Shown one piece after another: positions 1 to 64,000 of a stretch of 64,000 nucleotides of DNA. The position numbers and the translations under genes are program-made. Every line of letters starts with the position of its first letter. Position 1 is the stretch's first letter. A model generated the notes under the pieces. The model had not been told where the DNA came from and did no database searches. It worked only from the letters and a program-made list of their open reading frames with translations. Source of the stretch: Zygnema cylindricum (taxonomy: Eukaryota; Streptophyta; Zygnematophyceae; Zygnematales; Zygnemataceae); contig JBBHKE010001456.1 of NCBI GenBank assembly GCA_037447655.1, positions 124,001-188,000 of the forward strand, read 5' to 3'.

Positions 1-435
1 CATAACACTTCTTGTTTCTGGTGGAGAAGATGATTGCAAATCACTTTGAGCTAATGCAGATATATTTTTTATATTTTTATTGAAAAACATAGGATATACC
101 TCTAAAAAGATATAATCATCACTTCGACTTTTCTTTTCATTGCTACGTTGACTAAATACATCTACTCCTTTTCCCTCATCCTTCACTATGATGTTTTTGG
201 CTACCACAACTCTATTTCTCTTAATGTCATATACTTTATAACCCTTGGCATGATCATCATTCCCTAAAAATATCCATGGTATGCCTTTTGGCTCTAATTT
301 CCATTTTTGTGGATCATTATCTAGCAAGAAAACCTTACTTCCAAAAACTTTGAAGTGACTTACATCTGGTTTGTGTCCTGTCCACATTTCATTGGGAGTT
401 TTATCTTTTACTGCCCTTGTTTCTATCCTGTTTCT
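1..435 (-). pseudogene. Copia pol fragment (integrase C-terminal part)
   Basis: Reading the minus strand gives copia integrase C-terminal sequence, with PNEMWTGHKPDVSHFKVFGS, then KGYKVYDIKR and a downstream stretch like the family's VVMDERKS region. The start (protease, catalytic integrase) and the RT half are missing. It belongs to another copia family than the intact element at 4199-10639. It is cut at 435/436 by the LTR that starts with TGTTGATA. What is seen is the conserved GHKPDVSHFKVFG motif. That it is a dead fragment follows from truncation at both sides. Confidence 0.75.
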
Positions 436-616
436 TGTTGATATTTGAGTATTTTTTAGGTCTTTATTATGATAGAAAAGGAGCAAAGGCAGTCTGCCTC
501 TAACTCCTTTCTCCAAGCCCCCACACTTGATGTAGTCACTGAAGGCTGGAAAGGGGGCTAGAGCCATGGCTGTCTAAGCCCTACAGAGAGCAAAGGGTAG
601 ATAAAAGTAGGTTACT

Positions 617-703
617 AAAAGGGTAGTTGACGGATCCAGGAATTGATCCTGGCACCTAGCGTCCGTCAATTCATCTGTAGCCGGTAGCTTTATCCGTTTA
701 GCC
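617..703 (-). promoter_or_regulatory. antisense tRNA-like module (Pol III A/B boxes) in LTR
   Basis: On the minus strand, GGCTAAACGGATAAAGC (687-703) resembles a Pol III A box and GGATCAATTCC (639-649) a B box with one mismatch to GGTTCRANYCY. TTTT follows at 617-620. It lies opposite to the element's own direction. Confidence 0.5.
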
Positions 704-1371
704 TATGACTAGTATAATGACATATGGGGTTCTATAGCAAAATAAATAGCTACTTGCAGGAAATTTCATTTAATTGGATTACGGGTTATAGGACATAGAA
801 ACAATAGTACTTTAAAGTACCTAACGAAACAAATAGTACGGACATTTGTTTCGACGGCCTGTATTAAATATCGATGTAAATCGGACGCCCGTGATTAGCG
901 TCGGTTTCACGGAATGGAAAATTTGGCGGTTTATGGACATCATCACTCCGTATGACATGTGGCGACATTGTACGGGTTGCAAAATCTTTGGAACGCAACA
1001 CAACAAATTCGGATATGACAAATGTCACATTATGGCAATATCGTACAATGTCCGTACAGAATGTACTCCGTCACGTGTACTTTCTTGTACGGTACCATTT
1101 TTTCTGACACGGCATGACATGGCGCCACGTGGAGAGATAAGATTTGGAGGCACGAATTCCGGGGATTATAAGAGCGAATCCAGATAAGACATGTGTTGAC
1201 TTTTTAGCCATGTCGTACGATGACCATACAAAAGGTACACCGACATCTGTACCTTTATGTACTTTACAGTAATTTGATTGGTCCGTACCTCATTACTACA
1301 GGTTTTAGAGAGGGGTTTAGGACTTAGAATATTTCGGGTAGGTAGCCACCTCTCTCCTAGAGAGCACCTTG

Positions 1372-1378
1372 TATAAAT
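1372..1378 (+). promoter_or_regulatory. TATA box of LTR promoter
   Basis: TATAAAT follows the conserved CTCTCTCCTAGAGAGC block and sits 370 bp before the LTR end, a sensible place for the Pol II promoter that defines the U3/R border. Related LTRs have a TATA-like tract at the same place, for example CTATAAA at 44684-44690. Confidence 0.5.
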
Positions 1379-1747
1379 GGCAAACTTTGGCCAGCCATAA
1401 CTACAAACTCAGTTGACCAATTTCAGTGATTCTTGTTGCTGCGGCCTCAAGGAAGTCCAAACTACACATGGGTGTAGTCGGCTAGTGTTTTTGCATGCCT
1501 GGATGGCTGCATTTCTAAGGGAAAGTCAAAGTGGGTGAATGTGTCCAAATCTCATATTCTAACTTTGCATTTTGTGGTGGAACTAAGCACACAGAAAGTC
1601 TTATTTCACACGGGTGAAGCTGTAATAGGGTTTTGATTGTCAAGGGGTCAATCATTTGGGTTTATATAAACTTAGAGTCGGCACTATCTAGATTAGCTTC
1701 CTTTGGACCAGCGAATTCTGTGTGGCAATGTAGCCCATAAAATTTCA

Positions 1748-1763
1748 GGTTATTGGCCCACCA
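1748..1763 (+). other. primer-binding site (half-tRNA iMet type)
   Basis: GGTTATTGGCCCACCA follows the LTR end. It is complementary, with a mismatch, to the anticodon arm of eukaryotic initiator tRNA-Met (TGGGCCCATAACC), the same primer region used by Drosophila copia. It overlaps the start of the gag frame. Confidence 0.6.
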
Positions 1764-2871
1764 TGTAGGGTGCCTATGTTCGATGGAATAGACTTCACTT
1801 ATTCGGAGTTTACGATGGGGGGATTCCTTTTGGAAAAGCACTTATGGGGAATTGTTTCGGGACAAGTGAGGTGTCCGCCACCGGGCTTTGGAGGAGCTCA
1901 CTATGTGGAATCATCTGGGGCTGCCCAGAATACCCACCGAAGTTCAGATGCAATAGAAGGTGAAGGGAAAATCATTACCGTGGAAGGGGAAATAGGAGAG
2001 AAGGATAAAGGGACACCAATGGTGAGGAAAGCTAGGCTCTCGGCTACGGTTCCACTTGTGGGGATTATAACTTAGCCAAAAACTGAAGAAAATGATAGGA
2101 AAATTAGGGAATAAAAAAACACTATAGTAATACATCTCATACTTAGATATGTGTCTAAGTCCATAGCTATCACTCTTTTAAATCTAACCAAGTCTTTGGA
2201 AATTTGGGAAACACTAATTCAGATTTATAAAAGTGAGACTATACAAAGGCAACAGTAAGTAAAACAAGAAATAGAGGCCTATGTTTATAAAGGCGGTAGC
2301 ATGATAGAGTTTTGCAATGATATTGTTGCGTTATATGTTGAGCTAGCTAGTGCGGGATATGTAGACGTTGAGAAGAGAAAGATTAATACACTAATCATGA
2401 AGCTCCCACATGAGTACGAAGACATCATTTACCGTATGCAGGGAATGGATGTCTCCTCATGGACTTCGAGCATTACCATGGGGGATAATTCTTGTGAGGG
2501 AAAGCACTTTGGAGCTTCGTAGGGGAAGTGACAGGGTGACTGCATTTACAGCTAGTGGTGACTGGCGGAAGCGTTATGTGAGGACCAACGGTGACGAGCA
2601 GAAGCGTGATGAGAGGAAGAAAGACAAAGGTAAACCTTATCAGAACTTTGGTTGAAAGAGAGGTAGAGGAAAAGAAAGGGGAGCTTTGAAAAAAAAAGTT
2701 TGCTTCTTTTGTAGAGAACCGGGTCACTATATGGAAGAGTGTCCTCGTTTAGAAGAACTTAGAAGTTGGAGTGTGAATGAAGAGGAAGAAGGGGAAGAGA
2801 AGAAAGAGGATGAGGAAATCTTGGAGCTTCTTCACATCTGTAGAATGGAGAAGAGAGAAAAGTACACATAA
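1764..2871 (+). pseudogene. gag of gag-only copia element NA1 (broken)
   Basis: Translation shows a copia Gag: PMFDGIDFTYSEF near the start, then a UBN2-type gag domain (IWETLIQIYKSETIQRQQ, SMIEFCND, LIMKLPHEYEDIIYRMQGMD) and a CCHC zinc knuckle CFFCREPGHYMEEC at about 2701-2742, which would bind the element RNA. In-frame stops occur near 2075, 2114 and 2255, and the frame shifts near 2485. An acidic tail (EEEEGEEKKEDEEILELL) follows the knuckle. Its closest relative in the window is the better-preserved copy at 10640-11421. No protease active site, integrase or RT follows, so this is not an autonomous element. Confidence 0.8.
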
Positions 2872-3603
2872 ATTCCACGAAGGCAACAATGTGCTTTTGG
2901 AGGTATAAGGGAAGTAAAGAGAGAGGAAGTACTTGAGGATGTCGAGGAGTGTAGAGTGTATGACTTAGAAATGAGAAAGTCGGATCTATGATCCATAGGA
3001 GAAAACGGGAAAGATAAAATTAATGAGGTTAATTTAATAGATAATTTGAAAACAGAAAACTGGTCGGAAAGGGAGACTTCAACGGATTCTGAGGAAAGGG
3101 GAGAAGTGAAACTAGAAAAAGTGTTAAAAGATAGGGGAGAAGAGGAATATTGAATGAAAGGTTTAGGGGAGGAGAAATATTTATTGGGAATAAATTTAGA
3201 AAGTGAGAGTGGAAAGAAATCCATGGGAGAGAGAGAGGAAAGTTTATTTTTTGGGGGTAATGGGTTTGACATCACTAAAGGAAGTGATGGTATTTATGAA
3301 GGTGTGCCTGTAAAAGGGTTAGCATTTGGGTGTATGTTGCAGATTGGAGATGGGGCCGGCTGTTTGGATTGCAACTGGGAAATCGGTTTGTGTGTGGATG
3401 GAAAAGAGATGAGGTGGATAAAATCTTTCCTCGGATTTATGAAAATTAGCATGCAAAATAACATGAGTGATCAACAAGATGCAATAATTATTTCGACTCA
3501 TATACTACATTTCTTTAAATATAAGGTTATTTACTTAAAGCTTTATGAGAAGAAAAGAAAGAAGAAAAAGAAAAGAAGGAAAATATTTTTGGTAGAAAAG
3601 TAG
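2872..3603 (+). pseudogene. second ORF of NA1: linker plus diverged RNase H-like domain
   Basis: After the sequence IPRRQQCAFGG, which marks the gag/protease border in the autonomous element, the protease, integrase and RT cores are absent. What remains aligns by eye with the polyprotein linker (TDSEERGEVKLEK), then the RT end (GLGEEKYLLGINLE), then RNase H: DITKGSDGIYE against DITTWSDASYG, MLQIGDGAGCLDC against VLYVGDGACCW, and a lysine-rich tail. Stops occur near 2868 and 2989 and before 3154; from 3154 to 3603 the frame is open. The copy at 11453-12151 has the same deletions, so this is a family structure rather than one accident. Confidence 0.65.
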
Positions 3604-3610
3604 ACTAGAA

Positions 3611-3621
3611 AATAAGGGAAG
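3611..3621 (+). other. polypurine tract
   Basis: AATAAGGGAAG stands immediately before an LTR start TGTTCAAA and corresponds to AATAAGGGGAG in the intact element. It is the plus-strand primer site. Confidence 0.75.
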
Positions 3622-4198
3622 TGTTCAAAGTTATGTATTTTCTAGGTATGAATAGGAAAAATAAAAGGAAGAAATAAAGCAAAGGCAGTCTGCTTCTCGC
3701 TCCACTCTCCAGTCCCCATACTTGTTGTAGTCAGTGAAGACTGGAGAGAGAGCTAGAACCATGGCTGCCTATGCTGTCTAAAGTGACAGAAATAGGCTAC
3801 TAATTAGTCTGTACCAAAAGATTGTCGGTTCCGGGATATGATCCTGGTACCTAACGTCTGTTAGATTAACTTGTAGGTGACAACTTTATCCTGTTGACTA
3901 GGATCAGTACTAGGACATATAGGGTACGATAGGTATTTGAATAAATACAAGACAAAAATTCCATTTAACTACTAGGACGGAATCTTTGGCATAGAACCCG
4001 CAATACCTTTTATGTCGCACGAAACAATTGTTACGGACATTTGTTTCGACGGTCCGGATAAAAATGTGATGTGAAATCGACGGCAGTGGTGCGAGTCGGG
4101 ATTCCGAAAGGCCGCCTTCGCGTTTTCGGGTGCTACCACTCCGGATGACACGTGGCGACATCGTACGTGGTTGCGCAATTTCCGGAGTGCAAGATAAC
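3622..4198 (+). repeat. truncated LTR after NA1
   Basis: Starts TGTTCAAA after the polypurine tract. It has the hairpin with arms CTCTCCAGTC/GACTGGAGAG (about 3705-3750) and an antisense tRNA-like module, but stops at 4198 where a minus-strand LTR begins. It differs clearly from the 436-1747 LTR, so the two are not the LTR pair of one recent insertion. Confidence 0.7.
3816..3902 (-). promoter_or_regulatory. antisense tRNA-like module in LTR
   Basis: The minus strand shows GGATCATATCC (3834-3844) in the B-box place and a T run at 3816-3819. The A-box part (3881-3900) is weak. Confidence 0.35.
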
Positions 4199-5238
4199 TG
4201 CAATTCTGTGTCCTCCATTGGACTACAGAATACAGGAAGCCTCTAGATAGTATTTAACTAACCCACTTCAAGCCAAAACCACTGCTGCCCAAGAAGGCAA
4301 TCTGACAATTTGACTGCACCCCTGTGTAGCCTGGACTCCCCTGAGTCCGTAGAAAAAAGAATCACTGAAAAAGGCCAACCAGGCGATTAGTTATGAGAGG
4401 GTCAAAGTTGACCTTTTGTATAGAAGCTCTCTGGGAGAGGGGGTCCTATCTTCTAATTTTTCTAAGTCGTATCTCTCTCACAGACTCTATCTACTGATGT
4501 ACGGAACCAATCAGAATTGAGTTCCGTACGCAAAAGTACAGCTGCCGGTGTACTTTATGTACGGACACTGTACGACATGGCCAAAATGTCGACACATGTC
4601 AAATCCGGATTCGGTGCCATAATCTCCGGAGTTTCCACAATCCAACGGAATTTTGCCACGCGTCATCCGATGTGGCGATGGCCACAAACCGCCGAAATCT
4701 TCCTCCGCGATCTCGGCGCTAATCCCGGCCGTCCGATTAAATTCGGCTTTAATCGTAGCCGTAATAAATACATGCGCGGTATTTGTTTCATTTACGAAAC
4801 AAATGCGCGGTACTGATTTATGTCCGTACCGTAAGTCGTACATTACATATTACTGGATCTATGTATCTCGTAATTAATTCTAGTTAAATGGTTTATCGCT
4901 TGTATACATATATAAATAATTATCAAACTATATGCTAGGTAACACTACCGCTAGATGAAACGGCTAAGGCTACCGGCTACATTGTGTCTGCCGGACGGCA
5001 GGTACAAGGATCAAATCCTGCCGCCGGCACATACATTTTAATTAAATATATAAACCCTAATATAAAATTCCCGTAAACCTCAGGATAGCCAAGGTAGCCA
5101 TGGCTCTAGCTTCCTCTCCAATTTCTCAGTGACTGCGACAAGTTTGAGAGTTGGAGAGAGAAGTTAGAGATAGACTGCCTCGACTTCTATATTTCTTTTC
5201 AGACCTAGAAAATACTAATAAAACCATTAGTTTCTACA
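4199..5238 (-). repeat. 3' LTR of element 1 (chimeric U5)
   Basis: On the plus strand it runs from TGCAATTCTG to TTTCTACA, next to the polypurine tract. 4390-5238 matches the 5' LTR with only about 15 differences. 4199-4389 instead resembles the U5 of the LTR at 61201-61380 (shared GACTACAGAAT, CACTGCTGCCCAA, GACTCACCTGAGTCC-like hairpin). The abrupt change of similarity marks a recombination point near 4390. Confidence 0.85.
4938..5039 (+). promoter_or_regulatory. antisense tRNA-like module in element 1 3' LTR
   Basis: AACGGCTAAGGC (4959-4970) is A-box-like, GGATCAAATCC (5008-5018) is B-box-like, and TTTT stands at 5036-5039. CAGG/CCTG pairing flanks the B box as in a T arm. The orientation is opposite to the element. 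Confidence 0.5.
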
Positions 5239-5249
5239 CTCCCCTTATT
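5239..5249 (-). other. polypurine tract of element 1
   Basis: The minus strand reads AATAAGGGGAG immediately before the LTR start TGTAGAAA and just after the polyprotein stop at 5252. Confidence 0.85.
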
Positions 5250-5251
5250 TT

Positions 5252-8200
5252 CTAGTCAATCTTTAATTTCAGACCACACTTCTCCCTGCAAAAAATTAGT
5301 TTAGGGGAAGGCACAGGTTTGGTCATCATATCCGCTACCATCTCACTATCTGGTCTGTACTCTAAACTGATTATTTTGTTTTCTACTTTCTCTCTAACAA
5401 AGCTGAGTCTGATGTCCATGTGTTTGGCTTTAAAATGGTGTTTAGGATTGGCAAAAATAGCGATTGCTGCTTGATTATCACAAAATATTTTCTGCACACC
5501 ACTCTTAAGGTGACCAAGCTCACCAAGCAAAGACTTGACCCACATCAATTCTTTTACAGCAGAGCAAGAGGCCATATACTTAGCCTCCATGGTGGACTGA
5601 GCAATAACCTTTTGCTGTTTGCTACTCCAACAGCAAGCCCCATCACCCACATATAATACATATCCAGAAGTACATCTCCTCATCGGAGCATCACCATAAC
5701 TGGCATCACTCCAAGTAGTGATGTCAGTATTCTCCCCACCCAAATACAACCATAGATCTCTAGTTCCTACCAAGTATCTAATGACTCTCTTAGCTGCCTC
5801 CCAATCCTTCTTAGTGGGAGCATTTAGACTTCTACTCAGCACTCCTACAGCTGCAGCTAAATCCGGCCGGGTACAATTCATAAAATAGATTAGACTTCCC
5901 ACTACTTGTCTGTAAGGAATAGTCTGCATGAACTTCTGTTCTTCAGGAGATAATTCCTCGTCTAAGACTATGACTCCTTCTTCCTCACTCCCCTCACTTC
6001 CCTTCTTCAATTCAATTGGAGTTGTACAACTATTAGCTTTATCCATTTGAAATTTTTCAAGCATGTTCCCTATTGCTTCCTTTTGAGTCAATCTTATAAT
6101 TTTTCTTTTTCGGTCTCTCTCTACTTGAATTCCCAAAATATATTTTGCTTCCCCCATATCCTTCATTTCAAATCTCCCCTTAAGATCGGTTTTCAGTTTA
6201 TTAATTTTTTCCATTGATTTACTTAAAACAAGCAAATCATCAACATAAATTGCAATAAATATAAAACCTTCCTCATCTTCGAAAACATAGATTGAGTGAT
6301 CTGAGCTGATCCGAATATATCCTAGACCGGTAAGAAACTCATCAAGCTTCTTATTCCACTGTCGGGGCGCCTGTTTCAAACCATAAAGAGATTTAATCAG
6401 CCGGCATACCTTACTCTCCTCTCCTTCTTCCACAAACCCTTCGGGTTGTCGCATGAAGATCTCCTCTTCTAATTCTCCATGCAAAAAGGCTGTTTTGATG
6501 TCCATCTGGTGCACTTCCATGTCTTGCGCCGCTGCTAAACTGAGAAGTATGCGGACGGAGGGAAATCTGACCACCGGGGCAAAGGTTTCTTCGTAGTCAA
6601 TTCCTTCCTTTTGTGTAAATCCCTTTGCCACTAATCTGGCCTTGTAGCGCTCGATTGTGTTATCTGGGTTCAGTTTTAGTTTGAAAACCCACTTACAACC
6701 GATTGGTTTTCGGTTAGGTGGACAATCCACCAGCTCCCAAGTATCGGCTGCCATGATTGAAGCCATCTCCTCATTGATGGCTGTCTTCCACCGGTTTCTT
6801 TCTGGACAAGTCATTGCCTCTCGATAAGTTTGAGGTTCATCTTGATGAGATAGTTTAGTTACCTTGTTATTAACCTGTTTTTCTTGCAGTCTTTTGCTAC
6901 TTCTCCTCCCTCCCTCAAAATCTGAGGCCGGAATAGATGGTTCTCGTGGATTCTTTCGAACAAACTCGGCTTCTCCCCTATCCCTTGATTCCGAATCAAT
7001 TTCCACCACGTCTTCCGCTTCGAGTAGAGTTGTCACTGGAGTTTCCACAGCCGAGTCCTTTTCGGTCTGATTTGTTCCTGCAAGAATGTCATCGTCTCTA
7101 AAACCTGGATAGTTAGGAAGCTCAAAGTCATCAGTATTTTCTGACTCAAATCTGATTTTTACTGACTTTGTATATTTGAAGGGATCCACAGACTTTCTTT
7201 CATCCATAACTACTAGATGCTTTACCAAGATTATATCTTCTCTTTTTAGATCATAAACTCTATATCCTTTAACATCCTCATCATATCCTAATAAGTATCC
7301 CGGTTTTCCTTTAGGATCTAGCTTCCAATTGGACCGATCAGTATCTAGACTGAATACTTGACTGCCGAAAACCTTTAAATGAGATAAGTCTGGTTTCCAG
7401 CCTGTCCATCTCTCATAAGGTGTTTGATCTTTTATAGCTGAAGTAAGAACTCTATTTTTGAGGTAATTAGCACAGTTCATTGCTTCTGCCCAAAACCTTT
7501 TTCCTATCTTCTTATCCGACAACATACTTCTAGCACTATCACTTAGTGTTCTATTTAACCTTTCAGCTACCCCATTCTGTTCGGGATTTTCTGGCACTGT
7601 CTTTTGGTGTTGAACCCCATCTTCCCTCAAAAAATCCTCAAACTGGTTAGAAGTATACTCTCCACCATTGTCACTCCTTACTCTCTTGATTGGAGTTTCA
7701 TGGAGTTTTTCGCTCCATGCTTTATATTGTCTAAAACAGTCCTCAGCCTCTGACTTGTTTTTCAAAAAATATACTCGGGAATACCGAGACCAATCATCAG
7801 TTATAGTCATCATAAATCTCTTCCCCCCTGGTGAGGGCACTCTAGCCGGTCCCCAAATATCTGTGTGTACTAGATCTAGAAGTTTTTCTCCCTTGTAGGT
7901 GGCTGTTTTTGGAAAGGGTAATCTGTGTGCTTTACCTTGAGCACACCCACTACAATCACTTATATCATCACTCTCACTGAACTGAATCCCTTCCACCACT
8001 CCCATCATTTTCATCTCTCTTAACTTATCTAGATTCACATGCCCAAGCCTCTTATGCCACATCATAATATCATGAACACCAGCATAATAAAGTTTCTTCG
8101 TTTCATTACTTAAGATCAGCCTATACATCCCATGGCTACCTTTCTCAACAATGAAATAGACATCCTCCTCAAAACTAGCAGTAAAGACTCCTTCCCTAGT

Positions 8201-9610
8201 GCTAGTGAAAAAACCCTTATCATCTAATACTGATGTAGAGATAAGATTTTTGTTCAGCTCCGGAATAAACAATACATCGGAGAATGTTAATATGGATGTC
8301 TTTCCTTCTACTAACACTTTCAGATCTACCGATCCTACAAGAGTAGTGGTGACTATCCTCCCATCCCCGTACTCTATCTCTACGGTGGGAATCTTTCTTA
8401 TCTTAGTGAACAGGTGTCTATCCTTACACATGTGCATTGAGGCACCTGAATCTATAATCCAGCCTGCTTCACCTTTCAATCCACCGTAAGCACATTTCTG
8501 CCTTCGTGGAATTTCAACCTCAGTTTTCGCCTCCAACTCCTCATCCAAAAGGAGCTCATCGTCCTCGTCCTCGGATTCCGCCTCAAGTACTTGTGTGACA
8601 AGGGCCTTTTTCTTTCCTCTCGGGGTACCACCGGTCTGCCCCTCCTTTAACCGAAGCTCGGTTAGCTTGGTGCACTCTGCCATATAGTGCCCCGGTTTCT
8701 TACAAAAATGACATAAACCTTTGGGAGCCCTTGGTTCGAACTCGCCAACCTGTTTTTTCTGCTCCCTACCCCCATAGTTTCCGACTGGTTTCCGGGAATC
8801 CTTGTTCCTCCAATCGGTCGCTGTTGCCAAAGCTTGGCCACTCTTTCCTCCCCTTCGGATCTCAATCGTATTCTCTCGAACGAGAATCATCCCTACCACT
8901 GAGTTCCATATCCACCTTGAGTCTGGCAAGTCCTGCACACGGTTGACTATGTTCTCGAACTCATCAGGTAACTTCATTAGTAAACAGTTAACTTTTTCTT
9001 TTTCACTAAAAACTTTACCCGCACTCTCTAGCTCCATGAAGAGTGTAGCAAGCTCATTGCAAAAATCCAACATATTTTCCCCTTTGTATACATACTCCTT
9101 AACATTCTGATCAGCCAACTGTTGTTGCTGAATCGTACCACTTCGGTACATTTCTATGAGAGCCATCCAAAGATAGGATGCCCTCTCTACCTGCAAATGA
9201 GGACATGCAAGTCCTTGAGTGAGATGGCGTAGGATGAAGTGTTTTGCCGCCATATTGTTGAAGTCCCAGGTTTCAGTATCATTCTCCTCGTTCCTCGGAA
9301 TAGGTGACATGAATGCTAAACCAGTTGCTATTGGTGTGGTCGCCTCCTTCTCCTTTCCTTTGTCCACCACCTCTCCTTCCTTTGTTTCCTCCGTTGAAGG
9401 TGAATCCTCTTTCCTGGTGAATCTGCTTCCTTTAAACCCTGGAGGAATTCCAAGACTTGATGGACGCCCCAATCGTCCACTCACTATCCCCCAAAACCTT
9501 TTTTCGCATAGAGCTCCTATCATCATACTTTCCCAGTATATGAAGCCAGTTCCATTAAAGATTGGTACCCTAGAGGGTGGGCCCATAACCTGAAACTCTG
9601 AGACCTCCAT
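5252..9610 (-). CDS. copia gag-pol polyprotein, intact
   Basis: One ORF of 1452 residues, a normal length for a copia polyprotein. Order (approximate residues): gag domain 100-260; CCHC knuckle CHFCKKPGHYMAEC about 300-313; aspartic protease DSGAS about 387; integrase zinc-binding HKRLGH about 518 with CSGC about 552; integrase core with HTDIWGP about 583, SDNGGEY about 647 and GVAERLNRT about 683 (the DDE residues); RT with YVDDLL about 1123; RNase H with WSDASYGD about 1300, STMEAKY about 1342 and CDNQAA about 1376. All catalytic motifs are present. The first ATG lies inside the LTR U5; the next Met (residue 9) lies inside the PBS, and either could be the start. The product would make virus-like particles in the cytoplasm, copy element RNA and integrate the DNA. 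Confidence 0.95.
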   Translation of the reverse strand: MEVSEFQVMGPPSRVPIFNGTGFIYWESMMIGALCEKRFWGIVSGRLGRPSSLGIPPGFKGSRFTRKEDSPSTEETKEGEVVDKGKEKEATTPIATGLAFMSPIPRNEENDTETWDFNNMAAKHFILRHLTQGLACPHLQVERASYLWMALIEMYRSGTIQQQQLADQNVKEYVYKGENMLDFCNELATLFMELESAGKVFSEKEKVNCLLMKLPDEFENIVNRVQDLPDSRWIWNSVVGMILVRENTIEIRRGGKSGQALATATDWRNKDSRKPVGNYGGREQKKQVGEFEPRAPKGLCHFCKKPGHYMAECTKLTELRLKEGQTGGTPRGKKKALVTQVLEAESEDEDDELLLDEELEAKTEVEIPRRQKCAYGGLKGEAGWIIDSGASMHMCKDRHLFTKIRKIPTVEIEYGDGRIVTTTLVGSVDLKVLVEGKTSILTFSDVLFIPELNKNLISTSVLDDKGFFTSTREGVFTASFEEDVYFIVEKGSHGMYRLILSNETKKLYYAGVHDIMMWHKRLGHVNLDKLREMKMMGVVEGIQFSESDDISDCSGCAQGKAHRLPFPKTATYKGEKLLDLVHTDIWGPARVPSPGGKRFMMTITDDWSRYSRVYFLKNKSEAEDCFRQYKAWSEKLHETPIKRVRSDNGGEYTSNQFEDFLREDGVQHQKTVPENPEQNGVAERLNRTLSDSARSMLSDKKIGKRFWAEAMNCANYLKNRVLTSAIKDQTPYERWTGWKPDLSHLKVFGSQVFSLDTDRSNWKLDPKGKPGYLLGYDEDVKGYRVYDLKREDIILVKHLVVMDERKSVDPFKYTKSVKIRFESENTDDFELPNYPGFRDDDILAGTNQTEKDSAVETPVTTLLEAEDVVEIDSESRDRGEAEFVRKNPREPSIPASDFEGGRRSSKRLQEKQVNNKVTKLSHQDEPQTYREAMTCPERNRWKTAINEEMASIMAADTWELVDCPPNRKPIGCKWVFKLKLNPDNTIERYKARLVAKGFTQKEGIDYEETFAPVVRFPSVRILLSLAAAQDMEVHQMDIKTAFLHGELEEEIFMRQPEGFVEEGEESKVCRLIKSLYGLKQAPRQWNKKLDEFLTGLGYIRISSDHSIYVFEDEEGFIFIAIYVDDLLVLSKSMEKINKLKTDLKGRFEMKDMGEAKYILGIQVERDRKRKIIRLTQKEAIGNMLEKFQMDKANSCTTPIELKKGSEGSEEEGVIVLDEELSPEEQKFMQTIPYRQVVGSLIYFMNCTRPDLAAAVGVLSRSLNAPTKKDWEAAKRVIRYLVGTRDLWLYLGGENTDITTWSDASYGDAPMRRCTSGYVLYVGDGACCWSSKQQKVIAQSTMEAKYMASCSAVKELMWVKSLLGELGHLKSGVQKIFCDNQAAIAIFANPKHHFKAKHMDIRLSFVREKVENKIISLEYRPDSEMVADMMTKPVPSPKLIFCREKCGLKLKID
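9575..9590 (-). other. primer-binding site, initiator tRNA-Met anticodon-arm type
   Basis: The minus strand reads GGTTATGGGCCCACCC directly after the 5' LTR. It matches the complement of the initiator tRNA-Met anticodon arm, and its first 13 bases are as in the Drosophila copia PBS, which is primed by a cleaved half tRNA. It is also coding: V-M-G-P-P. Confidence 0.8.
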
Positions 9611-10338
9611 AAGTCCTCAGAGTGGACAGCTTCCAAGAAGCCTCTAGGATAATCCTGACCCCTTTGTGTTTAAGCAAAAATAACTGCCACCCTGGCAGAC
9701 AAAAACTCTGACCAACTTCACCCCTGTGAAGACAAGACTCCCCTGAGTCGATAGCAAAAAGAATCTCTGAATTTGCTCCCCTGAGCAGTAAGTTATGGAG
9801 GGTCAAAGTTGACCTTTTGTACAGAAGCTCTCTGGGAGAGGGGGTCCTATCTTCTAATTTTTCTAAGTCCTATCTCTCTCACAGACTCTATCTACTGATG
9901 TACGGAACCAATCAGAATTGAGTTCCGTACGCAAAAGTACAGCTGCCGGTGTACTTTATGTACGGACATTGTACGACATGGCCAAAATGTCGACACATGT
10001 CAAATCCGGATTCGGTGCCATAATCTCCGGAGTTTCCACAATCCAACGGAATTTTGCCACGCGTCATCCGATGTGGCGATGGCCACAAACCGCCGAAATC
10101 TTCCTCCGCGATCTCGGCGCTAATCCCGGCCGTCCGATTAAATTCGGCTTTAATCGTGGCCGTAATAAATACATGCGCGGTATTTGTTTCATTTACGAAA
10201 CAAATGCGCGGTACTGATTTATGTCCGTACCGTAAGTCGTACATTACATATTACTGGATCTATGTATCCCGTAATTAATTCTAGTTAAATGGTTTATCGT
10301 TTGTATACATACGTAAATAATTATCAAACTATATGCTT

Positions 10339-10440
10339 GGTAACACTTCCGCTAGATGAAACGGCTAAGGCTACCGGCTACTTCTTGTCTGCCGGCCGGC
10401 AGGTACAAGGATCAAATCCTGCCGCCGGCACATACATTTT
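10339..10440 (+). promoter_or_regulatory. antisense tRNA-like module in element 1 5' LTR
   Basis: AACGGCTAAGGC (10360-10371), GGATCAAATCC (10409-10419) and TTTT (10437-10440) repeat the 3' LTR arrangement. Differences between the two copies lie mostly outside the boxes. Confidence 0.5.
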
Positions 10441-10493
10441 AATTAAATATATAAACCCTAATATAAAATTCCCGTAAACCTCAGGATAGCCAA

Positions 10494-10580
10494 GGTAGCC
10501 ATGGCTCTAGCTTCCTCTCCAATTTCTCAGTGACTGCGACAAGTTTGAGAGTTGGAGAGAGAAGTTAGAGATAGACTGCC
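10494..10580. other. conserved LTR hairpin
   Basis: GGTAGCC...TCTAGCTTCCTCTCCAA pairs with TTGGAGAGAGAAG...TAGACTGCC to give a long imperfect stem. The loop holds CAGTGACTGCGACAAGT, whose complement ACTTGTCGCAGTCACTG recurs in LTR hairpins of other families. Confidence 0.55.
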
Positions 10581-10639
10581 TCGACTTCTATATTTCTTTT
10601 CAGACCTAGAAAATACTAATAAAACCATTAGTTTCTACA

Positions 10640-11421
10640 ATGTGTCTAAGTCCATAGCTATCACTCTTTTAAATCTAACCAAGTCTTTGGAAATTTGGGA
10701 AACACTAATTCAGATTTATAAAAGTGAGACTATACAGAGGCAGCAATTAGTAAAACAGGAAATAGAGGCCTATGTTTATAAAGGCGGTAGCATGATAGAG
10801 TTTTGCAATGATATTGCTGCGTTATATGTTGAGCTTGCTAGTGCGAGATATGTAGAATCTGAGGAGAGAAAGATTTATACAATAATCATTAAACTCCCAT
10901 ATGAGTACGAAGACATCATTTACCGTATGCAGGGAATGGATGGATCCTCATGGACTTGGAGCATTACCATGGGGATAATACTTGTGAGGGAAAGCTCTTT
11001 CGAGCTTCGTAGGGGAAGTGACACGGGGACTGCATTTATAGCAGGTGGTGACTGGCGAAAGCGTGATGAGAGGAACGGTGGTGACGAGCGGAAGCGTGAT
11101 GAGAGGAAGAAAGACAAAGGTAAACCTTATCGGAACTTTGGTGAAAAGAGAGGGAGAAGAAAAGAAAGGGGAGCTTTGGAAAAAGGGGTTTGCTTCTTTT
11201 GTAGAAAACTAGGTCACCATATGGAGGAGTGTCCTCGTTTGGAAGAACTTAGAAGTTGGAGTGTGAATGAGGAGGAAGAAGGGGAAGAGGAGAAAGAGGA
11301 TGAAGAAATCTTGGAGCTTCTTCACATCGGTAGAATGGAGAAGAGAGAAAAGTACACAGAAATTCCACGAAGGCAATTGTGTGCTTTTGGAGGTATAAGG
11401 GGAAGAGGAGAAAGAGGATGA
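10640..11421 (+). CDS. gag of gag-only copia element NA2 (5' truncated)
   Basis: The frame is open from the junction with element 1 to the stop at 11421; the reading frame runs on into the LTR at the left, but that part is not gag. It shows the gag domain (LEIWETLIQIYKSETIQRQQ, SMIEFCNDIAAL, YEYEDIIYRMQGMD), a basic stretch RKRDERKKDKGKP and a zinc knuckle CFFCRKLGHHMEEC (about 11190-11231), then an acidic tail and EIPRRQLCAFGGIRG. The N-terminal about 100 residues and the 5' LTR are missing. A 118-bp tandem duplication at the 3' end shifts the frame and creates the stop. The role would be RNA packaging. Confidence 0.7.
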
Positions 11422-11517
11422 ATATATTTTAGAGCTTCTCCGGATTAGTAGTATGGGGAAGAGAGAAGAGCACACAAAAATTTCACTAAAGCAACAATGT
11501 GCTTTTGGAGGTATAAG
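11283..11517 (+). repeat. 118-bp tandem duplication at gag/ORF2 border
   Basis: Two copies, 11283-11400 and about 11401-11517, both start GGAAGAGGAGAAAGAGGATG and end GCTTTTGGAGGTATAA. They are about 80% identical. 118 is not a multiple of three, so gag ends in the second copy and the next ORF begins there. Confidence 0.75.
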
Positions 11518-12151
11518 GGAAGTAAAGAGAGAGGAGATACTTGAGAGAGTTCAAAATATTGAGGATAGTTTCATAGATATTTTGGAAACAAAAAACTGGT
11601 CGGAAAGGGAGACCTCAACGCATTCTGAGGAAATGGGAGAAGTGAAACTAGAAGGAGTTTTTAAAGATAAGGGAGAAGAGGAATATTTAACGAAAGGTTT
11701 AGGGGAGGAGAAATACTTATTGGGAATAAATTTAGAAAGAGAGAGTGGAAAGAAATCCATGGGAGAGAGTGAGGAAAGTTCAATTTTTGCGGGTAATGGG
11801 TTTGACATCGCTAAAAGAAGTGATGGTATTTATGAAAGTGTGCCTATAAAAGGGTTAGCATCTGGATGTATGTTGCAGATTGGAGATGGGGCTGGCTGTT
11901 TGGATTGCAAGAGGGAAATTGGTTTGTGTGTGGATGGAAAAGTGATGAGGTGGATAAAATCTTTGCTCGTATTTATGAAAAGTGGGATGTTAAATAAAAT
12001 GTGTGATGCAAATATTATTTCGATTCATCTAATTCATTGTGTTAAATACGAGAGTATTTTTCTTAAGTTTTATAAAAGGAAAAAGAAAAAGAAAAAAGGG
12101 GAGGGGATGTTCGTTTATTTGTTTGTAAGAATTAGAAAAGAAATAGACTAG
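11453..12151 (+). CDS. ORF2 of gag-only element: diverged RNase H-like protein
   Basis: An open frame of 232 codons. Residues about 10-25 repeat the gag/protease border (CAFGGIREVKREE). A glutamate/lysine-rich linker follows, then GLGEEKYLLGINLE (RT end) and an RNase H-like part: DIAKRSDGIYE, MLQIGDGAGCLDC, MRWIKSLL (against MWVKSLL) and MCDANIISI (against FCDNQAAI). The first and last acidic RNase H residues look kept, but the middle E of the STMEA motif is not recognisable. It ends RKEID with the same stop and PPT context as the full polyprotein (KLKID). Protease, integrase and RT cores are deleted. Whether the protein is made, and has activity, is unknown. Confidence 0.6.
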   Translation: MGKREEHTKISLKQQCAFGGIREVKREEILERVQNIEDSFIDILETKNWSERETSTHSEEMGEVKLEGVFKDKGEEEYLTKGLGEEKYLLGINLERESGKKSMGESEESSIFAGNGFDIAKRSDGIYESVPIKGLASGCMLQIGDGAGCLDCKREIGLCVDGKVMRWIKSLLVFMKSGMLNKMCDANIISIHLIHCVKYESIFLKFYKRKKKKKKGEGMFVYLFVRIRKEID

Positions 12152-12153
12152 AA

Positions 12154-12164
12154 AATAAAGGGAG
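12154..12164 (+). other. polypurine tract of NA2
   Basis: AATAAAGGGAG lies between the ORF2 stop and the LTR start TGTTGATA. Confidence 0.75.
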
Positions 12165-13106
12165 TGTTGATATTTGAGTATTTTCTAGGTCTTTATTAGG
12201 ATAGAAAAGGAGCAAAGGCAGTCTGCCTCTGACTCCCTTCTCCAAGCCCCCACACTTGTTGTAGTCACTGAAGGCTAGAAAGGGGGCTAGAGCCATGGCT
12301 GCCTAATCTCTACAGAGAGACAAGGGTAGATATAAGTAGGTTTACTAAAAGGGTAGTTGCGGATCCAAGAATTGATCCTGGTACCTATCATCCGTTAATT
12401 CATCCGTAGCCGGTAGCTTTATCTGTTTAGCCTAGGGCTAGTACTACGACATATGGGGTTTGATAGCAAAATAAATAGTTACTTGCAGGTTATTTCATTT
12501 AACTGGATTACGGGTAATACGACATCGAAACAATAGTACTTTAAAGTACTTGACGAAACAAATAGTACGGACATTTGTTCCGACGGCCTGTATTAAATAT
12601 CGATGTAAATCGGACGACCGTGATTAGCGCCGGTTTCAAGGAATGGATAATTTGGCGGTTTGCAGACATCACCACTCCGTATGACACGTGGCGACATCGT
12701 ACGGGTTGTGGAATCTCTGGAACGGAACACAACAAATTCGGAAGTGACAAATGTCACATTATGGCAATATCGTACAATGTCCGTACAGAATGTACTCCGG
12801 CACGTGTACTTTCTTGTACGGTACCATTTTTTCTGACGCGGCATGACCTGGCTTAGTGGAGAGGTAAGATTTGGAGGCAGGAATTCCGGAGATTATAAGA
12901 GCGAATTCGGATAGGACATGTGTTAACTTTTTAGCCATGTCGTACAATGACCGTACAAAAGGTACACCGGCATCTGTACCTTTATGTACTATACAGTAAT
13001 GTGATTGGTCCGTACCTCATTACTAGAGGGTTTAGAGAGGGGTTTAGGACTTAGAATATTTCGGGTAGGTAGCCACCTCTCTCCTAGAGAGCACCTTATA
13101 TAATTG
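12165..13106 (+). repeat. 3' LTR of NA2, truncated
   Basis: Very similar to 436-1370 of the first LTR (same start TGTTGATATTTGAG, same hairpin, same GTAC blocks and CTCTCTCCTAGAGAGC). It is cut just at the TATA region (CCTTATATAA), so R and U5 are lost. The likeness suggests that 436-1747 and this LTR once bounded one element, with later changes between them. Confidence 0.75.
12347..12438 (-). promoter_or_regulatory. antisense tRNA-like module in LTR
   Basis: The minus strand shows an A-box-like segment GGCTAAACAGATAAAGC (12419-12435), GGATCAATTCT (12368-12378) and TTTT at 12347-12350. Confidence 0.45.
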
Positions 13107-13290
13107 GTTATAATGATTCGCTTTGGAAATGAATTGTTACGTCTAGCGTGTCGTCTCAGTTCCAGTTTTACTGGTTCGTTTTACTTCAATGTTTGGATTC
13201 AGTTTGGCGTCATTTGATTTAATTTGACGTCTTATGAGTTGTTAGTTGTTTCGTCCGTTGCATATTGTCCGGTACGGTTTATGATGTTTT
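13107..13290. other. unexplained spacer
   Basis: T-rich sequence with several GTTCGTTT/TTGACGTC-like words between a cut LTR and a copia RNase H fragment. I see no ORF, repeat or known motif. Confidence 0.4.
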
Positions 13291-13787
13291 TTGTATTTGG
13301 GAGGGGATAATACTCACATCACCACTTAGAGTGATGCCAGTTATGGGGATGCTCCAATTAGGAGGTGTACATCTGGGTATGTGTTGTATGTTGGGAATGG
13401 GGCTTGTTGTTGGAGTAGCAAGCAACAAAAGGTGATTGCTCAATCCACCATCGAGGCTGAGTATACGGCCTCTTGTTTGGCTGTGAAAGAATTAATGTGG
13501 GTGAATCTTTGCTTCAAGAACTGAGATATATGAGGAATGGAGTGCAAAAGATATTTTGTGATAATCAAGCTGCTATTGCAATTGTAGCAAACCCTCAACA
13601 TCACTTTAAAGCAAAACATATGGATATTCGTTTGACCTTTGTTCGAGAAAAGGTTGAGAAAAAAATAATTAGTTTGGAATATAGATCGGATGGAGAGATG
13701 GTAGCAAATATGATGACTAAGCTGGTTCCCTTTCCTGAATTGATATTTTGTAAGGAGAAGTGTGGACCGAAAGAAAAGATAGACTAG
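13291..13787 (+). pseudogene. copia RNase H remnant
   Basis: Translation gives LYLGGDNTHITT, a stop in place of W, then SDASYGDAPIRRCTSGYVL, STIEAEY and, after a frameshift near 13500, IFCDNQAAIAIVANP, KAKHMDIRL and the C-terminal end GPKEKID. The rest of the polyprotein upstream is missing. It is the 3' end of an element whose LTR follows at 13801. Confidence 0.85.
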
Positions 13788-13789
13788 AA

Positions 13790-13800
13790 AATAAGGGGAG
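13790..13800 (+). other. polypurine tract
   Basis: AATAAGGGGAG stands directly before the LTR start TGTTGAAA. Confidence 0.85.
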
Positions 13801-14950
13801 TGTTGAAAAATGGTATTTTACAATCTATCTCTTTAGTCAATCTGTGGTTATTTCATTGTTCTCTTACTTGTCATAGTCACTAAGAACTTGCAGGCAATCA
13901 TGGCTACCTCATGCAAATGAGAAGACAAGTAGGAGATAGAGATTTTGCAAAAGATATATTTGCGAGGGGCAAGAATGCAAAAGATATATATGCCAAGGGC
14001 AACAATTGATCTTGTGACCTTTCGGATGACAATCGTACGGATTAGCCGTCCGCCTTCTCCAGTAGGTCTTTAAGATTCGATGCATGTATTGTATTTGATA
14101 AATATATAAAAGGTGACACGGCGACATAAGTCATTTAACATCTAACAAAACAAAAGGAACATGGGAAGGAAAGTACAGTAAGGAGTACTCTATCGCATTA
14201 AATAAATGTAACGACATTTAATTTCAACAGACGAAATTTAATGTTTTCTATGATCGACGACTCGTAAAGGAGCCAAGATTTTCAACGGTCAACATGGGAC
14301 AAAATCCGTTGAAATTCAAACAGTCAACACGTAAAATAATTTCAACGGTCGACGTTTTTCGGCGCGCCGTCAGGATCGGACGACCGATATTGATTACCGA
14401 ATAACGAACGGACGGCACGCGTAAGTGCTGGAAAGCCGGGGAGAATATTTGAACTTACTTCGCGAATAAAGAGGAAAATGACACGTGGCATCATCCTATA
14501 GTATGTTGGAGAAGAAAAAGACAAAATGACGATGACTTTTATGCCACGTGGCAAACCAGGGTGGTGGCGAATATTTATGTACATAAAGTACGGCGGCTAT
14601 TGTACTTTGAATGTACATAATTTAGCGTACAATGTTTTGATTGGTCTAGAGTAGTTAAGAGTAGGTTCTTAGGACTTAGATTTTTTTTTTGAAAGTTCTC
14701 TCTCCCACAAGCCATCTGTATAAATAAGCCGTCTTTAAACAACCATAACTTAATGCTCTGGTGAGTAAATCAATGATTTTTTTTGCTGCCAACTCACGGG
14801 ATTTCAGGCTACAAAGGGGTGTAGTTGGTCAGAGTTTTTTGCGTGCCAGGGTGGCACTTATTCATTGCCAAAGTCAAAAGTGAAAATATTATTCTATAGG
14901 CTTCATATATGCTGGACATTCTGTGTACCAATGGAGGTCACAGAATTACA
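13801..14950 (+). repeat. 3' LTR
   Basis: Runs from TGTTGAAAAATGG to GGAGGTCACAGAATTACA, 1150 bp. It contains two G-box motifs (CACGTGGC near 14484 and GCCACGTGGC near 14552), the conserved ACTTGTCATAGTCACT loop sequence near 13870, TATAAAT near 14722 and the TTTTTGCT tract before U5. A weak tRNA-like segment lies at about 13990-14070, minus strand. The matching 5' LTR is not in the window. Confidence 0.8.
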
Positions 14951-15659
14951 CCATGTGTGTCCGGTGGAGCAAAGTTAAGTCCCATGTTTCACGACCACCA
15001 TTCACCAACGTTAACGTTCGCATGATGACTCAGGCTTGAGATCGACCCCCTTTTTGTGAGCAGTCAAGCAAATGGACAACCTTATCTTTGATAAACTGGC
15101 CACAAATTCAACGGGGCTTGCCTAAGAGCGAGGGGTGCAACAAGCTCGAACAGAAGCAAATTGCATAAAAAATTGAAGAAAATATAAGCGAAGTGAGGAA
15201 AAAATTTAGGTCCAACGAGCTAATCCCTAGCCCGTTGCGTCGAAAAAATGGAAGTCAAGCCCATTCCTCTCCCGTAGGCAGCCCTTTCAAAAGGTATTTG
15301 GAAGGTTAGAGTCATACTTTATCGGCAATGTGTTATTATTGCACAAGTGAGTGAGTGCTAGTGATAAAGGAAAAAAATTGAGGAATTGCATATTGAGCCT
15401 CAACATGTAATAACAGAGCAGTAGACGATGACAATTGTTTAAATGTTAACGACCATTAATTGGCAATAGATCATGGACCAAGATTATTGAAGTCCCACCT
15501 AAATGTGCAAATTATTCATGTCCCCGTGCTTTGTAAAAAATCGTCATGTCGGAGGATATATAAGCACTTTGAGCATTATAATGTACGCGATAATCATATC
15601 GTAGTAGTATATATATATTATTCATGCCAGATTACTCTTTATGGAGTAAGAACGTTACC
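14951..15659. other. non-coding sequence without recognised feature
   Basis: About 700 bp with mixed composition. Six-frame reading shows only short ORFs, no copia motifs and no LTR words. It may be old host intergenic DNA. Confidence 0.45.
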
Positions 15660-16554
15660 ATAGGGATGATTCTTAAGCAGGAAAACACTTTGGAGCTTCG
15701 TAGGGGAAGTGATAGGATGAATGCACTATCAACTGGTAGTGAAAGGGGGAAGCGTGACGAGAGGAATCATGGTGATTAGCGGAAGAACCTTATCGGAACT
15801 TCGGTGGAAAGAGAAGAAAATGAAAAGAAAGAGGAGCTTCGAAAAGAGGGGTTTGCTTCTTTTGTAGGGAACCGGGTCACTATATGGCAGAATGTTCTTG
15901 TTTGGAAGAAATTAGAAGTTCGAATATGAATGAGGAGGACGAAGGGGAAGAGGAAAAACATGATAAAGATATTTTGAAGTTTCTCCACATTGCTAGTATA
16001 GAGAAGAATGAAAAGCACATAGAAATTCCACGAAAACAACATTGTGCTTTTGGAGGTATAAAGGAAGTGAAGAAAAAGGAGGTACTTGAGGGAGTTAAAC
16101 ATGATGAGGATGTCAAGGAGTGTAGAGTAAATGACTTAGAAATGAGAAAGTCATATCGAGAATTAAAACTAGAAGAAGGGAAAATAAGAAATATTAAGGA
16201 TATTCTAATAGATATTTTGGAGAAAGAAAACTGATTAAAAAAGGAGACTTCAGTTGATTCCGAAGAAAGGGGAAAAATGAAACCTTAACGGATTTCGAGA
16301 AAAAAGGAGAGGTAAATCAAGAAGGAGCTTCAAAAGATAGGGGAGAAAAGGAAGATTTAATAGAACGTTTAGGGGAGGAGAAATATTTTTTGGGAATCAA
16401 AATGAAAAGTGATAGTGAAAAGACTCATATGGATCAAAAAAGGGGAAGTGGGGAAAAATCATAGAATGGGGTAATTATCATGGATAATCATTTAAATGGG
16501 GAAGATACAAAATTTATAAGAACTTTAGTAAGGATTAGTGGTTTTTGGATATGT
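15660..16554 (+). pseudogene. gag-only element NA3 remnant
   Basis: A third copy of the gag-only family. It starts in mid-gag (ENTLELRRGSDR) and has the knuckle CFFCREPGHYMAEC at about 15856-15897, an open stretch 15884-16234 with IPRKQHCAFGGIKEVKKKE and DLEMRKS, then after stops the sequence ERLGEEKYFLGIKMKSDSEK that marks the RT-end remnant. The RNase H-like part is gone. Upstream gag and the 5' LTR are missing. Shared deletion borders with 1764-3603 and 10640-12151 support one family. Confidence 0.7.
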
Positions 16555-17240
16555 TTTTGATGAGACGACCATCGCTACAGCCGCCCCCCGGAATGGGCTT
16601 TTGGCAGCTTTTTGGAGATAGGGTTACGCGATGCCACGTGGCGCCACATTATTGGATACCAAAGAAGATGGGAGGAGGAACCATGGCTCCCGGTTTGACA
16701 AGCGTCACCTTGTAGGCCATGTCGTACAATGGATGTATAATAAGTACATCGCCCACTGTACCTTTTTGTACTATACATTGTTTTTATTGACTAGGGTTTA
16801 GTAGTTGGTAGTCGTGAGTAGGTAGACCAAGACTTAGTGAAATTTATATACCTCTCTGTAAGGGAGCTTGTAACTATAAAGGTCATCTTTGGCCAGCCAT
16901 AACTAAAGCAAATTCAATGATTCTTTTTGCTGCGGACTCTAGGGAGTCCACGCTACACACGAGTCTAGTTGGTTATAGATTTTTCTTGCCAGAGTGGCAG
17001 CATTTAGAAAAGAAATTCAAAGTGGGGGAATGTGTCCATATACTCATATTATATCTTCGCATTCAATGGGGGAATTGAGCACAGAGAAAGTATTCTTCCA
17101 CAAGGGTGAAGCTCTATTGGGATTTTGACTGTCAAGGTGTTAGTCATTTCAGTTTTTATCAACTTGGAGTCGGCACTTTCTAGATAAGCTTCTTTGGATC
17201 TACGATTTCGGTGGGGGAATGGAGCCCATAGAATTTGAAG
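16555..17240 (+). repeat. LTR fragment (3' part)
   Basis: Contains the G-box (16633-16642), GTAC repeats, CTATAAA near 16875, TTCTTTTTGCTGCGGACTC with an inverted GAGTCC, and ends CCCATAGAATTTGA. The first about 400 bp (hairpin and tRNA-like module) are missing. Confidence 0.7.
16633..16642. promoter_or_regulatory. G-box/ABRE palindrome
   Basis: GCCACGTGGC, the palindromic core bound by plant bZIP and bHLH factors. It recurs at the same place in other LTRs, for example 21665-21674, 33869-33878 and 44442-44451, where surrounding sequence has diverged. Confidence 0.5.
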
Positions 17241-17553
17241 GCTACAGATAGAATGTTTGGTAAACAATGACACACATAATTTTTGGTGAATGCCAAAAAC
17301 AACTGCAGCGGAATGTAGCTGATGACGACTTCACAGCTACACCGCTAATTTTTATTAGTGCTAATAACACTAATTCGGTCGAAACTTTTTATCACAAAAA
17401 AATCACAAAATAGAGTTAACAACATTATTTGAGGACATTGACTACAATCTGTCACGTCTTCAGCACTAAATTAGTATCGTTATTTCTAATTTCGCATTAA
17501 GACTAATAAATCTTTAACATTAATAATAAGTAGCGATGTCGAGACAGCTTTGT
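17241..17553. other. AT-rich spacer
   Basis: No ORF or retroelement motif is recognised between two LTRs of opposite orientation. Confidence 0.4.
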
Positions 17554-18444
17554 TGTAATTTTGTGACCTCCATTGGCCCACAGAATGTCCAACTTATATG
17601 AAGCCTCTAGGATAATATTTTCCCTTATGACATCTTGACCAAATAAAAGCGCACAATCAGAAAAGAGCTCTAACTAACTTCTCCCTTGTGAAGGTGGGAC
17701 TCCCTTAAGTCAAACACAAAAAGAACTTCTACATTTGCTCCCCTGAGTAGTAAGTTAAGGCTAGCTTTAGATGGCCCATAAACACAAAAGGTATCTCAAA
17801 GAGAGGAGCCTAAAAAAATTACTAAGTCCTAAATCCCTCTGTGAACCCCCTACTACTAATTTACTTTACTAATCATAAGACTGTAAAGTAGAAGAAAGTA
17901 CACATGCCGCTCTACTTTTTGTACGGCCATGGTACGGCATGGCCTTTCCGGTGACGTCTATCAGTTCTTGAGCCATGGTCGCTCATCCTATTATGTTCGT
18001 TGTCCACTCATTGCTTGCCACATGTCATCTACCAAGGTAAGCTGATAAACCGCCAAAAATACCACTTCGGTGCATCGGCTCCACTTTGTGCTGTCTGATC
18101 TGAGCTGACAATTAATTACATCCGTTGAAATTCAATGTTGTTCATGTATGTCGTTTTTTTTTCGTAATCTGTTAAATAGAGTATGTACAATCGTACATCT
18201 TTTAATACGAATCACATAACGGTTAAGACGAACTGCTACGTTGTATGGCGGTCATGGTGTAGGACATAGGATCAAATACAATATGGATCAAATCATTTTG
18301 TTAAGTATTTTTTTCTCTCTCTCTCTTTTTAGTCTATACCTTGTTTGCCGAGGAGGCAACCATGGTGGCTTTCCGCCTAACTCTCTCTCTCTTATCTACA
18401 GTTTAGGAAATAAACTAGTGAAATGAAAAATAACTTTTTCAACA
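17554..18444 (-). repeat. LTR (minus orientation)
   Basis: The plus strand reads TGTAATTTTGTGACCTCC...TTTTTCAACA, with CTCCCCTTATT after it. On the minus strand this is PPT followed by an LTR starting TGTTGAAAAAG. It is 891 bp. The tRNA-like module is nearly worn away (GGATCAAAT remains near 18270). Confidence 0.8.
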
Positions 18445-19321
18445 CTCCCCTTATTGTTTTTCACTTTTATGTTTCAATCTATATTTTTCTCTCTATAAAT
18501 ATCAATTTTGGAGAAACCACAGATTTCGTCTTTCTATCCGCCACCATTTCCCCATAGCTGGCGTCACTCCATGTGGTGATGTCTGTATTTCCCCCGCCCA
18601 AATGCAATCATAGATCTCAAGTTCTTACCAAGTATCTCTTTTATCTCTTTGCTGCCTCTCAGTCTATCTTCCTACGATCATCTTGACTCCTACTTAGAAC
18701 TCCTACAATTGTTGATATGTCTAGATGGGTATAATTCATTAAGTAATTTAAACTCCCTACAATCTTTCTATAGGGAATATGTTTTATGAACTCTCTCGCT
18801 TCTTCATCCATGTGATCTAGGATTAACATTACTCCCTTCAACCTCCCCTTAGACGCCTTTCTATAAGTCAATTGAAATATAAAAACTGTTAACTTTCTTC
18901 ATCTGAAACATTTTCAACATGTTTCTTATTTGTTCTTTGAGAGTCATTTTTATCATTCTCTTTTCTTTATATGTTTCCATATGAATTCTAAAAATATATC
19001 TAATTGCTCTTAGATCTTTCATATCAAACTGACTCCTTAAATCCTTCTAAACTTAATGATTTTTTCACTTGACTTAATCAAGACGAATCAATCATAAACA
19101 TATATAGCAACAAAAAATTACACCATTCTCATCTTTAAACAAATAGATAGAATGGTTTGAACTAATTCAGATGTATCCAAAGTTAGTCAAGATCTCATCC
19201 AACTTGACATCTATAAAGAGATTTGTTTGATTTGCACACCTTACACTCTTGTCCATTCTCCACAAAACTTTTCATTTTTTCATGAAGATTTCTTGTTGTT
19301 GAACCTCCATGTTTTCCCCTG
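18445..19321 (-). pseudogene. copia RT-RNase H remnant
   Basis: After the PPT (18445-18455) the minus strand encodes the RNase H end, then HIPYRKIVGSLNYLMNYTHLD and VGVLSRSQDD (RT/RNase H connection) and weak RT sequence up to NMEVQQQEIFMK. Many stops and indels. The RNase H core is partly deleted. It breaks at 19321, where sequence of another composition begins; the next upstream RT piece of the same orientation resumes at about 20690. Confidence 0.75.
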
Positions 19322-20689
19322 CTGTTGTTTTTGAAAAGTTCGTTTCGTGCGTACTCGACATTTTGTGTGCACGCGATATTTCGCGTGCGTAATATATTAT
19401 CGAAAGTAATGTGGTGGCTCGAATGGATTTGTGGATTGGGGGATTAATGTACGAGTTAAATTAAAGGGACGTGAGGTAGTAATTGAATGGTACGGAATGC
19501 TTTAAGAAATGGACAGGGGATCGCGACACAATCCGATGTAAAGTTTATGAAATGTACGTCGCCGGTACGGAATATATAACTTGGACAAATGTACTTTATA
19601 TGCGACAAGCGACGTTTATTATAAATGACGTCTACTTTATTTGCCGCATTTATTGCAAAGGACTTGACTGCGGTACGGAAATGATTTTGGTTGTACGATT
19701 ATTATTTTAACAAGTGGACGTCAATGACTGAATTCGCTTCGCGACGTCGTGGGTTATTTGACGACTCGCGTGGATTTCGTTTGGATTTTTGTGACCACGT
19801 GGCGCGACATCGAGGGTGCCGAATAAGATCGACGGACGGCGGATAAAGGCCCGCCGTTATTTTTCAAGTAGTGGGGACGCGAAATCGCGTCAATCACACG
19901 ATGTTTATTTTGGACGTCCCGGATTGTTTGACGAAATTTGAGGAGTTTCGTTGAGTGACTCAGCATGACTGAGCATACGATTTTGTGAGATTGCGTGTAC
20001 TTTGTAAATATTTACAACAATAGTTTGTCTTTTGTGTATTAGTTATTAGTGTAGATTTATTCATTCTGGCATACCTCAAAGTATTCGGGTATACTAACAT
20101 TAATAGAGGTAGCTAGTAGATTGCGTACGGCTGGTATGCCTCCGTACACTCAGTAATGAGCTCTAGTGTATATTTGTAGGACTCTGTCATTTTTTAGTCT
20201 TAGGAACTTTCAACACCAAAAATTGTTTATGATCATTTTCGGTAATTTTATTTGAGAATTTCTCTCAGATCTGTTGACAAAATTATGTGAAATTTTCCAT
20301 GTTTGTTCCTCCTTGTATTTTCTACATTTTCACAGATTTTTAGACCTATTGTGTGTCTGGTCTGAGTGTAACTTCATTGTGAAGTTGTCGGTTGTATCAA
20401 AGTTCTGGCAAACTGTTTTTCTGCAACTTTGACTAGATTATGTGATCACTCTGTTTATTATTTTTATCTGAAACTTTGTGAGGTTAGTTTATAGCTTAGA
20501 AACTATCTGTGTATTTAGTTTCAGCTCGTTTTCTTATTTCTGTAGAATTCGGTGTTGATTCAAAGTAGGTTGTTGTTGGGTAGTCTGTGGTGCTTCCAAG
20601 GGTAAATCCATGTCTAGAAATGGCTATGGACAACAGCTGCTGCCAGACTACGGAGAATTATGACTACCGAAGCAAATTTCTCCTCTTAA
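19322..20689. other. unexplained insertion inside a copia RT
   Basis: About 1.4 kb splits copia RT sequence between the segment before the motif FAPVV and the segment DMEV. The first part (19322-20214) has many CG-containing words, starts TGTTGTTTTTGAAAAGTTCG and ends GGAACTTTCAACA, short inverted ends like an LTR. The second part (20215-20689) is T-rich. It has no PBS, PPT or long ORF. It could be a solo LTR of an unrelated family plus filler. Confidence 0.4.
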
Positions 20690-21184
20690 TATTTCCTCAC
20701 TTTCTATGTGTAACTCTTTGCTACAAACCAAGTTTTGTATCTTTTAGTTGAACTATCTCGGTACTGTTTTAGCTTAAAAACCCATTGATATCCGATCAGT
20801 TTTCTATCTGGAGGTCAATACACTAATTCCCATATTTTACCTTTCATTATAGGTGCCATTTTATCATTAATAGCAGTCATCCATCTACTACTTTCATAAC
20901 TATTAATGGCCTCAAAATAAAATTGAGGCCATTTGGGTGTGACAGCTTTGTCAATTTGCTATTTACCTATTTTTCTTTGAGTCTTATACTACTCCCTCTT
21001 CTTCCCTCACGTTTAGTTCGTGCTATTGATGGCATCCTCGGATTCTTCTTTGGATGCTCCTCAGTTCCATTATCCATGGAGACCGGTTCAATTGCTTCTT
21101 CTCCCCTCTCGTCTGACATGGGAGGAATCTTTTCTTCCACTTCACTTTTTCCTTTTGTTGTACCCACATTGTCTTGATGAGTTG
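20690..21184 (-). pseudogene. copia RT N-terminal and linker remnant
   Basis: The minus strand shows KNPRMPSIA and GSSIRLKEK (the linker before RT), EAINSYESSRWMTAIND and WVFKLKQ, all typical of the copia RT N-terminus, with stops. It is truncated at the left by the 19322 insertion. On the right it meets an LTR at 21185 without integrase or gag. Confidence 0.7.
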
Positions 21185-22088
21185 TGCAATTCTTTGGTCT
21201 CCATTGACCCACTGAATGGGCGACCTATGTAAAGCCTCTAGGATAATTTATGCCCTTCCCACTTTTCAAATAAATAAGTGCCACCCTCGCACACAAGAAT
21301 TTTGACCATCCTCACTCTTGTGAGGACCCAACTCTTTTGAGCCAAACGCAAAAAGAATCAATGAATTTTCTCCCTTGAGCAGTTAGTTATAGATGGCCAA
21401 AGAAGGCCTATAAATACAAAAGGTCACCTAGAGAGAGGTGCCTCAAAAACTGCTCTGTCTTTAAACCCCTACTCATAGCTACCTACTACTGTGCCCTAGA
21501 CCATTTAAAAAACCGTCTAATCAAAAAACGGTATAGTACAAGAAGGTACAGTGACCGATGTACTTCTTATACGGAGATTGTACGATATAGCCTTTTGGTT
21601 GACGCTTGTCAGCTTGGGAGCCATGGTTTCTTCTCCTATATTTTTCAGCATCCAATGATGTGGCGCCACGTGGCATAGCGTGCCGCTATGTTCGAAAGCC
21701 ACCAAAAGTTTGCTCCGGTTTGGCGGCGGTAAAGATGTTCGTCTGATCAAAAGTTTTACACGGTTCGATACGCGTCCGTGAGCGCCGTCCTTTATATATG
21801 TGGTTTTGTGAGTTTAGTTTGTTTAATTGAAAACGTCGTCACATATTCTATATTTCTTTATCGAACCCTATATATCCAGCGCTTCAACAAAGACTTAATG
21901 GATAGGATGTCAAACTACTATGTACTGTAAAGGACCTAGGATCAAAGCCGGATTGGTGTATCATTTTGGTAATCTGTCAGTATGTCTGCCTGTTTCTTTT
22001 TAACTATAGGTGTAACCATGGTGACTCTCTCTCTCTTCCTTTGTGTAGTCTAAATTAATAAGTGAATATAAATTACTTATTTTCAACA
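21185..22088 (-). repeat. LTR (minus orientation)
   Basis: The plus strand reads TGCAATTCTTTGGTCTCC...TTTTCAACA followed by CTCCCCTAAATT (PPT of the minus strand). 904 bp, with G-box 21665-21674 and a CCTATAAATAC TATA-like site near 21408. The tRNA-like segment (about 21895-21960) is degenerate. Confidence 0.8.
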
Positions 22089-22284
22089 CTCCCCTAAATT
22101 CTTAATCAACTTTTAATTTAAGTCCACAATTTTCTCTCGATAATTTTAACTTAGGAGATCCCAAACAAAGGCCCCTCAAAAAATGACTAAGTCTTAAATC
22201 CCTCTGTGAACCCCCTAGTAATACTATACACAACCAATCATAAGACTATAAAGTACAAGAAAGTATAGATGCCGCTGAACTTTT
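22089..22284 (-). repeat. copia 3' end scrap plus LTR scrap
   Basis: 22089-22165 matches the region between RNase H end and PPT of this family. 22166-22284 repeats the LTR block ACTAAGTCTTAAATCCCTCTG seen near 17835. Both pieces are cut. Confidence 0.55.
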
Positions 22285-22352
22285 TGATGTTGTACAACCA
22301 CCGGTGCAGGTGGAGGAGCAGCAATAGTAGTAGAAGTTGACATGATACACTC
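22283..22352 (-). pseudogene. gag N-terminus of a different copia family
   Basis: The minus strand starts with ATG at 22352 and reads MSTSTTIAAPPPAPVVV, an N-terminus of the sort seen in other plant copia Gags. It is cut after about 20 codons. Confidence 0.4.
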
Positions 22353-23317
22353 TCAGAAGCTATCAAGAATCCTTCCAAACAATTGTTTTCAAGTGTTCTC
22401 CAAATCTCATACAAACATCAAAACTTCACAAAACTTTATCACAATATAGAGCAACATAAACACTGAAAACTCCTAAAGTTTCAGCACATTTGACCTAACA
22501 ACACTCAAGATATAATACTCAGAAGTTTCCCAAAAATTGTTTGCAGTTTTAGTACTAAGAAGTCTAGATACATATAATGCTCTAAGTCCTAAGTTTTATA
22601 CTCGCAATAAGTGTCCACTCATTGTTGTACCGCCGACACAATGTTCTTGAGAGAGGTACGTCCAAAAACCAACTTGCCACTAAGAACTAAGTATTCCTAA
22701 TCTCGCCAACCTAATCTACCATCGTACAATGATTATTACTCAGAATCTATACCTAGTGATTGTACAAATACTTCTCAGCAAAGTCATTAGTGATCCTCTT
22801 ATTAATGTCGTTCGTTGACTTCATTCATATCAATCGCAGCTGCTTTGTCCCGTATCGAATCACATTTATATCATCCGCGGCTGCGTTGTCCCTTACTGGT
22901 TAATATCGAAGATGCGCGCAACTTTGTTGTCTATACCGATCATATCCAAAATAACCGCAGCTGCGTTGTCCTGTATGTGTCGCAAGTGCATTGTCGTATC
23001 TGCGTCCCAGCTGCGTTATCCTATCTACATCGCAACTGCGTTTTCACGTTCAATATGTGACACCCATATGACGGTGTTGGTGCCATTCCAAAACACGTGT
23101 ACGGTACTCAAGTGACGACGCATGTCCTTGTAAACCTTGCGCAACAGATTACTATCTTTTTGTTGTCACACTAATTTATTGAGACTTAAGGCTTTCCAAA
23201 AAACTTAAGTCCCCTAAAGCTTTAGACTAAATGTATCAGCACAACTGTGATGTCATAGTAGTGTAGCTGCGATATTGAACTAGCGGAGTATGGCACTTTA
23301 ACAATGCAACAACTCAA
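22353..23317 (-). repeat. putative LTR/leader of copia family B
   Basis: Lies between a gag start (22352, minus) and a pol end (23318, minus), the place where an LTR must be if both pieces are of family B. No clear TG...CA borders were found. The minus strand has a short purine run near 23210 (TTTAGGGGAC) that could be a PPT. It contains the imperfect repeats at 22830-23055. Confidence 0.35.
22830..23055. repeat. imperfect repeats with CAGCTGCGTTGTC core
   Basis: The words CGCAGCTGCTTTGTCC, CGCGGCTGCGTTGTCC, CGCAGCTGCGTTGTCC, CCAGCTGCGTTATCC and CGCAACTGCGTTTTC recur at irregular spacing of 20-65 bp, each near ATCG or TATC. The core CAGCTG is an E-box palindrome. Confidence 0.6.
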
Positions 23318-26300
23318 TTAATCACCTAGTCCCACCACATCCCTATAATACTTCAGCTTAGGAGCAGGAAGAGATTTAGTGAGCATATTAGCAATCATTT
23401 TTACATTTGGCAGATAGCATACCTTAATTACCCAGGAAAACACTTTTTCTCTTACAAATTCTAATATTACATCCATGTGCTTACTCTTGAAGTGGTGACT
23501 CGCGTTAGAGGTAATGGCAATGGCAGCCAGGTTGTCACACTAGATCACCTGTGGACCAACTTGCATGTATCATAATTCTTGCAAATTGGATTTTACCCAT
23601 AACAATTATTTGAGGGCCGAGCTTGCTGCCATGTATTCTGACTCCATTGTCGATTGTGCTGTGACTTTTTGAAATTTGCAGCTCCACCAACAAGTCTTGT
23701 TCCCAATTTGCAAAACGAATCCCGTGGTGGATTTCCAGCTTGGCATGTCGCCATAGCTTGCATCATTCTATGTTTGCTACTTTACTTCGCCTCTGCCTAG
23801 CCTGAGTTTGATGTCTTTGGTTCTTGCCAAATATCTTAGGACTCTCCTTGTTGCATCGTGGTAAGATTTCCTCGGATTTTCTAGACTTTTGCTGAGTACC
23901 CCAACTGCTACACCAATATCAGGACGGGTACAATTCTTATAATAAATTAAGCTTCCCACTATTTGTCTGTAAAGTATTAGTGTCATAGGATCATCTTCCC
24001 TTGACTCTAAATACTCACATACAATAACACTCGGTTTTGTCTCTTCTCCCTCTAACTTCTGCCGAAACACCATTGGAGTTACACACTCGTTTCCCCCGCG
24101 TATTCCATATGCATCAAACATGTTTCCAATAGCCTCTTTTTGATTAAATTTTATAAATATTTTATTTTTATCCCTTTTTACGGAATACCCAAAATATATT
24201 TTGCCTCATCGAGGTCTTTTATCTCGAACGTGAATTTAAGACAGCTTTGATTTTGTTAATTACAGCCATTGATTTGCTAATTAATATTTGATCATCTACA
24301 TACACCGCTATAGACACTATCCCATCTTCACCTTTTAGAACGTAAACAGAATGATCAGCGCTTATCCATTGAAATCGAGGGCTAGTTAAGAATTCTTCAA
24401 GCTTTAAATTCCATTGCCTAGGGGCCTGTTATACAAAGATTTTAACAATTTGCATACTAAGTGCTCTTTTCCTGGCTCTGCATACATTTCAAGCTGTTGC
24501 ATGTAAATGTTCTCTCTTAGCTCTTTATGCAACAAGGCCGTTTTTACATCCATCTGTTTTTTTTCCATATCTTCTATAGCAGCTAGTGACTGCAAAATCC
24601 TAACTGTTGAAATTCTTACGACCGAAGAGAATATTTCTTCAAAAGCAATTCCTTCCTTTTGATTATAACCATGTGCCACAAGCCTAGCCTTATATTTTTC
24701 AATGGTGTTATCACGATTTAACTTCACCATGAATATCCATTTGTTGCCAATCGCTTTTTGGTTCGGAGGAAGATTCACAAGCTCCCATGTTTGAGCCTCC
24801 ATGATCGACTTCATTTCATCGTTTGCTGCCTCGATCTAACGATTTTGCTCTGGCAATGAAAATGCCTCCCGGATAGTTAGAAGCTCTTTGAGGCTTTCAA
24901 GTAGGCAAAGTGAGAGCTTGCTTGCAGGTGGCTACTGGATCTTTTTCCCCCAAAAAATTCCGAAGTTGAGATCGTGAGATCTCTTCCATTCTAATTCTGT
25001 CGCTGGTGTTAATCCGCAGATATTGATCGATGTTGTCCCGGCTCGAACTAAACTGTCTGAGAGGCTAAGACGGTGAATGAACCTTAAAAGACTGCTTAAA
25101 AACTGGAGTACTTTGTACTTGCAGGTTAATAGGCTGATTGTAGTCCTGTATGATATACTCTTGGACATTTTGTTATTTTTGTATATCAATGAAAGTGAAT
25201 AAATCTAACGAATCAAGCTCATCTTTCACAATAATATTTGGAGCTACAACTATTTTTTGTTTGTCAAAGTCAAAGACCCTTTAACCTTTAGAGTGGTCAT
25301 CATATCTTAGCAAAATACTCGGTAATCCTTTAGGTCTATTTTCCATCTATCTTGTGATGTATCTAAAATGAAGCATGTCCTACCAAAAACTTTAAAATGA
25401 CTAACATCTGGTTTCTTTCCAGTGTGGGCTTCATAAGGCGTAGTCTCTACTGATCTAGACCCTATTTTATTCTTAATATAAAATGCACAATTTAGAGCCT
25501 CAGCCTAGAATTTCGGATCCACATTTTTATCTGCAAGCATCGACCTAGAGCTCTCCGTGAGTGTTCTATTTAATCTCTCTGAAACTCCATTTTGTTATGG
25601 TGAATATGGAACACTCAACAGGTGACTTATATCCTCCTGGGGTCAAAAGGTCTCAAATTCTTTCAATGTATATTCCCCACCGTTGTCCGATCTGAGTGCC
25701 AAAATTGGCAAGTTATGCAGTTTCTCCACTCAGGCCTAATAGTGTTTCAAATGACCGAACACTTCGTTCTTTTATTTCATGAAGTAAACCTTTGTAAACC
25801 ACGAAAAATCATCTGTGACGGTGACCATATATTTCATCCCCCCGACAGATGGTACCTTGGCAAGACCAAAAACATCGGAATGAATTTGTTCTATAATCTA
25901 GTTATCCGATGTTCTGACTCCGTAGGGAATGGCAATCTGTGTATTTTTTCTAAAGCACAACCATCACACGCTTTAACCGGCTGATCTGTTACACAGACAC
26001 CATCTATTTTGCCAGCAAGGACCATTTTTCTCAAACTATCTTAATTTACATAGCCAAAATCTTTTATGCCACAACTCATGTGAGTGCACAACATCGGAGT
26101 ACAAAAAATTCATTCTCATTTGTATTAACCATATCCATATGGTACATCTTCTTATTATCTCTATTACCTGTAACTACAACTTTGCCATTCTTTCTAACAA
26201 CCTGTCGACAATTTTTCAAATTGATCTCAAAGCCTCAACTCTCTTCCAAAGACATTGATTTATTTATTTTTTAAGTCACGGACAAAGAGGACATTGTGAA

Positions 26301-26815
26301 CAGTCCTTACAATTGCTTTTCCCTTTACATCAACTAGAAAAGATACATCACCCATAGCACGTGTCTGGACACTCATCTCACATGCGCATAGTAAATATTC
26401 TTCCAAGTGTTGATTTCAGATTTTTGAAGATACTCTTGTTCCAACACATGTGGGCTGACACTCCTGTATTAATTATCCATCCACGGTCCTTTGGGCCCTC
26501 CATTGTTGCTGCCATGGCAAATAGATCCGCTTCGTCCTCCTCAAAGAGGTTGACAATCTCGTCTTTGTGCAACGAAGATGGCGAAAACATTGCATTTCCA
26601 CGAGGTGTATACCCCGTGAAGCCTTTGTTTAACTGGCTCTGTTGCCATCTTGGCCTGTAGAAACTTGTTTTGTTAGCTCTTTTTAGCATAGGATAGATCT
26701 TATATCCATGATCTCTCTAACTGCAATAAAAACAAGCATTGTTGGACTGTCTATTTCCACCCTGATTAAACTGTTTAAGCTGGTTCTAAAAACTAACCTG
26801 ATTTCTTTGCTGGTT
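23318..26815 (-). pseudogene. copia family B gag-pol remnant
   Basis: Reads from right to left. CFYC...DHGYKIY knuckle near 26720-26760, then protease GWIINTGVSAHMC (about 26450-26490; D-T-G read as N-T-G, so the catalytic Asp is lost), integrase pieces near 25200-26060, RT with MEAQTWELVN and KARLVAHGYNQKEG (24404-24814), VGSLIYYKNCTRPDI (23777-24121), and the C-terminal end DVVGLGD with a stop at 23318, a common ending of plant copia polyproteins. Stops and frameshifts are throughout. It is a different family from element 1. The right end is fused to element C at about 26815. Confidence 0.8.
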
Positions 26816-29153
26816 AAAATCAATTTCCACCATGTCGTCAGCTTCGGGTAGAGTTGTCAATGGAGTTTCCGCGGCTGAGTCGTTTTCCTTCTCATTTGTT
26901 CTTGCAAAATTTTTATCTTCTCTTAAATCTAAATAGTTAAGAAGCTCAAAGTAATCGAATTTTTTTGACTCAAATCTGATGTTTACTGACTTTGTATATT
27001 TGAAGGGATCCACACACTTTCTTTCATCCATAACTACTAGGTGATTTATTAAGATTATATCTTCTTTTTTTATATCATCAACACTGTATCCTTTTATATC
27101 CTCATCATATCCTAATAAGTACCCCGGTTTTCCTTTAGGATATAACTTCGAATTAGATCGATCTATATCTAGACTGAACACTTGACTCTCAAAATCTTTA
27201 AGTGAGATATGTCTGGTTTCAGGCCGGTCCATCTGTCATAAGGTGTTTGGCCTTTTACTGCTGAAGTAAGAACTCTATTTTTGAGGTAATTAGCACTTTT
27301 CATTAATTCGGTTCAAAACCTTTTTCCTATCTTCTTATCTGACAACATAATTCTAACAGTGTCACTTAGTGTGTTATTTAATCTTTTAGCTAACCTATTC
27401 TGTTGCGGGTTTTCAAGAACTGTCTTTTGGTGTTGGACTCCATCTTCCCTTAGAAAATCCTCAAACTGGTGAGAGGTAAACTCTCCACCATTGTCACTCC
27501 TTACTCTCTTGGTTGGGGTTTCATGGATTTTTTTCCCTCCATGCTTTATATTGTCTAAAACATTCATGAGCTTGACTTATTTTTCAAAAAATACACCTTG
27601 GAATACCAATCATCAGTGATAGTCATCATAATTCTCTTCCCCCTGGGTGAATGCACTTAGGCCGGTCCCAAATTATCTGTGTGTACTAAATTTAAAATAT
27701 TTTCTCTATGATAGGTGGTTTTTTTTGGGAAAGGTAACCTGTGTGCTTTACCTTGAGCACATCCACTACAATCACTTAGATTCTCACTCTCACCGAACTG
27801 AATCCCATCCACTACTCCCATCTTTTTCATCTCTCTTAACTTATATAGATCCACATGCCCAAGCTTGTTATGCCACAAAATTATATCATGAACACCAACA
27901 TAATAAATTTCTTCTTTTCATTGCTTAAAATCAGCCTAAACATCCCTTGGCTACCTTTTTTAGCAGTGAAATAAACTTCCTCCTCAAAACTAGCATTAAA
28001 GACTCCTTTCCTAGTGCAAGTATCAAAACCATTGTTATCTAATACAGATGTAATGATGAGGTTTTTGTTCAGCTACAGAATAAAATATACATCGGAGAAT
28101 GTAACTATGGATGTCTTTCGTTCTACTTACACTTTCAGATCTACCGATCATACAAGAGTAGTACTGACTATGCTCCCATCCCGTACTCTATCTCTACGGT
28201 GGAAATCTTTCTTATCTTAGTGAAAAGGTGTTTATCCTTACACATGTGGATGGAGGCACGACAATCCAGCCCGCTTCACCTTTCAATCCACCAAAAGCAC
28301 ATTTCTGCTTTCGTTGAATTTCGACCTCGTTTTTCACCTCCAACTTCTCATCAAATAGGAGCTCATTGTCCGCGTCCTTGGATTCCGCCTCATGTACCTG
28401 TGTCACAAGGGCCTTTTTCTTTCCTCTCAGGGGTCCACCTGTCTGCTCGTCCTTTAACTGCAGCTCAGTTAACTTAGTGCACTCCGCCATAAAGTGACCT
28501 AGATTCTTACAAAAGTGGCACAATCCCTTGGGAGCCCTTGGTGTGAACTCGTTAGTCTGTTTTTTGTGCCTGAGGCCTCCATAATTTTCGACTGGTTTCC
28601 TCGAATCATTGTTCCTCTAATCGGTCCCAGCTGCAAAGGTTTGCCCAATCTTTCCTCCCTTTTAGATCTCAATCGTATTCTTCCGAAAGATAATCATCCT
28701 TACCACTCAATTCCATATCCACCTTGAGGTTTTCAAGTCCTGCACAGGGTTGACTATGTTCTCAAACTCATCTAATAACTTCATAAGCAAGCAGTTAACC
28801 TTCATCTTTTCAGTTTCAACCTATTGAGCAATCTCTAGCTCCATGAAAAATGTTGTGAGCTCATTACAAAAATCCAACAACTTCCCCCTTTTGTATACAT
28901 ATGCATCAATTTTCTGATTAGCCAACTACTGTTGGTAAATTGTACCAATTCGGTACATCTCTATGAGAGCCACCCAAAAATTGGATTCCCTCTTTACACG
29001 CAAATGAGGAGATGCAAACCATTGAGTAAGATGGTGGAGGATGTCGTGCTTTGCCGCCATATTGTTGTAGTCCCAAGTATCGTTATCATACTTCTCGTTC
29101 CTCAGAATAAGTGATATGAATGCGAAACCGGTTGCTATTGGTGTGTCTGTCTC

Positions 29154-29307
29154 CTTTTCCTTTCCTTTGTCCATCACTTCCCCTTCTTTTGTCTCTTGTG
29201 TTGGAGATGGATCTGTATTTTTGGTGAATCCTTTTCCTTTCCTTTGTCCATCACTTCCCCTTCTTTTGTCTCTTGTGTTGGAGATGGATCTGTATTTTTG
29301 GTGAATC
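29154..29307. repeat. 77-bp perfect tandem duplication in gag
   Basis: 29154-29230 and 29231-29307 are the same sequence, starting CTTTTCCTTTCCTTTGTCC and ending TTTTTGGTGAATC. The unit length breaks the gag frame. Confidence 0.9.
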
Positions 29308-29458
29308 TGCTTCTTATAAACCTTGGAGGGATCCCAAGATTGGATGGACGCCTCACCCGTCCACTCACTATTCCCTAAAACCTTTTCTCACATAGAGTTC
29401 CTATCATCATACTTTCTAAGTATATGAAGCCAGTTCCATTGAAGATGGGCATTCTAGA

Positions 29459-29474
29459 GGGTGGGCCCATAACC
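29459..29474 (-). other. primer-binding site of element C
   Basis: GGTTATGGGCCCACCC on the minus strand, identical to that of element 1, directly next to the LTR. Confidence 0.75.
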
Positions 29475-29948
29475 TGCAACTCTGAGACCTCCATAGGTCC
29501 TCAAAGTAGGCGACAAAGCCTCTAATATAACCCTTACCCTTTTGTGTTTCAGCAAGAATAACTGTCACCCTTATAGAAAAATACGCTGACTACCTTCACC
29601 CTTGTGAACAGAAGACTCCCTTGAGCCGATAGCAAACAAAATTTATGAATTTGCTCCCTTGAGCAGTAAGTTATGGCTGGTCAAAGATGACCTTTATATT
29701 TACAAGCTCTCTTAGAGAGAGTTACCTAAATATCACTAAGTCTTGGTCTGCTAACTCACGACTACCTACTACTAAACCCTAGTCCAATAGGAACAATATA
29801 TAAAACAAAAAGGTACAATGGGCGATGTACTGTTTGTATGTCCATTATATGACATAGATTAAAAGGTAACACCTCTCAAATATGGAGCCATGGTTCCTCC
29901 TCCCATCTTTTCCGGTATCAAATAATGCGGCACCACGTGGCACTGCTA
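29475..29948 (-). repeat. 5' LTR of element C, truncated
   Basis: The plus strand begins TGCAACTCTGAGACCTCC and contains the AGTTATGG and CCACGTGGCAC (G-box) landmarks; it breaks at about 29948 before the tRNA-like module. The R region resembles the LTRs of element I more than that of element 1, although the gag resembles element 1. Confidence 0.75.
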
Positions 29949-30430
29949 ATGTTAATATGTCGGATATATTCTTTGGTTCACTGGATGAATATGTAGGCTT
30001 GATCTATTTTAAAATTCTGTATATCAGAGGACTTAGCTATGTCTTACATGAAAATGAAAAATGCAATTGACATCTCGAAATCTCTTTGTCCCTTTCTCTC
30101 AAAGTTTGTATTGAAAGCCTCTGGTTGCTGCTCAAAATTGAGAATATTAGCTATTGCTTCCTCCTCTAGTAAAATATTTATTGATAACTGTAAAGTCTAG
30201 CTAGTCTTATCTTTTTGTTTGAGCATATTACACGCTCTTTTGATACTACGAGGGAGACCTCCCATAATGAATGCTGCCTGTTGAAAAATTGAGGAAACGT
30301 GCCCCTTCCACAAGCATGGGCATCTACAACGATGCAAAATTTGCTACCATTCTCAACCATCGTGCCGCCAGTGTACTTATAGTCCCAAATTTGTCCAGCT
30401 AACAAAAGTTTTTTCTTGACATTATCTTTT
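29949..30430 (-). pseudogene. possible gag scrap of another copia family
   Basis: The minus strand has coding-like pieces (GGLPRSIKRACNMLKQKD, EEEAIANILNFEQQPEAF) that look like the middle of a copia Gag, in different frames with stops. No zinc knuckle or boundary motif is seen, so the assignment is weak. Confidence 0.3.
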
Positions 30431-32104
30431 TCATAATCATTCGAGGGAGGAAGGAGAAGTAGAAAAAGGTTGCAAGAAAAACAAGTTAATAACAAGGTAA
30501 CAAAACTATCTCATCCGGATGAACCTCAGACTTATGGAGAGGTGATTAATTGTCCAAAAAGGAACCGGTGGAAGACAACCATCAATGAGGAGATGGTCTC
30601 AATTATGGCAGCCGATACTTGAGAGCAGTTGAATTGTCCACCTAACCCAAAACCAATTGGTTGTTATTGGTTTGTTCAAATTAAAACTGAACCCACATAA
30701 GACCATTGAGCGCTACAAGGCCCGATTAGTGGCTAAAGAATTCACACAAAAAGAGGGAATCGACTACGAGGAAACGTTTGCCCCGGCTGTCAAATTTCCC
30801 TCCGTCCGCATACTTCTCAGTTTGGCAGCAACGTAAGACATGGAGGTGCACCAATGGGACATCAAGACAACCTTTTTGCATGGAGAATTGGAAGAGAAGA
30901 TCTTCATGCGATAACCCGAAAGATTTGTGGAGCAAGGAGAGGAGAGTAAGGTATGCCGGCTGATTAAATCTCTTTATGGTCTAAAACATGCACCTCGACA
31001 GTGGAATAAGAAGCTTGATGAGTTTCTTAACGGTCTGAGATAAATCCGGATCAGCTCAGATCACTCAATCTATGTTTTTGAATATGATGAAAGTGTTATT
31101 TTTATAGCAATTTTTGTTGATTATATGCTATTTTTAAGTTAATCAATGGACAAAATTAATAAACTGAAATCTGATCTTAAGGGAAGATTTGAGATAAAGG
31201 ATATCGGGGAGGCAAGATATATTTTGGGAATTCAAGTAGAAAGAGACCAAGAAAGAAAGATTACAAGACTAACTCAAAAAGAAGCAATAGGGAACATGTT
31301 GGAAAAGTTTCAAATGGATAAGGCTAATAGTTGTACAACTCCAATGGAGTTAAAGAAACAAAGTGAGTGGAGTGTTGAAGAAGGAGTAATAATCTTAGAC
31401 AAGGAATTAGGTCATGAAGAACAGAAGTTCATGCAGACTATTCTTTACAGGCAAGTAGTGGGAAGCCTAATCTATTTTATGAATTGTATCCGGCCGGATT
31501 TAGCTATAACTGTAGGAGTGCTAAGTAGAAGTCTAAATGCTCCCACTAAGAGAGATTCGGAGGCAGCTAAGAGAGTCCTTAGATATTTGATAGGAACTAC
31601 GGATCTATGGTTACATTTCGGTGGGGGTAATATTGACATCATTACTTGGAGTGATGCGAGTTATGGTGATTCTTTGATGAGGAGATGTACTTTTGGAAAT
31701 GTATTATATGCGGGTGATGTGGCTTGTTGCTGGAGTAGTAAAAAGCAAAAAGTTATTGCTCAGTCCACCATGGCGGTTGAGTAAATGGCCTCTTGCTCTG
31801 CTGTAAAAGAATTGATGTGGGTGAAATCTTTGCTTGGTGAGCTTGGTCACCTTAAGAGTGGTGTGCATAATTTTGTTTGTGATAATCTGGCAGCAATCTC
31901 TATTGCTACCAATCCTAAACATCAATTTAAAGCCAAACTCGTGGATATTATACTCACCTTTGTTAAAGAGAAGGTATAAAACAAAATAATCAGTTTGGAG
32001 TACAACCAGATAGCAAAATGGTAGCAGATATGATGACCAAACTTGTGCCTTCACCTAAGCTAATTTTCTGTAAAAGAAGTGTGGTCTAAAATTAAAGAGT
32101 GACT
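30431..32104 (+). pseudogene. copia element D: linker, RT and RNase H remnant
   Basis: Starts in the linker (RKRLQEKQVNNKVTKLS) and runs through RT ([45 protein letters not shown]; the active-site YVDDLL reads FVDYMLFL, so the second Asp is lost) and RNase H (WSDASYGD, STMAVE then stop, CDNLAAISI). The longest open part is 31146-31784. Stops at several sites. The gag, protease and integrase halves are missing. Confidence 0.85.
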
Positions 32105-32108
32105 AGAA

Positions 32109-32120
32109 AATAAGAGGAAG
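32109..32120 (+). other. polypurine tract of element D
   Basis: AATAAGAGGAAG before the LTR start, which has lost its first T (GTAGAAATTAATGG). Confidence 0.6.
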
Positions 32121-33172
32121 GTAGAAATTAATGGTTCTTTTAGTATTTTCAAGGTCAAAAATAAAGTGTAGAAAAAGAAGCCGAGGCACTGTGCCTCTAA
32201 CTCCTCTCTTCAACTCCCACACTTGTCGCAGTCATTTAAGGTTAAAGAGGGAGCTAGAGCTATGGTTGCCTATGTTGTCTAGAAAAAGAGTGATAGGCGG
32301 TAGATTTTGGTAGGTTTACCAAAATATACTTGACAAACCTATGATTTGATCTTGGTACCTACCGTCAGTCAGGTCAAAAATAGCCGGTAACTTTATCCTA
32401 TAGTCTAGGCTCGGTAATGAGACGTATAGGGTTTGATACATATATAAATATGTACGCCTACATGAATTCATTTAACGACGCGAACAAACAAAGAACATAC
32501 ACACAGCTAAAACATAGTACGGTGTACAGTACTTCACGAAACAAATAACACGCATTTGTTTGGGCCGTGAAACAAATACCACGCAATTAATTTCAACGGT
32601 AAGAATTAAAAGCCGATCTAGATCGAACGGCCACAATAGAAGTAGAGATCGCAAAATGGGCGCTTTAGCGATTTTCAATCATGGCCACATCAAATGACAT
32701 GTGGCACAATCAGAATGGCTTACTACATCTCTAGAGAATACGGGAACGAATCCGGATATGGCAGGCATCGACATTTTGGCCATGCCGTACGATGGCCGTA
32801 TATAAAGTATATCAACACCTATACTTTTATGTACGACATAATAATCTTAGTGGTGGCGTACTTTAGTAGTAAAGGGTTTAGAGAGAAATTTAGGACTTAG
32901 AAAATTTGGTAGGTAGACCCCTCTCTTCTAGAGAGCTCCTGTACAAAAGGTCAACTTTGAGCGTTCATAACTTATTGCTCAGGGAAGCAAATTAAGAGAT
33001 TCTTTTTGCTATCGACTCAAGGGAGTTTTTTTCTTCAAAGGGAAGAAGTTGGTTAGAGTTTTTTTTGTCGAGGTAGAAGTTATTCTTGTGGAAACCCAAA
33101 AGGGTTAGGGTTATCTTAGAAGCTTATAGTGAGCTGCCTAATCTGATGGCCAATGGAGGTCTCAGAGTTGCA
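32121..33172 (+). repeat. 3' LTR of element D
   Basis: 1052 bp, ending GGTCTCAGAGTTGCA. It has the hairpin region near 32175-32275, GTAC motifs, and a TTTTTGCTATCGACTCAAGGGAG tract in U5, as in element J. The loop reads ACTTGTCGCAGTCATT. Confidence 0.8.
32321..32411 (-). promoter_or_regulatory. antisense tRNA-like module in LTR
   Basis: GATCAAATCAT in the B-box place and TTTT at 32321-32324 on the minus strand. The A box (about 32389-32410) is worn. Confidence 0.3.
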
Positions 33173-33296
33173 AAAGATTCGTCAAGATTCTCTAAATTTT
33201 TGGTTGACAATGTCGACTCTCCAATTACACGTTTTTGAAGCAACCGATCAATTTTCCCAGTGTCATCTAGTCTCCTCGTGGAGGAGATTAGCTAGA
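33173..33296. other. spacer with near-perfect palindrome next to an LTR
   Basis: Between the end of LTR D and the start of LTR E. It contains CTAGTCTCCTC GTG GAGGAGATTAG (33267-33291), arms of 11 bp with one mismatch and a 3-nt loop. Element E begins 5 bp to the right. Confidence 0.6.
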
Positions 33297-34344
33297 TGTA
33301 GAAATTAAAGGTTTTTTAAGTATTTTCTAGGTTTAAATTTGTAAAGAATAAAATGCACTAAAAAAAAAGAGGCAATCTGCCTCTAACTCTTTTCTTCAAC
33401 TCCCACACTTGTCGTAGTCACTAAAAGCTAGAGATGGAGCTAGAGCCATAGTTGCATATGCTATCCACAAGAAGACAAGCAGTAATTTGGTAGATATACT
33501 AAAAAGGAACTTGACGGACCTAAGATTTGATCCAGGTACCTACAGTTCATAAAAGTTGTCAGTAGCCAGTAGCTTTTTCCTAATAGTCTAAGACAACTGT
33601 TAGATTCTTTAGGGTTCGACACATATATAAATGTTAACATTTAGAGTGATTGATTTAACGGAATATTAAGACATAAATACAGTTGATATCGTAATTAATA
33701 CAGAATATCTCGAAACAGATATCGCGCATTTGTTTCAAGTGTGAAACAAATACCGCGCAATTATTTATGACGGTTAGATTGGAAACCGGTTGAAATCGGA
33801 CAGTCAAGGTAAGCGCCAAGATCACGAAATGCGCGCTTTGGCGGTCAATGGCCGAAAACACATCGGATGCCACGTGGCAAGATATCACTGGATGACGACA
33901 TCTCCAAAGAATATGAAAACAAATCCGAATGTGACACATGTCCGCGAAATGACCAAGTAGTACAATGGCCATACAGAAAGTACAACGGCACCTATACTTT
34001 TCTATACGACACAATATTGCGATTGGTGTCGTAGGTAGGTAGATAGATTTTTAGAGAGAGATAGGACTTAGAAAAATTAAGTAGGTAGCCGCCTCTCTCC
34101 GAGAGAGGATCTGTACAAAAGGTCAACTTTGACACACCATAATTTACTACTCAAGGGAGCAAATTCAGAGATTCTTTTCGCAATCGACTAAGAGAAGTCT
34201 TGCCTTCACAAGAGTGAAGGTGATCAAAGTTCTTGTTGGCTAGGGTGGTAGTTATTCTTGCTGAAACACAAAGGGGTTAGGGTTATCTTTGAGGCTTCGT
34301 GAGAGCTGTCTATTTTGAGGACCTCTAAAGGTCTCTCAATTGCA
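33297..34344 (+). repeat. 5' LTR of element E
   Basis: Starts TGTAGAAATTAAAGG and ends CTCTCAATTGCA before the PBS; 1048 bp. It has a G-box (33869-33878), GTAC motifs and a conserved hairpin near 33375-33450 with loop ACTTGTCGTAGTCACT. The 5 bp before it are CTAGA. Confidence 0.82.
33501..33590 (-). promoter_or_regulatory. antisense tRNA-like module in LTR
   Basis: GGATCAAATCT (33523-33533) fits the B box except for one base. TTTTT follows at 33501-33505. The A-box part (33571-33590) is weak. Confidence 0.4.
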
Positions 34345-34360
34345 AGTTATAGGCCCACCC
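34345..34360 (+). other. primer-binding site of element E
   Basis: AGTTATAGGCCCACCC, two changes from the intact GGTTATGGGCCCACCC, directly after the LTR. Confidence 0.6.
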
Positions 34361-35975
34361 TCTAGGGTGCCCATCTTTAATTAAATTGGCTTCATATACT
34401 GGGAAAGTATGATGAAAAACGCTCTATGTGACAAAAGGTTTTGGGGAATAGTGAGTTGATGGGTGAGGCGTCCATCCGGTCTTAGAATCCCTCCAAGATT
34501 AACAAGAAGCAGATTCACCAAAGATGCACATCCATCTCCAATGGAGGAGACAAACGAAGCAGAGGTGGTGGACAAAAGAAAGGAGAAGGAGACAGTCACA
34601 CTTATAGCAACCAGTTCGGCATTCATGTCACCTATTTCAAGGAAGAAGGAGAATGATACTGATACCTAGGACTACAACAATATGGCGGCAAAGCATTTCA
34701 TCCTCCCCCATCTTACTCAGGGCTTGCATCTCCTCATTTGTAAGTAGAGAGGGCATCCGATTTTTGGGCGGCTCTTACAGAGATGTACCGAAATGGTACC
34801 ATTCAGCAACAGCAGTTGGGTGATTAGAAAATTGACGCATATGTATACAAAAGGGGAACATGTTAGATTTTTGTAAAGAGCTCACAACTCTTTTTATGGA
34901 GCTAAAGAGTGCTAGACAAGTTGAAACCGAAAAAATGAAAGTTAATTACTTGTTGATGAAGTTACCAGATGAGTTCGAGAATATATTCAACCTTGTGCAG
35001 GACTTGCCAAACTAAAGGTGGATTTAGAATTAAGTGGAAAGGATGATTGTCATTCGGGAACACGATTGAGATCGAAGGGAAGGAAAGAGTGGGCAAGCGT
35101 TGGTAGCTGGGATGGACTGGTGGAATAATAATTCTAGGAAACTGGTGGAAATTATGGAAGGGGGGGCACAAAAATTAGACCAACAAGTTTTGACTAAGGG
35201 CTCCCAAGGGTTTGTGTCATTTTTGTAAGAAACCAGGGCACTATATGGTGGAGTGCATTAAACTAACCAAACTTCGGTTAAAGGAGGGGCAAATCGGTGG
35301 ACCTCCAAGAGGAAAGAAAAAGGCTCTTGTGACGCAGGTACACGAGGTGGATTTGAAGGACGCGGACGGTGAGCTCTTGTTAGATGAGGAGTTTGAGGCA
35401 AAAACCGAGGTCGAAATTCCCCGAAAGCGGAAATGTGCTTTTGGAGGATTAGAAGGTGAAAGAGGTTGGATTGTGGATACTAGTGCCTCCATGCACATGT
35501 GTAGGGATAAACACCAGTTCACTAAAATGAGAAAAATTCCCACCGTAGAGATACATATGGAGATGGGAGGGGAGTCACTACTACTATGGTAAGATCAGTA
35601 TATGTGAAAGTCTTAGTGGAGGGAAAGACATCCATAGTGACATTCTCTGATGTGTTGTTTATTCCATAGTTAAACAAAAACCTCATCTCAATGTTTGTGT
35701 TAGATGATAAGGGTTTTGAGACTAGCACTAGGAAGGGAACCTTTACTGCTAGCTTTGAGGAGGAAGTTTATTTCACACCTGAAAAAGGTAGCCAATAGAT
35801 GTTTAGGCTGATTTTAAGCAATGAAAAGAAGAAACTTTACTATGCTGGTGTTCATGATATTATGTTTTAGCATAAGAGGCTTGGACATGTGCATTTAGAT
35901 AAGTTGAAATAAACTAAAAAAATGGGAATAGTGGAAGGAATTCAGTTCGGGGAAAGTGAAAACCTAAGTAACTGC
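34361..35975 (+). pseudogene. element E gag-protease-integrase start remnant
   Basis: Gag with many stops (pieces near 34463-34669 and 34740-35000), then an open part 35212-35592 with knuckle CHFCKKPGHYMVEC and protease WIVDTSASMHMC, where the usual DSGAS/DTGAS Gly is replaced by Ser. The GAG-pre-integrase region follows (KRLGHVHLDKL, SENLSNC), broken at 35975 by the LTR at 35976. The rest of element E is not found on the other side. Confidence 0.8.
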
Positions 35976-36153
35976 TGTAGAAATTAATGGTTTTTTAAGT
36001 ATTTTCTAGGTCTAAAATGCAATGCAGAAAAAGAAGCCGAGGCAATCTGCCTCTAACTCCTATCTTCAGCTCCCAAACTTGTCGCACTCACTGAAGGTTG
36101 AAGAGGGAGCTAAACCATGGCAAACTATGCTATTCAGAGAGGGAAAAGCAGTT
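35976..36153 (+). repeat. LTR F, first 178 bp only
   Basis: TGTAGAAATTAATGG start and hairpin with loop ACTTGTCGCACTCACTGAA. Cut within 180 bp by another LTR start. Confidence 0.65.
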
Positions 36154-36399
36154 AGTATTGAAAAGAGGTTATTACTAGTTCACTTCTCTATTTTAGTTAT
36201 ACTTTAAAGAGAGAGAGTGAGGATCAAAGGCACGCCATGGCTGCTGCCATATTTAGAAAGTGGCACATTTTGAAGTAGAGGATATTTTACATGATTATTG
36301 CCTAAGTTAGGATCTGAAACTTGGTCCTTGGTTCACTATGTAGTCGTTAGCCTTATCCACTAAGGATTTATCGAAACGATACATGAAGGATCTCAAAGA
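36154..36399 (+). repeat. LTR G', first part only
   Basis: Like the first 240 bp of the element I LTR (TTGAAAAGAGG, AAAGAGAGAGAGTGAGG, CCATATTTAGAAAGTGG). It carries a degenerate tRNA-like segment with CCTTATCCACTAAGG (36351-36366). Cut by LTR H. Confidence 0.65.
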
Positions 36400-37289
36400 T
36401 GAAATTTTGTGGTCTCTATTAACCCACAGAATGAGCAGCCTATGTAAAGCCTCTATGATAAAATTTGACCCTTTCACTTTCCCACTAAATAACTGCCACC
36501 CAGGCACACAAATATTCTGACCACCCTCACCCTAGTGAGGACAATACTCTCCTGAGTCAAACGCAAAAAGAATCTCTGAATTTGCTCCCTTGAGCAGTAA
36601 GTTATGGTTGGCCAAAGATGGCCTATAAATACAAAAGGTCACCTAAAGAGAGGCGCCTCAAACACGTTAAGTCCCTCAACTCCTACTCACAACTACTTAC
36701 TACTCTACCCTCGGCCAATCAAAAGAGTGTATAGTACAAGAAGGTATAGTGTCAGATTGTACTTCGTGTATGGCCATTGTACAACATGGCCTTCTAGTTG
36801 ACACTTGTCAACATGGGAGCCATCGTTCCTCCTCCCATCCTTTCCGGCGTCCAATGATGTGGTGCTTCGTGGCACAGCACGCCGCTTTGTTTTAAAGCCG
36901 CCAAAGATTCATTCGGGTTTGGCGGGGTCGACAACGTCCGTCCGATCATGTATTTTACACGGCTATATTCGCGTCCGTGAGCGCCGTTTGACTATAGATG
37001 CCGTTTCGTCAATTTTGGTATGTTTAAATGAAAGTGACGTTTTGCGTAACACTTTGAATACATAGAAAAATTAATACGTGTATCTTTTCGTTAACGCCGT
37101 AATGGTTAATGCGTACGTCTATGCTGAGTTTGCAGACCTAGGTTTTTCTGGTTTAGGGCAACATTTTGGCAATTTGTGAATCTGTCTACCTTTTTCTTTC
37201 TAACTATGGTGGCAGCTATGGTGACTCTCTATCTCTCTTCACTCTAGATTCTAAATTAAGAAGTGAATATTAATTAATTCTTTTCAACA
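36400..37289 (-). repeat. LTR H (minus orientation)
   Basis: The plus strand runs TGAAATTTTGTGGTCTC...CTTTTCAACA and then CTCCCTTTAATT (PPT). 890 bp. CCTATAAATAC near 36622 is the likely TATA site. Confidence 0.8.
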
Positions 37290-38384
37290 CTCCCTTTAAT
37301 TCTTAGTCAACTTTTAATTTAAGTCCACAATTTCCTCTGCAAAATTTTAACTTAGGAGAAGGTTCCGATTTTGTCATCATGTCTACAATCATCTCTTTAT
37401 CACTTTTATGAACCAATATAATTATTTTATTCTCAACCTTCTCTCTGACAAAGCTTAGTCGTATATCGATATTTCTAGCTTATAAATGGTGTTTTGGATT
37501 AGCTGGGATAGATATAGCAGCTTGATTATCACAAAAGACATTTTGAGTCCCAGATTTCATGAACCCAAGTTCTTCGAGTAGAGATTACCCACATTTATTT
37601 TTTAGTGGCAGCACATGAATCCATGTATTTAGCCTCCATAGTGGACGGAGCAACTACTTTATGTTGTTTGTTACTCCAACAACATGCACCAGATCTAATT
37701 TGCTACACATATCCAGTTGTACATTGTCTCAAAGGCACATCCCCATAACTGGAGTCACTCCAAGTGGTGATGTCAGTGTGCTCCCCTCCCAAATGCAACC
37801 ATAATTCTCTTGTTCCCACCAAATATCTCATCACTCTTTTGGCTACTTACCTGTATTTTTTCCTAGGTTCATTTAGACTTCTACTGAGAACACCTACAGC
37901 TGCAGCTATGCCCGGACGTGTACAATTCATAAAGTAAATTAAACTGCCTACAATTTGTCGATAAGGAATTCTTTCCATAAACCTCTTTTCTTCCTCACCC
38001 ATCTCATCATTCAAAATCAATATCCCTCCCTTTTCACTCCCCTCCGATACTTTCTTTAGATCCATGGGAGTGGTACACCCATTTGCTTTCTCCATGTGAA
38101 ACTTTTCTAGCATATTAGCGATAGCTTCTTTCTTAGTGAGTCTTATAATTCTATTCCCTCTTTCCCTCTCCATTTGAATCCCCAAAATGTATTTTGCTTC
38201 GCCAAGATCTTTCATGTCAAACCGACTTCTTAGATCCTCTTTGAGTTTGTTAATTTTATCTAAGGACTTGCTTAAGACTAACAAATCATCTACATAAATA
38301 GCAATAAATATCACTCCATTTTCATCCTCAAATATATATATGGAGTGATCTGAACTTATTCTAATGTATCCCAAACGTGTCAGA
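37290..38384 (-). pseudogene. element H RT-RNase H remnant
   Basis: From the PPT the minus strand encodes the polyprotein C-terminus and RNase H with broken frames (WSDSSYG-like near 37745, MEAKYMDSCAA near 37625), then an open 175-codon piece 37847-38374 with SSDHSIYIFEDENG, YVDDLLVL (RT active site), GEAKYILGIQME, IPYRQIVGSLIYFMNCTRP and VGVLSRSLNEP. It ends in the N gap, so the upstream part may exist but is unassembled. Confidence 0.85.
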
Positions 38385-38394
38385 NNNNNNNNNN
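38385..38394. other. assembly gap (10 N)
   Basis: Ten N between RT sequence of element H and the mirror segment. The size 10 is probably a placeholder. Confidence 0.95.
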
Positions 38395-38712
38395 GCTAGT
38401 TTTGTATAAAATGTGTCAAGTCTAAGCGCATGCACGTACTTAACAAGGAGAAGCAATCACGCCACAATTAATCGGCAACGTAATTACAAATATATAGAAA
38501 CTTTAAGCAGTACACACAACAAAACATTGCGGAATTACCAATTCCGAGATATATCTTAGAACTCCAGCGTACAAGTTTAGGCCTACATCCGTTGTAAAAT
38601 CATTTTATAGGAGATGAAGTTTTAGACGGTGAAAGATTTATACCGCCGTCGTTACCGCACGGAAACTAGGAGTGAGAGAGAGAAATTTCATATTGATTTT
38701 ATCTGTTTACTT
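38395..38712. other. exact mirror copy (reversed, not complemented) of 38799-39116
   Basis: Read base by base, position p equals position 77511 minus p for all of 38395-38712, with no mismatch seen, and the match ends at 38713/38798. The source is the start of the LTR at 38776. A reversed but uncomplemented copy cannot be made by DNA copying or recombination. It lies directly on the N gap. I take it as an assembly or gap-filling artefact. It should not be read as real sequence. Confidence 0.9.
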
Positions 38713-38775
38713 CAGATTTTGCTGCCTTCTACATGATAGACTAACCAGCGACAAAAATACTTCCTCGTTGGTTAG
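38713..38775. other. left flank of element I with palindrome
   Basis: Sixty-three bp between the mirror segment and the element. GACTAACCAGCGA at 38743-38755 is nearly the reverse complement of TCGTTGGTTAG plus TC across the element I insertion, so the empty target was a 13-bp-arm palindrome. Confidence 0.6.
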
Positions 38776-39658
38776 TGTTGAAAAGAGGTAATCAATAGTT
38801 CATTTGTCTATTTTAGTTATACTTTAAAGAGAGAGAGTGAGGATCAAAGGCACGCCATTGCTGCCGCCATATTTAGAAAGTGGCAGATTTTGAAGTAGAG
38901 GATATTTTACTAAAATGTTGCCTACATCCGGATTTGAACATGCGACCTCAAGATTCTATATAGAGCCTTAACCATTAAGGCGTTACAAAACAACACACAT
39001 GACGAATTTCAAAGATATATAAACATTAATGCAACGGCTAATTAACACCGCACTAACGAAGAGGAACAATTCATGCACGTACGCGAATCTGAACTGTGTA
39101 AAATATGTTTTGATCGGACGGCCAGCATTATTACCGCCACCCAAAGTGAGCTTTTAGCGGCATTCGGAGATTGATTCATGCGGTTCCACGTGGCGCCACA
39201 TTATTTGATACCGAGGAAGAGGGGAGGAGGAACCATGGCTCCTGATTTGAGAGGTGTCACTTTGTAGACTATGTCGTACAATGGACGTACAATAAGTACA
39301 TCGCCCATTATTCCTTCTTGTACTAAATAGTGTTCCTATTGGATTAGGGTTTAGTAGTAGGTAGTCGTGTGTAGGAAGACCAAGCCTTAGTGATATTTAG
39401 GCACCTCTCTCTAAGAGAGCTTGTAACTATAAATGTTATCTTTGACCAGCCATAATTTACTGCTCAAGGGAGAAAATTTAGTGATTCTTTTTGCGTTTGA
39501 CTCAAGGGAGTCTTGTCCTCATAGACGTGAGGGTGGTCAGAATATTTGTGTGCCTAGGCGGCACTTATTTAGTGGGAAAGTTGAAGGGGCAAATATTATC
39601 CTAGAGGCTTTATATAGGCTACTCATTTTGTGGGTCAATGGAGACCAAAGAATTTTTC
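38776..39658 (+). repeat. 5' LTR of element I
   Basis: Starts TGTTGAAAAGAGG and ends at GAATTTTTC before GATTATGGGCCC. It has a G-box-like CCACGTGGCGCC near 39187, GTAC sites, CTATAAATG near 39428 and the TTTTTGCGTTTGACTCAAGGGAGTC tract in U5. Confidence 0.88.
38912..38990 (-). promoter_or_regulatory. antisense tRNA-like module in LTR
   Basis: On the minus strand CCTTAATGGTTAAGG (38966-38980) has the D-arm/A-box form of a leucine-type tRNA, GTTCAAATCC (38930-38939) is B-box-like, and TTTT is at 38912-38915. Confidence 0.5.
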
Positions 39659-39674
39659 GATTATGGGCCCACCC
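39659..39674 (+). other. primer-binding site of element I
   Basis: GATTATGGGCCCACCC, one change from the element 1 site. Confidence 0.7.
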
Positions 39675-41030
39675 TCTAGGGTGCCCATATTTGATGGATC
39701 AGACGTTTTATATTGGGAAATGATGATGGAGGGAGAAATATTTGAGAAGAATCTACGGGGCATAGTGTTTGGTCAAATTCGATGCCCACCTCCACCTGGG
39801 TTTAGAGGGACACGTTTTTCAGGCACCTCCGCCACTACGGTAGCCGGAACAGCTACCACCATCACTGAGGATGAAGATGAGGAAGGAGAGAAGATTGTCA
39901 TGTAAGGAGAAAAGGGAGGAGTAGCAACTCAAGTGACACCATTGCCGAAGGCGATACCCATAGCAGCACCACCAGCAATGGTGACAAGGGTTCAGACTGA
40001 CAAATCAGAGTATGAAAAGTGCAACTACAAAGACAAGGTTGGTTAGCACTTAATTTTTAAAAGTGTAGCAAAGGGCATTGCCATTCCCCTTATGTATGTC
40101 AAATCTTCATCTCAGATTTGGATATCATTATTTAACAAATATAAGAGTGGATCGTTGCAGCAGCAGCAGCAGTTGGCAGAAATTAAGATTGCAGCTTATA
40201 CTTATAGGGGAGGAAGCATGAATAATTATTGCAATGATTTAGGAGCATTGTTTGGAGAGCTAGAGAGTGCGGGTAACTCATGACCTGAGAGACAAAGAGT
40301 GAACACATTAATGATGAAATTACTTGAAGAGTATGAGAATATCATTAACCGATTGCACGACATATGACATAGCAATTGGAATTGGGGTGACACAGTGGGA
40401 ATGATTTTAGTGAAAGAAAGCACCATAAAGCTTAGGAGAGGGAGTGCAAGTGTTAAAGAATTGTCTGCAAGAGTTGATTGGCGGAAGCGTGATGAGGAGA
40501 GAGGGAAAGATCCCGATCGAAACTTTGGTGGAAAAGGACAAAGAGGTGGCAAATTTGATAGACAGGGGAGAGGAACTTCTCGAGGAGGATAATGTCACTT
40601 CTGCAAGAAACCGGGATACAAACTTCTCGAGGAGGAATATGTCACTTCTGCAAGAAATCGGGATACTATATGGCAGAGTGTGTCAAACTTGCAGATATTC
40701 GATAGAAAGATGGACAAAAAACTGCAAAGGATGAAGGAAAGAAAAAAGCTTTTCTAACTCAAGTTCATGATGAGGAAGAGGACGAAGAAACTGAACCGGA
40801 AGTGGAGATTGAGGAGCTTCTTCTTAATCCGAAAAACACTCAAAAGCATGTTGACATTCCATGGAGACAGAAGTGTGCTTTTGAAGGTAAAAGGGATCCA
40901 CCCGAGGATGGGCGGATCATAGAATCAAAGGCCTCAATCCATATGTGCAAAGAAAAGAAGTGGTTCCCTAAACTGAGAAAGATCCTAGTTGAGATAGAAT
41001 ACGGAGATGGTAGAGTAGAACCACAAGTGT
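39664..41030 (+). pseudogene. element I gag and start of protease
   Basis: Frame starts MGPPSRVPIFDGSDVLYWE, then a proline and threonine-rich part, gag domain pieces (GSLQQQQQLAEIKIAAYTY, SMNNYCNDLGALFGELES), a basic arginine/glycine region and the knuckle CHFCKKPGY, which is partly duplicated (40574-40667). The protease site that should read DSGAS reads ESKASIHMC, so the catalytic Asp is lost. Stops at about 39905, 40045, 40283, 40365 and others. Confidence 0.85.
40574..40667 (+). repeat. 47-bp tandem duplication in the zinc-knuckle region
   Basis: 40574-40620 and 40621-40667 share AACTTCTCGAGGAGGA and GTCACTTCTGCAAGAAA, with a few differences. The unit length shifts the frame inside the zinc knuckle. 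Confidence 0.85.
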
Positions 41031-42585
41031 AGTTGGAAATGTTGACTTGAAGGTTCTAATTGATGGAAAAGCCTCAAATCTAACACTCTTAGATGTTGTG
41101 TACATTCCACAGCTTAGCAAGAACCTAGTCTCAACAGTTGTCCTAGATGAAAAGGAGTTTGAAACAGGAACTAGGAAAGGAACCATCACAACAACCTTTG
41201 ATAATGCGGTTTATTTCATAGCTGAGAAGGGCAGTCAAGGAATGTTCATAATTGTTTTTTGCAATGAAAATAGTGTTCTCTACTCCTGTGCAAGTGAGAT
41301 GATGCTTTGGCACAAAAGGTTAGGGCATGTGCACCTAGATAAACTAAAAAAAATGAAGAAAAAGGGAAGAGTGGAGGGTATTACTTTTGAGGATGATGAG
41401 ACTTTCGATGATTGTAGTGGATGTGCCCAAGTGAAGCTTCATAGACTTCCATTTCCAAAAGCAACCATATTTAGGAGAGAGAAAGTATTTGATCTAATTC
41501 ACACTGATGTGTGGGGACCTGCTAGGTATGTTTCACATAGGGGGAACAGATGGATGTTAACCATCACAAATGATTCGTCTAGATACACAAAGGTATACTT
41601 TATCAGACAAAAGTCAAAGGTATTCAGATGTTTCAAATAGTATAAAGTATGGAGAGAAAAACTACATGAAACCTCAATAAAAGAGATAAGAAGTGATAAT
41701 GGGAAAGAATACACCTCAAGGGAATTTGAAAAATATCTTAAATAAGAAGGAATTCATCATGAGAAAACTCTTCCCTATAATCAGGAACAAAATAGAGTAG
41801 CATAAAGAGTGAATAGAACTTAAAGAGATATGTCTAGAAGTATGTTAAGTGATAAGAGGATTGGGTTGCAATTTTGGGCCGAGTCTATGAACTCTGCTAA
41901 TTTCATCAAAAATAGAGTTTCAACTTTAGCAAATAAAGAGGAAACTCTATATAAGAGGTGGATTGGAAGAAAGCATGATTTGTCTAGTTTGAGGGTGTTC
42001 GGAAGTCAAGTCTACAGTTTGGATTCCGATAACACTAAATGGAAATTAGAGGGGAGAAGGAAACCATGATATCTTGTAGGATTTTATGAGAGCACAAAAA
42101 TATACCGAGTATATGACTTGAAAAAGAGAGATATCATTTTGGTAAAACACATAGTGGTGATGAATGAAGAGAAGTCCATTGATCCATTCAAATGTAATAA
42201 GGAAGTCAAAATCACATTTGAAACGGATCAGTTTTTTGACTTTCAATTTGAAAATGAAGAGAATGAAGAAGGAGAAAAAGAAAAATCTGCAGATCTACTA
42301 AAAGAGAAGGAGGCAAAGACAACATCCGAGGCAACGCCACAATACGAAGTGGAAACCAATGAGGAATTTGATGAGACACCGGAATTGGAAGATAGGGGAG
42401 CTGAAAATCTTCCTAAACAAAACCCAAAGATGACTTCTATACCGGCGTCCGATTTTGAAGAGGGAAGAAGAAGTAGTAAACGACTTCAAGAAAGACAAGT
42501 AAATAACCAAATCACAAAGATGTTTCACCCAGATGAACCTCAGATATACTTTGAGGCCATAAACACCCCAGAAAGTAGCCAGTAG
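41031..42585 (+). pseudogene. element I protease end and integrase
   Basis: Open from 41047 to 41640: protease end, GAG-pre-integrase (HKRLGHVHLDKL, DDCSGCAQ) and integrase HTDVWGP. After a stop come SDNGKEYTS, EQNRVA, stop, RVNRT, FWAESMNSANFIKNR, then integrase C-terminus and linker (42118-42585) with acidic repeats and PASDFEEGRRSSKRLQE. The catalytic Asp residues are visible; the Glu falls at the stop region. Confidence 0.85.
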
Positions 42586-44010
42586 ATCACAACTATAAAT
42601 GAAAAAATGGCTTTCGTCATGGAAGCCAATACATGGGAGTTGCCCACCGAACCGAAAACCGATCGGATGTAAGTGGGTTGTTAAACTTTAATTAAACCTA
42701 AACAATACCATTAAGAGGTACAAAACAAGGTTGGTTCCAAAAGGTTATACTCAAAAAGAGGGGATAGATTATGAAGAAACCTTTGCACCAGTAGTTAGAT
42801 TTCCTTCTGTTAGAATTCTCTTAAGTTTAGCCGCAGCAGAGGATTTGGAAGTACTCCAGATAGATATTAAAACGACCTTTTTGCACGGAGAATTGGAAGA
42901 AGAAATTTACATGAGGCAACCGGAAGGATTCGTGGAAAGCGGGAAGAAAGCAAGGTATGCAAACTGATAAAATCACTTTATGGGCTTAAACAAGCCCCGC
43001 GACAATGGATTATATAGTTACACGAATTTTTGACCGGTTTGTGGTATAGATCACTCCATATATTTATCTCAGGATGAGAATAGAGTGATATTTATTGGTA
43101 TTTATGTGGATGATTTGTTGGTCTTAAGCAAGTCGTTAGGTAAGATTAACTAACTAAAACATGATCTTAGAAGTCGTTTTGATATGAAAGATTTCAGCGA
43201 AGCAAAGTACATTTTGGGAATTCAGATGGAGAGAGATAGAGGGAATAAGATTATAAGACTCACTTAGAAAGAAGCAATCAGTAATATGCTAGAAAAATTT
43301 CAGACGGAAAAAGCAAATGGATGTACTACTCCATGGATTTGAAGAAAGTGTTTGAGGGGAGTGAAGAGAGAGGAATATTGACTTTTAATGATGAGATGGA
43401 TGAAATAAAGAAAATTTATGGAAAATATCCCTTATCGGTAGATTATAGGCAGTTTAATCTATTTTATGAACTGTATAGATGGGCTGGCTGTGGGGTCCAA
43501 GTGAAGTCTAAATGAAGAGGAGGAGGTTTCAAAGAGTGATGAGGTATCCGGTGGGAGGGAATTGTGGTTTGGAGGGGAGAACCGACATCACCACCTCGGG
43601 GATGCCTCAGGAGACGGTTCGCGCGGTGCACGAATCGTATCACGAAATCGATCCGGTGTACGCCTTAAAAGCAAGCTCAAAAGTAGTTGTCACCACCATG
43701 AACCGATACCCACCCCGGTAGTCACCCATGCACCAAGTTAAAACCCTCAAGAATCCTAGGTCCATCGAACCCAAAATTTTGTGATAATCAAGCTGCTATC
43801 TCTATTGCAGCTAATCCGAAACATCACTTCAAAGCTAAGCATATGGATATTAGACTAAGCTTTGTTAAAGAAAAGGTTGAAAATAAAATCATTAAACTGG
43901 TTCATACAAGTGATAGTTGAACCAGTGATTGCAGACATGATGACAAAACCAATGCCTTCCCCTAAGTTTATTTATCGCAAAGAAAATTGTGGATTAAAAT
44001 TGAAAATTGA
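42586..44010 (+). pseudogene. element I RT and RNase H (with foreign insert)
   Basis: RT pieces: [46 protein letters not shown] near 43105-43130, and EAKYILGIQMERD. RNase H is replaced between RTDITT (about 43590) and FCDNQAAISIA (about 43780) by about 190 bp of unrelated GC-rich sequence. The end HHFKAKHMDIRLSFVKEKVE to LKID is present. Many stops and shifts. Confidence 0.8.
43597..43783. other. GC-richer foreign segment inside RNase H
   Basis: It replaces the WSDASYGD...STMEA part of RNase H. Words such as CGGTTCGCGCGGTGCACGAATCG are unlike the rest of the element. No terminal repeats or known motif are seen. It could be filler DNA from a repaired break. Confidence 0.5.
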
Positions 44011-44016
44011 CTAAGA

Positions 44017-44027
44017 ATTAAGGGGAG
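44017..44027 (+). other. polypurine tract of element I
   Basis: AATTAAGGGGAG-type run directly before TGTTGAAAAG. Confidence 0.75.
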
Positions 44028-44905
44028 TGTTGAAAAGAGGTAATTAATAGTTCACTCGTCTATTTTAGTTATACCTTAAAGAGAGAGAGTGAGGTTGAAA
44101 GGCAAGCCATGGCTGCCGCCATATTTAGAAAGTGGCAGATTTTGAAATAGAGGATATTTTACTAAAATGTTGCCTACATCCGGATTTGAATCTGCGACCT
44201 CTGGATCCTATATAGGTGGGCGCCTTAACCGTTAAGGCGCTACAAAACGATACACATAACGGATTTCAAAGATATATAAACATTAACGCGACGGCTAATT
44301 AACACCAAACTAACGAAGAGGAACAATTCATGCACGTACGCGAATCTGAACTGTGTAAAATATGTTTCGATCGGACGCCCAGCATTATAGCCGCCACCCT
44401 AAGTGAGCTTTTGGCGGCATTCGGAGATTGCCTCACGCGGTGCCACGTGGCGCCACATTATTTGATACCGGAGAAGATGGGAGGAGGAACCATGGCTCCC
44501 GATTTGAGAGGTGTCACTTTGTAGACCATGTCGTATAATAGACGTACAATAAGTACATCGCCCATTATACCTTATAGTACTAAATAGTGTTCCTATTAGA
44601 CTAGGGTTTAGTAGTAGGTATTCGTGTGTAGGCAAACCAAGACTTAGTGATATTTAGGTACCTCTCTCTAAAAGAGCTTATAACTATAAAGGTCATCTTT
44701 GACCAGCCATAACTTACAAGGAGCAAATTCAATGATTCTTTTTGCGTTTGACTCAAGGGAGTCTTGTCCGCACAGGTCTGATGGTGGTCAAAATATTTGT
44801 GTGCCTGGGCGGCACTTATTCAGTGAAAGTTGAAGGGGCAAATATTATCCTAGAGGCTTTACATAGGTTGTTCATTTGTGGGTCAATGGAGACCATATAA
44901 TTTCA
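44028..44905 (+). repeat. 3' LTR of element I
   Basis: 878 bp, TGTTGAAAAGAGG to ATAATTTCA, followed by the duplicated target GTTAG. It is a close match to 38776-39658. G-box GCCACGTGGC 44442-44451, CTATAAA 44684-44690. Confidence 0.88.
44164..44243 (-). promoter_or_regulatory. antisense tRNA-like module, best leucine-type copy
   Basis: The minus strand reads GCGCCTTAACGGTTAAGGCGC (44220-44240), a perfect D-arm-like inverted repeat containing GGTTAAGGCGC as in tRNA-Leu, then about 30 nt, then GATTCAAATCC (44182-44192, B box) and TTTT (44164-44167). The acceptor and T stems do not close well, so it is probably not a working tRNA. Confidence 0.55.
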
Positions 44906-46480
44906 GTTAGTCTTCCATCGACGAAATTGATTAGTTCTTACTTTACGGAACAACACTTCCACGATATTGCACTGTTTCTTTTTTAGCAGCGAGCCTCTCT
45001 CGTCGCTGAATGGAAATCCAAAAGCGAAATTGTTTCGTCGTCATCTCCGGAAAAGCGGTCTGCACTTTTTGTTTGTTCTCATTGTAACGATGACCCTGTC
45101 TCATCGCATGGCCTACAACGGCGAGGTTGTTTCGTCGCTGGTTTATGAAGTGTGAGTTTGCAAAATAACTGAAAATGTTTATGGCTATCAACATTAAAGA
45201 GGGTTTTTACTTTGCAACAAATTTGTATTTTGACTGGGCTGAAACCATAAAAATTGGAGTTTATAAAAAAAAAACAGATTTATCCATGTAGGAAAAGAAA
45301 AATACGACTAAGATACGCTGTGAGAAGTAAGATAAACGAAGTCATATTTTCAGGATATACAGATGATACACAAAGGAATAGATGTAAAGACCATTTAATA
45401 TATTTCAAAACAAAAAAGTCATCGAAACAACATGAAAGCAATTGAAAAAAGACAAATTGAATAAAAAATGGAGAATAAATTGACACAAATAAAGTTATTT
45501 GTTAAAAACAATAGAAGAAAATTTACAAAAAATATATATTTAATGGTGATATTGTTTTTCAACGTTATATTATAAAAAAAATGTAGTGAAGCTAATTAAT
45601 CTACAATATGATACAAAACTCTATGTACTACACTATTCTTAACGCTTGTGTCTCTTGCACAAAAACCCCTATTAAAGGAAAAAACCCTTCTTAATACTAC
45701 ACACACTAACTAAATAGTAACAATCAAACACGACGGAGATAGATCCTTGCAAAATTATTTACAGTTTTCTCCAAACGTTGTCATCCGCTCCAACACCTTG
45801 AAGGTGATACTTTCTTCTTCCCTACGATCATATGTTGGCGTAGGTGTCCCTTAATACAACGACCGTCGGATGGAAATCGATGGTCGATTAAAGTCTCAAA
45901 TACAAAAGAGAAAGAGAGAGAAAAGGAATAATGAGTAACAATGAGAGAAAATAGAGTGTGAGAGGATGGACAAGGGACAGTCGCAAAGAGGAAAAGAAGG
46001 GGGGACGCGGATGAGGTTGGATTAAAGAGTGGGAGAGAGAGTGGATCAGGAGTATCAAGAGAGTGAGGAAAGAAAATGGGAAAGGGTGAAGAAGGGAGAG
46101 GTAGAGGGCGCATTTAATTGAATCACGTGGATGGAAAACAAGGAGGCATATTTAAGGTGAATAGGGGGATTATGGATAGGGCAAATACTTAAGAGGGGAG
46201 TAGGGGCGATTTAATGGAGAGGGATTGAGAGATAGACGGAGAGGGACACAACATGAGAGAGAGAGTGGTAAGAAAAAAATGAGAGAGAAGAGTAGAGAAA
46301 GGGTATAGGACAGAATAAAAAATAGAGAGAGAGGGATGAAAAACGGATAGAGCCACGCACTTAACCATGATTTTCTTCGTAAACCCTAAAAGATGTAACG
46401 ACGATAATGATGCGCACTTCTTTGATGTTTCCCCCATGTTATTGTCAACCCTAATACTGTTGTAAACCCTAAAAGTAAGT
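44906..46480. other. non-retroelement region with purine-rich strand
   Basis: 44906-45160 contains repeated CGTCGCTG/CGACGAAA words with inverted copies, perhaps an old DNA transposon end. 45890-46340 has an extreme purine bias on the plus strand (AGAGAGAG, GGGAGAG). Apparent ORFs there on the minus strand are low-complexity Ser/Pro/Leu translations of that bias. No gene recognised. Confidence 0.45.
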
Positions 46481-46627
46481 ATGGCGTATTGGAGGTCGCA
46501 AGACTATGTGAGGCGGCGGGATGACGTTTTGCATCTTGCCCAAAAATTGGCGACGTTTTGTGAAAATGGCTTCGCGAGATTCAAATGTCACCCACCAGGA
46601 GACGAGGATGTGGATGGGAATAGTTAG
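46481..46627 (+). CDS. small ORF of unknown function
   Basis: Forty-eight codons, starting MAYWRSQDYVRRRDDVLH and ending GDEDVDGNS. Composition is protein-like (balanced charged residues, few low-complexity runs) in a region otherwise poor in ORFs. I recognise no family. It could be an exon of a decayed gene or chance. There is no clear promoter; the repeated AAACCCTAAAAG words upstream are common in plant DNA. Confidence 0.25.
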   Translation: MAYWRSQDYVRRRDDVLHLAQKLATFCENGFARFKCHPPGDEDVDGNS

Positions 46628-48665
46628 GACAAATAATATATTTCTTGTGATCTATTTGCATTTGCCGTTAGTTTGTTATCTTTTTAAGTTTTCAAGGCGC
46701 CGCGTTTTTTCAATCCTAAATTTTGTAACTTAACTCTAAAATTTACACATTATGACTGTAATTTGGTGACGTTTTATGAAGCATTACCCATTTTAGGGTC
46801 AAACTTAACTCTAATAAACATCTCTTTTGCTTACACGTCTGGTATTACCATTATGTTTCCGTTTGACACTGTAATAGTGTAAATATATACTCTACTAATT
46901 TTGAATGAACTTCAATAGAGTTAAACCGACAACGTAATAGACTTAACTTTTCACGACTGTACAACATGTGTAAGCTTGTGACAGGACGCCGACGTAACAT
47001 ACGCAAAGTTCTTCGCATGTGCACCTGTTATTTGTTCACATTGTCACACACAAAAACGAACGTTTGAATGTATGCGAACGGATGTGTTACAAACTCAACT
47101 CCACGTTTATCTAAGCACAGTTTTGTATGCAACCGAGCACAGTTTTGTATTCAACCGACATAAGTTCACAACAATTTTCGTACGATTTTTGGTAATGAAG
47201 TACAGTATTGTACGAACAACACATTCTGTACACCACAATATTCATAAAACAAGTACGGTAAAACCATTGACGCTAATTTACAAGAACCGTAATTAGCGCC
47301 ACTGTATTTTGGGTATCAATGTCAAAATTTTGGGGTGCCGATATAGAGTACATAAGGCTAATAACGATTCACAGTGTACCTTTCAAAATGCAACTGAAAA
47401 TGAAAAAAAGTAATCTCGAAACAGATCTTCGTTGCGCTATTTTTGGCAACGCTCTTTCGTCACACTATTTCTCGCTGGTCATGTTCAAAAACAGAAACCC
47501 TTCAAAATGAGCTGGCGTAGAAGATATGCGTTTCCAAAAAGTACAAAGGTTCTGTCGTATGATGACTTGGTACCATAGTTCAAAAATAGGTGAAAGTAGG
47601 CCCATACAATATGCCTATTGTACGCAAAACATACAATATGGCCTTAAGACCAATATTGTATTGGTCGTAAAATGAAAAATAATAGTAACAGGGTTGAGTT
47701 GCACATCGATCGATAGAGAATTAAACGTCATGTCTAAATTTTGAAAAAATATCGGACAAATTTTTATTTTTCCGTGAGTTTTGAGGTATTTTTTTATTTA
47801 AAACGTCAGATTTGGACGATCGGACGGTCGCTGATCAAAGTAGCGATCTTAGAAGATCATATGAAAAACCCATAACACAATTGACAATAAGATTTACGTC
47901 CGCCGCATTTTTTTATGGGTTTTTTTTCCCCCGGAATGTCATCCTATGCCGTGTCGGTTCGCTAAAAAAATTTGTCCGGCGGCATGCGCTATACTATGAT
48001 GATACGTCAGATTCGTACGTTTGTACAAGAGTGTGCACAATGCACAGATATACAGTATCCGTACTCTGAGCAAGTTTTGTGCCAAGTTTTGTGCGCCTAA
48101 CAAAAGCCTACCATAAAAAGGCCTTCTTTTGAACTATGTTTAGTACGCAGGTACATGGTAAGCAAGTGAAGATTTGAAGTGAAATTTGTCGGTGTTAAAA
48201 ATTGAATGATATTCAATATTGGTTTGTAGCTTACGTGATGCCACTCAATTTAGAATACATGGTTTACAGGCTGTACTTGATCGAACATCGACTCAATTAA
48301 CTTGGCCAGTAGAGTTGGTCGTACAATTACAGAAACGACTGATGGAACATCACCCTAACCAAGGGTGTGTGCCCATGTAACCGATAGTGTACTTTGAAGT
48401 TTGAAGCGTATCTCATACCACTTTGCAGTGCGTTCCAAAATGAAATCGTTACGGTGCTTTAAAATGTGACGGCTGGAGACGTGGGTAAATTTTGTGACGA
48501 CTGTAGACGTGGGTCAAATTTTTGACGATTGTAGACGACTATAAAACTTGCGACAATCGATGACGTCTAGAAAAACGGGCTAGGGTTTAAGACGTTTAGT
48601 TTTGTGTGATATTGTAGATGTTTAAGGTTTTGTCACATTATGACGTCTCACTCATCTTTGACAGG
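46628..48665. other. AT-rich region without recognised genes
   Basis: Only short ORFs. Contains a 22-bp tandem repeat at 47114-47157 and scattered GTACAATAT words. Nothing else supported. Confidence 0.4.
47114..47157. repeat. 22-bp tandem duplication
   Basis: AGCACAGTTTTGTATGCAAC and AGCACAGTTTTGTATTCAAC, each followed by CG, stand side by side and differ by one base. Confidence 0.8.
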
Positions 48666-48815
48666 GTCGACGTCATTAATTCCGAAACATTACACCATGG
48701 TTTCCCAATTTTCTCTTTGCGTATTTTCTCACTCCCTACCGTCGACGTCATTAATTCCGAAACATTACGCCATGGTTTCCCAATTTTCTCTTTGCGTCTT
48801 TTCTCATTCCCTACC
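48666..48815. repeat. 75-bp tandem duplication
   Basis: 48666-48740 and 48741-48815 both start GTCGACGTCATTAATTCC and end CATTCCCTACC or CACTCCCTACC. They differ at only a few bases. 75 is a multiple of three, so overlapping frames stay open across both copies (for example 48618-48842), giving a repeated 25-residue unit. Coding status is unknown. Confidence 0.85.
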
Positions 48816-49993
48816 GTCGAACTACAGTACGCCCAAAAGTAGTAAAATAAATTACTATTATAGCTCTTTCGTTATTTACCAATGTTATCGTGTTTCGTTT
48901 TAAAAATTGCGAAACACAAGTGTTAGTGTTAGAGGGAGAGGAATAATACTAAGGTTGAGACCCCGCGCAATTTTTCCATTACGCGTAGCGGCGAGGAAAA
49001 ATTAGCAAGTTTCCCTGCTAAAAAATTTCACATTTGCGTGACGCGTAAATAAGTTTTTCACTGCTATTCAGGTGATACTTTAACTACAATCAACGGGGCC
49101 ATGACTTTGTTAAATTTTGCATATCAAAATGGAATGCCGGCCTTTAGCTGAAGGAGGAAGACGTAAACCCGAGTATACAAGATCTAAAAAAATGGATTAC
49201 ATGTAAAGAGATTAAATTGACTCATTAAATTGTGGTATTTTACAAATTTTTCAGCAAGTAAAAAAAATTATCATTGCGCTAAACTTTATAAAACATCAAA
49301 TAAACACGATAATTTAACACATGGGCAAACACCCTAAATTTAAGTTATATCTCTCAATTAAATTCGCAAATTTTCAAGATCCATTTCATGAAATTGGTCT
49401 AAAAAATACAATTCACCACGAAGTTTTATAATACTACACGTAGGCCAACAAAAAGGTGCAGATCTATGTTTCTTTTAGCACACCGAAAATATATTTTATT
49501 GAATCACAAAATGTTATTAAATCTATTTAGGGTATAAAGGCGTAAATCAACAAATTTAGCGATAACTTATGCATTTAACACTCATTTATATACAAAACTC
49601 GATAGTCACCATATAGCGTTTTTCCGATATAATTTGTGTTCACACAATCAAATTTTGACCACGTGAGGACAATTCGCTGAATATTCTCTTGTCTTTCTTT
49701 AAATGAATCAAATATTAGTGCACTTTCCCTTGTTGTCAACTCACTTTGCTGTCCCCTTAGTGACAAAAATAATTTAGAAGCCTCTCGGTAGTTTTAATTA
49801 ACCCCTTATCAACTAAGATCATCTACCCAAGCAATCGAGACCCCGGATCGCCCTCGCACTCTAGACTTCCAAGAGACAATCTCACTCCACCCCCGCCTCG
49901 ACTTCAAGTTCAAAGCAAAACAATCACTAAAACCAACCCGGACGATCGCCATATAGTATAAAATATGCAATAATTAAAAACTATCGGGAGAGG
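48816..49993. other. AT-rich region without recognised genes
   Basis: Short ORFs only. A small GC-richer patch at 49830-49960 (ATCGAGACCCCGGATCGCC) has no recognised motif. Confidence 0.4.
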
Positions 49994-50208
49994 CGCAGAA
50001 ATTAATGGTCCATTTAAAGTATTTTCCTTCAAATAGAAATATAGAAAAAAGTCGAGGCAGTCTACCTCTAACTTCTCTCTCCAACTCTTAAACTTGTCGC
50101 AGTCATTGAGAAATTGGAGAGGAAGCTAGAGCCATGGCTACCTAGGCTATCCAAAGGTTTACGGGAAATATATAAATTAGTTTATTTACCGTTAGGGGTT
50201 TATTTACT

Positions 50209-50300
50209 AAAAGGATATGTGATGCCGCCAGGATTTGATCTTGGTACTTGCCGGACGGTAAGTAGCTGGTAGCCGGTAGCCTTAACCGTTAACTTTAGAC
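50209..50300 (-). promoter_or_regulatory. antisense tRNA-like module in LTR
   Basis: The minus strand shows GTTAACGGTTAAGGC (50279-50293) as A box, AGATCAAATCC (50231-50241) as B-like box, and TTTT (50209-50212). Confidence 0.5.
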
Positions 50301-50900
50301 TTAGTGTTACTTACTATTGTGTTTGATATTTAATTAAATATTAAGACGTAGGATAGTTCATTTAACTAAAACAGTTTACGAGAGACATAGATCCAGTAGT
50401 GTAATAAAACGGATTACGGTATGGATAAGAAATTAATACCGCGCATTTATTTTTTTAGCGAAACGAATACCGCGCATGTATTTATTACGGCTACGATTAA
50501 ATGTGAATTTAATCAGACAACCAGAATTAACGCCGAGATCGCGGAAGAGGATTTCGGCAGATTTTGGTTATCGCCACATTGGATGACACGTGGCGGAATG
50601 ACATTGAATCGCGACATCTCTGAGGATTGAGGGAGCGAATCCGGATATACCACGTGTCGACATTTAGGCCATATCGTACAGAGTTCATACAGAAAGTACA
50701 CCGGCAACTTTACTTATGTGTACGGAAGTGTAATTTGATTGGCTCCGTACATTAGTAGATAGAGTCTGTGAGGGAGAGAGGACTTAGAAAATTTAGGAGA
50801 TAGGATCCTCTCTCCTAGAGAGCTTCGGTACAACAGGTCAACTTTGACCCTCCATAACTTACTGCTCAGAGGAGCAAATTCAGAGATTCTTTTTGCTATC

Positions 50901-50914
50901 GACTCAAGGGAGTC
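50901..50914 (+). other. conserved U5 mini-hairpin
   Basis: GACTCAAGGGAGTC: 5-bp arms and a 4-nt loop, a fixed distance after TTCTTTTTGC. The same structure, with paired changes (GGACTC/GAGTCC), occurs in LTRs near 16935, 39500, 44755 and 61330. Confidence 0.55.
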
Positions 50915-51059
50915 TTGCCTTTATAAGGGTGAAGGTGGTCAGAGTTATTGTCTACCCAGGTGGCAGTTGTTCTTGCTGAAACAAAAAGGGGTCAGGGTTA
51001 TCCTAGAGGCTTCTTAGAAACTGTCCATTTTGAGGACTTAGGGAGGTCTCAGAGTTTCA

Positions 51060-51075
51060 GGTTATGGGCCCACCC
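51060..51075 (+). other. primer-binding site of element J
   Basis: GGTTATGGGCCCACCC directly after the LTR; identical to element 1. Confidence 0.8.
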
Positions 51076-52532
51076 TCTAAGGTACCAATCTTTAATGGAA
51101 CTAGCTTCATACACTAGGAAAGTATGATGATAAGAGCTCTACGCGAAAAAAGGTTTTGGGGGATAGTGAGTGGACGGTTGGGGCGTCCATCAAGTCTTCG
51201 AATCCCTCAGGGTTTGGAGGAAGAAGATTCACCAGGAAAGAGGATCCACCTGCAACGGAGGAAACAAAAGAAGGAGAGGTGGTGGACAAAGGAAAGGAGA
51301 AGGAGACGATCACACTTATAACAACTGGTTCGGCATTCATGTCACCTATTTCGAGGAACGAGGAGAATGATACTGAAACCTGGGACTTCAACAATATGGC
51401 GACAAAGCACTTCATCCTACGCCATCTCACTCAAGGACTTGCATGTCCTCATTTGCACGTAGAAAGGGCATCTGATCTTTGGATGGCTCTCATAGAGATG
51501 CACAGAAGTGGTACGATTCAGCAACAACAGTTGGCTGATCAAAAAGTTAAGGAGTATGTATACAAAGGGTGGAAGATGTTCGATTTTTGTAATGAGTTTG
51601 CTACACTCTTCATGGAGCTAGAGAGTGCGGGAAAATATTTTAGTGAAAAAGAAAAGGTCAACTGTTTACTGATGAAGTTACCCGATGAGTTCGAGAACAT
51701 AGTCAACCGTGTGCAAGACTTGCCGGACTCAAGGTGGATATGGAACTCAGTGGTAGGGATGATTCTCTTTCAGGAGAACACAATTGAGATTCGAAGGGGA
51801 GGAAAGAGTGACCAAGCATTGGCAAGTGCGACCGATTGGAGGAACAAGGATTACCGGAAACCGGCCGGAAACCATGGGGGGAGGGAGCAGAAAAATCAGA
51901 CCGACGAGTTCGGACCAAGGGCTCCCAAAGGTTTATGTCATTTTTGTAAGAAACTTGGGCACTATATGGCAGAGTGCACTAAGCTAACCGAGCTTCGGTT
52001 AAAGGAGGGGCAGACCGGTGGTACCCTGAGAGGAAAGAAAAATGCCCTTGTGACACAGGTACATGAGATAGAATCCGAGGACGAGGACAAGGAGCTCCTT
52101 TTAGATGAGGAGTTGGAGGCGAAAAACGAGGTCGAAATTCCACGAAGGCAGAAATATGCTTACGGTGGATTGAAAGGTGAAACATGCTGGATTGTAGATT
52201 CAGGTGCCTTTATGCACATGTGTAAGGATAGACACCTGTTCACTAAGATAAGAAAGATTCCTATCGTAGAGATAGAGTACTGGGATGGGAGGATTTCCAC
52301 CACTACTCTCGTAGGATCAGTAGATTTGAAAGTGTTAGAAGAAGGAAAGACATCCATAGTAACATTCTCCGATGTATTGTTTATTTCGGAGCTGAAAAAA
52401 AACTTCATCTTTACATCTGTATTAGATGATAATAGTTTTTTACTAGCACTAGGGAAGGAGTCTTTACTGCTAGTTTTGAAGTGGATGTCTATTTCATTGC
52501 TGAGAAAGGAAGCCATGGGATGTTTAAGCTGA
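51064..52532 (+). pseudogene. element J gag-protease (mostly open)
   Basis: The gag start in the PBS (MGPPSKVPIFNGTSFIH) hits a stop near 51117. After a frame change, 51156-52532 is open for 458 codons: gag domain (HFILRHLTQGLACPHL, GTIQQQQLADQ), knuckle CHFCKKLGHYMAEC about 51936-51977, protease WIVDSGAFMHMC (DSGAF rather than DSGAS). A frame change near 52440 ends it. Conserved enough that it decayed recently. Confidence 0.85.
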
Positions 52533-55423
52533 TTTTAAGTAATGAAACGAAGAAACTTTATTATGTTGGTGTTCATGATATTATGATGTGGCATAAGAGG
52601 TTTGGGCATGTGAATCTAGATAAGTTAAGAGAGATGAAAAAGATGGGAGTGGTAGAAGGGATTAAGTTCAATGAGAATGATAAAATAAGTGATTGTAGTG
52701 GATGTGCTCAAGGTAAAACACACAGATTACCCTTTCCTAAAACAACCACCTATAAGGGAGAAAATATTATAGATCTAGTACACATAGATATTTGGGGACC
52801 GGCTAAAGTGCCCTCACCGGGGGGAAGAGATTTATGATGACTATCATTGATGATTGGTCTCGGTATTCCCGGGTGTATTTTTTGAAAAAGAAGTCAAAAA
52901 CTCATGATTCTTTTAGACAATATAAAGCATGGAGTGAAAAACTCCATGAAACTCCAATCAAGAGAGTAAGGAGTGACAATGGTGGGGAGTATACTTCTAA
53001 CCAGTTTGAGGATTTTATGAGAAAGATGGAGTCCAACACCAAAAGATAGTTCCAAAAAACCCGGAACAGAATGGGGTAGCTGAAAGGTTAAATAAAACAC
53101 TAAGTGATAGTGCTAGAAGTATGTTGTCAGATAAAAAGATAGGAAAAAGGTTTTGGGCAGAAGCAATTAACTGTGCTAATTACCTCAAAAATAAAGTTCT
53201 TACTTCAGCTATAAAAGATCAAACACCTTATGTGTGATGGACAGGCCGGAACCATACATATCTCACTTAAAGGTTTTCGGTAGTCAAGTATTCAGTCTAG
53301 ATACAGATCGGTCTAATTGGTAGCTAGATCCTAAAGGAAAACTATGATCCTTATTAGGATATGATGAGGATGTTAAAAAATATAGAGCTTACGATATAAA
53401 AAGGGAAGATATAATCTTAGTAAAGCATCTAGTAGTTATGGATGAAGGAAAGTCTGTGGATCCCTTCAAGTATACAAAGTCAATAAAAATCAGATTTGAG
53501 TCAGAAAATTTTGATGACTTTGAGCTTCCTAAAAATCAGATTTGAGTCAGAAAATTCCGATTACTTTGAGCTTCCCAACTATCAAGGTTTTAGAGAAGAT
53601 GACATTCTTCTAGGTACAGATCAGACCGAAAAGGACTCGGCTGTGGAAACTCCAGTGACAACTCTACCCGAAACAGAAAACATGGTGGAAATTGATTCGG
53701 AATCAAAGGATAGGGGAGAAGCCGAGATTGTTCGAAAGAATCCACGAGAACCATCTATTCCGGCCTCAAATTTTGAGGGGGGAAGGAGAAGTAGCAAAAG
53801 ATTGCAAGAAAAATAGGTTAATAACAAGGTAACAAAACTATCTCATCAAGATGAACCTCAGACTTATGGAGAGGCGATGACCTGTCCAGAAAGAAATCGG
53901 TGGAAGACAGCCATCAATGAGGAGATGGCCTTAATTATGGCAGCCGATACTTGGGAGCTGGTGGATTGTCCACCTAACCGAAAACCAATCGGTTGTAAGT
54001 GGGTTTTCAAATTAAAACTGAACCCAGATAACACAATCGAGCGCTACAAGGCCCGATTAATGGCAAAGGGATTTACACAAAAGGAGGGAATTGACTACGA
54101 GGAAACCTTTGCTCCGGTGGTCAGATTTCCCTCCGTCCGCATACTGCTAAACCTGGCAGCAGCGAAAGACATGGAAGTACACAAGATGGACATCAAGACA
54201 ACCTTTTTGCATAGAGAATTGAAAGAGGAGATCTTCAGGCGACAACCAAAAGGGTTTGTGGAGGATGGAGAGGAGAGTAAGGTATGCTGGCTGATTAAAT
54301 CTTTTTATGGTGTGAAACAGGCGCCTCGACACTGGAATAAGAAGCTTGATGAGTTTCTTACCGGTCTAGGATATATCTGGATCAGCTGAGATCACTCAAT
54401 CTATGTTTTCGAAGATGAGGAAGGTTTTATATTTATTGCAATTTATGTTGATGATTTGCTTGTTTTAAGTAAATCAATGGAAAAAATTAATAAATTGAAA
54501 ACCAATCTTAAGGGGAGATTTGAAATGAAGGATATGGGGGAAGCAAAATATATTTTGGGAATTCAAGTAGAAAGTGACCAAAAAAGAAAGATTATAAGAT
54601 TGACTCAAAAGGAAGCAATAGGGAACATGCTTGAAAACTTTCAGATGGATAAAGCTAATTGTTGTACAACTCCAATGGAGTTGAAGAAGGGAAGTGAGGG
54701 GAGTGAGGAAGGAGTCATAGTCTTAGACGAGGAATTATATCCTGAGGAACATAAGTTCATGAAGACTATTCCTTACAGGCAAGTAGTGGGAAGTCTAATC
54801 TATTTTATGAATTGTACCTGGCCGGATTTAGCTGCAGCTGTAGGAGTGCTGAGTAGAAGTCTAAATGCTCCCACTAAGAAGGATTAGGAGGCAGCTAAGA
54901 GAGTCCTTAGATATTTGGTAGGAACTAGGGATCTATGGTTGCATTTGGGTGGGGAGAATACTGACATCACTACTTGGAGTGATGCCAATTATGGTGATGC
55001 TCCGATGAGGAGATGCACTTCTGGATATGTATTATATGTGGGTGATAGGGCTTGCTGTTGGAGTAGCAAACAGCAAAAAATTATTGCTCAGTCCACCATG
55101 GAGGCTGAGTATATGGCCTCTTGCTTTACTGTAAAATAATTGATGTGGGTCAAGTCTTTGCTTGGTGAGCTTGGTCACCTTAAGAGTAGTGTGCAATTTT
55201 TTTTTGTGATAATCAGGCAGCAATCGCTATTTCTGCCAATCCTAAACATCATTTTAAAGCCAAACACATGGACATTAGACTCAGCTTTGTTAGAGAGAAA
55301 GTAGAAAACAAAATAATCAGTTTAGAGTACCAACCAGATAGTAAGATGGTAGCAGATATGATGACCAAACCTGTGCCTTCCCCTAAGCTAATTTTCTTCA
55401 GTGAGAAGTGTGGTCTAAAATGA
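52481..55423 (+). pseudogene. element J integrase-RT-RNase H (frameshifted)
   Basis: Open pieces in order: 52481-52837 (HKRFGHVNLDKL, CSGCAQGK, HIDIWGP), 52834-53049 (SDNGGEY), then ERLNKT; linker 53496-53816; RT 53877-54389 (FAPVVRFPSV, DIKTTFLH), YVDDLLVLS near 54446-54470; 54456-54887; RNase H 54915-55139 (WSDANYGD, STMEAEY) and CDNQAAIA. Stops near 53237, 53815, 54389, 54887 and 55138, and a duplication at 53485. All catalytic motifs still stand in pieces. Confidence 0.88.
53485..53576 (+). repeat. 46-bp tandem duplication in integrase C-terminal region
   Basis: 53485-53530 and 53531-53576 both read AAAAATCAGATTTGAGTCAG at the start and TTTGAGCTTCC at the end. The unit breaks the frame. 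Confidence 0.85.
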
Positions 55424-55513
55424 AATATCAACTAGAAAATAAGGGGAGTGTAGAAATTAATGGTCCGTTTAAAGTATTTTCTAAGTCGAAATAGATATAT
55501 AGAAAGAAGCCGA

Positions 55514-55600
55514 GGCAGTCTACCTCTAACTTCTCTCTCCAACTCTCAAACTTGTCGCAGTCAATGAGAAATTGGAGAGGAAGCTAGAGCCATAGCTACC
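55514..55600. other. conserved LTR hairpin (clear copy)
   Basis: Outer stem GGCAG/CTACC-like, inner stem ACTTCTCTCTCCAA with TTGGAGAGGAAGC, and the loop region CTTGTCGCAGTCAATGAG. The arms vary between families but stay paired. Confidence 0.6.
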
Positions 55601-55666
55601 TAGGCTATCCAGAGGTTTACGGAAAATATATATATTAGTTTATTAACCGTTAGGGGTTTATCTACT

Positions 55667-55760
55667 AAAAGGATATTTGATTCTGCCAAAATTTGATCCT
55701 GGTACCTGCCGGACGGTAAGTAGCCGGTAGCCGGTAGCCTTAACCGTTAAGCATAGACTT
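55667..55760 (-). promoter_or_regulatory. antisense tRNA-like module in LTR
   Basis: CTTAACGGTTAAGGC (about 55738-55752) as A box, GGATCAAATTT (55689-55699) as B-like box, and TTTT (55667-55670) on the minus strand. Confidence 0.45.
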
Positions 55761-56497
55761 AGTGTTACTTACTATTGTGTTTGATATTTAATTAAATATT
55801 AAGACGTAGGATAGTTCATTTAACTGAAATAGTTTACGGGAGACATAGATCCAGTAACGTAAAAGTACGGATTACGGTACGGATAAGAAATCAATACCGC
55901 GCATTTATTTTTTTAGCGAAACGAAAACCGCGCATGTATTTATTACGGCTGCGATTTAATGTGAATTTAATCGAACGCTCGGAATTAACGCCGAGATCGC
56001 GCAAGAGGATTTCGGCGGTTTTTGATCATCGCCACACCAGATGACACGTCGAGGAATGACATTGGATCAGGGCATCTCCGAGGATTAAGGGAGCGAATCT
56101 GGATAAACCACGTGTTGACACATAGGCCCTATCGTACAGAGTTCGTATAGAGAGTACACTGGCAGCTGTACTTTTGTCTACAGAAGTGTAATCTGATTGG
56201 CTCCGTACATTAGTAGATAGAGTCTGTGAGAGAGATAGGACTTAGAAAAATTAGGAGATTGGATCCTCTCTCCTAGAGAGCTTCTATACTAAAAGTCAAC
56301 TTTGACCCTCCATAACTTATTGCTCAAGGGAGCAAATTCAGAGATTCTTTTTGCTATCGGCTAAGGGGAGTCTTGCCTTTACAATGGTTAAGGTGGTTAA
56401 AGTTATTCTCTGCCAAGGTGGTAGTTGTTCTTGCTGAAACACAAGGCTTCTTGGAAGGTGTCCATTCTGAGGACTTCTAGAGGTCTCAGAGTTTTAA

Positions 56498-57247
56498 GTT
56501 GGCTACCTCCTAAATCCTCTAATTCCTAAACCCCTCTCACAAACCTTATCTACTAAAGTACGAACCATTCAGAAGACTGTAGAGTACAGAAAGGTACTAT
56601 GGCCGATGTCCTTTCTGTACGCCATGTGTACGACATGGCCATGGAGTGGACGCCTGTCTCTATCGAAATTGTCCTCATGCTCTCTAGGATTCCGTTTCCT
56701 AATGCTATCTTACCATGTGGCGTTGGGTCATGTTACTTGAAAGCCGCCAAAGCCAACATTCCAAGATCGCGACAATGATATGTGCTGTAGGATCCAAACC
56801 GACTTTTAATGCTAAATGTCTGGTACATTTATTTCGTGCGGTTTCACGTTTGCACTATACTTCAACTGGTTTTCATGTTCTCTATTTTCAATTGCGTTAA
56901 TCAGACTAGAGTTTCTTAACACTGTTTAAATAGAAATCAAACCATATGTACTCTAACGACCTCCTACGACATACCGGCTTAAAGCTGACGGCTACGTCTC
57001 GCTTTGCCGGTTAGAGGTTCGAGTCCTACCGGACTCTACCTTTTATTAGAGAGTGACTTATGTCACTCTCTGGTCCTGCCTATAGAGCTAAGGCAGCCAT
57101 GGCTCCATGTTCCTTTTTTTTTTTCAGTGACTACAACAAGAATGGGGGCTAGTGTGAGGAGGTAGAGGTAGGCTGCATGCGGATTCATTTGTACTTTTAA
57201 TATATTTAAGACTTAGAAAATACCCTCTAAATCTAGTGATTTCAAAA
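56498..57247 (-). repeat. LTR K (minus orientation), U5 side cut
   Basis: Starts abruptly after the element J LTR with CTCCTAAATCCTCTAATTCC (R-side block) and ends GATTTCAAAA before CTCCCCTTAATC (PPT). Confidence 0.75.
56960..57044 (+). promoter_or_regulatory. antisense tRNA-like module with perfect B box
   Basis: ACCGGCTTAAAGC (56973-56985) as A box, GGTTCGAGTCC (57016-57026), a perfect match to the tRNA B-box consensus, and TTTT at 57041-57044. Opposite to LTR K. Confidence 0.6.
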
Positions 57248-60200
57248 CTCCCCTTAATCTCAATTTGTCTTTTATTCCACATTTTTCTCTACAATTTTTT
57301 AATTTGTGAGAGGGCACAGTTTTGGTTATCATATTAGCCACCATTTCCCTATCACCCTTATACACAAGATTCAAAATTTTATTTTAAACCTTTTTGCTCA
57401 CAAAACTTATTGTTATCTCCATATGTTTAGTTTTGAAATGATGTTTTGGATTGGCTGCAATTGCAACGGCAACCTTATTATCATCAAAACACTTTATGTA
57501 CTCCCTCATTTATATACCATAGTTTTTGCAATATAGACCTCACCTGCATCAACTCTTTTACAGCGGAACAAGAGGCCATGTACTCACCCCCCATAGTGGA
57601 CTGAGCAACCACCTTTTGTTGCTTGATCCTCTAACAACAAGCACCTTCCTCCACATACAACATATACCCAGAAGTGAATCTTCTCATAGGTGCATCGCAA
57701 TAACTGGCATCACTCCAAGTAGTGATGTCAGTGTGCTCCCCTCCCAGATGCAACCATAAATCTCTACTTACCATTAGATATCTCATGACTCTCTTGGCGC
57801 CTCCCAGTCTCTCTTCCTAAAATCATTAAGACTCCTACTTAGGCCTTCAACTGCTGTCGCTATGTCCGGCCTAGTACAGTTCATAAAGTAGATAAAGCTT
57901 TCCTACAACCTGCCTGTAAGGAATAGACTTTATAAATTGTCTATCTTATGGGCTCATCTGATCATCTAAGATTACCACTCCTCCTACACTGCCATCACTT
58001 ACTTTCTTCAAGTCCATAGGAGTGGTACAACTGTTGGCTATTTCCATTTAGAATTTCTCAAGCATATTCCCTATAGTTTTTTTTTGAGTAAGTTTGATAA
58101 TTTTTTCTCCCTATCTCTTTCCATTTGAATTCCCAAAATGAATCTTGCGTCCCCTAAATCCTTCATGTCAAATCTGCTTCTAAGATCTTTCTTTAGCTTA
58201 TTGATCTTTTCCATAGACTTACTTAACACCAATAAATCATCCACATATATCGCAATGAAAACAATACCATTTTTATCCTCAAACATATAAATAGAATGGT
58301 CAGAACTGATCCGGATACATCCGAGGCTAGTGAGAAACTCATCTAGTTTCTTATTCCATTGTCTGGGAGCTTGCTTCATTCCATATAAGAACTTTATGAG
58401 TCTGCAAACTTTGCTCTCCTCTCATTCCTCTACGAACCACTCTCGTTGCCGCATGAAGATTTATTCCTCTAGCTCACGGTTGAGGAAGGCGGTCTTAATA
58501 TCCACCTCGTGTATTTCTATGTCTTCCGCTGCCGCAAGATTCAAGAGAATCCTTAATGATGGGAACCAAACCACCAAAGCAAAAGTCTCATCATAATCTA
58601 TCCCTTCTTTTTGGGTGAACCCATTTGCTAGTAACTGAGCCTTATATCTCTCAATGGTATTATCTGGGTTTCAATTTAAACACCCATTTACACCCAATCG
58701 GTTTTCTGTCCGGAAGACGGTCCACCAGCTCACAAGTATTCGCTTCCATGATAAAGGCCATCTCATTATTTACAGATCTAACCCATCTATCTTTGTCTTG
58801 ACTATCCATTGCCTCTAAGTATGACTGAGGCTCATCAGGGTGAGACAGCTTAGTTTCATTGCAAGCGGCATGTTTTACTTGTAGCCTTTTGATGCTTCTT
58901 CGTCCTCCCTCAAAGTTCGAAGTTGGATTAGAGGGAAGTCTTTGGTTCCTCCTCACTGTCTCATCGGCTCCCCTATCCATGGAAGTCGGCTCCGGTTCCT
59001 CCTTCTCTGTCTCTTTGGAGCGTATAGAGATATTGGGAGATTTGGGTAAATCTCCCTTATCTTGGTTCTCCCATGAATCTGCAATAATTTTTTCACTCAT
59101 GTCCCTTCCGAAAGATCCGAGTCCTCCTCACTCTCGGACTCAAAACTGATTTTTATCTTCTTAATGTATCGAAGGGATCAAATGACTTCCCTTCATCGAT
59201 GAAAACTAGGTTTTTTACCCGAATGATATCTTGTTTAGCTAAGTCATAGACTCTATATCCTTTGACATCCTCATTATATCCCACAAAGTATCCACAATTC
59301 CCTTTACCATCTAATTTTCAGTTTTTCCTATCCGTGTCAAGACTGTGAACTTGGCTATCGATTACTTTTAGGTGAGAAACATCTATTTTCCTTTTAACCC
59401 ATCTCTCATAAGGTGTCATTCATTTTATGGTTGTAGTAAGGACTCTATTCTTAACGTAGTTGGCACAGTTCATGACTTCTACCCAAAACCTTTTTCCTAT
59501 CTTCTTTACAGCAACATAGTACTTTCACTATCTCTTAAAGTCCGGTTCAGCCTCTCAGCTACCCCATTTTGTTCTGGATTTTTCGGTACAATTTTCTTAT
59601 GCTGAACTCCCTCATCTCTCAAGTATTCCTCAAACTGTTTAGTGGCATACTCGCCCCCATTATCGCTCCTTATTCTCTTAATGGGGGTTCCGTGCAACTT
59701 CAATTTGTCTTTAGGAAGTAGACTTTAGAGTATCTAAACCAGTTATCGGTAATTATCAATATAAACATTTTCCCTTCGACCGAAGGAACTTTCGCCAGTC
59801 CCCAGATGTCTGTGTGGACCAGATCTCCTACTTTCTCAGCTCTATATGTGGCAGTTTTGGGAAAAGGGACTTTGTGAGTCTTACCTTGGGCACATCCACT
59901 CCAATCATCCATCATTTTATTATCCCCACACTGAATGCCTTCAACTACACCAAGCTTTTTCATTTCCCTCAGTCTATCAAAGTGCATATGCCCTAAGAGC
60001 TTATGCTAAATCGTCAAGTTTGGGACACCAACATAATAACCATTCTTTTTTTCATTACTCATGTTAAGCCTAAACATTCCTTGGCTACCCTTATCAGCTA
60101 TGAAGTAGATTTCATCTCCATACTCTGCTGTAAAAACTCCTTTCTAGTAAAGGTATCAAACTTATTATCATCTAATACAAAAGTAGAGACAAGATTTTTA

Positions 60201-60443
60201 CTCAGCTGAGGAATGTAGACTACATCTGAGAAAGTGAGTATAGAAGTATTAACCTTCAGTAAAACATTTAGATCTACTGACCCCACTAGATCTGTAGTAA
60301 TTACTCTCCCATCTCCGTACTCTATCTCTACAGTTATGATCTTTCTTAGTTTGGTAAAGAGATGCCTATCACGACACACCTTAATGAGCACCTTAATCGA
60401 TGATCCATCTTTCCTGTGGAGCTTCCCGAATAAATCCAAGAGT
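57248..60443 (-). pseudogene. element K protease-to-RNase H remnant
   Basis: From the right: protease end (60098-60439, KVCRDRHLF, EIEYGDGRVITT), GAG-pre-integrase and HTDIWG (59700-59987), SDNGGEYATK and NGVAERLNRT (59506-59703), linker and RT start (58660-59100, NNEMAFIMEANT), RT with YVDDLLVLS (58071-58379), then broken RNase H down to the PPT. Truncated at 60443 by an LTR start inside the protease; gag missing. Many stops. Confidence 0.85.
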
Positions 60444-61200
60444 TGTTGAAAATCACTAGATTTATGGAGTATTTTCTAGTTCTGAATAAAGAGAAAAGAA
60501 AAAGCGCAGGCAGTCTGCCTCCACGTCTTTCCTCTATCCCCCATACTTATTGTAGTCACTGAAAGAGAGAAAGAATACTGGAGCCATGGCTGCCTCAACT
60601 CCATAGGTAGAACTTAAATGTGACATAAGTCACTCTCAACAAAAGGTTGAGTCCGGCATGACTCGAACCTCCGACCAACAGAGCGAGGCATAGCCGTCAG
60701 CTCTAACCAGTCTGTCATAGGTGTTTGTTAAGTTACATAGGGAATTATTTAAACTATATCATGATCCTTAAATCCGATTAACGGAATTACGACCTAGGAA
60801 ACATACAACTAGTTAATATATAGTGCGTACATGATCTCGCACAAAACAAATGAATCGAACATTTGTTTTTACGGCTAACATTTAATGTCGGTTTTGATCT
60901 AACGACACATATGGCCGCCGAGATCCCGGATGGTCAGTTTGGCGATTTTCGGACGTGTCATGATTTGGTGCCACGTAGAGAGATAACATTTGGTCGGGAG
61001 AATTCCGGAGAACATAAAGACGAGTAAATGTGGACACAAGTCCACTCAATGGCCTTGTCGTACACATGTTGTACAAAAAGGACATTGACCGTAGTACCTT
61101 CTGTACTTTACAGTTATGTGATTCGGTCGTACTACAATAAATCGATGTTGTGAGAGAGGATTAGGACTTAGCATTTTTTTAGTAGACAACCACCTCTCTC
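60444..61200 (+). repeat. LTR L, U5 missing
   Basis: TGTTGAAAATCACTAG start inserted in element K protease. It has the hairpin with loop ACTTATTGTAGTCACTGAA (near 60545), a tRNA-like module and GTAC motifs. Cut in CCACCTCTCTC at about 61200. Confidence 0.75.
60641..60717 (-). promoter_or_regulatory. antisense tRNA-like module in LTR
   Basis: GACTGGTTAGAGCTG (about 60698-60712) as A box, GGTTCGAGTCA (60659-60669) as B box, and TTTT (60641-60644) on the minus strand. Confidence 0.55.
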
Positions 61201-61877
61201 TTTTCCAATTCTATGTTCTACATTGGACTACAGAATTCAAGAAGCCGCTAGATAGCTTTTAACTAGCCCACTTTCAGCCACAACCACTGCTGCCCAAAAG
61301 GACAAATTCAAAGTTTGACTGCATTTTTGTGTAGCGTGGACTCACCTGAGTCCGTAGCAAAAAGAATCACTGAAACCGGCCTTATGTTATCAACGATATA
61401 TGCCGTGGGGTTAAAACTCGACATTTAACGTTAGCCCTCAAAACAAATGTCCGATGAATTTATTTCGTGCGAAATGACGTTCGCATTGAAATATTAACCA
61501 GTTTTATGATCTTTCGTTCATAAATTAGTTAATTGGTTTCAAGACCATATCACAGTTTAAATAGTTATCAAACCCTATGTATCCTAACGAACTTCTACGA
61601 CAGACTGGTTAGAGCTGCGGGCTACGCCGCACTTTGCCGGTCAGAGGTTCAAGTCTTGCCAGACTCAACCTTTTGTTGAGAGTGACTTATGTCACTCTTT
61701 AGTCCTGCCTAAAGAGCTCAAACAGCCATGGCTCCACTACTCTATCTCTAGTTAAGTGACTACAACAAGTATGGGGGATAGAGAAAAGAGGTGGAGGCAG
61801 ACTGCATGCGCTTTTTTTTTTTTTCTACTAAACTAATCAGATCTAGAAAATACTCTACAAATCTAGTGAATTCAACA
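61201..61877 (-). repeat. LTR M (minus orientation) with internal deletion
   Basis: 61201-61380 is U5 of the kind found at 4199-4389. It then jumps to the U3 end (TTATCAACGATATATGCC...), ending GAATTCAACA at 61877 before CTCCCCTTATTTT (PPT). The middle of the LTR is missing. Confidence 0.7.
61595..61674 (+). promoter_or_regulatory. antisense tRNA-like module with anticodon-arm-like stem
   Basis: GACTGGTTAGAGCTG (61603-61617) as A box; TGCGG GCTACG CCGCA (61615-61630) as a 5-bp anticodon-like stem; GGTTCAAGTCT (61646-61656) fits the B-box consensus; TTTT at 61671-61674. Confidence 0.6.
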
Positions 61878-63170
61878 CTCCCCTTATTTTCTAGTCTAAT
61901 TTTAGCTTATCTTTCAATCCACATTTTTCCCTACAATATTTTAACTTGGGAGAGGGCACAGGTTTGGTCATCATGTCTGCGACCATTTTTTCATCGGACC
62001 TATATACAAGATTTACAATTTTATTTCAAATTTTTCCCTCACAAAGCTCAATCTTATGTCCATATGTTTAGCTTTGAAATGATGTTTTAGATTGGCTGCA
62101 ATTGGAATAGTAGCGTGATTATCACTGAAAACTTCATGCACTCCCTCTTTCATGTACCCCAAATCTTGCAACAAGGACTTGACCCACATCAACTCTTTCA
62201 CAACAAAACAAGAGGCCATATTCTTAGCCTCCATAGTAGACTGAGCAACCACCTTTTGTTGCTTACTCCTACAACAAACACATTCCCCCACATACAACAC
62301 ATACCTAGAAGTGCATCTTCTCATAGGTGCATCCCTATAACTGGCATCACTCCAAGTAGTGATATCGATGTGCTCCCCACCCAAATACAACCATAACTCT
62401 CTGGTTCCTACTAGATATCTCATGGCTCTCTTGGCAGCCTCCCAATCTCTCTTCTTACGATCGTTAAGACGCATACTGAGGACTCCTACTGTTGGCGATA
62501 TGTTCGGCCTTGTACAGTTCATAAAGTAGATCAAATTTATTACGACCTGTCTATAAGGAATAGACCTCATAATTTTTTTCTTCTCTTGACTCATCTATTC
62601 ATCTAAGATTACCACTCCTCATTGTACACTCTGATCACTTCCTTTCTTCAAGTCTATGGAAGTGGTACATTTGTTTGCCTTTTCCATCTAGAATTTCTCA
62701 AACATACTACCTATTGCTTCTTTTTGAGTAAGTGTGATGATCCTTTTCCCCTTATCTCTCTCCATTTGGATTCCCAAAATATATCTTGCCTCCCTTAAAT
62801 CTTTCATATCAAATTTGTTTCTAAGATATTTCTTTAACTTATTTATCTTTTCCAAAGACTTACTTAACACCAGCAGATCATCCACATAATTTGCGATAAA
62901 AATCACACCATTCTCATCTTCAAACATATAGATATAATGGTCAGAGCTGATCAGAATATATCCCAAACCGGTGAGAAACTCATCTAGTTTTTTATTACAC
63001 TATTAGGGTGCATGCTTCAGTCCATAAAAGGTCTTTATGAGCCTGTAGACTTTTCTCTCTTCTCCTTTGTCCACGAAACCCTATAGTGGCCTCAAGAAAA
63101 TTTCTTCCTCTAACTCACCATTGAAAAAGGCAGTCTTAATATCCATTTGGTGTATTTTCATGTTTTCCGT
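61878..63170 (-). pseudogene. element M RT-RNase H remnant
   Basis: PPT then RNase H (62013-62594: IPYRQVVINLIYFMNCTRP, WSDASYRDAPMRRCTS, STMEAKNMAS, FSDNHATIPIA, where the usual CDNQAA is SDNHAT) and RT (62688-62966: SSDHYIYMFEDENG, YVDDLLVLS). It ends near the DMEVHQMD region at about 63170, where an LTR fragment begins. Confidence 0.85.
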
Positions 63171-63690
63171 TGGATTAAATTCGACATTAAATGTCGGCCG
63201 TCGAAACAAATGTCCGATTGATTTTTTTTGTGCGAAATGACGTCCGCACTGAAACTTTAACTTCTTCTATGTTCCTTTGTTCACATTTGAGTTAATCAGT
63301 TACAAAACCATGTACAAGTTTAAGTACATTTCAAACCCTATGTGAAGTTCTGTGAGCTCCGTTGCCCCACATTTTCCACAGTTCACAAATAGCCACTAGG
63401 ATAGCATCATCCCACTTTGGTTTCCCCAATAATAACTGCCACCTTGGCAGGTAATGACTCTCACCAGCCTTTCCCTTTTGAGGAGAAGACTTCCCTAAGT
63501 CCAACGCAAAAAGAATCACCGAATTTGATCCCCTGAGCAATTAGTTATGGTTGGCCAAAGACAACCTATTTAGACAGAAGGTCACCTAAAGAGAGGCGCC
63601 TCAAATGTTACTAAGTCCTAGTCTGCCTCCTCTCAGCTACCTATTACTAAACCCTAGTCCAATAGGAAGACTATATAGTTAAAAAGGTAT
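63171..63690 (-). repeat. two LTR fragments (minus orientation)
   Basis: 63171-63345 is a U3-like piece resembling 61410-61580 (CGAAACAAATGTCCGA). 63346-63690 runs from TGAAGTTCTGTGAGCTCC through U5 and R (AGTTATGG, GTCCTAGTCTG, GGTATAGTCACCT). The two are not contiguous in an intact LTR. Confidence 0.6.
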
Positions 63691-64000
63691 AGTCACCTAG
63701 AGATAAGATATTTACTCAGCTGAGGAATATAGAGCACATCTGGGAAAGTGAGTGTAGAAGTCTTATCCTCCACTAAGACTTTCAGATCTACAGACCCCAC
63801 TAGATCTGTGGTAACCACTATCCCATCCCCATACTCTATCTCTACAATAGGGATCTTTCTTTGCTTAGTAAAGAGGTGTTTATCACGACACATATGCATT
63901 GATGCACCTGTGTCGATGATCCATCCTTCTTGTGGAGCTTCCCGAATTGCTCTGAGAGCAAACTTCTGTTTCCGAGGGATCTCTTTCTCCTCTGGACTCT
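63691..64000 (-). pseudogene. copia protease fragment at window edge
   Basis: The minus strand reads IPRKQKFALRAIREAPQEG, then WIIDTGASMHMCRDKHLF (intact protease DTGAS), IEYGDGIVVTT and VLYIPQLSKYLIS. It continues beyond the window. It is the same subfamily as element K, so it may be the part of K upstream of LTR L. Confidence 0.8.

Follow-up and report, generated by a model that had tools for sequence, protein, structure and literature searches.

A 318-bp reversed, uncomplemented copy of LTR sequence beside an assembly gap in Zygnema cylindricum, very probably a computational artefact

At positions 38395–38712 of a 64-kb stretch of Zygnema cylindricum DNA (contig JBBHKE010001456.1; the whole stretch that was analysed is called the window in the following), 318 bases read as a neighbouring retrotransposon LTR sequence turned back to front on the same strand. 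This raises the question of whether the segment is a structure of the genome itself or was created during assembly. Polymerases copy their templates in antiparallel orientation, and real turned-round copies are reverse complements. For a strand that is reversed but left uncomplemented, we know of no copying chemistry and of no polymerase capable of parallel-strand copying. The features on which the analysis is based are the following:

37847–38384, minus strand: Copia-type element J, reverse transcriptase domain cut by the gap (Pfam RVT_2, reading frame and homology to element K)
38385–38394, no strand: run of 10 N, assembly gap, the sole N run in the 64-kb window
38395–38712, no strand: plain reversal of 38799–39116, uncomplemented, 318 bp, likely artefact (0/318 mismatches)
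38713–38770, no strand: flanking DNA, 58 bp, separating the reversed segment from the target duplication, unique in the window and joining GTTAG
38771–38775, no strand: target site duplication GTTAG, 5' copy (from the sequence)
38776–39655, plus strand: 5' LTR of the Copia-type element I, 3' limit approximate (LTR pair alignment)
38799–39116, plus strand: source of the reversed copy, within the 5' LTR (identity with the 3' LTR at 293/318 aligned sites)
44028–44905, plus strand: 3' LTR of element I (LTR alignment)
44906–44910, no strand: target site duplication GTTAG, 3' copy (from the sequence)

The base-by-base comparison showed that the base at each position p from 38395 to 38712 equals the base at 77511 - p, with 0 mismatches in 318 positions. 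An earlier note on this DNA had described the segment as 39116–38799 read backwards on the same strand, and this description was borne out in full, as was its remark that the segment lies directly on a 10-N gap: the first base of the segment is the first base after the N run. Towards the inside, the mirror match stops at once (38713 is C, 38798 is G), while its outward end meets the 10 Ns at 38385–38394. The resulting layout is symmetric, with 318 + 86 + 318 bases (38395–39116, 722 bases in total) and a left edge that coincides with the edge of the gap; the central 86 bases between segment and source are not mirrored.

In addition, the window was compared with its own plain reversal, as the earlier note had proposed. 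At a threshold of exact matches of at least 22 bases, this comparison recovered the pair 38395–38712 / 38799–39116, and all other reversed matches of this length were pieces of the same segment set against homologous LTR stretches within 44112–44367 and 36187–36290. A complement-only comparison of the 64-kb window gave no exact match of 22 bases or more. Searched as given, the segment found no match but itself on either strand of the window, the source included (BLAST, E ≤0.001); read in reverse, it matched three LTR copies in the window (BLAST). As a separate observation, 36151–36400 holds a truncated plus-strand copy of the first part of the element I LTR (approximately 81% identical), whose end at 36400 is also the start of minus-strand LTR-like sequence of element J, and this junction is probably a nested insertion point.

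The source of the segment lies in element I, a Copia-type retrotransposon at 38776–44905 with the target duplication GTTAG on both sides; it thus carries the paired LTRs and the target site duplication that define an LTR retrotransposon. The two LTRs are identical at 796/873 ungapped positions (91.2%). The domains gag_pre-integrs and Pol_BBD were found in one open reading frame at 41014–41637 (Pfam), which is the single reading frame of element I that was scanned, and the Copia domain order was checked in the related element K only. The flank past the 3' LTR (44911–46500) is unique in the window except for one 34-base match. Because the 3' LTR can be told apart from the source stretch by 25 differences in 318 aligned sites and an indel of 5 bases, the reversed segment was copied from the 5' LTR itself. 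The earlier note had likewise named this very 5' LTR as the source, which agrees with the 0 mismatches to the 5' LTR against 25/318 to the 3' LTR. It had also placed the source at the start of the LTR; the stretch is indeed inside the 5' LTR, but it begins 23 bases in from the LTR start at 38776.

The divergence of the LTR pair provides a clock for the age of the copy. Element I is an old retrotransposon, with a Jukes-Cantor distance of 0.094 between its LTRs. Had the copy been made at the time of the LTR insertion, about 30 differences should have accumulated, whereas 0 were observed, and the probability of finding none at the age of the element is about 1e-13 under this Jukes-Cantor clock. 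The upper bound on the age of the copy is about a tenth of the age of element I at 95%. For a copy made by a computer, age does not enter, and zero divergence follows without any adjustment.

On the other side of the gap, the sequence breaks off within a second retrotransposon. The reading frame of the minus-strand element J runs into the Ns, and its RVT_2 domain was matched solely at profile positions 139–242 of 244 (Pfam). Element J (37282–38384) is homologous to positions 5231–6335 of element K, where the open reading frame goes on for about 3.3 kb past the homologous point 6335, unbroken to 9616. Element K is itself a minus-strand Copia-type element (4313–10639) with an unbroken stop-to-stop reading frame of 1454 aa at 5252–9616, which holds six Pfam domains of Copia gag-pol, and with flanking repeats at 4313–5238 and 9715–10639 that are identical at 892/923 ungapped positions. 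Its Copia polyprotein gave 35 protein hits with 21–45% identity among 7992 scored candidates, the named ones coming from fungi, a butterfly and plants; a close relative was absent from these 7992 candidates, identity reaching 45% at most. Pattern scans of prokaryote and viral contigs returned 24 and 2 matches, none of which was confirmed, and little was to be expected there.

Because element J is cut in the middle of a domain, at RVT_2 profile position 139, the gap represents an assembly break. If J was once complete, then at least about 3.3 kb are missing at the gap and the 10 Ns are a placeholder, an estimate that assumes that J was not truncated in the genome. The true size of the gap is therefore probably not 10 bases, although little would be missing if the truncation of J is already present in the genome, which is possible. 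Two features expected of an assembly artefact are present here: the anomaly coincides with the N run, and sequence is interrupted at the gap, as seen from the cut RVT_2 domain of J and the longer frame of K, with the same proviso of a genomic truncation of J.

At the inner edge of the segment, past 38712, the mirror pairing falls to 7/42, and to 7–13/42 at shifts of up to 3 bases, which is the chance level. The two sides of the join share no overlap, and the segment was therefore set blunt against 38713. A join based on overlap was considered and rejected, since the mirror match would then continue beyond 38712. For the 58 bp that follow (38713–38770), the search for homologues in the window returned only chance words of 9–10 bases (E ≥2.5), and the genuine sequence of the right-hand contig probably starts with 38713–38770.

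Altogether, we consider it close to certain that 38395–38712 is a computational artefact of gap scaffolding or gap filling, in the form of either an insertion or an overwrite. This verdict rests on the anatomy of the segment, read from its sequence, together with what is established about how DNA is copied. The earlier note had proposed an error of gap filling or file handling as the simplest reading, and the exact match to a source copy close by, the position at the sole N run, the element J cut off on the other side of the gap and the non-overlapping join all speak for it. As to the program step behind it, we infer that the right-hand contig originally started at about 38713 and that a read, a consensus piece or a contig-end buffer covering 38799–39116 may have been handled on the wrong strand. 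Either such a piece could have been reversed and left uncomplemented, or a minus-strand read could have been complemented and left unreversed, the letters being identical in both cases. The wrong-strand piece would then have been placed blunt at the contig end, beside the 10-N placeholder. The offset of 86 bases between source and join counts against the insertion model, which leaves it unaccounted for. A rule for gaps of 10 Ns was sought in the Meraculous paper, where '10 N' does not occur in the main text (PMC3158087). Among the matches listed for open-licence literature, titles and abstract starts held no report of reversed, uncomplemented sequence at assembly gaps, which is weak evidence of absence.

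Could the segment have arisen in another way? The window does contain mirror matches some 20 bases long, and chance symmetry or low-complexity sequence may be considered on this ground. In 20 dinucleotide shuffles of the window, the maximum length of an exact mirror match was 16–25 bases, and with the segment masked the real window reached 21 bases; when this masked window was searched against its own reversal by BLAST (low-complexity filter on, E ≤0.01), it gave two weak hits (E 0.007), 34 and 31 columns long, both of them stretches matched to their own reversal. Set against a maximum of 25 in the shuffles, 318 exact bases refute an origin by chance, and the composition of the segment (A 112, T 89, G 60, C 57; 3-mer entropy 5.67 bits) is ordinary, which speaks against low complexity; we regard this origin as virtually impossible. 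Somewhat more credit, yet still very little, is due to a real mirror duplication in the organism, by which a strand was read in parallel and the gap is nearby either by coincidence or as the result of a structure that hinders sequencing. In its favour, the segment stands in the record with 0 mismatches, and mirror repeats forming H-DNA are known to trouble polymerases. However, the segment is not a purine-rich, pyrimidine-rich or simple-sequence tract as in natural mirror repeats of the H-DNA type, its divergence is zero beside an LTR pair that is 91% alike, and it adjoins the only gap in the window. Moreover, we know of no enzyme or recombination route to a reversed, uncomplemented copy of such length. 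Taken together, a real duplication appears extremely improbable. The dinucleotide ratios of the segment were of no help in separating an artefact from a real structure. An ordinary inverted duplication was rejected as well: the segment is not the reverse complement of its source and, as given, matches only itself on both strands.

A further possibility stays within the artefact reading and changes what happened to the data. Here, a buffer of 722 bases (38395–39116) would have been under reversal in memory when the right 318 bases were written over the left 318. In this case the error would have erased genuine sequence instead of adding false sequence; the result is still an artefact. The symmetric 318 + 86 + 318 frame, with its left edge exactly at the gap edge, is what such an in-place overwrite would leave, but a finished loop would mirror the centre too, and the middle 86 bases are unmirrored. 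The scenario is also ad hoc. We hold it to be unlikely and give it a small share of the high confidence placed in the artefact as a whole.

Two tandem duplications were also observed in the window. At 29152–29307, a 77-base unit is present in two perfect tandem copies inside a minus-strand reading frame of 153 aa, which by eye reads like a Copia gag remnant; this tandem is either a recent duplication or, possibly, a second assembly fault. A 75-base tandem duplication with 96% matches is located at 48666–48820, outside reading frames of 150 aa or more.

With an artefact as the preferred reading, the segment is most likely without biological meaning, and nothing biological is expected of it. While it is of no importance as biology, it is perhaps of use for quality control: strand-handling errors can be tested for at little cost by setting an assembly against a plain reversal of itself. 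In the 64-kb window, this test was quiet apart from the segment and the two weak self-reversal hits. In two papers, mouse DNA that was reversed and left uncomplemented serves as sequence unrelated to human DNA (PMC9907223), and motifs reversed without complementing serve as a control (PMC8920891); both thus take plain reversal as a null. If the same pattern holds at other gaps of the assembly, false sequence is spread through it and a software fault may be traceable. If, on the other hand, the segment were real, it would require template copying along parallel strands and overturn present knowledge of how DNA is copied.

Three known systems invite comparison. Like mirror repeats of the H-DNA type, segment and source form two arms on one strand, one of which reads forwards as the other reads backwards. 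Natural mirror repeats are short and consist of polypurine-polypyrimidine or simple tracts, whereas the segment comprises 318 bases of ordinary mixed sequence. With inverted duplications and template-switch copies, the segment has in common that a further copy stands turned round close to its source; such copies are reverse complements, in contrast to the segment, which is uncomplemented and shows no match to the source on either strand. Assembly errors at scaffold gaps differ from the present case in that the copy here is reversed without complementing, for which no printed case was found among the matches listed. They resemble it in the remaining respects: the segment is a false local copy of nearby sequence, and it adjoins a placeholder gap within repeats, the setting in which contigs break off and gap-filling tools act.
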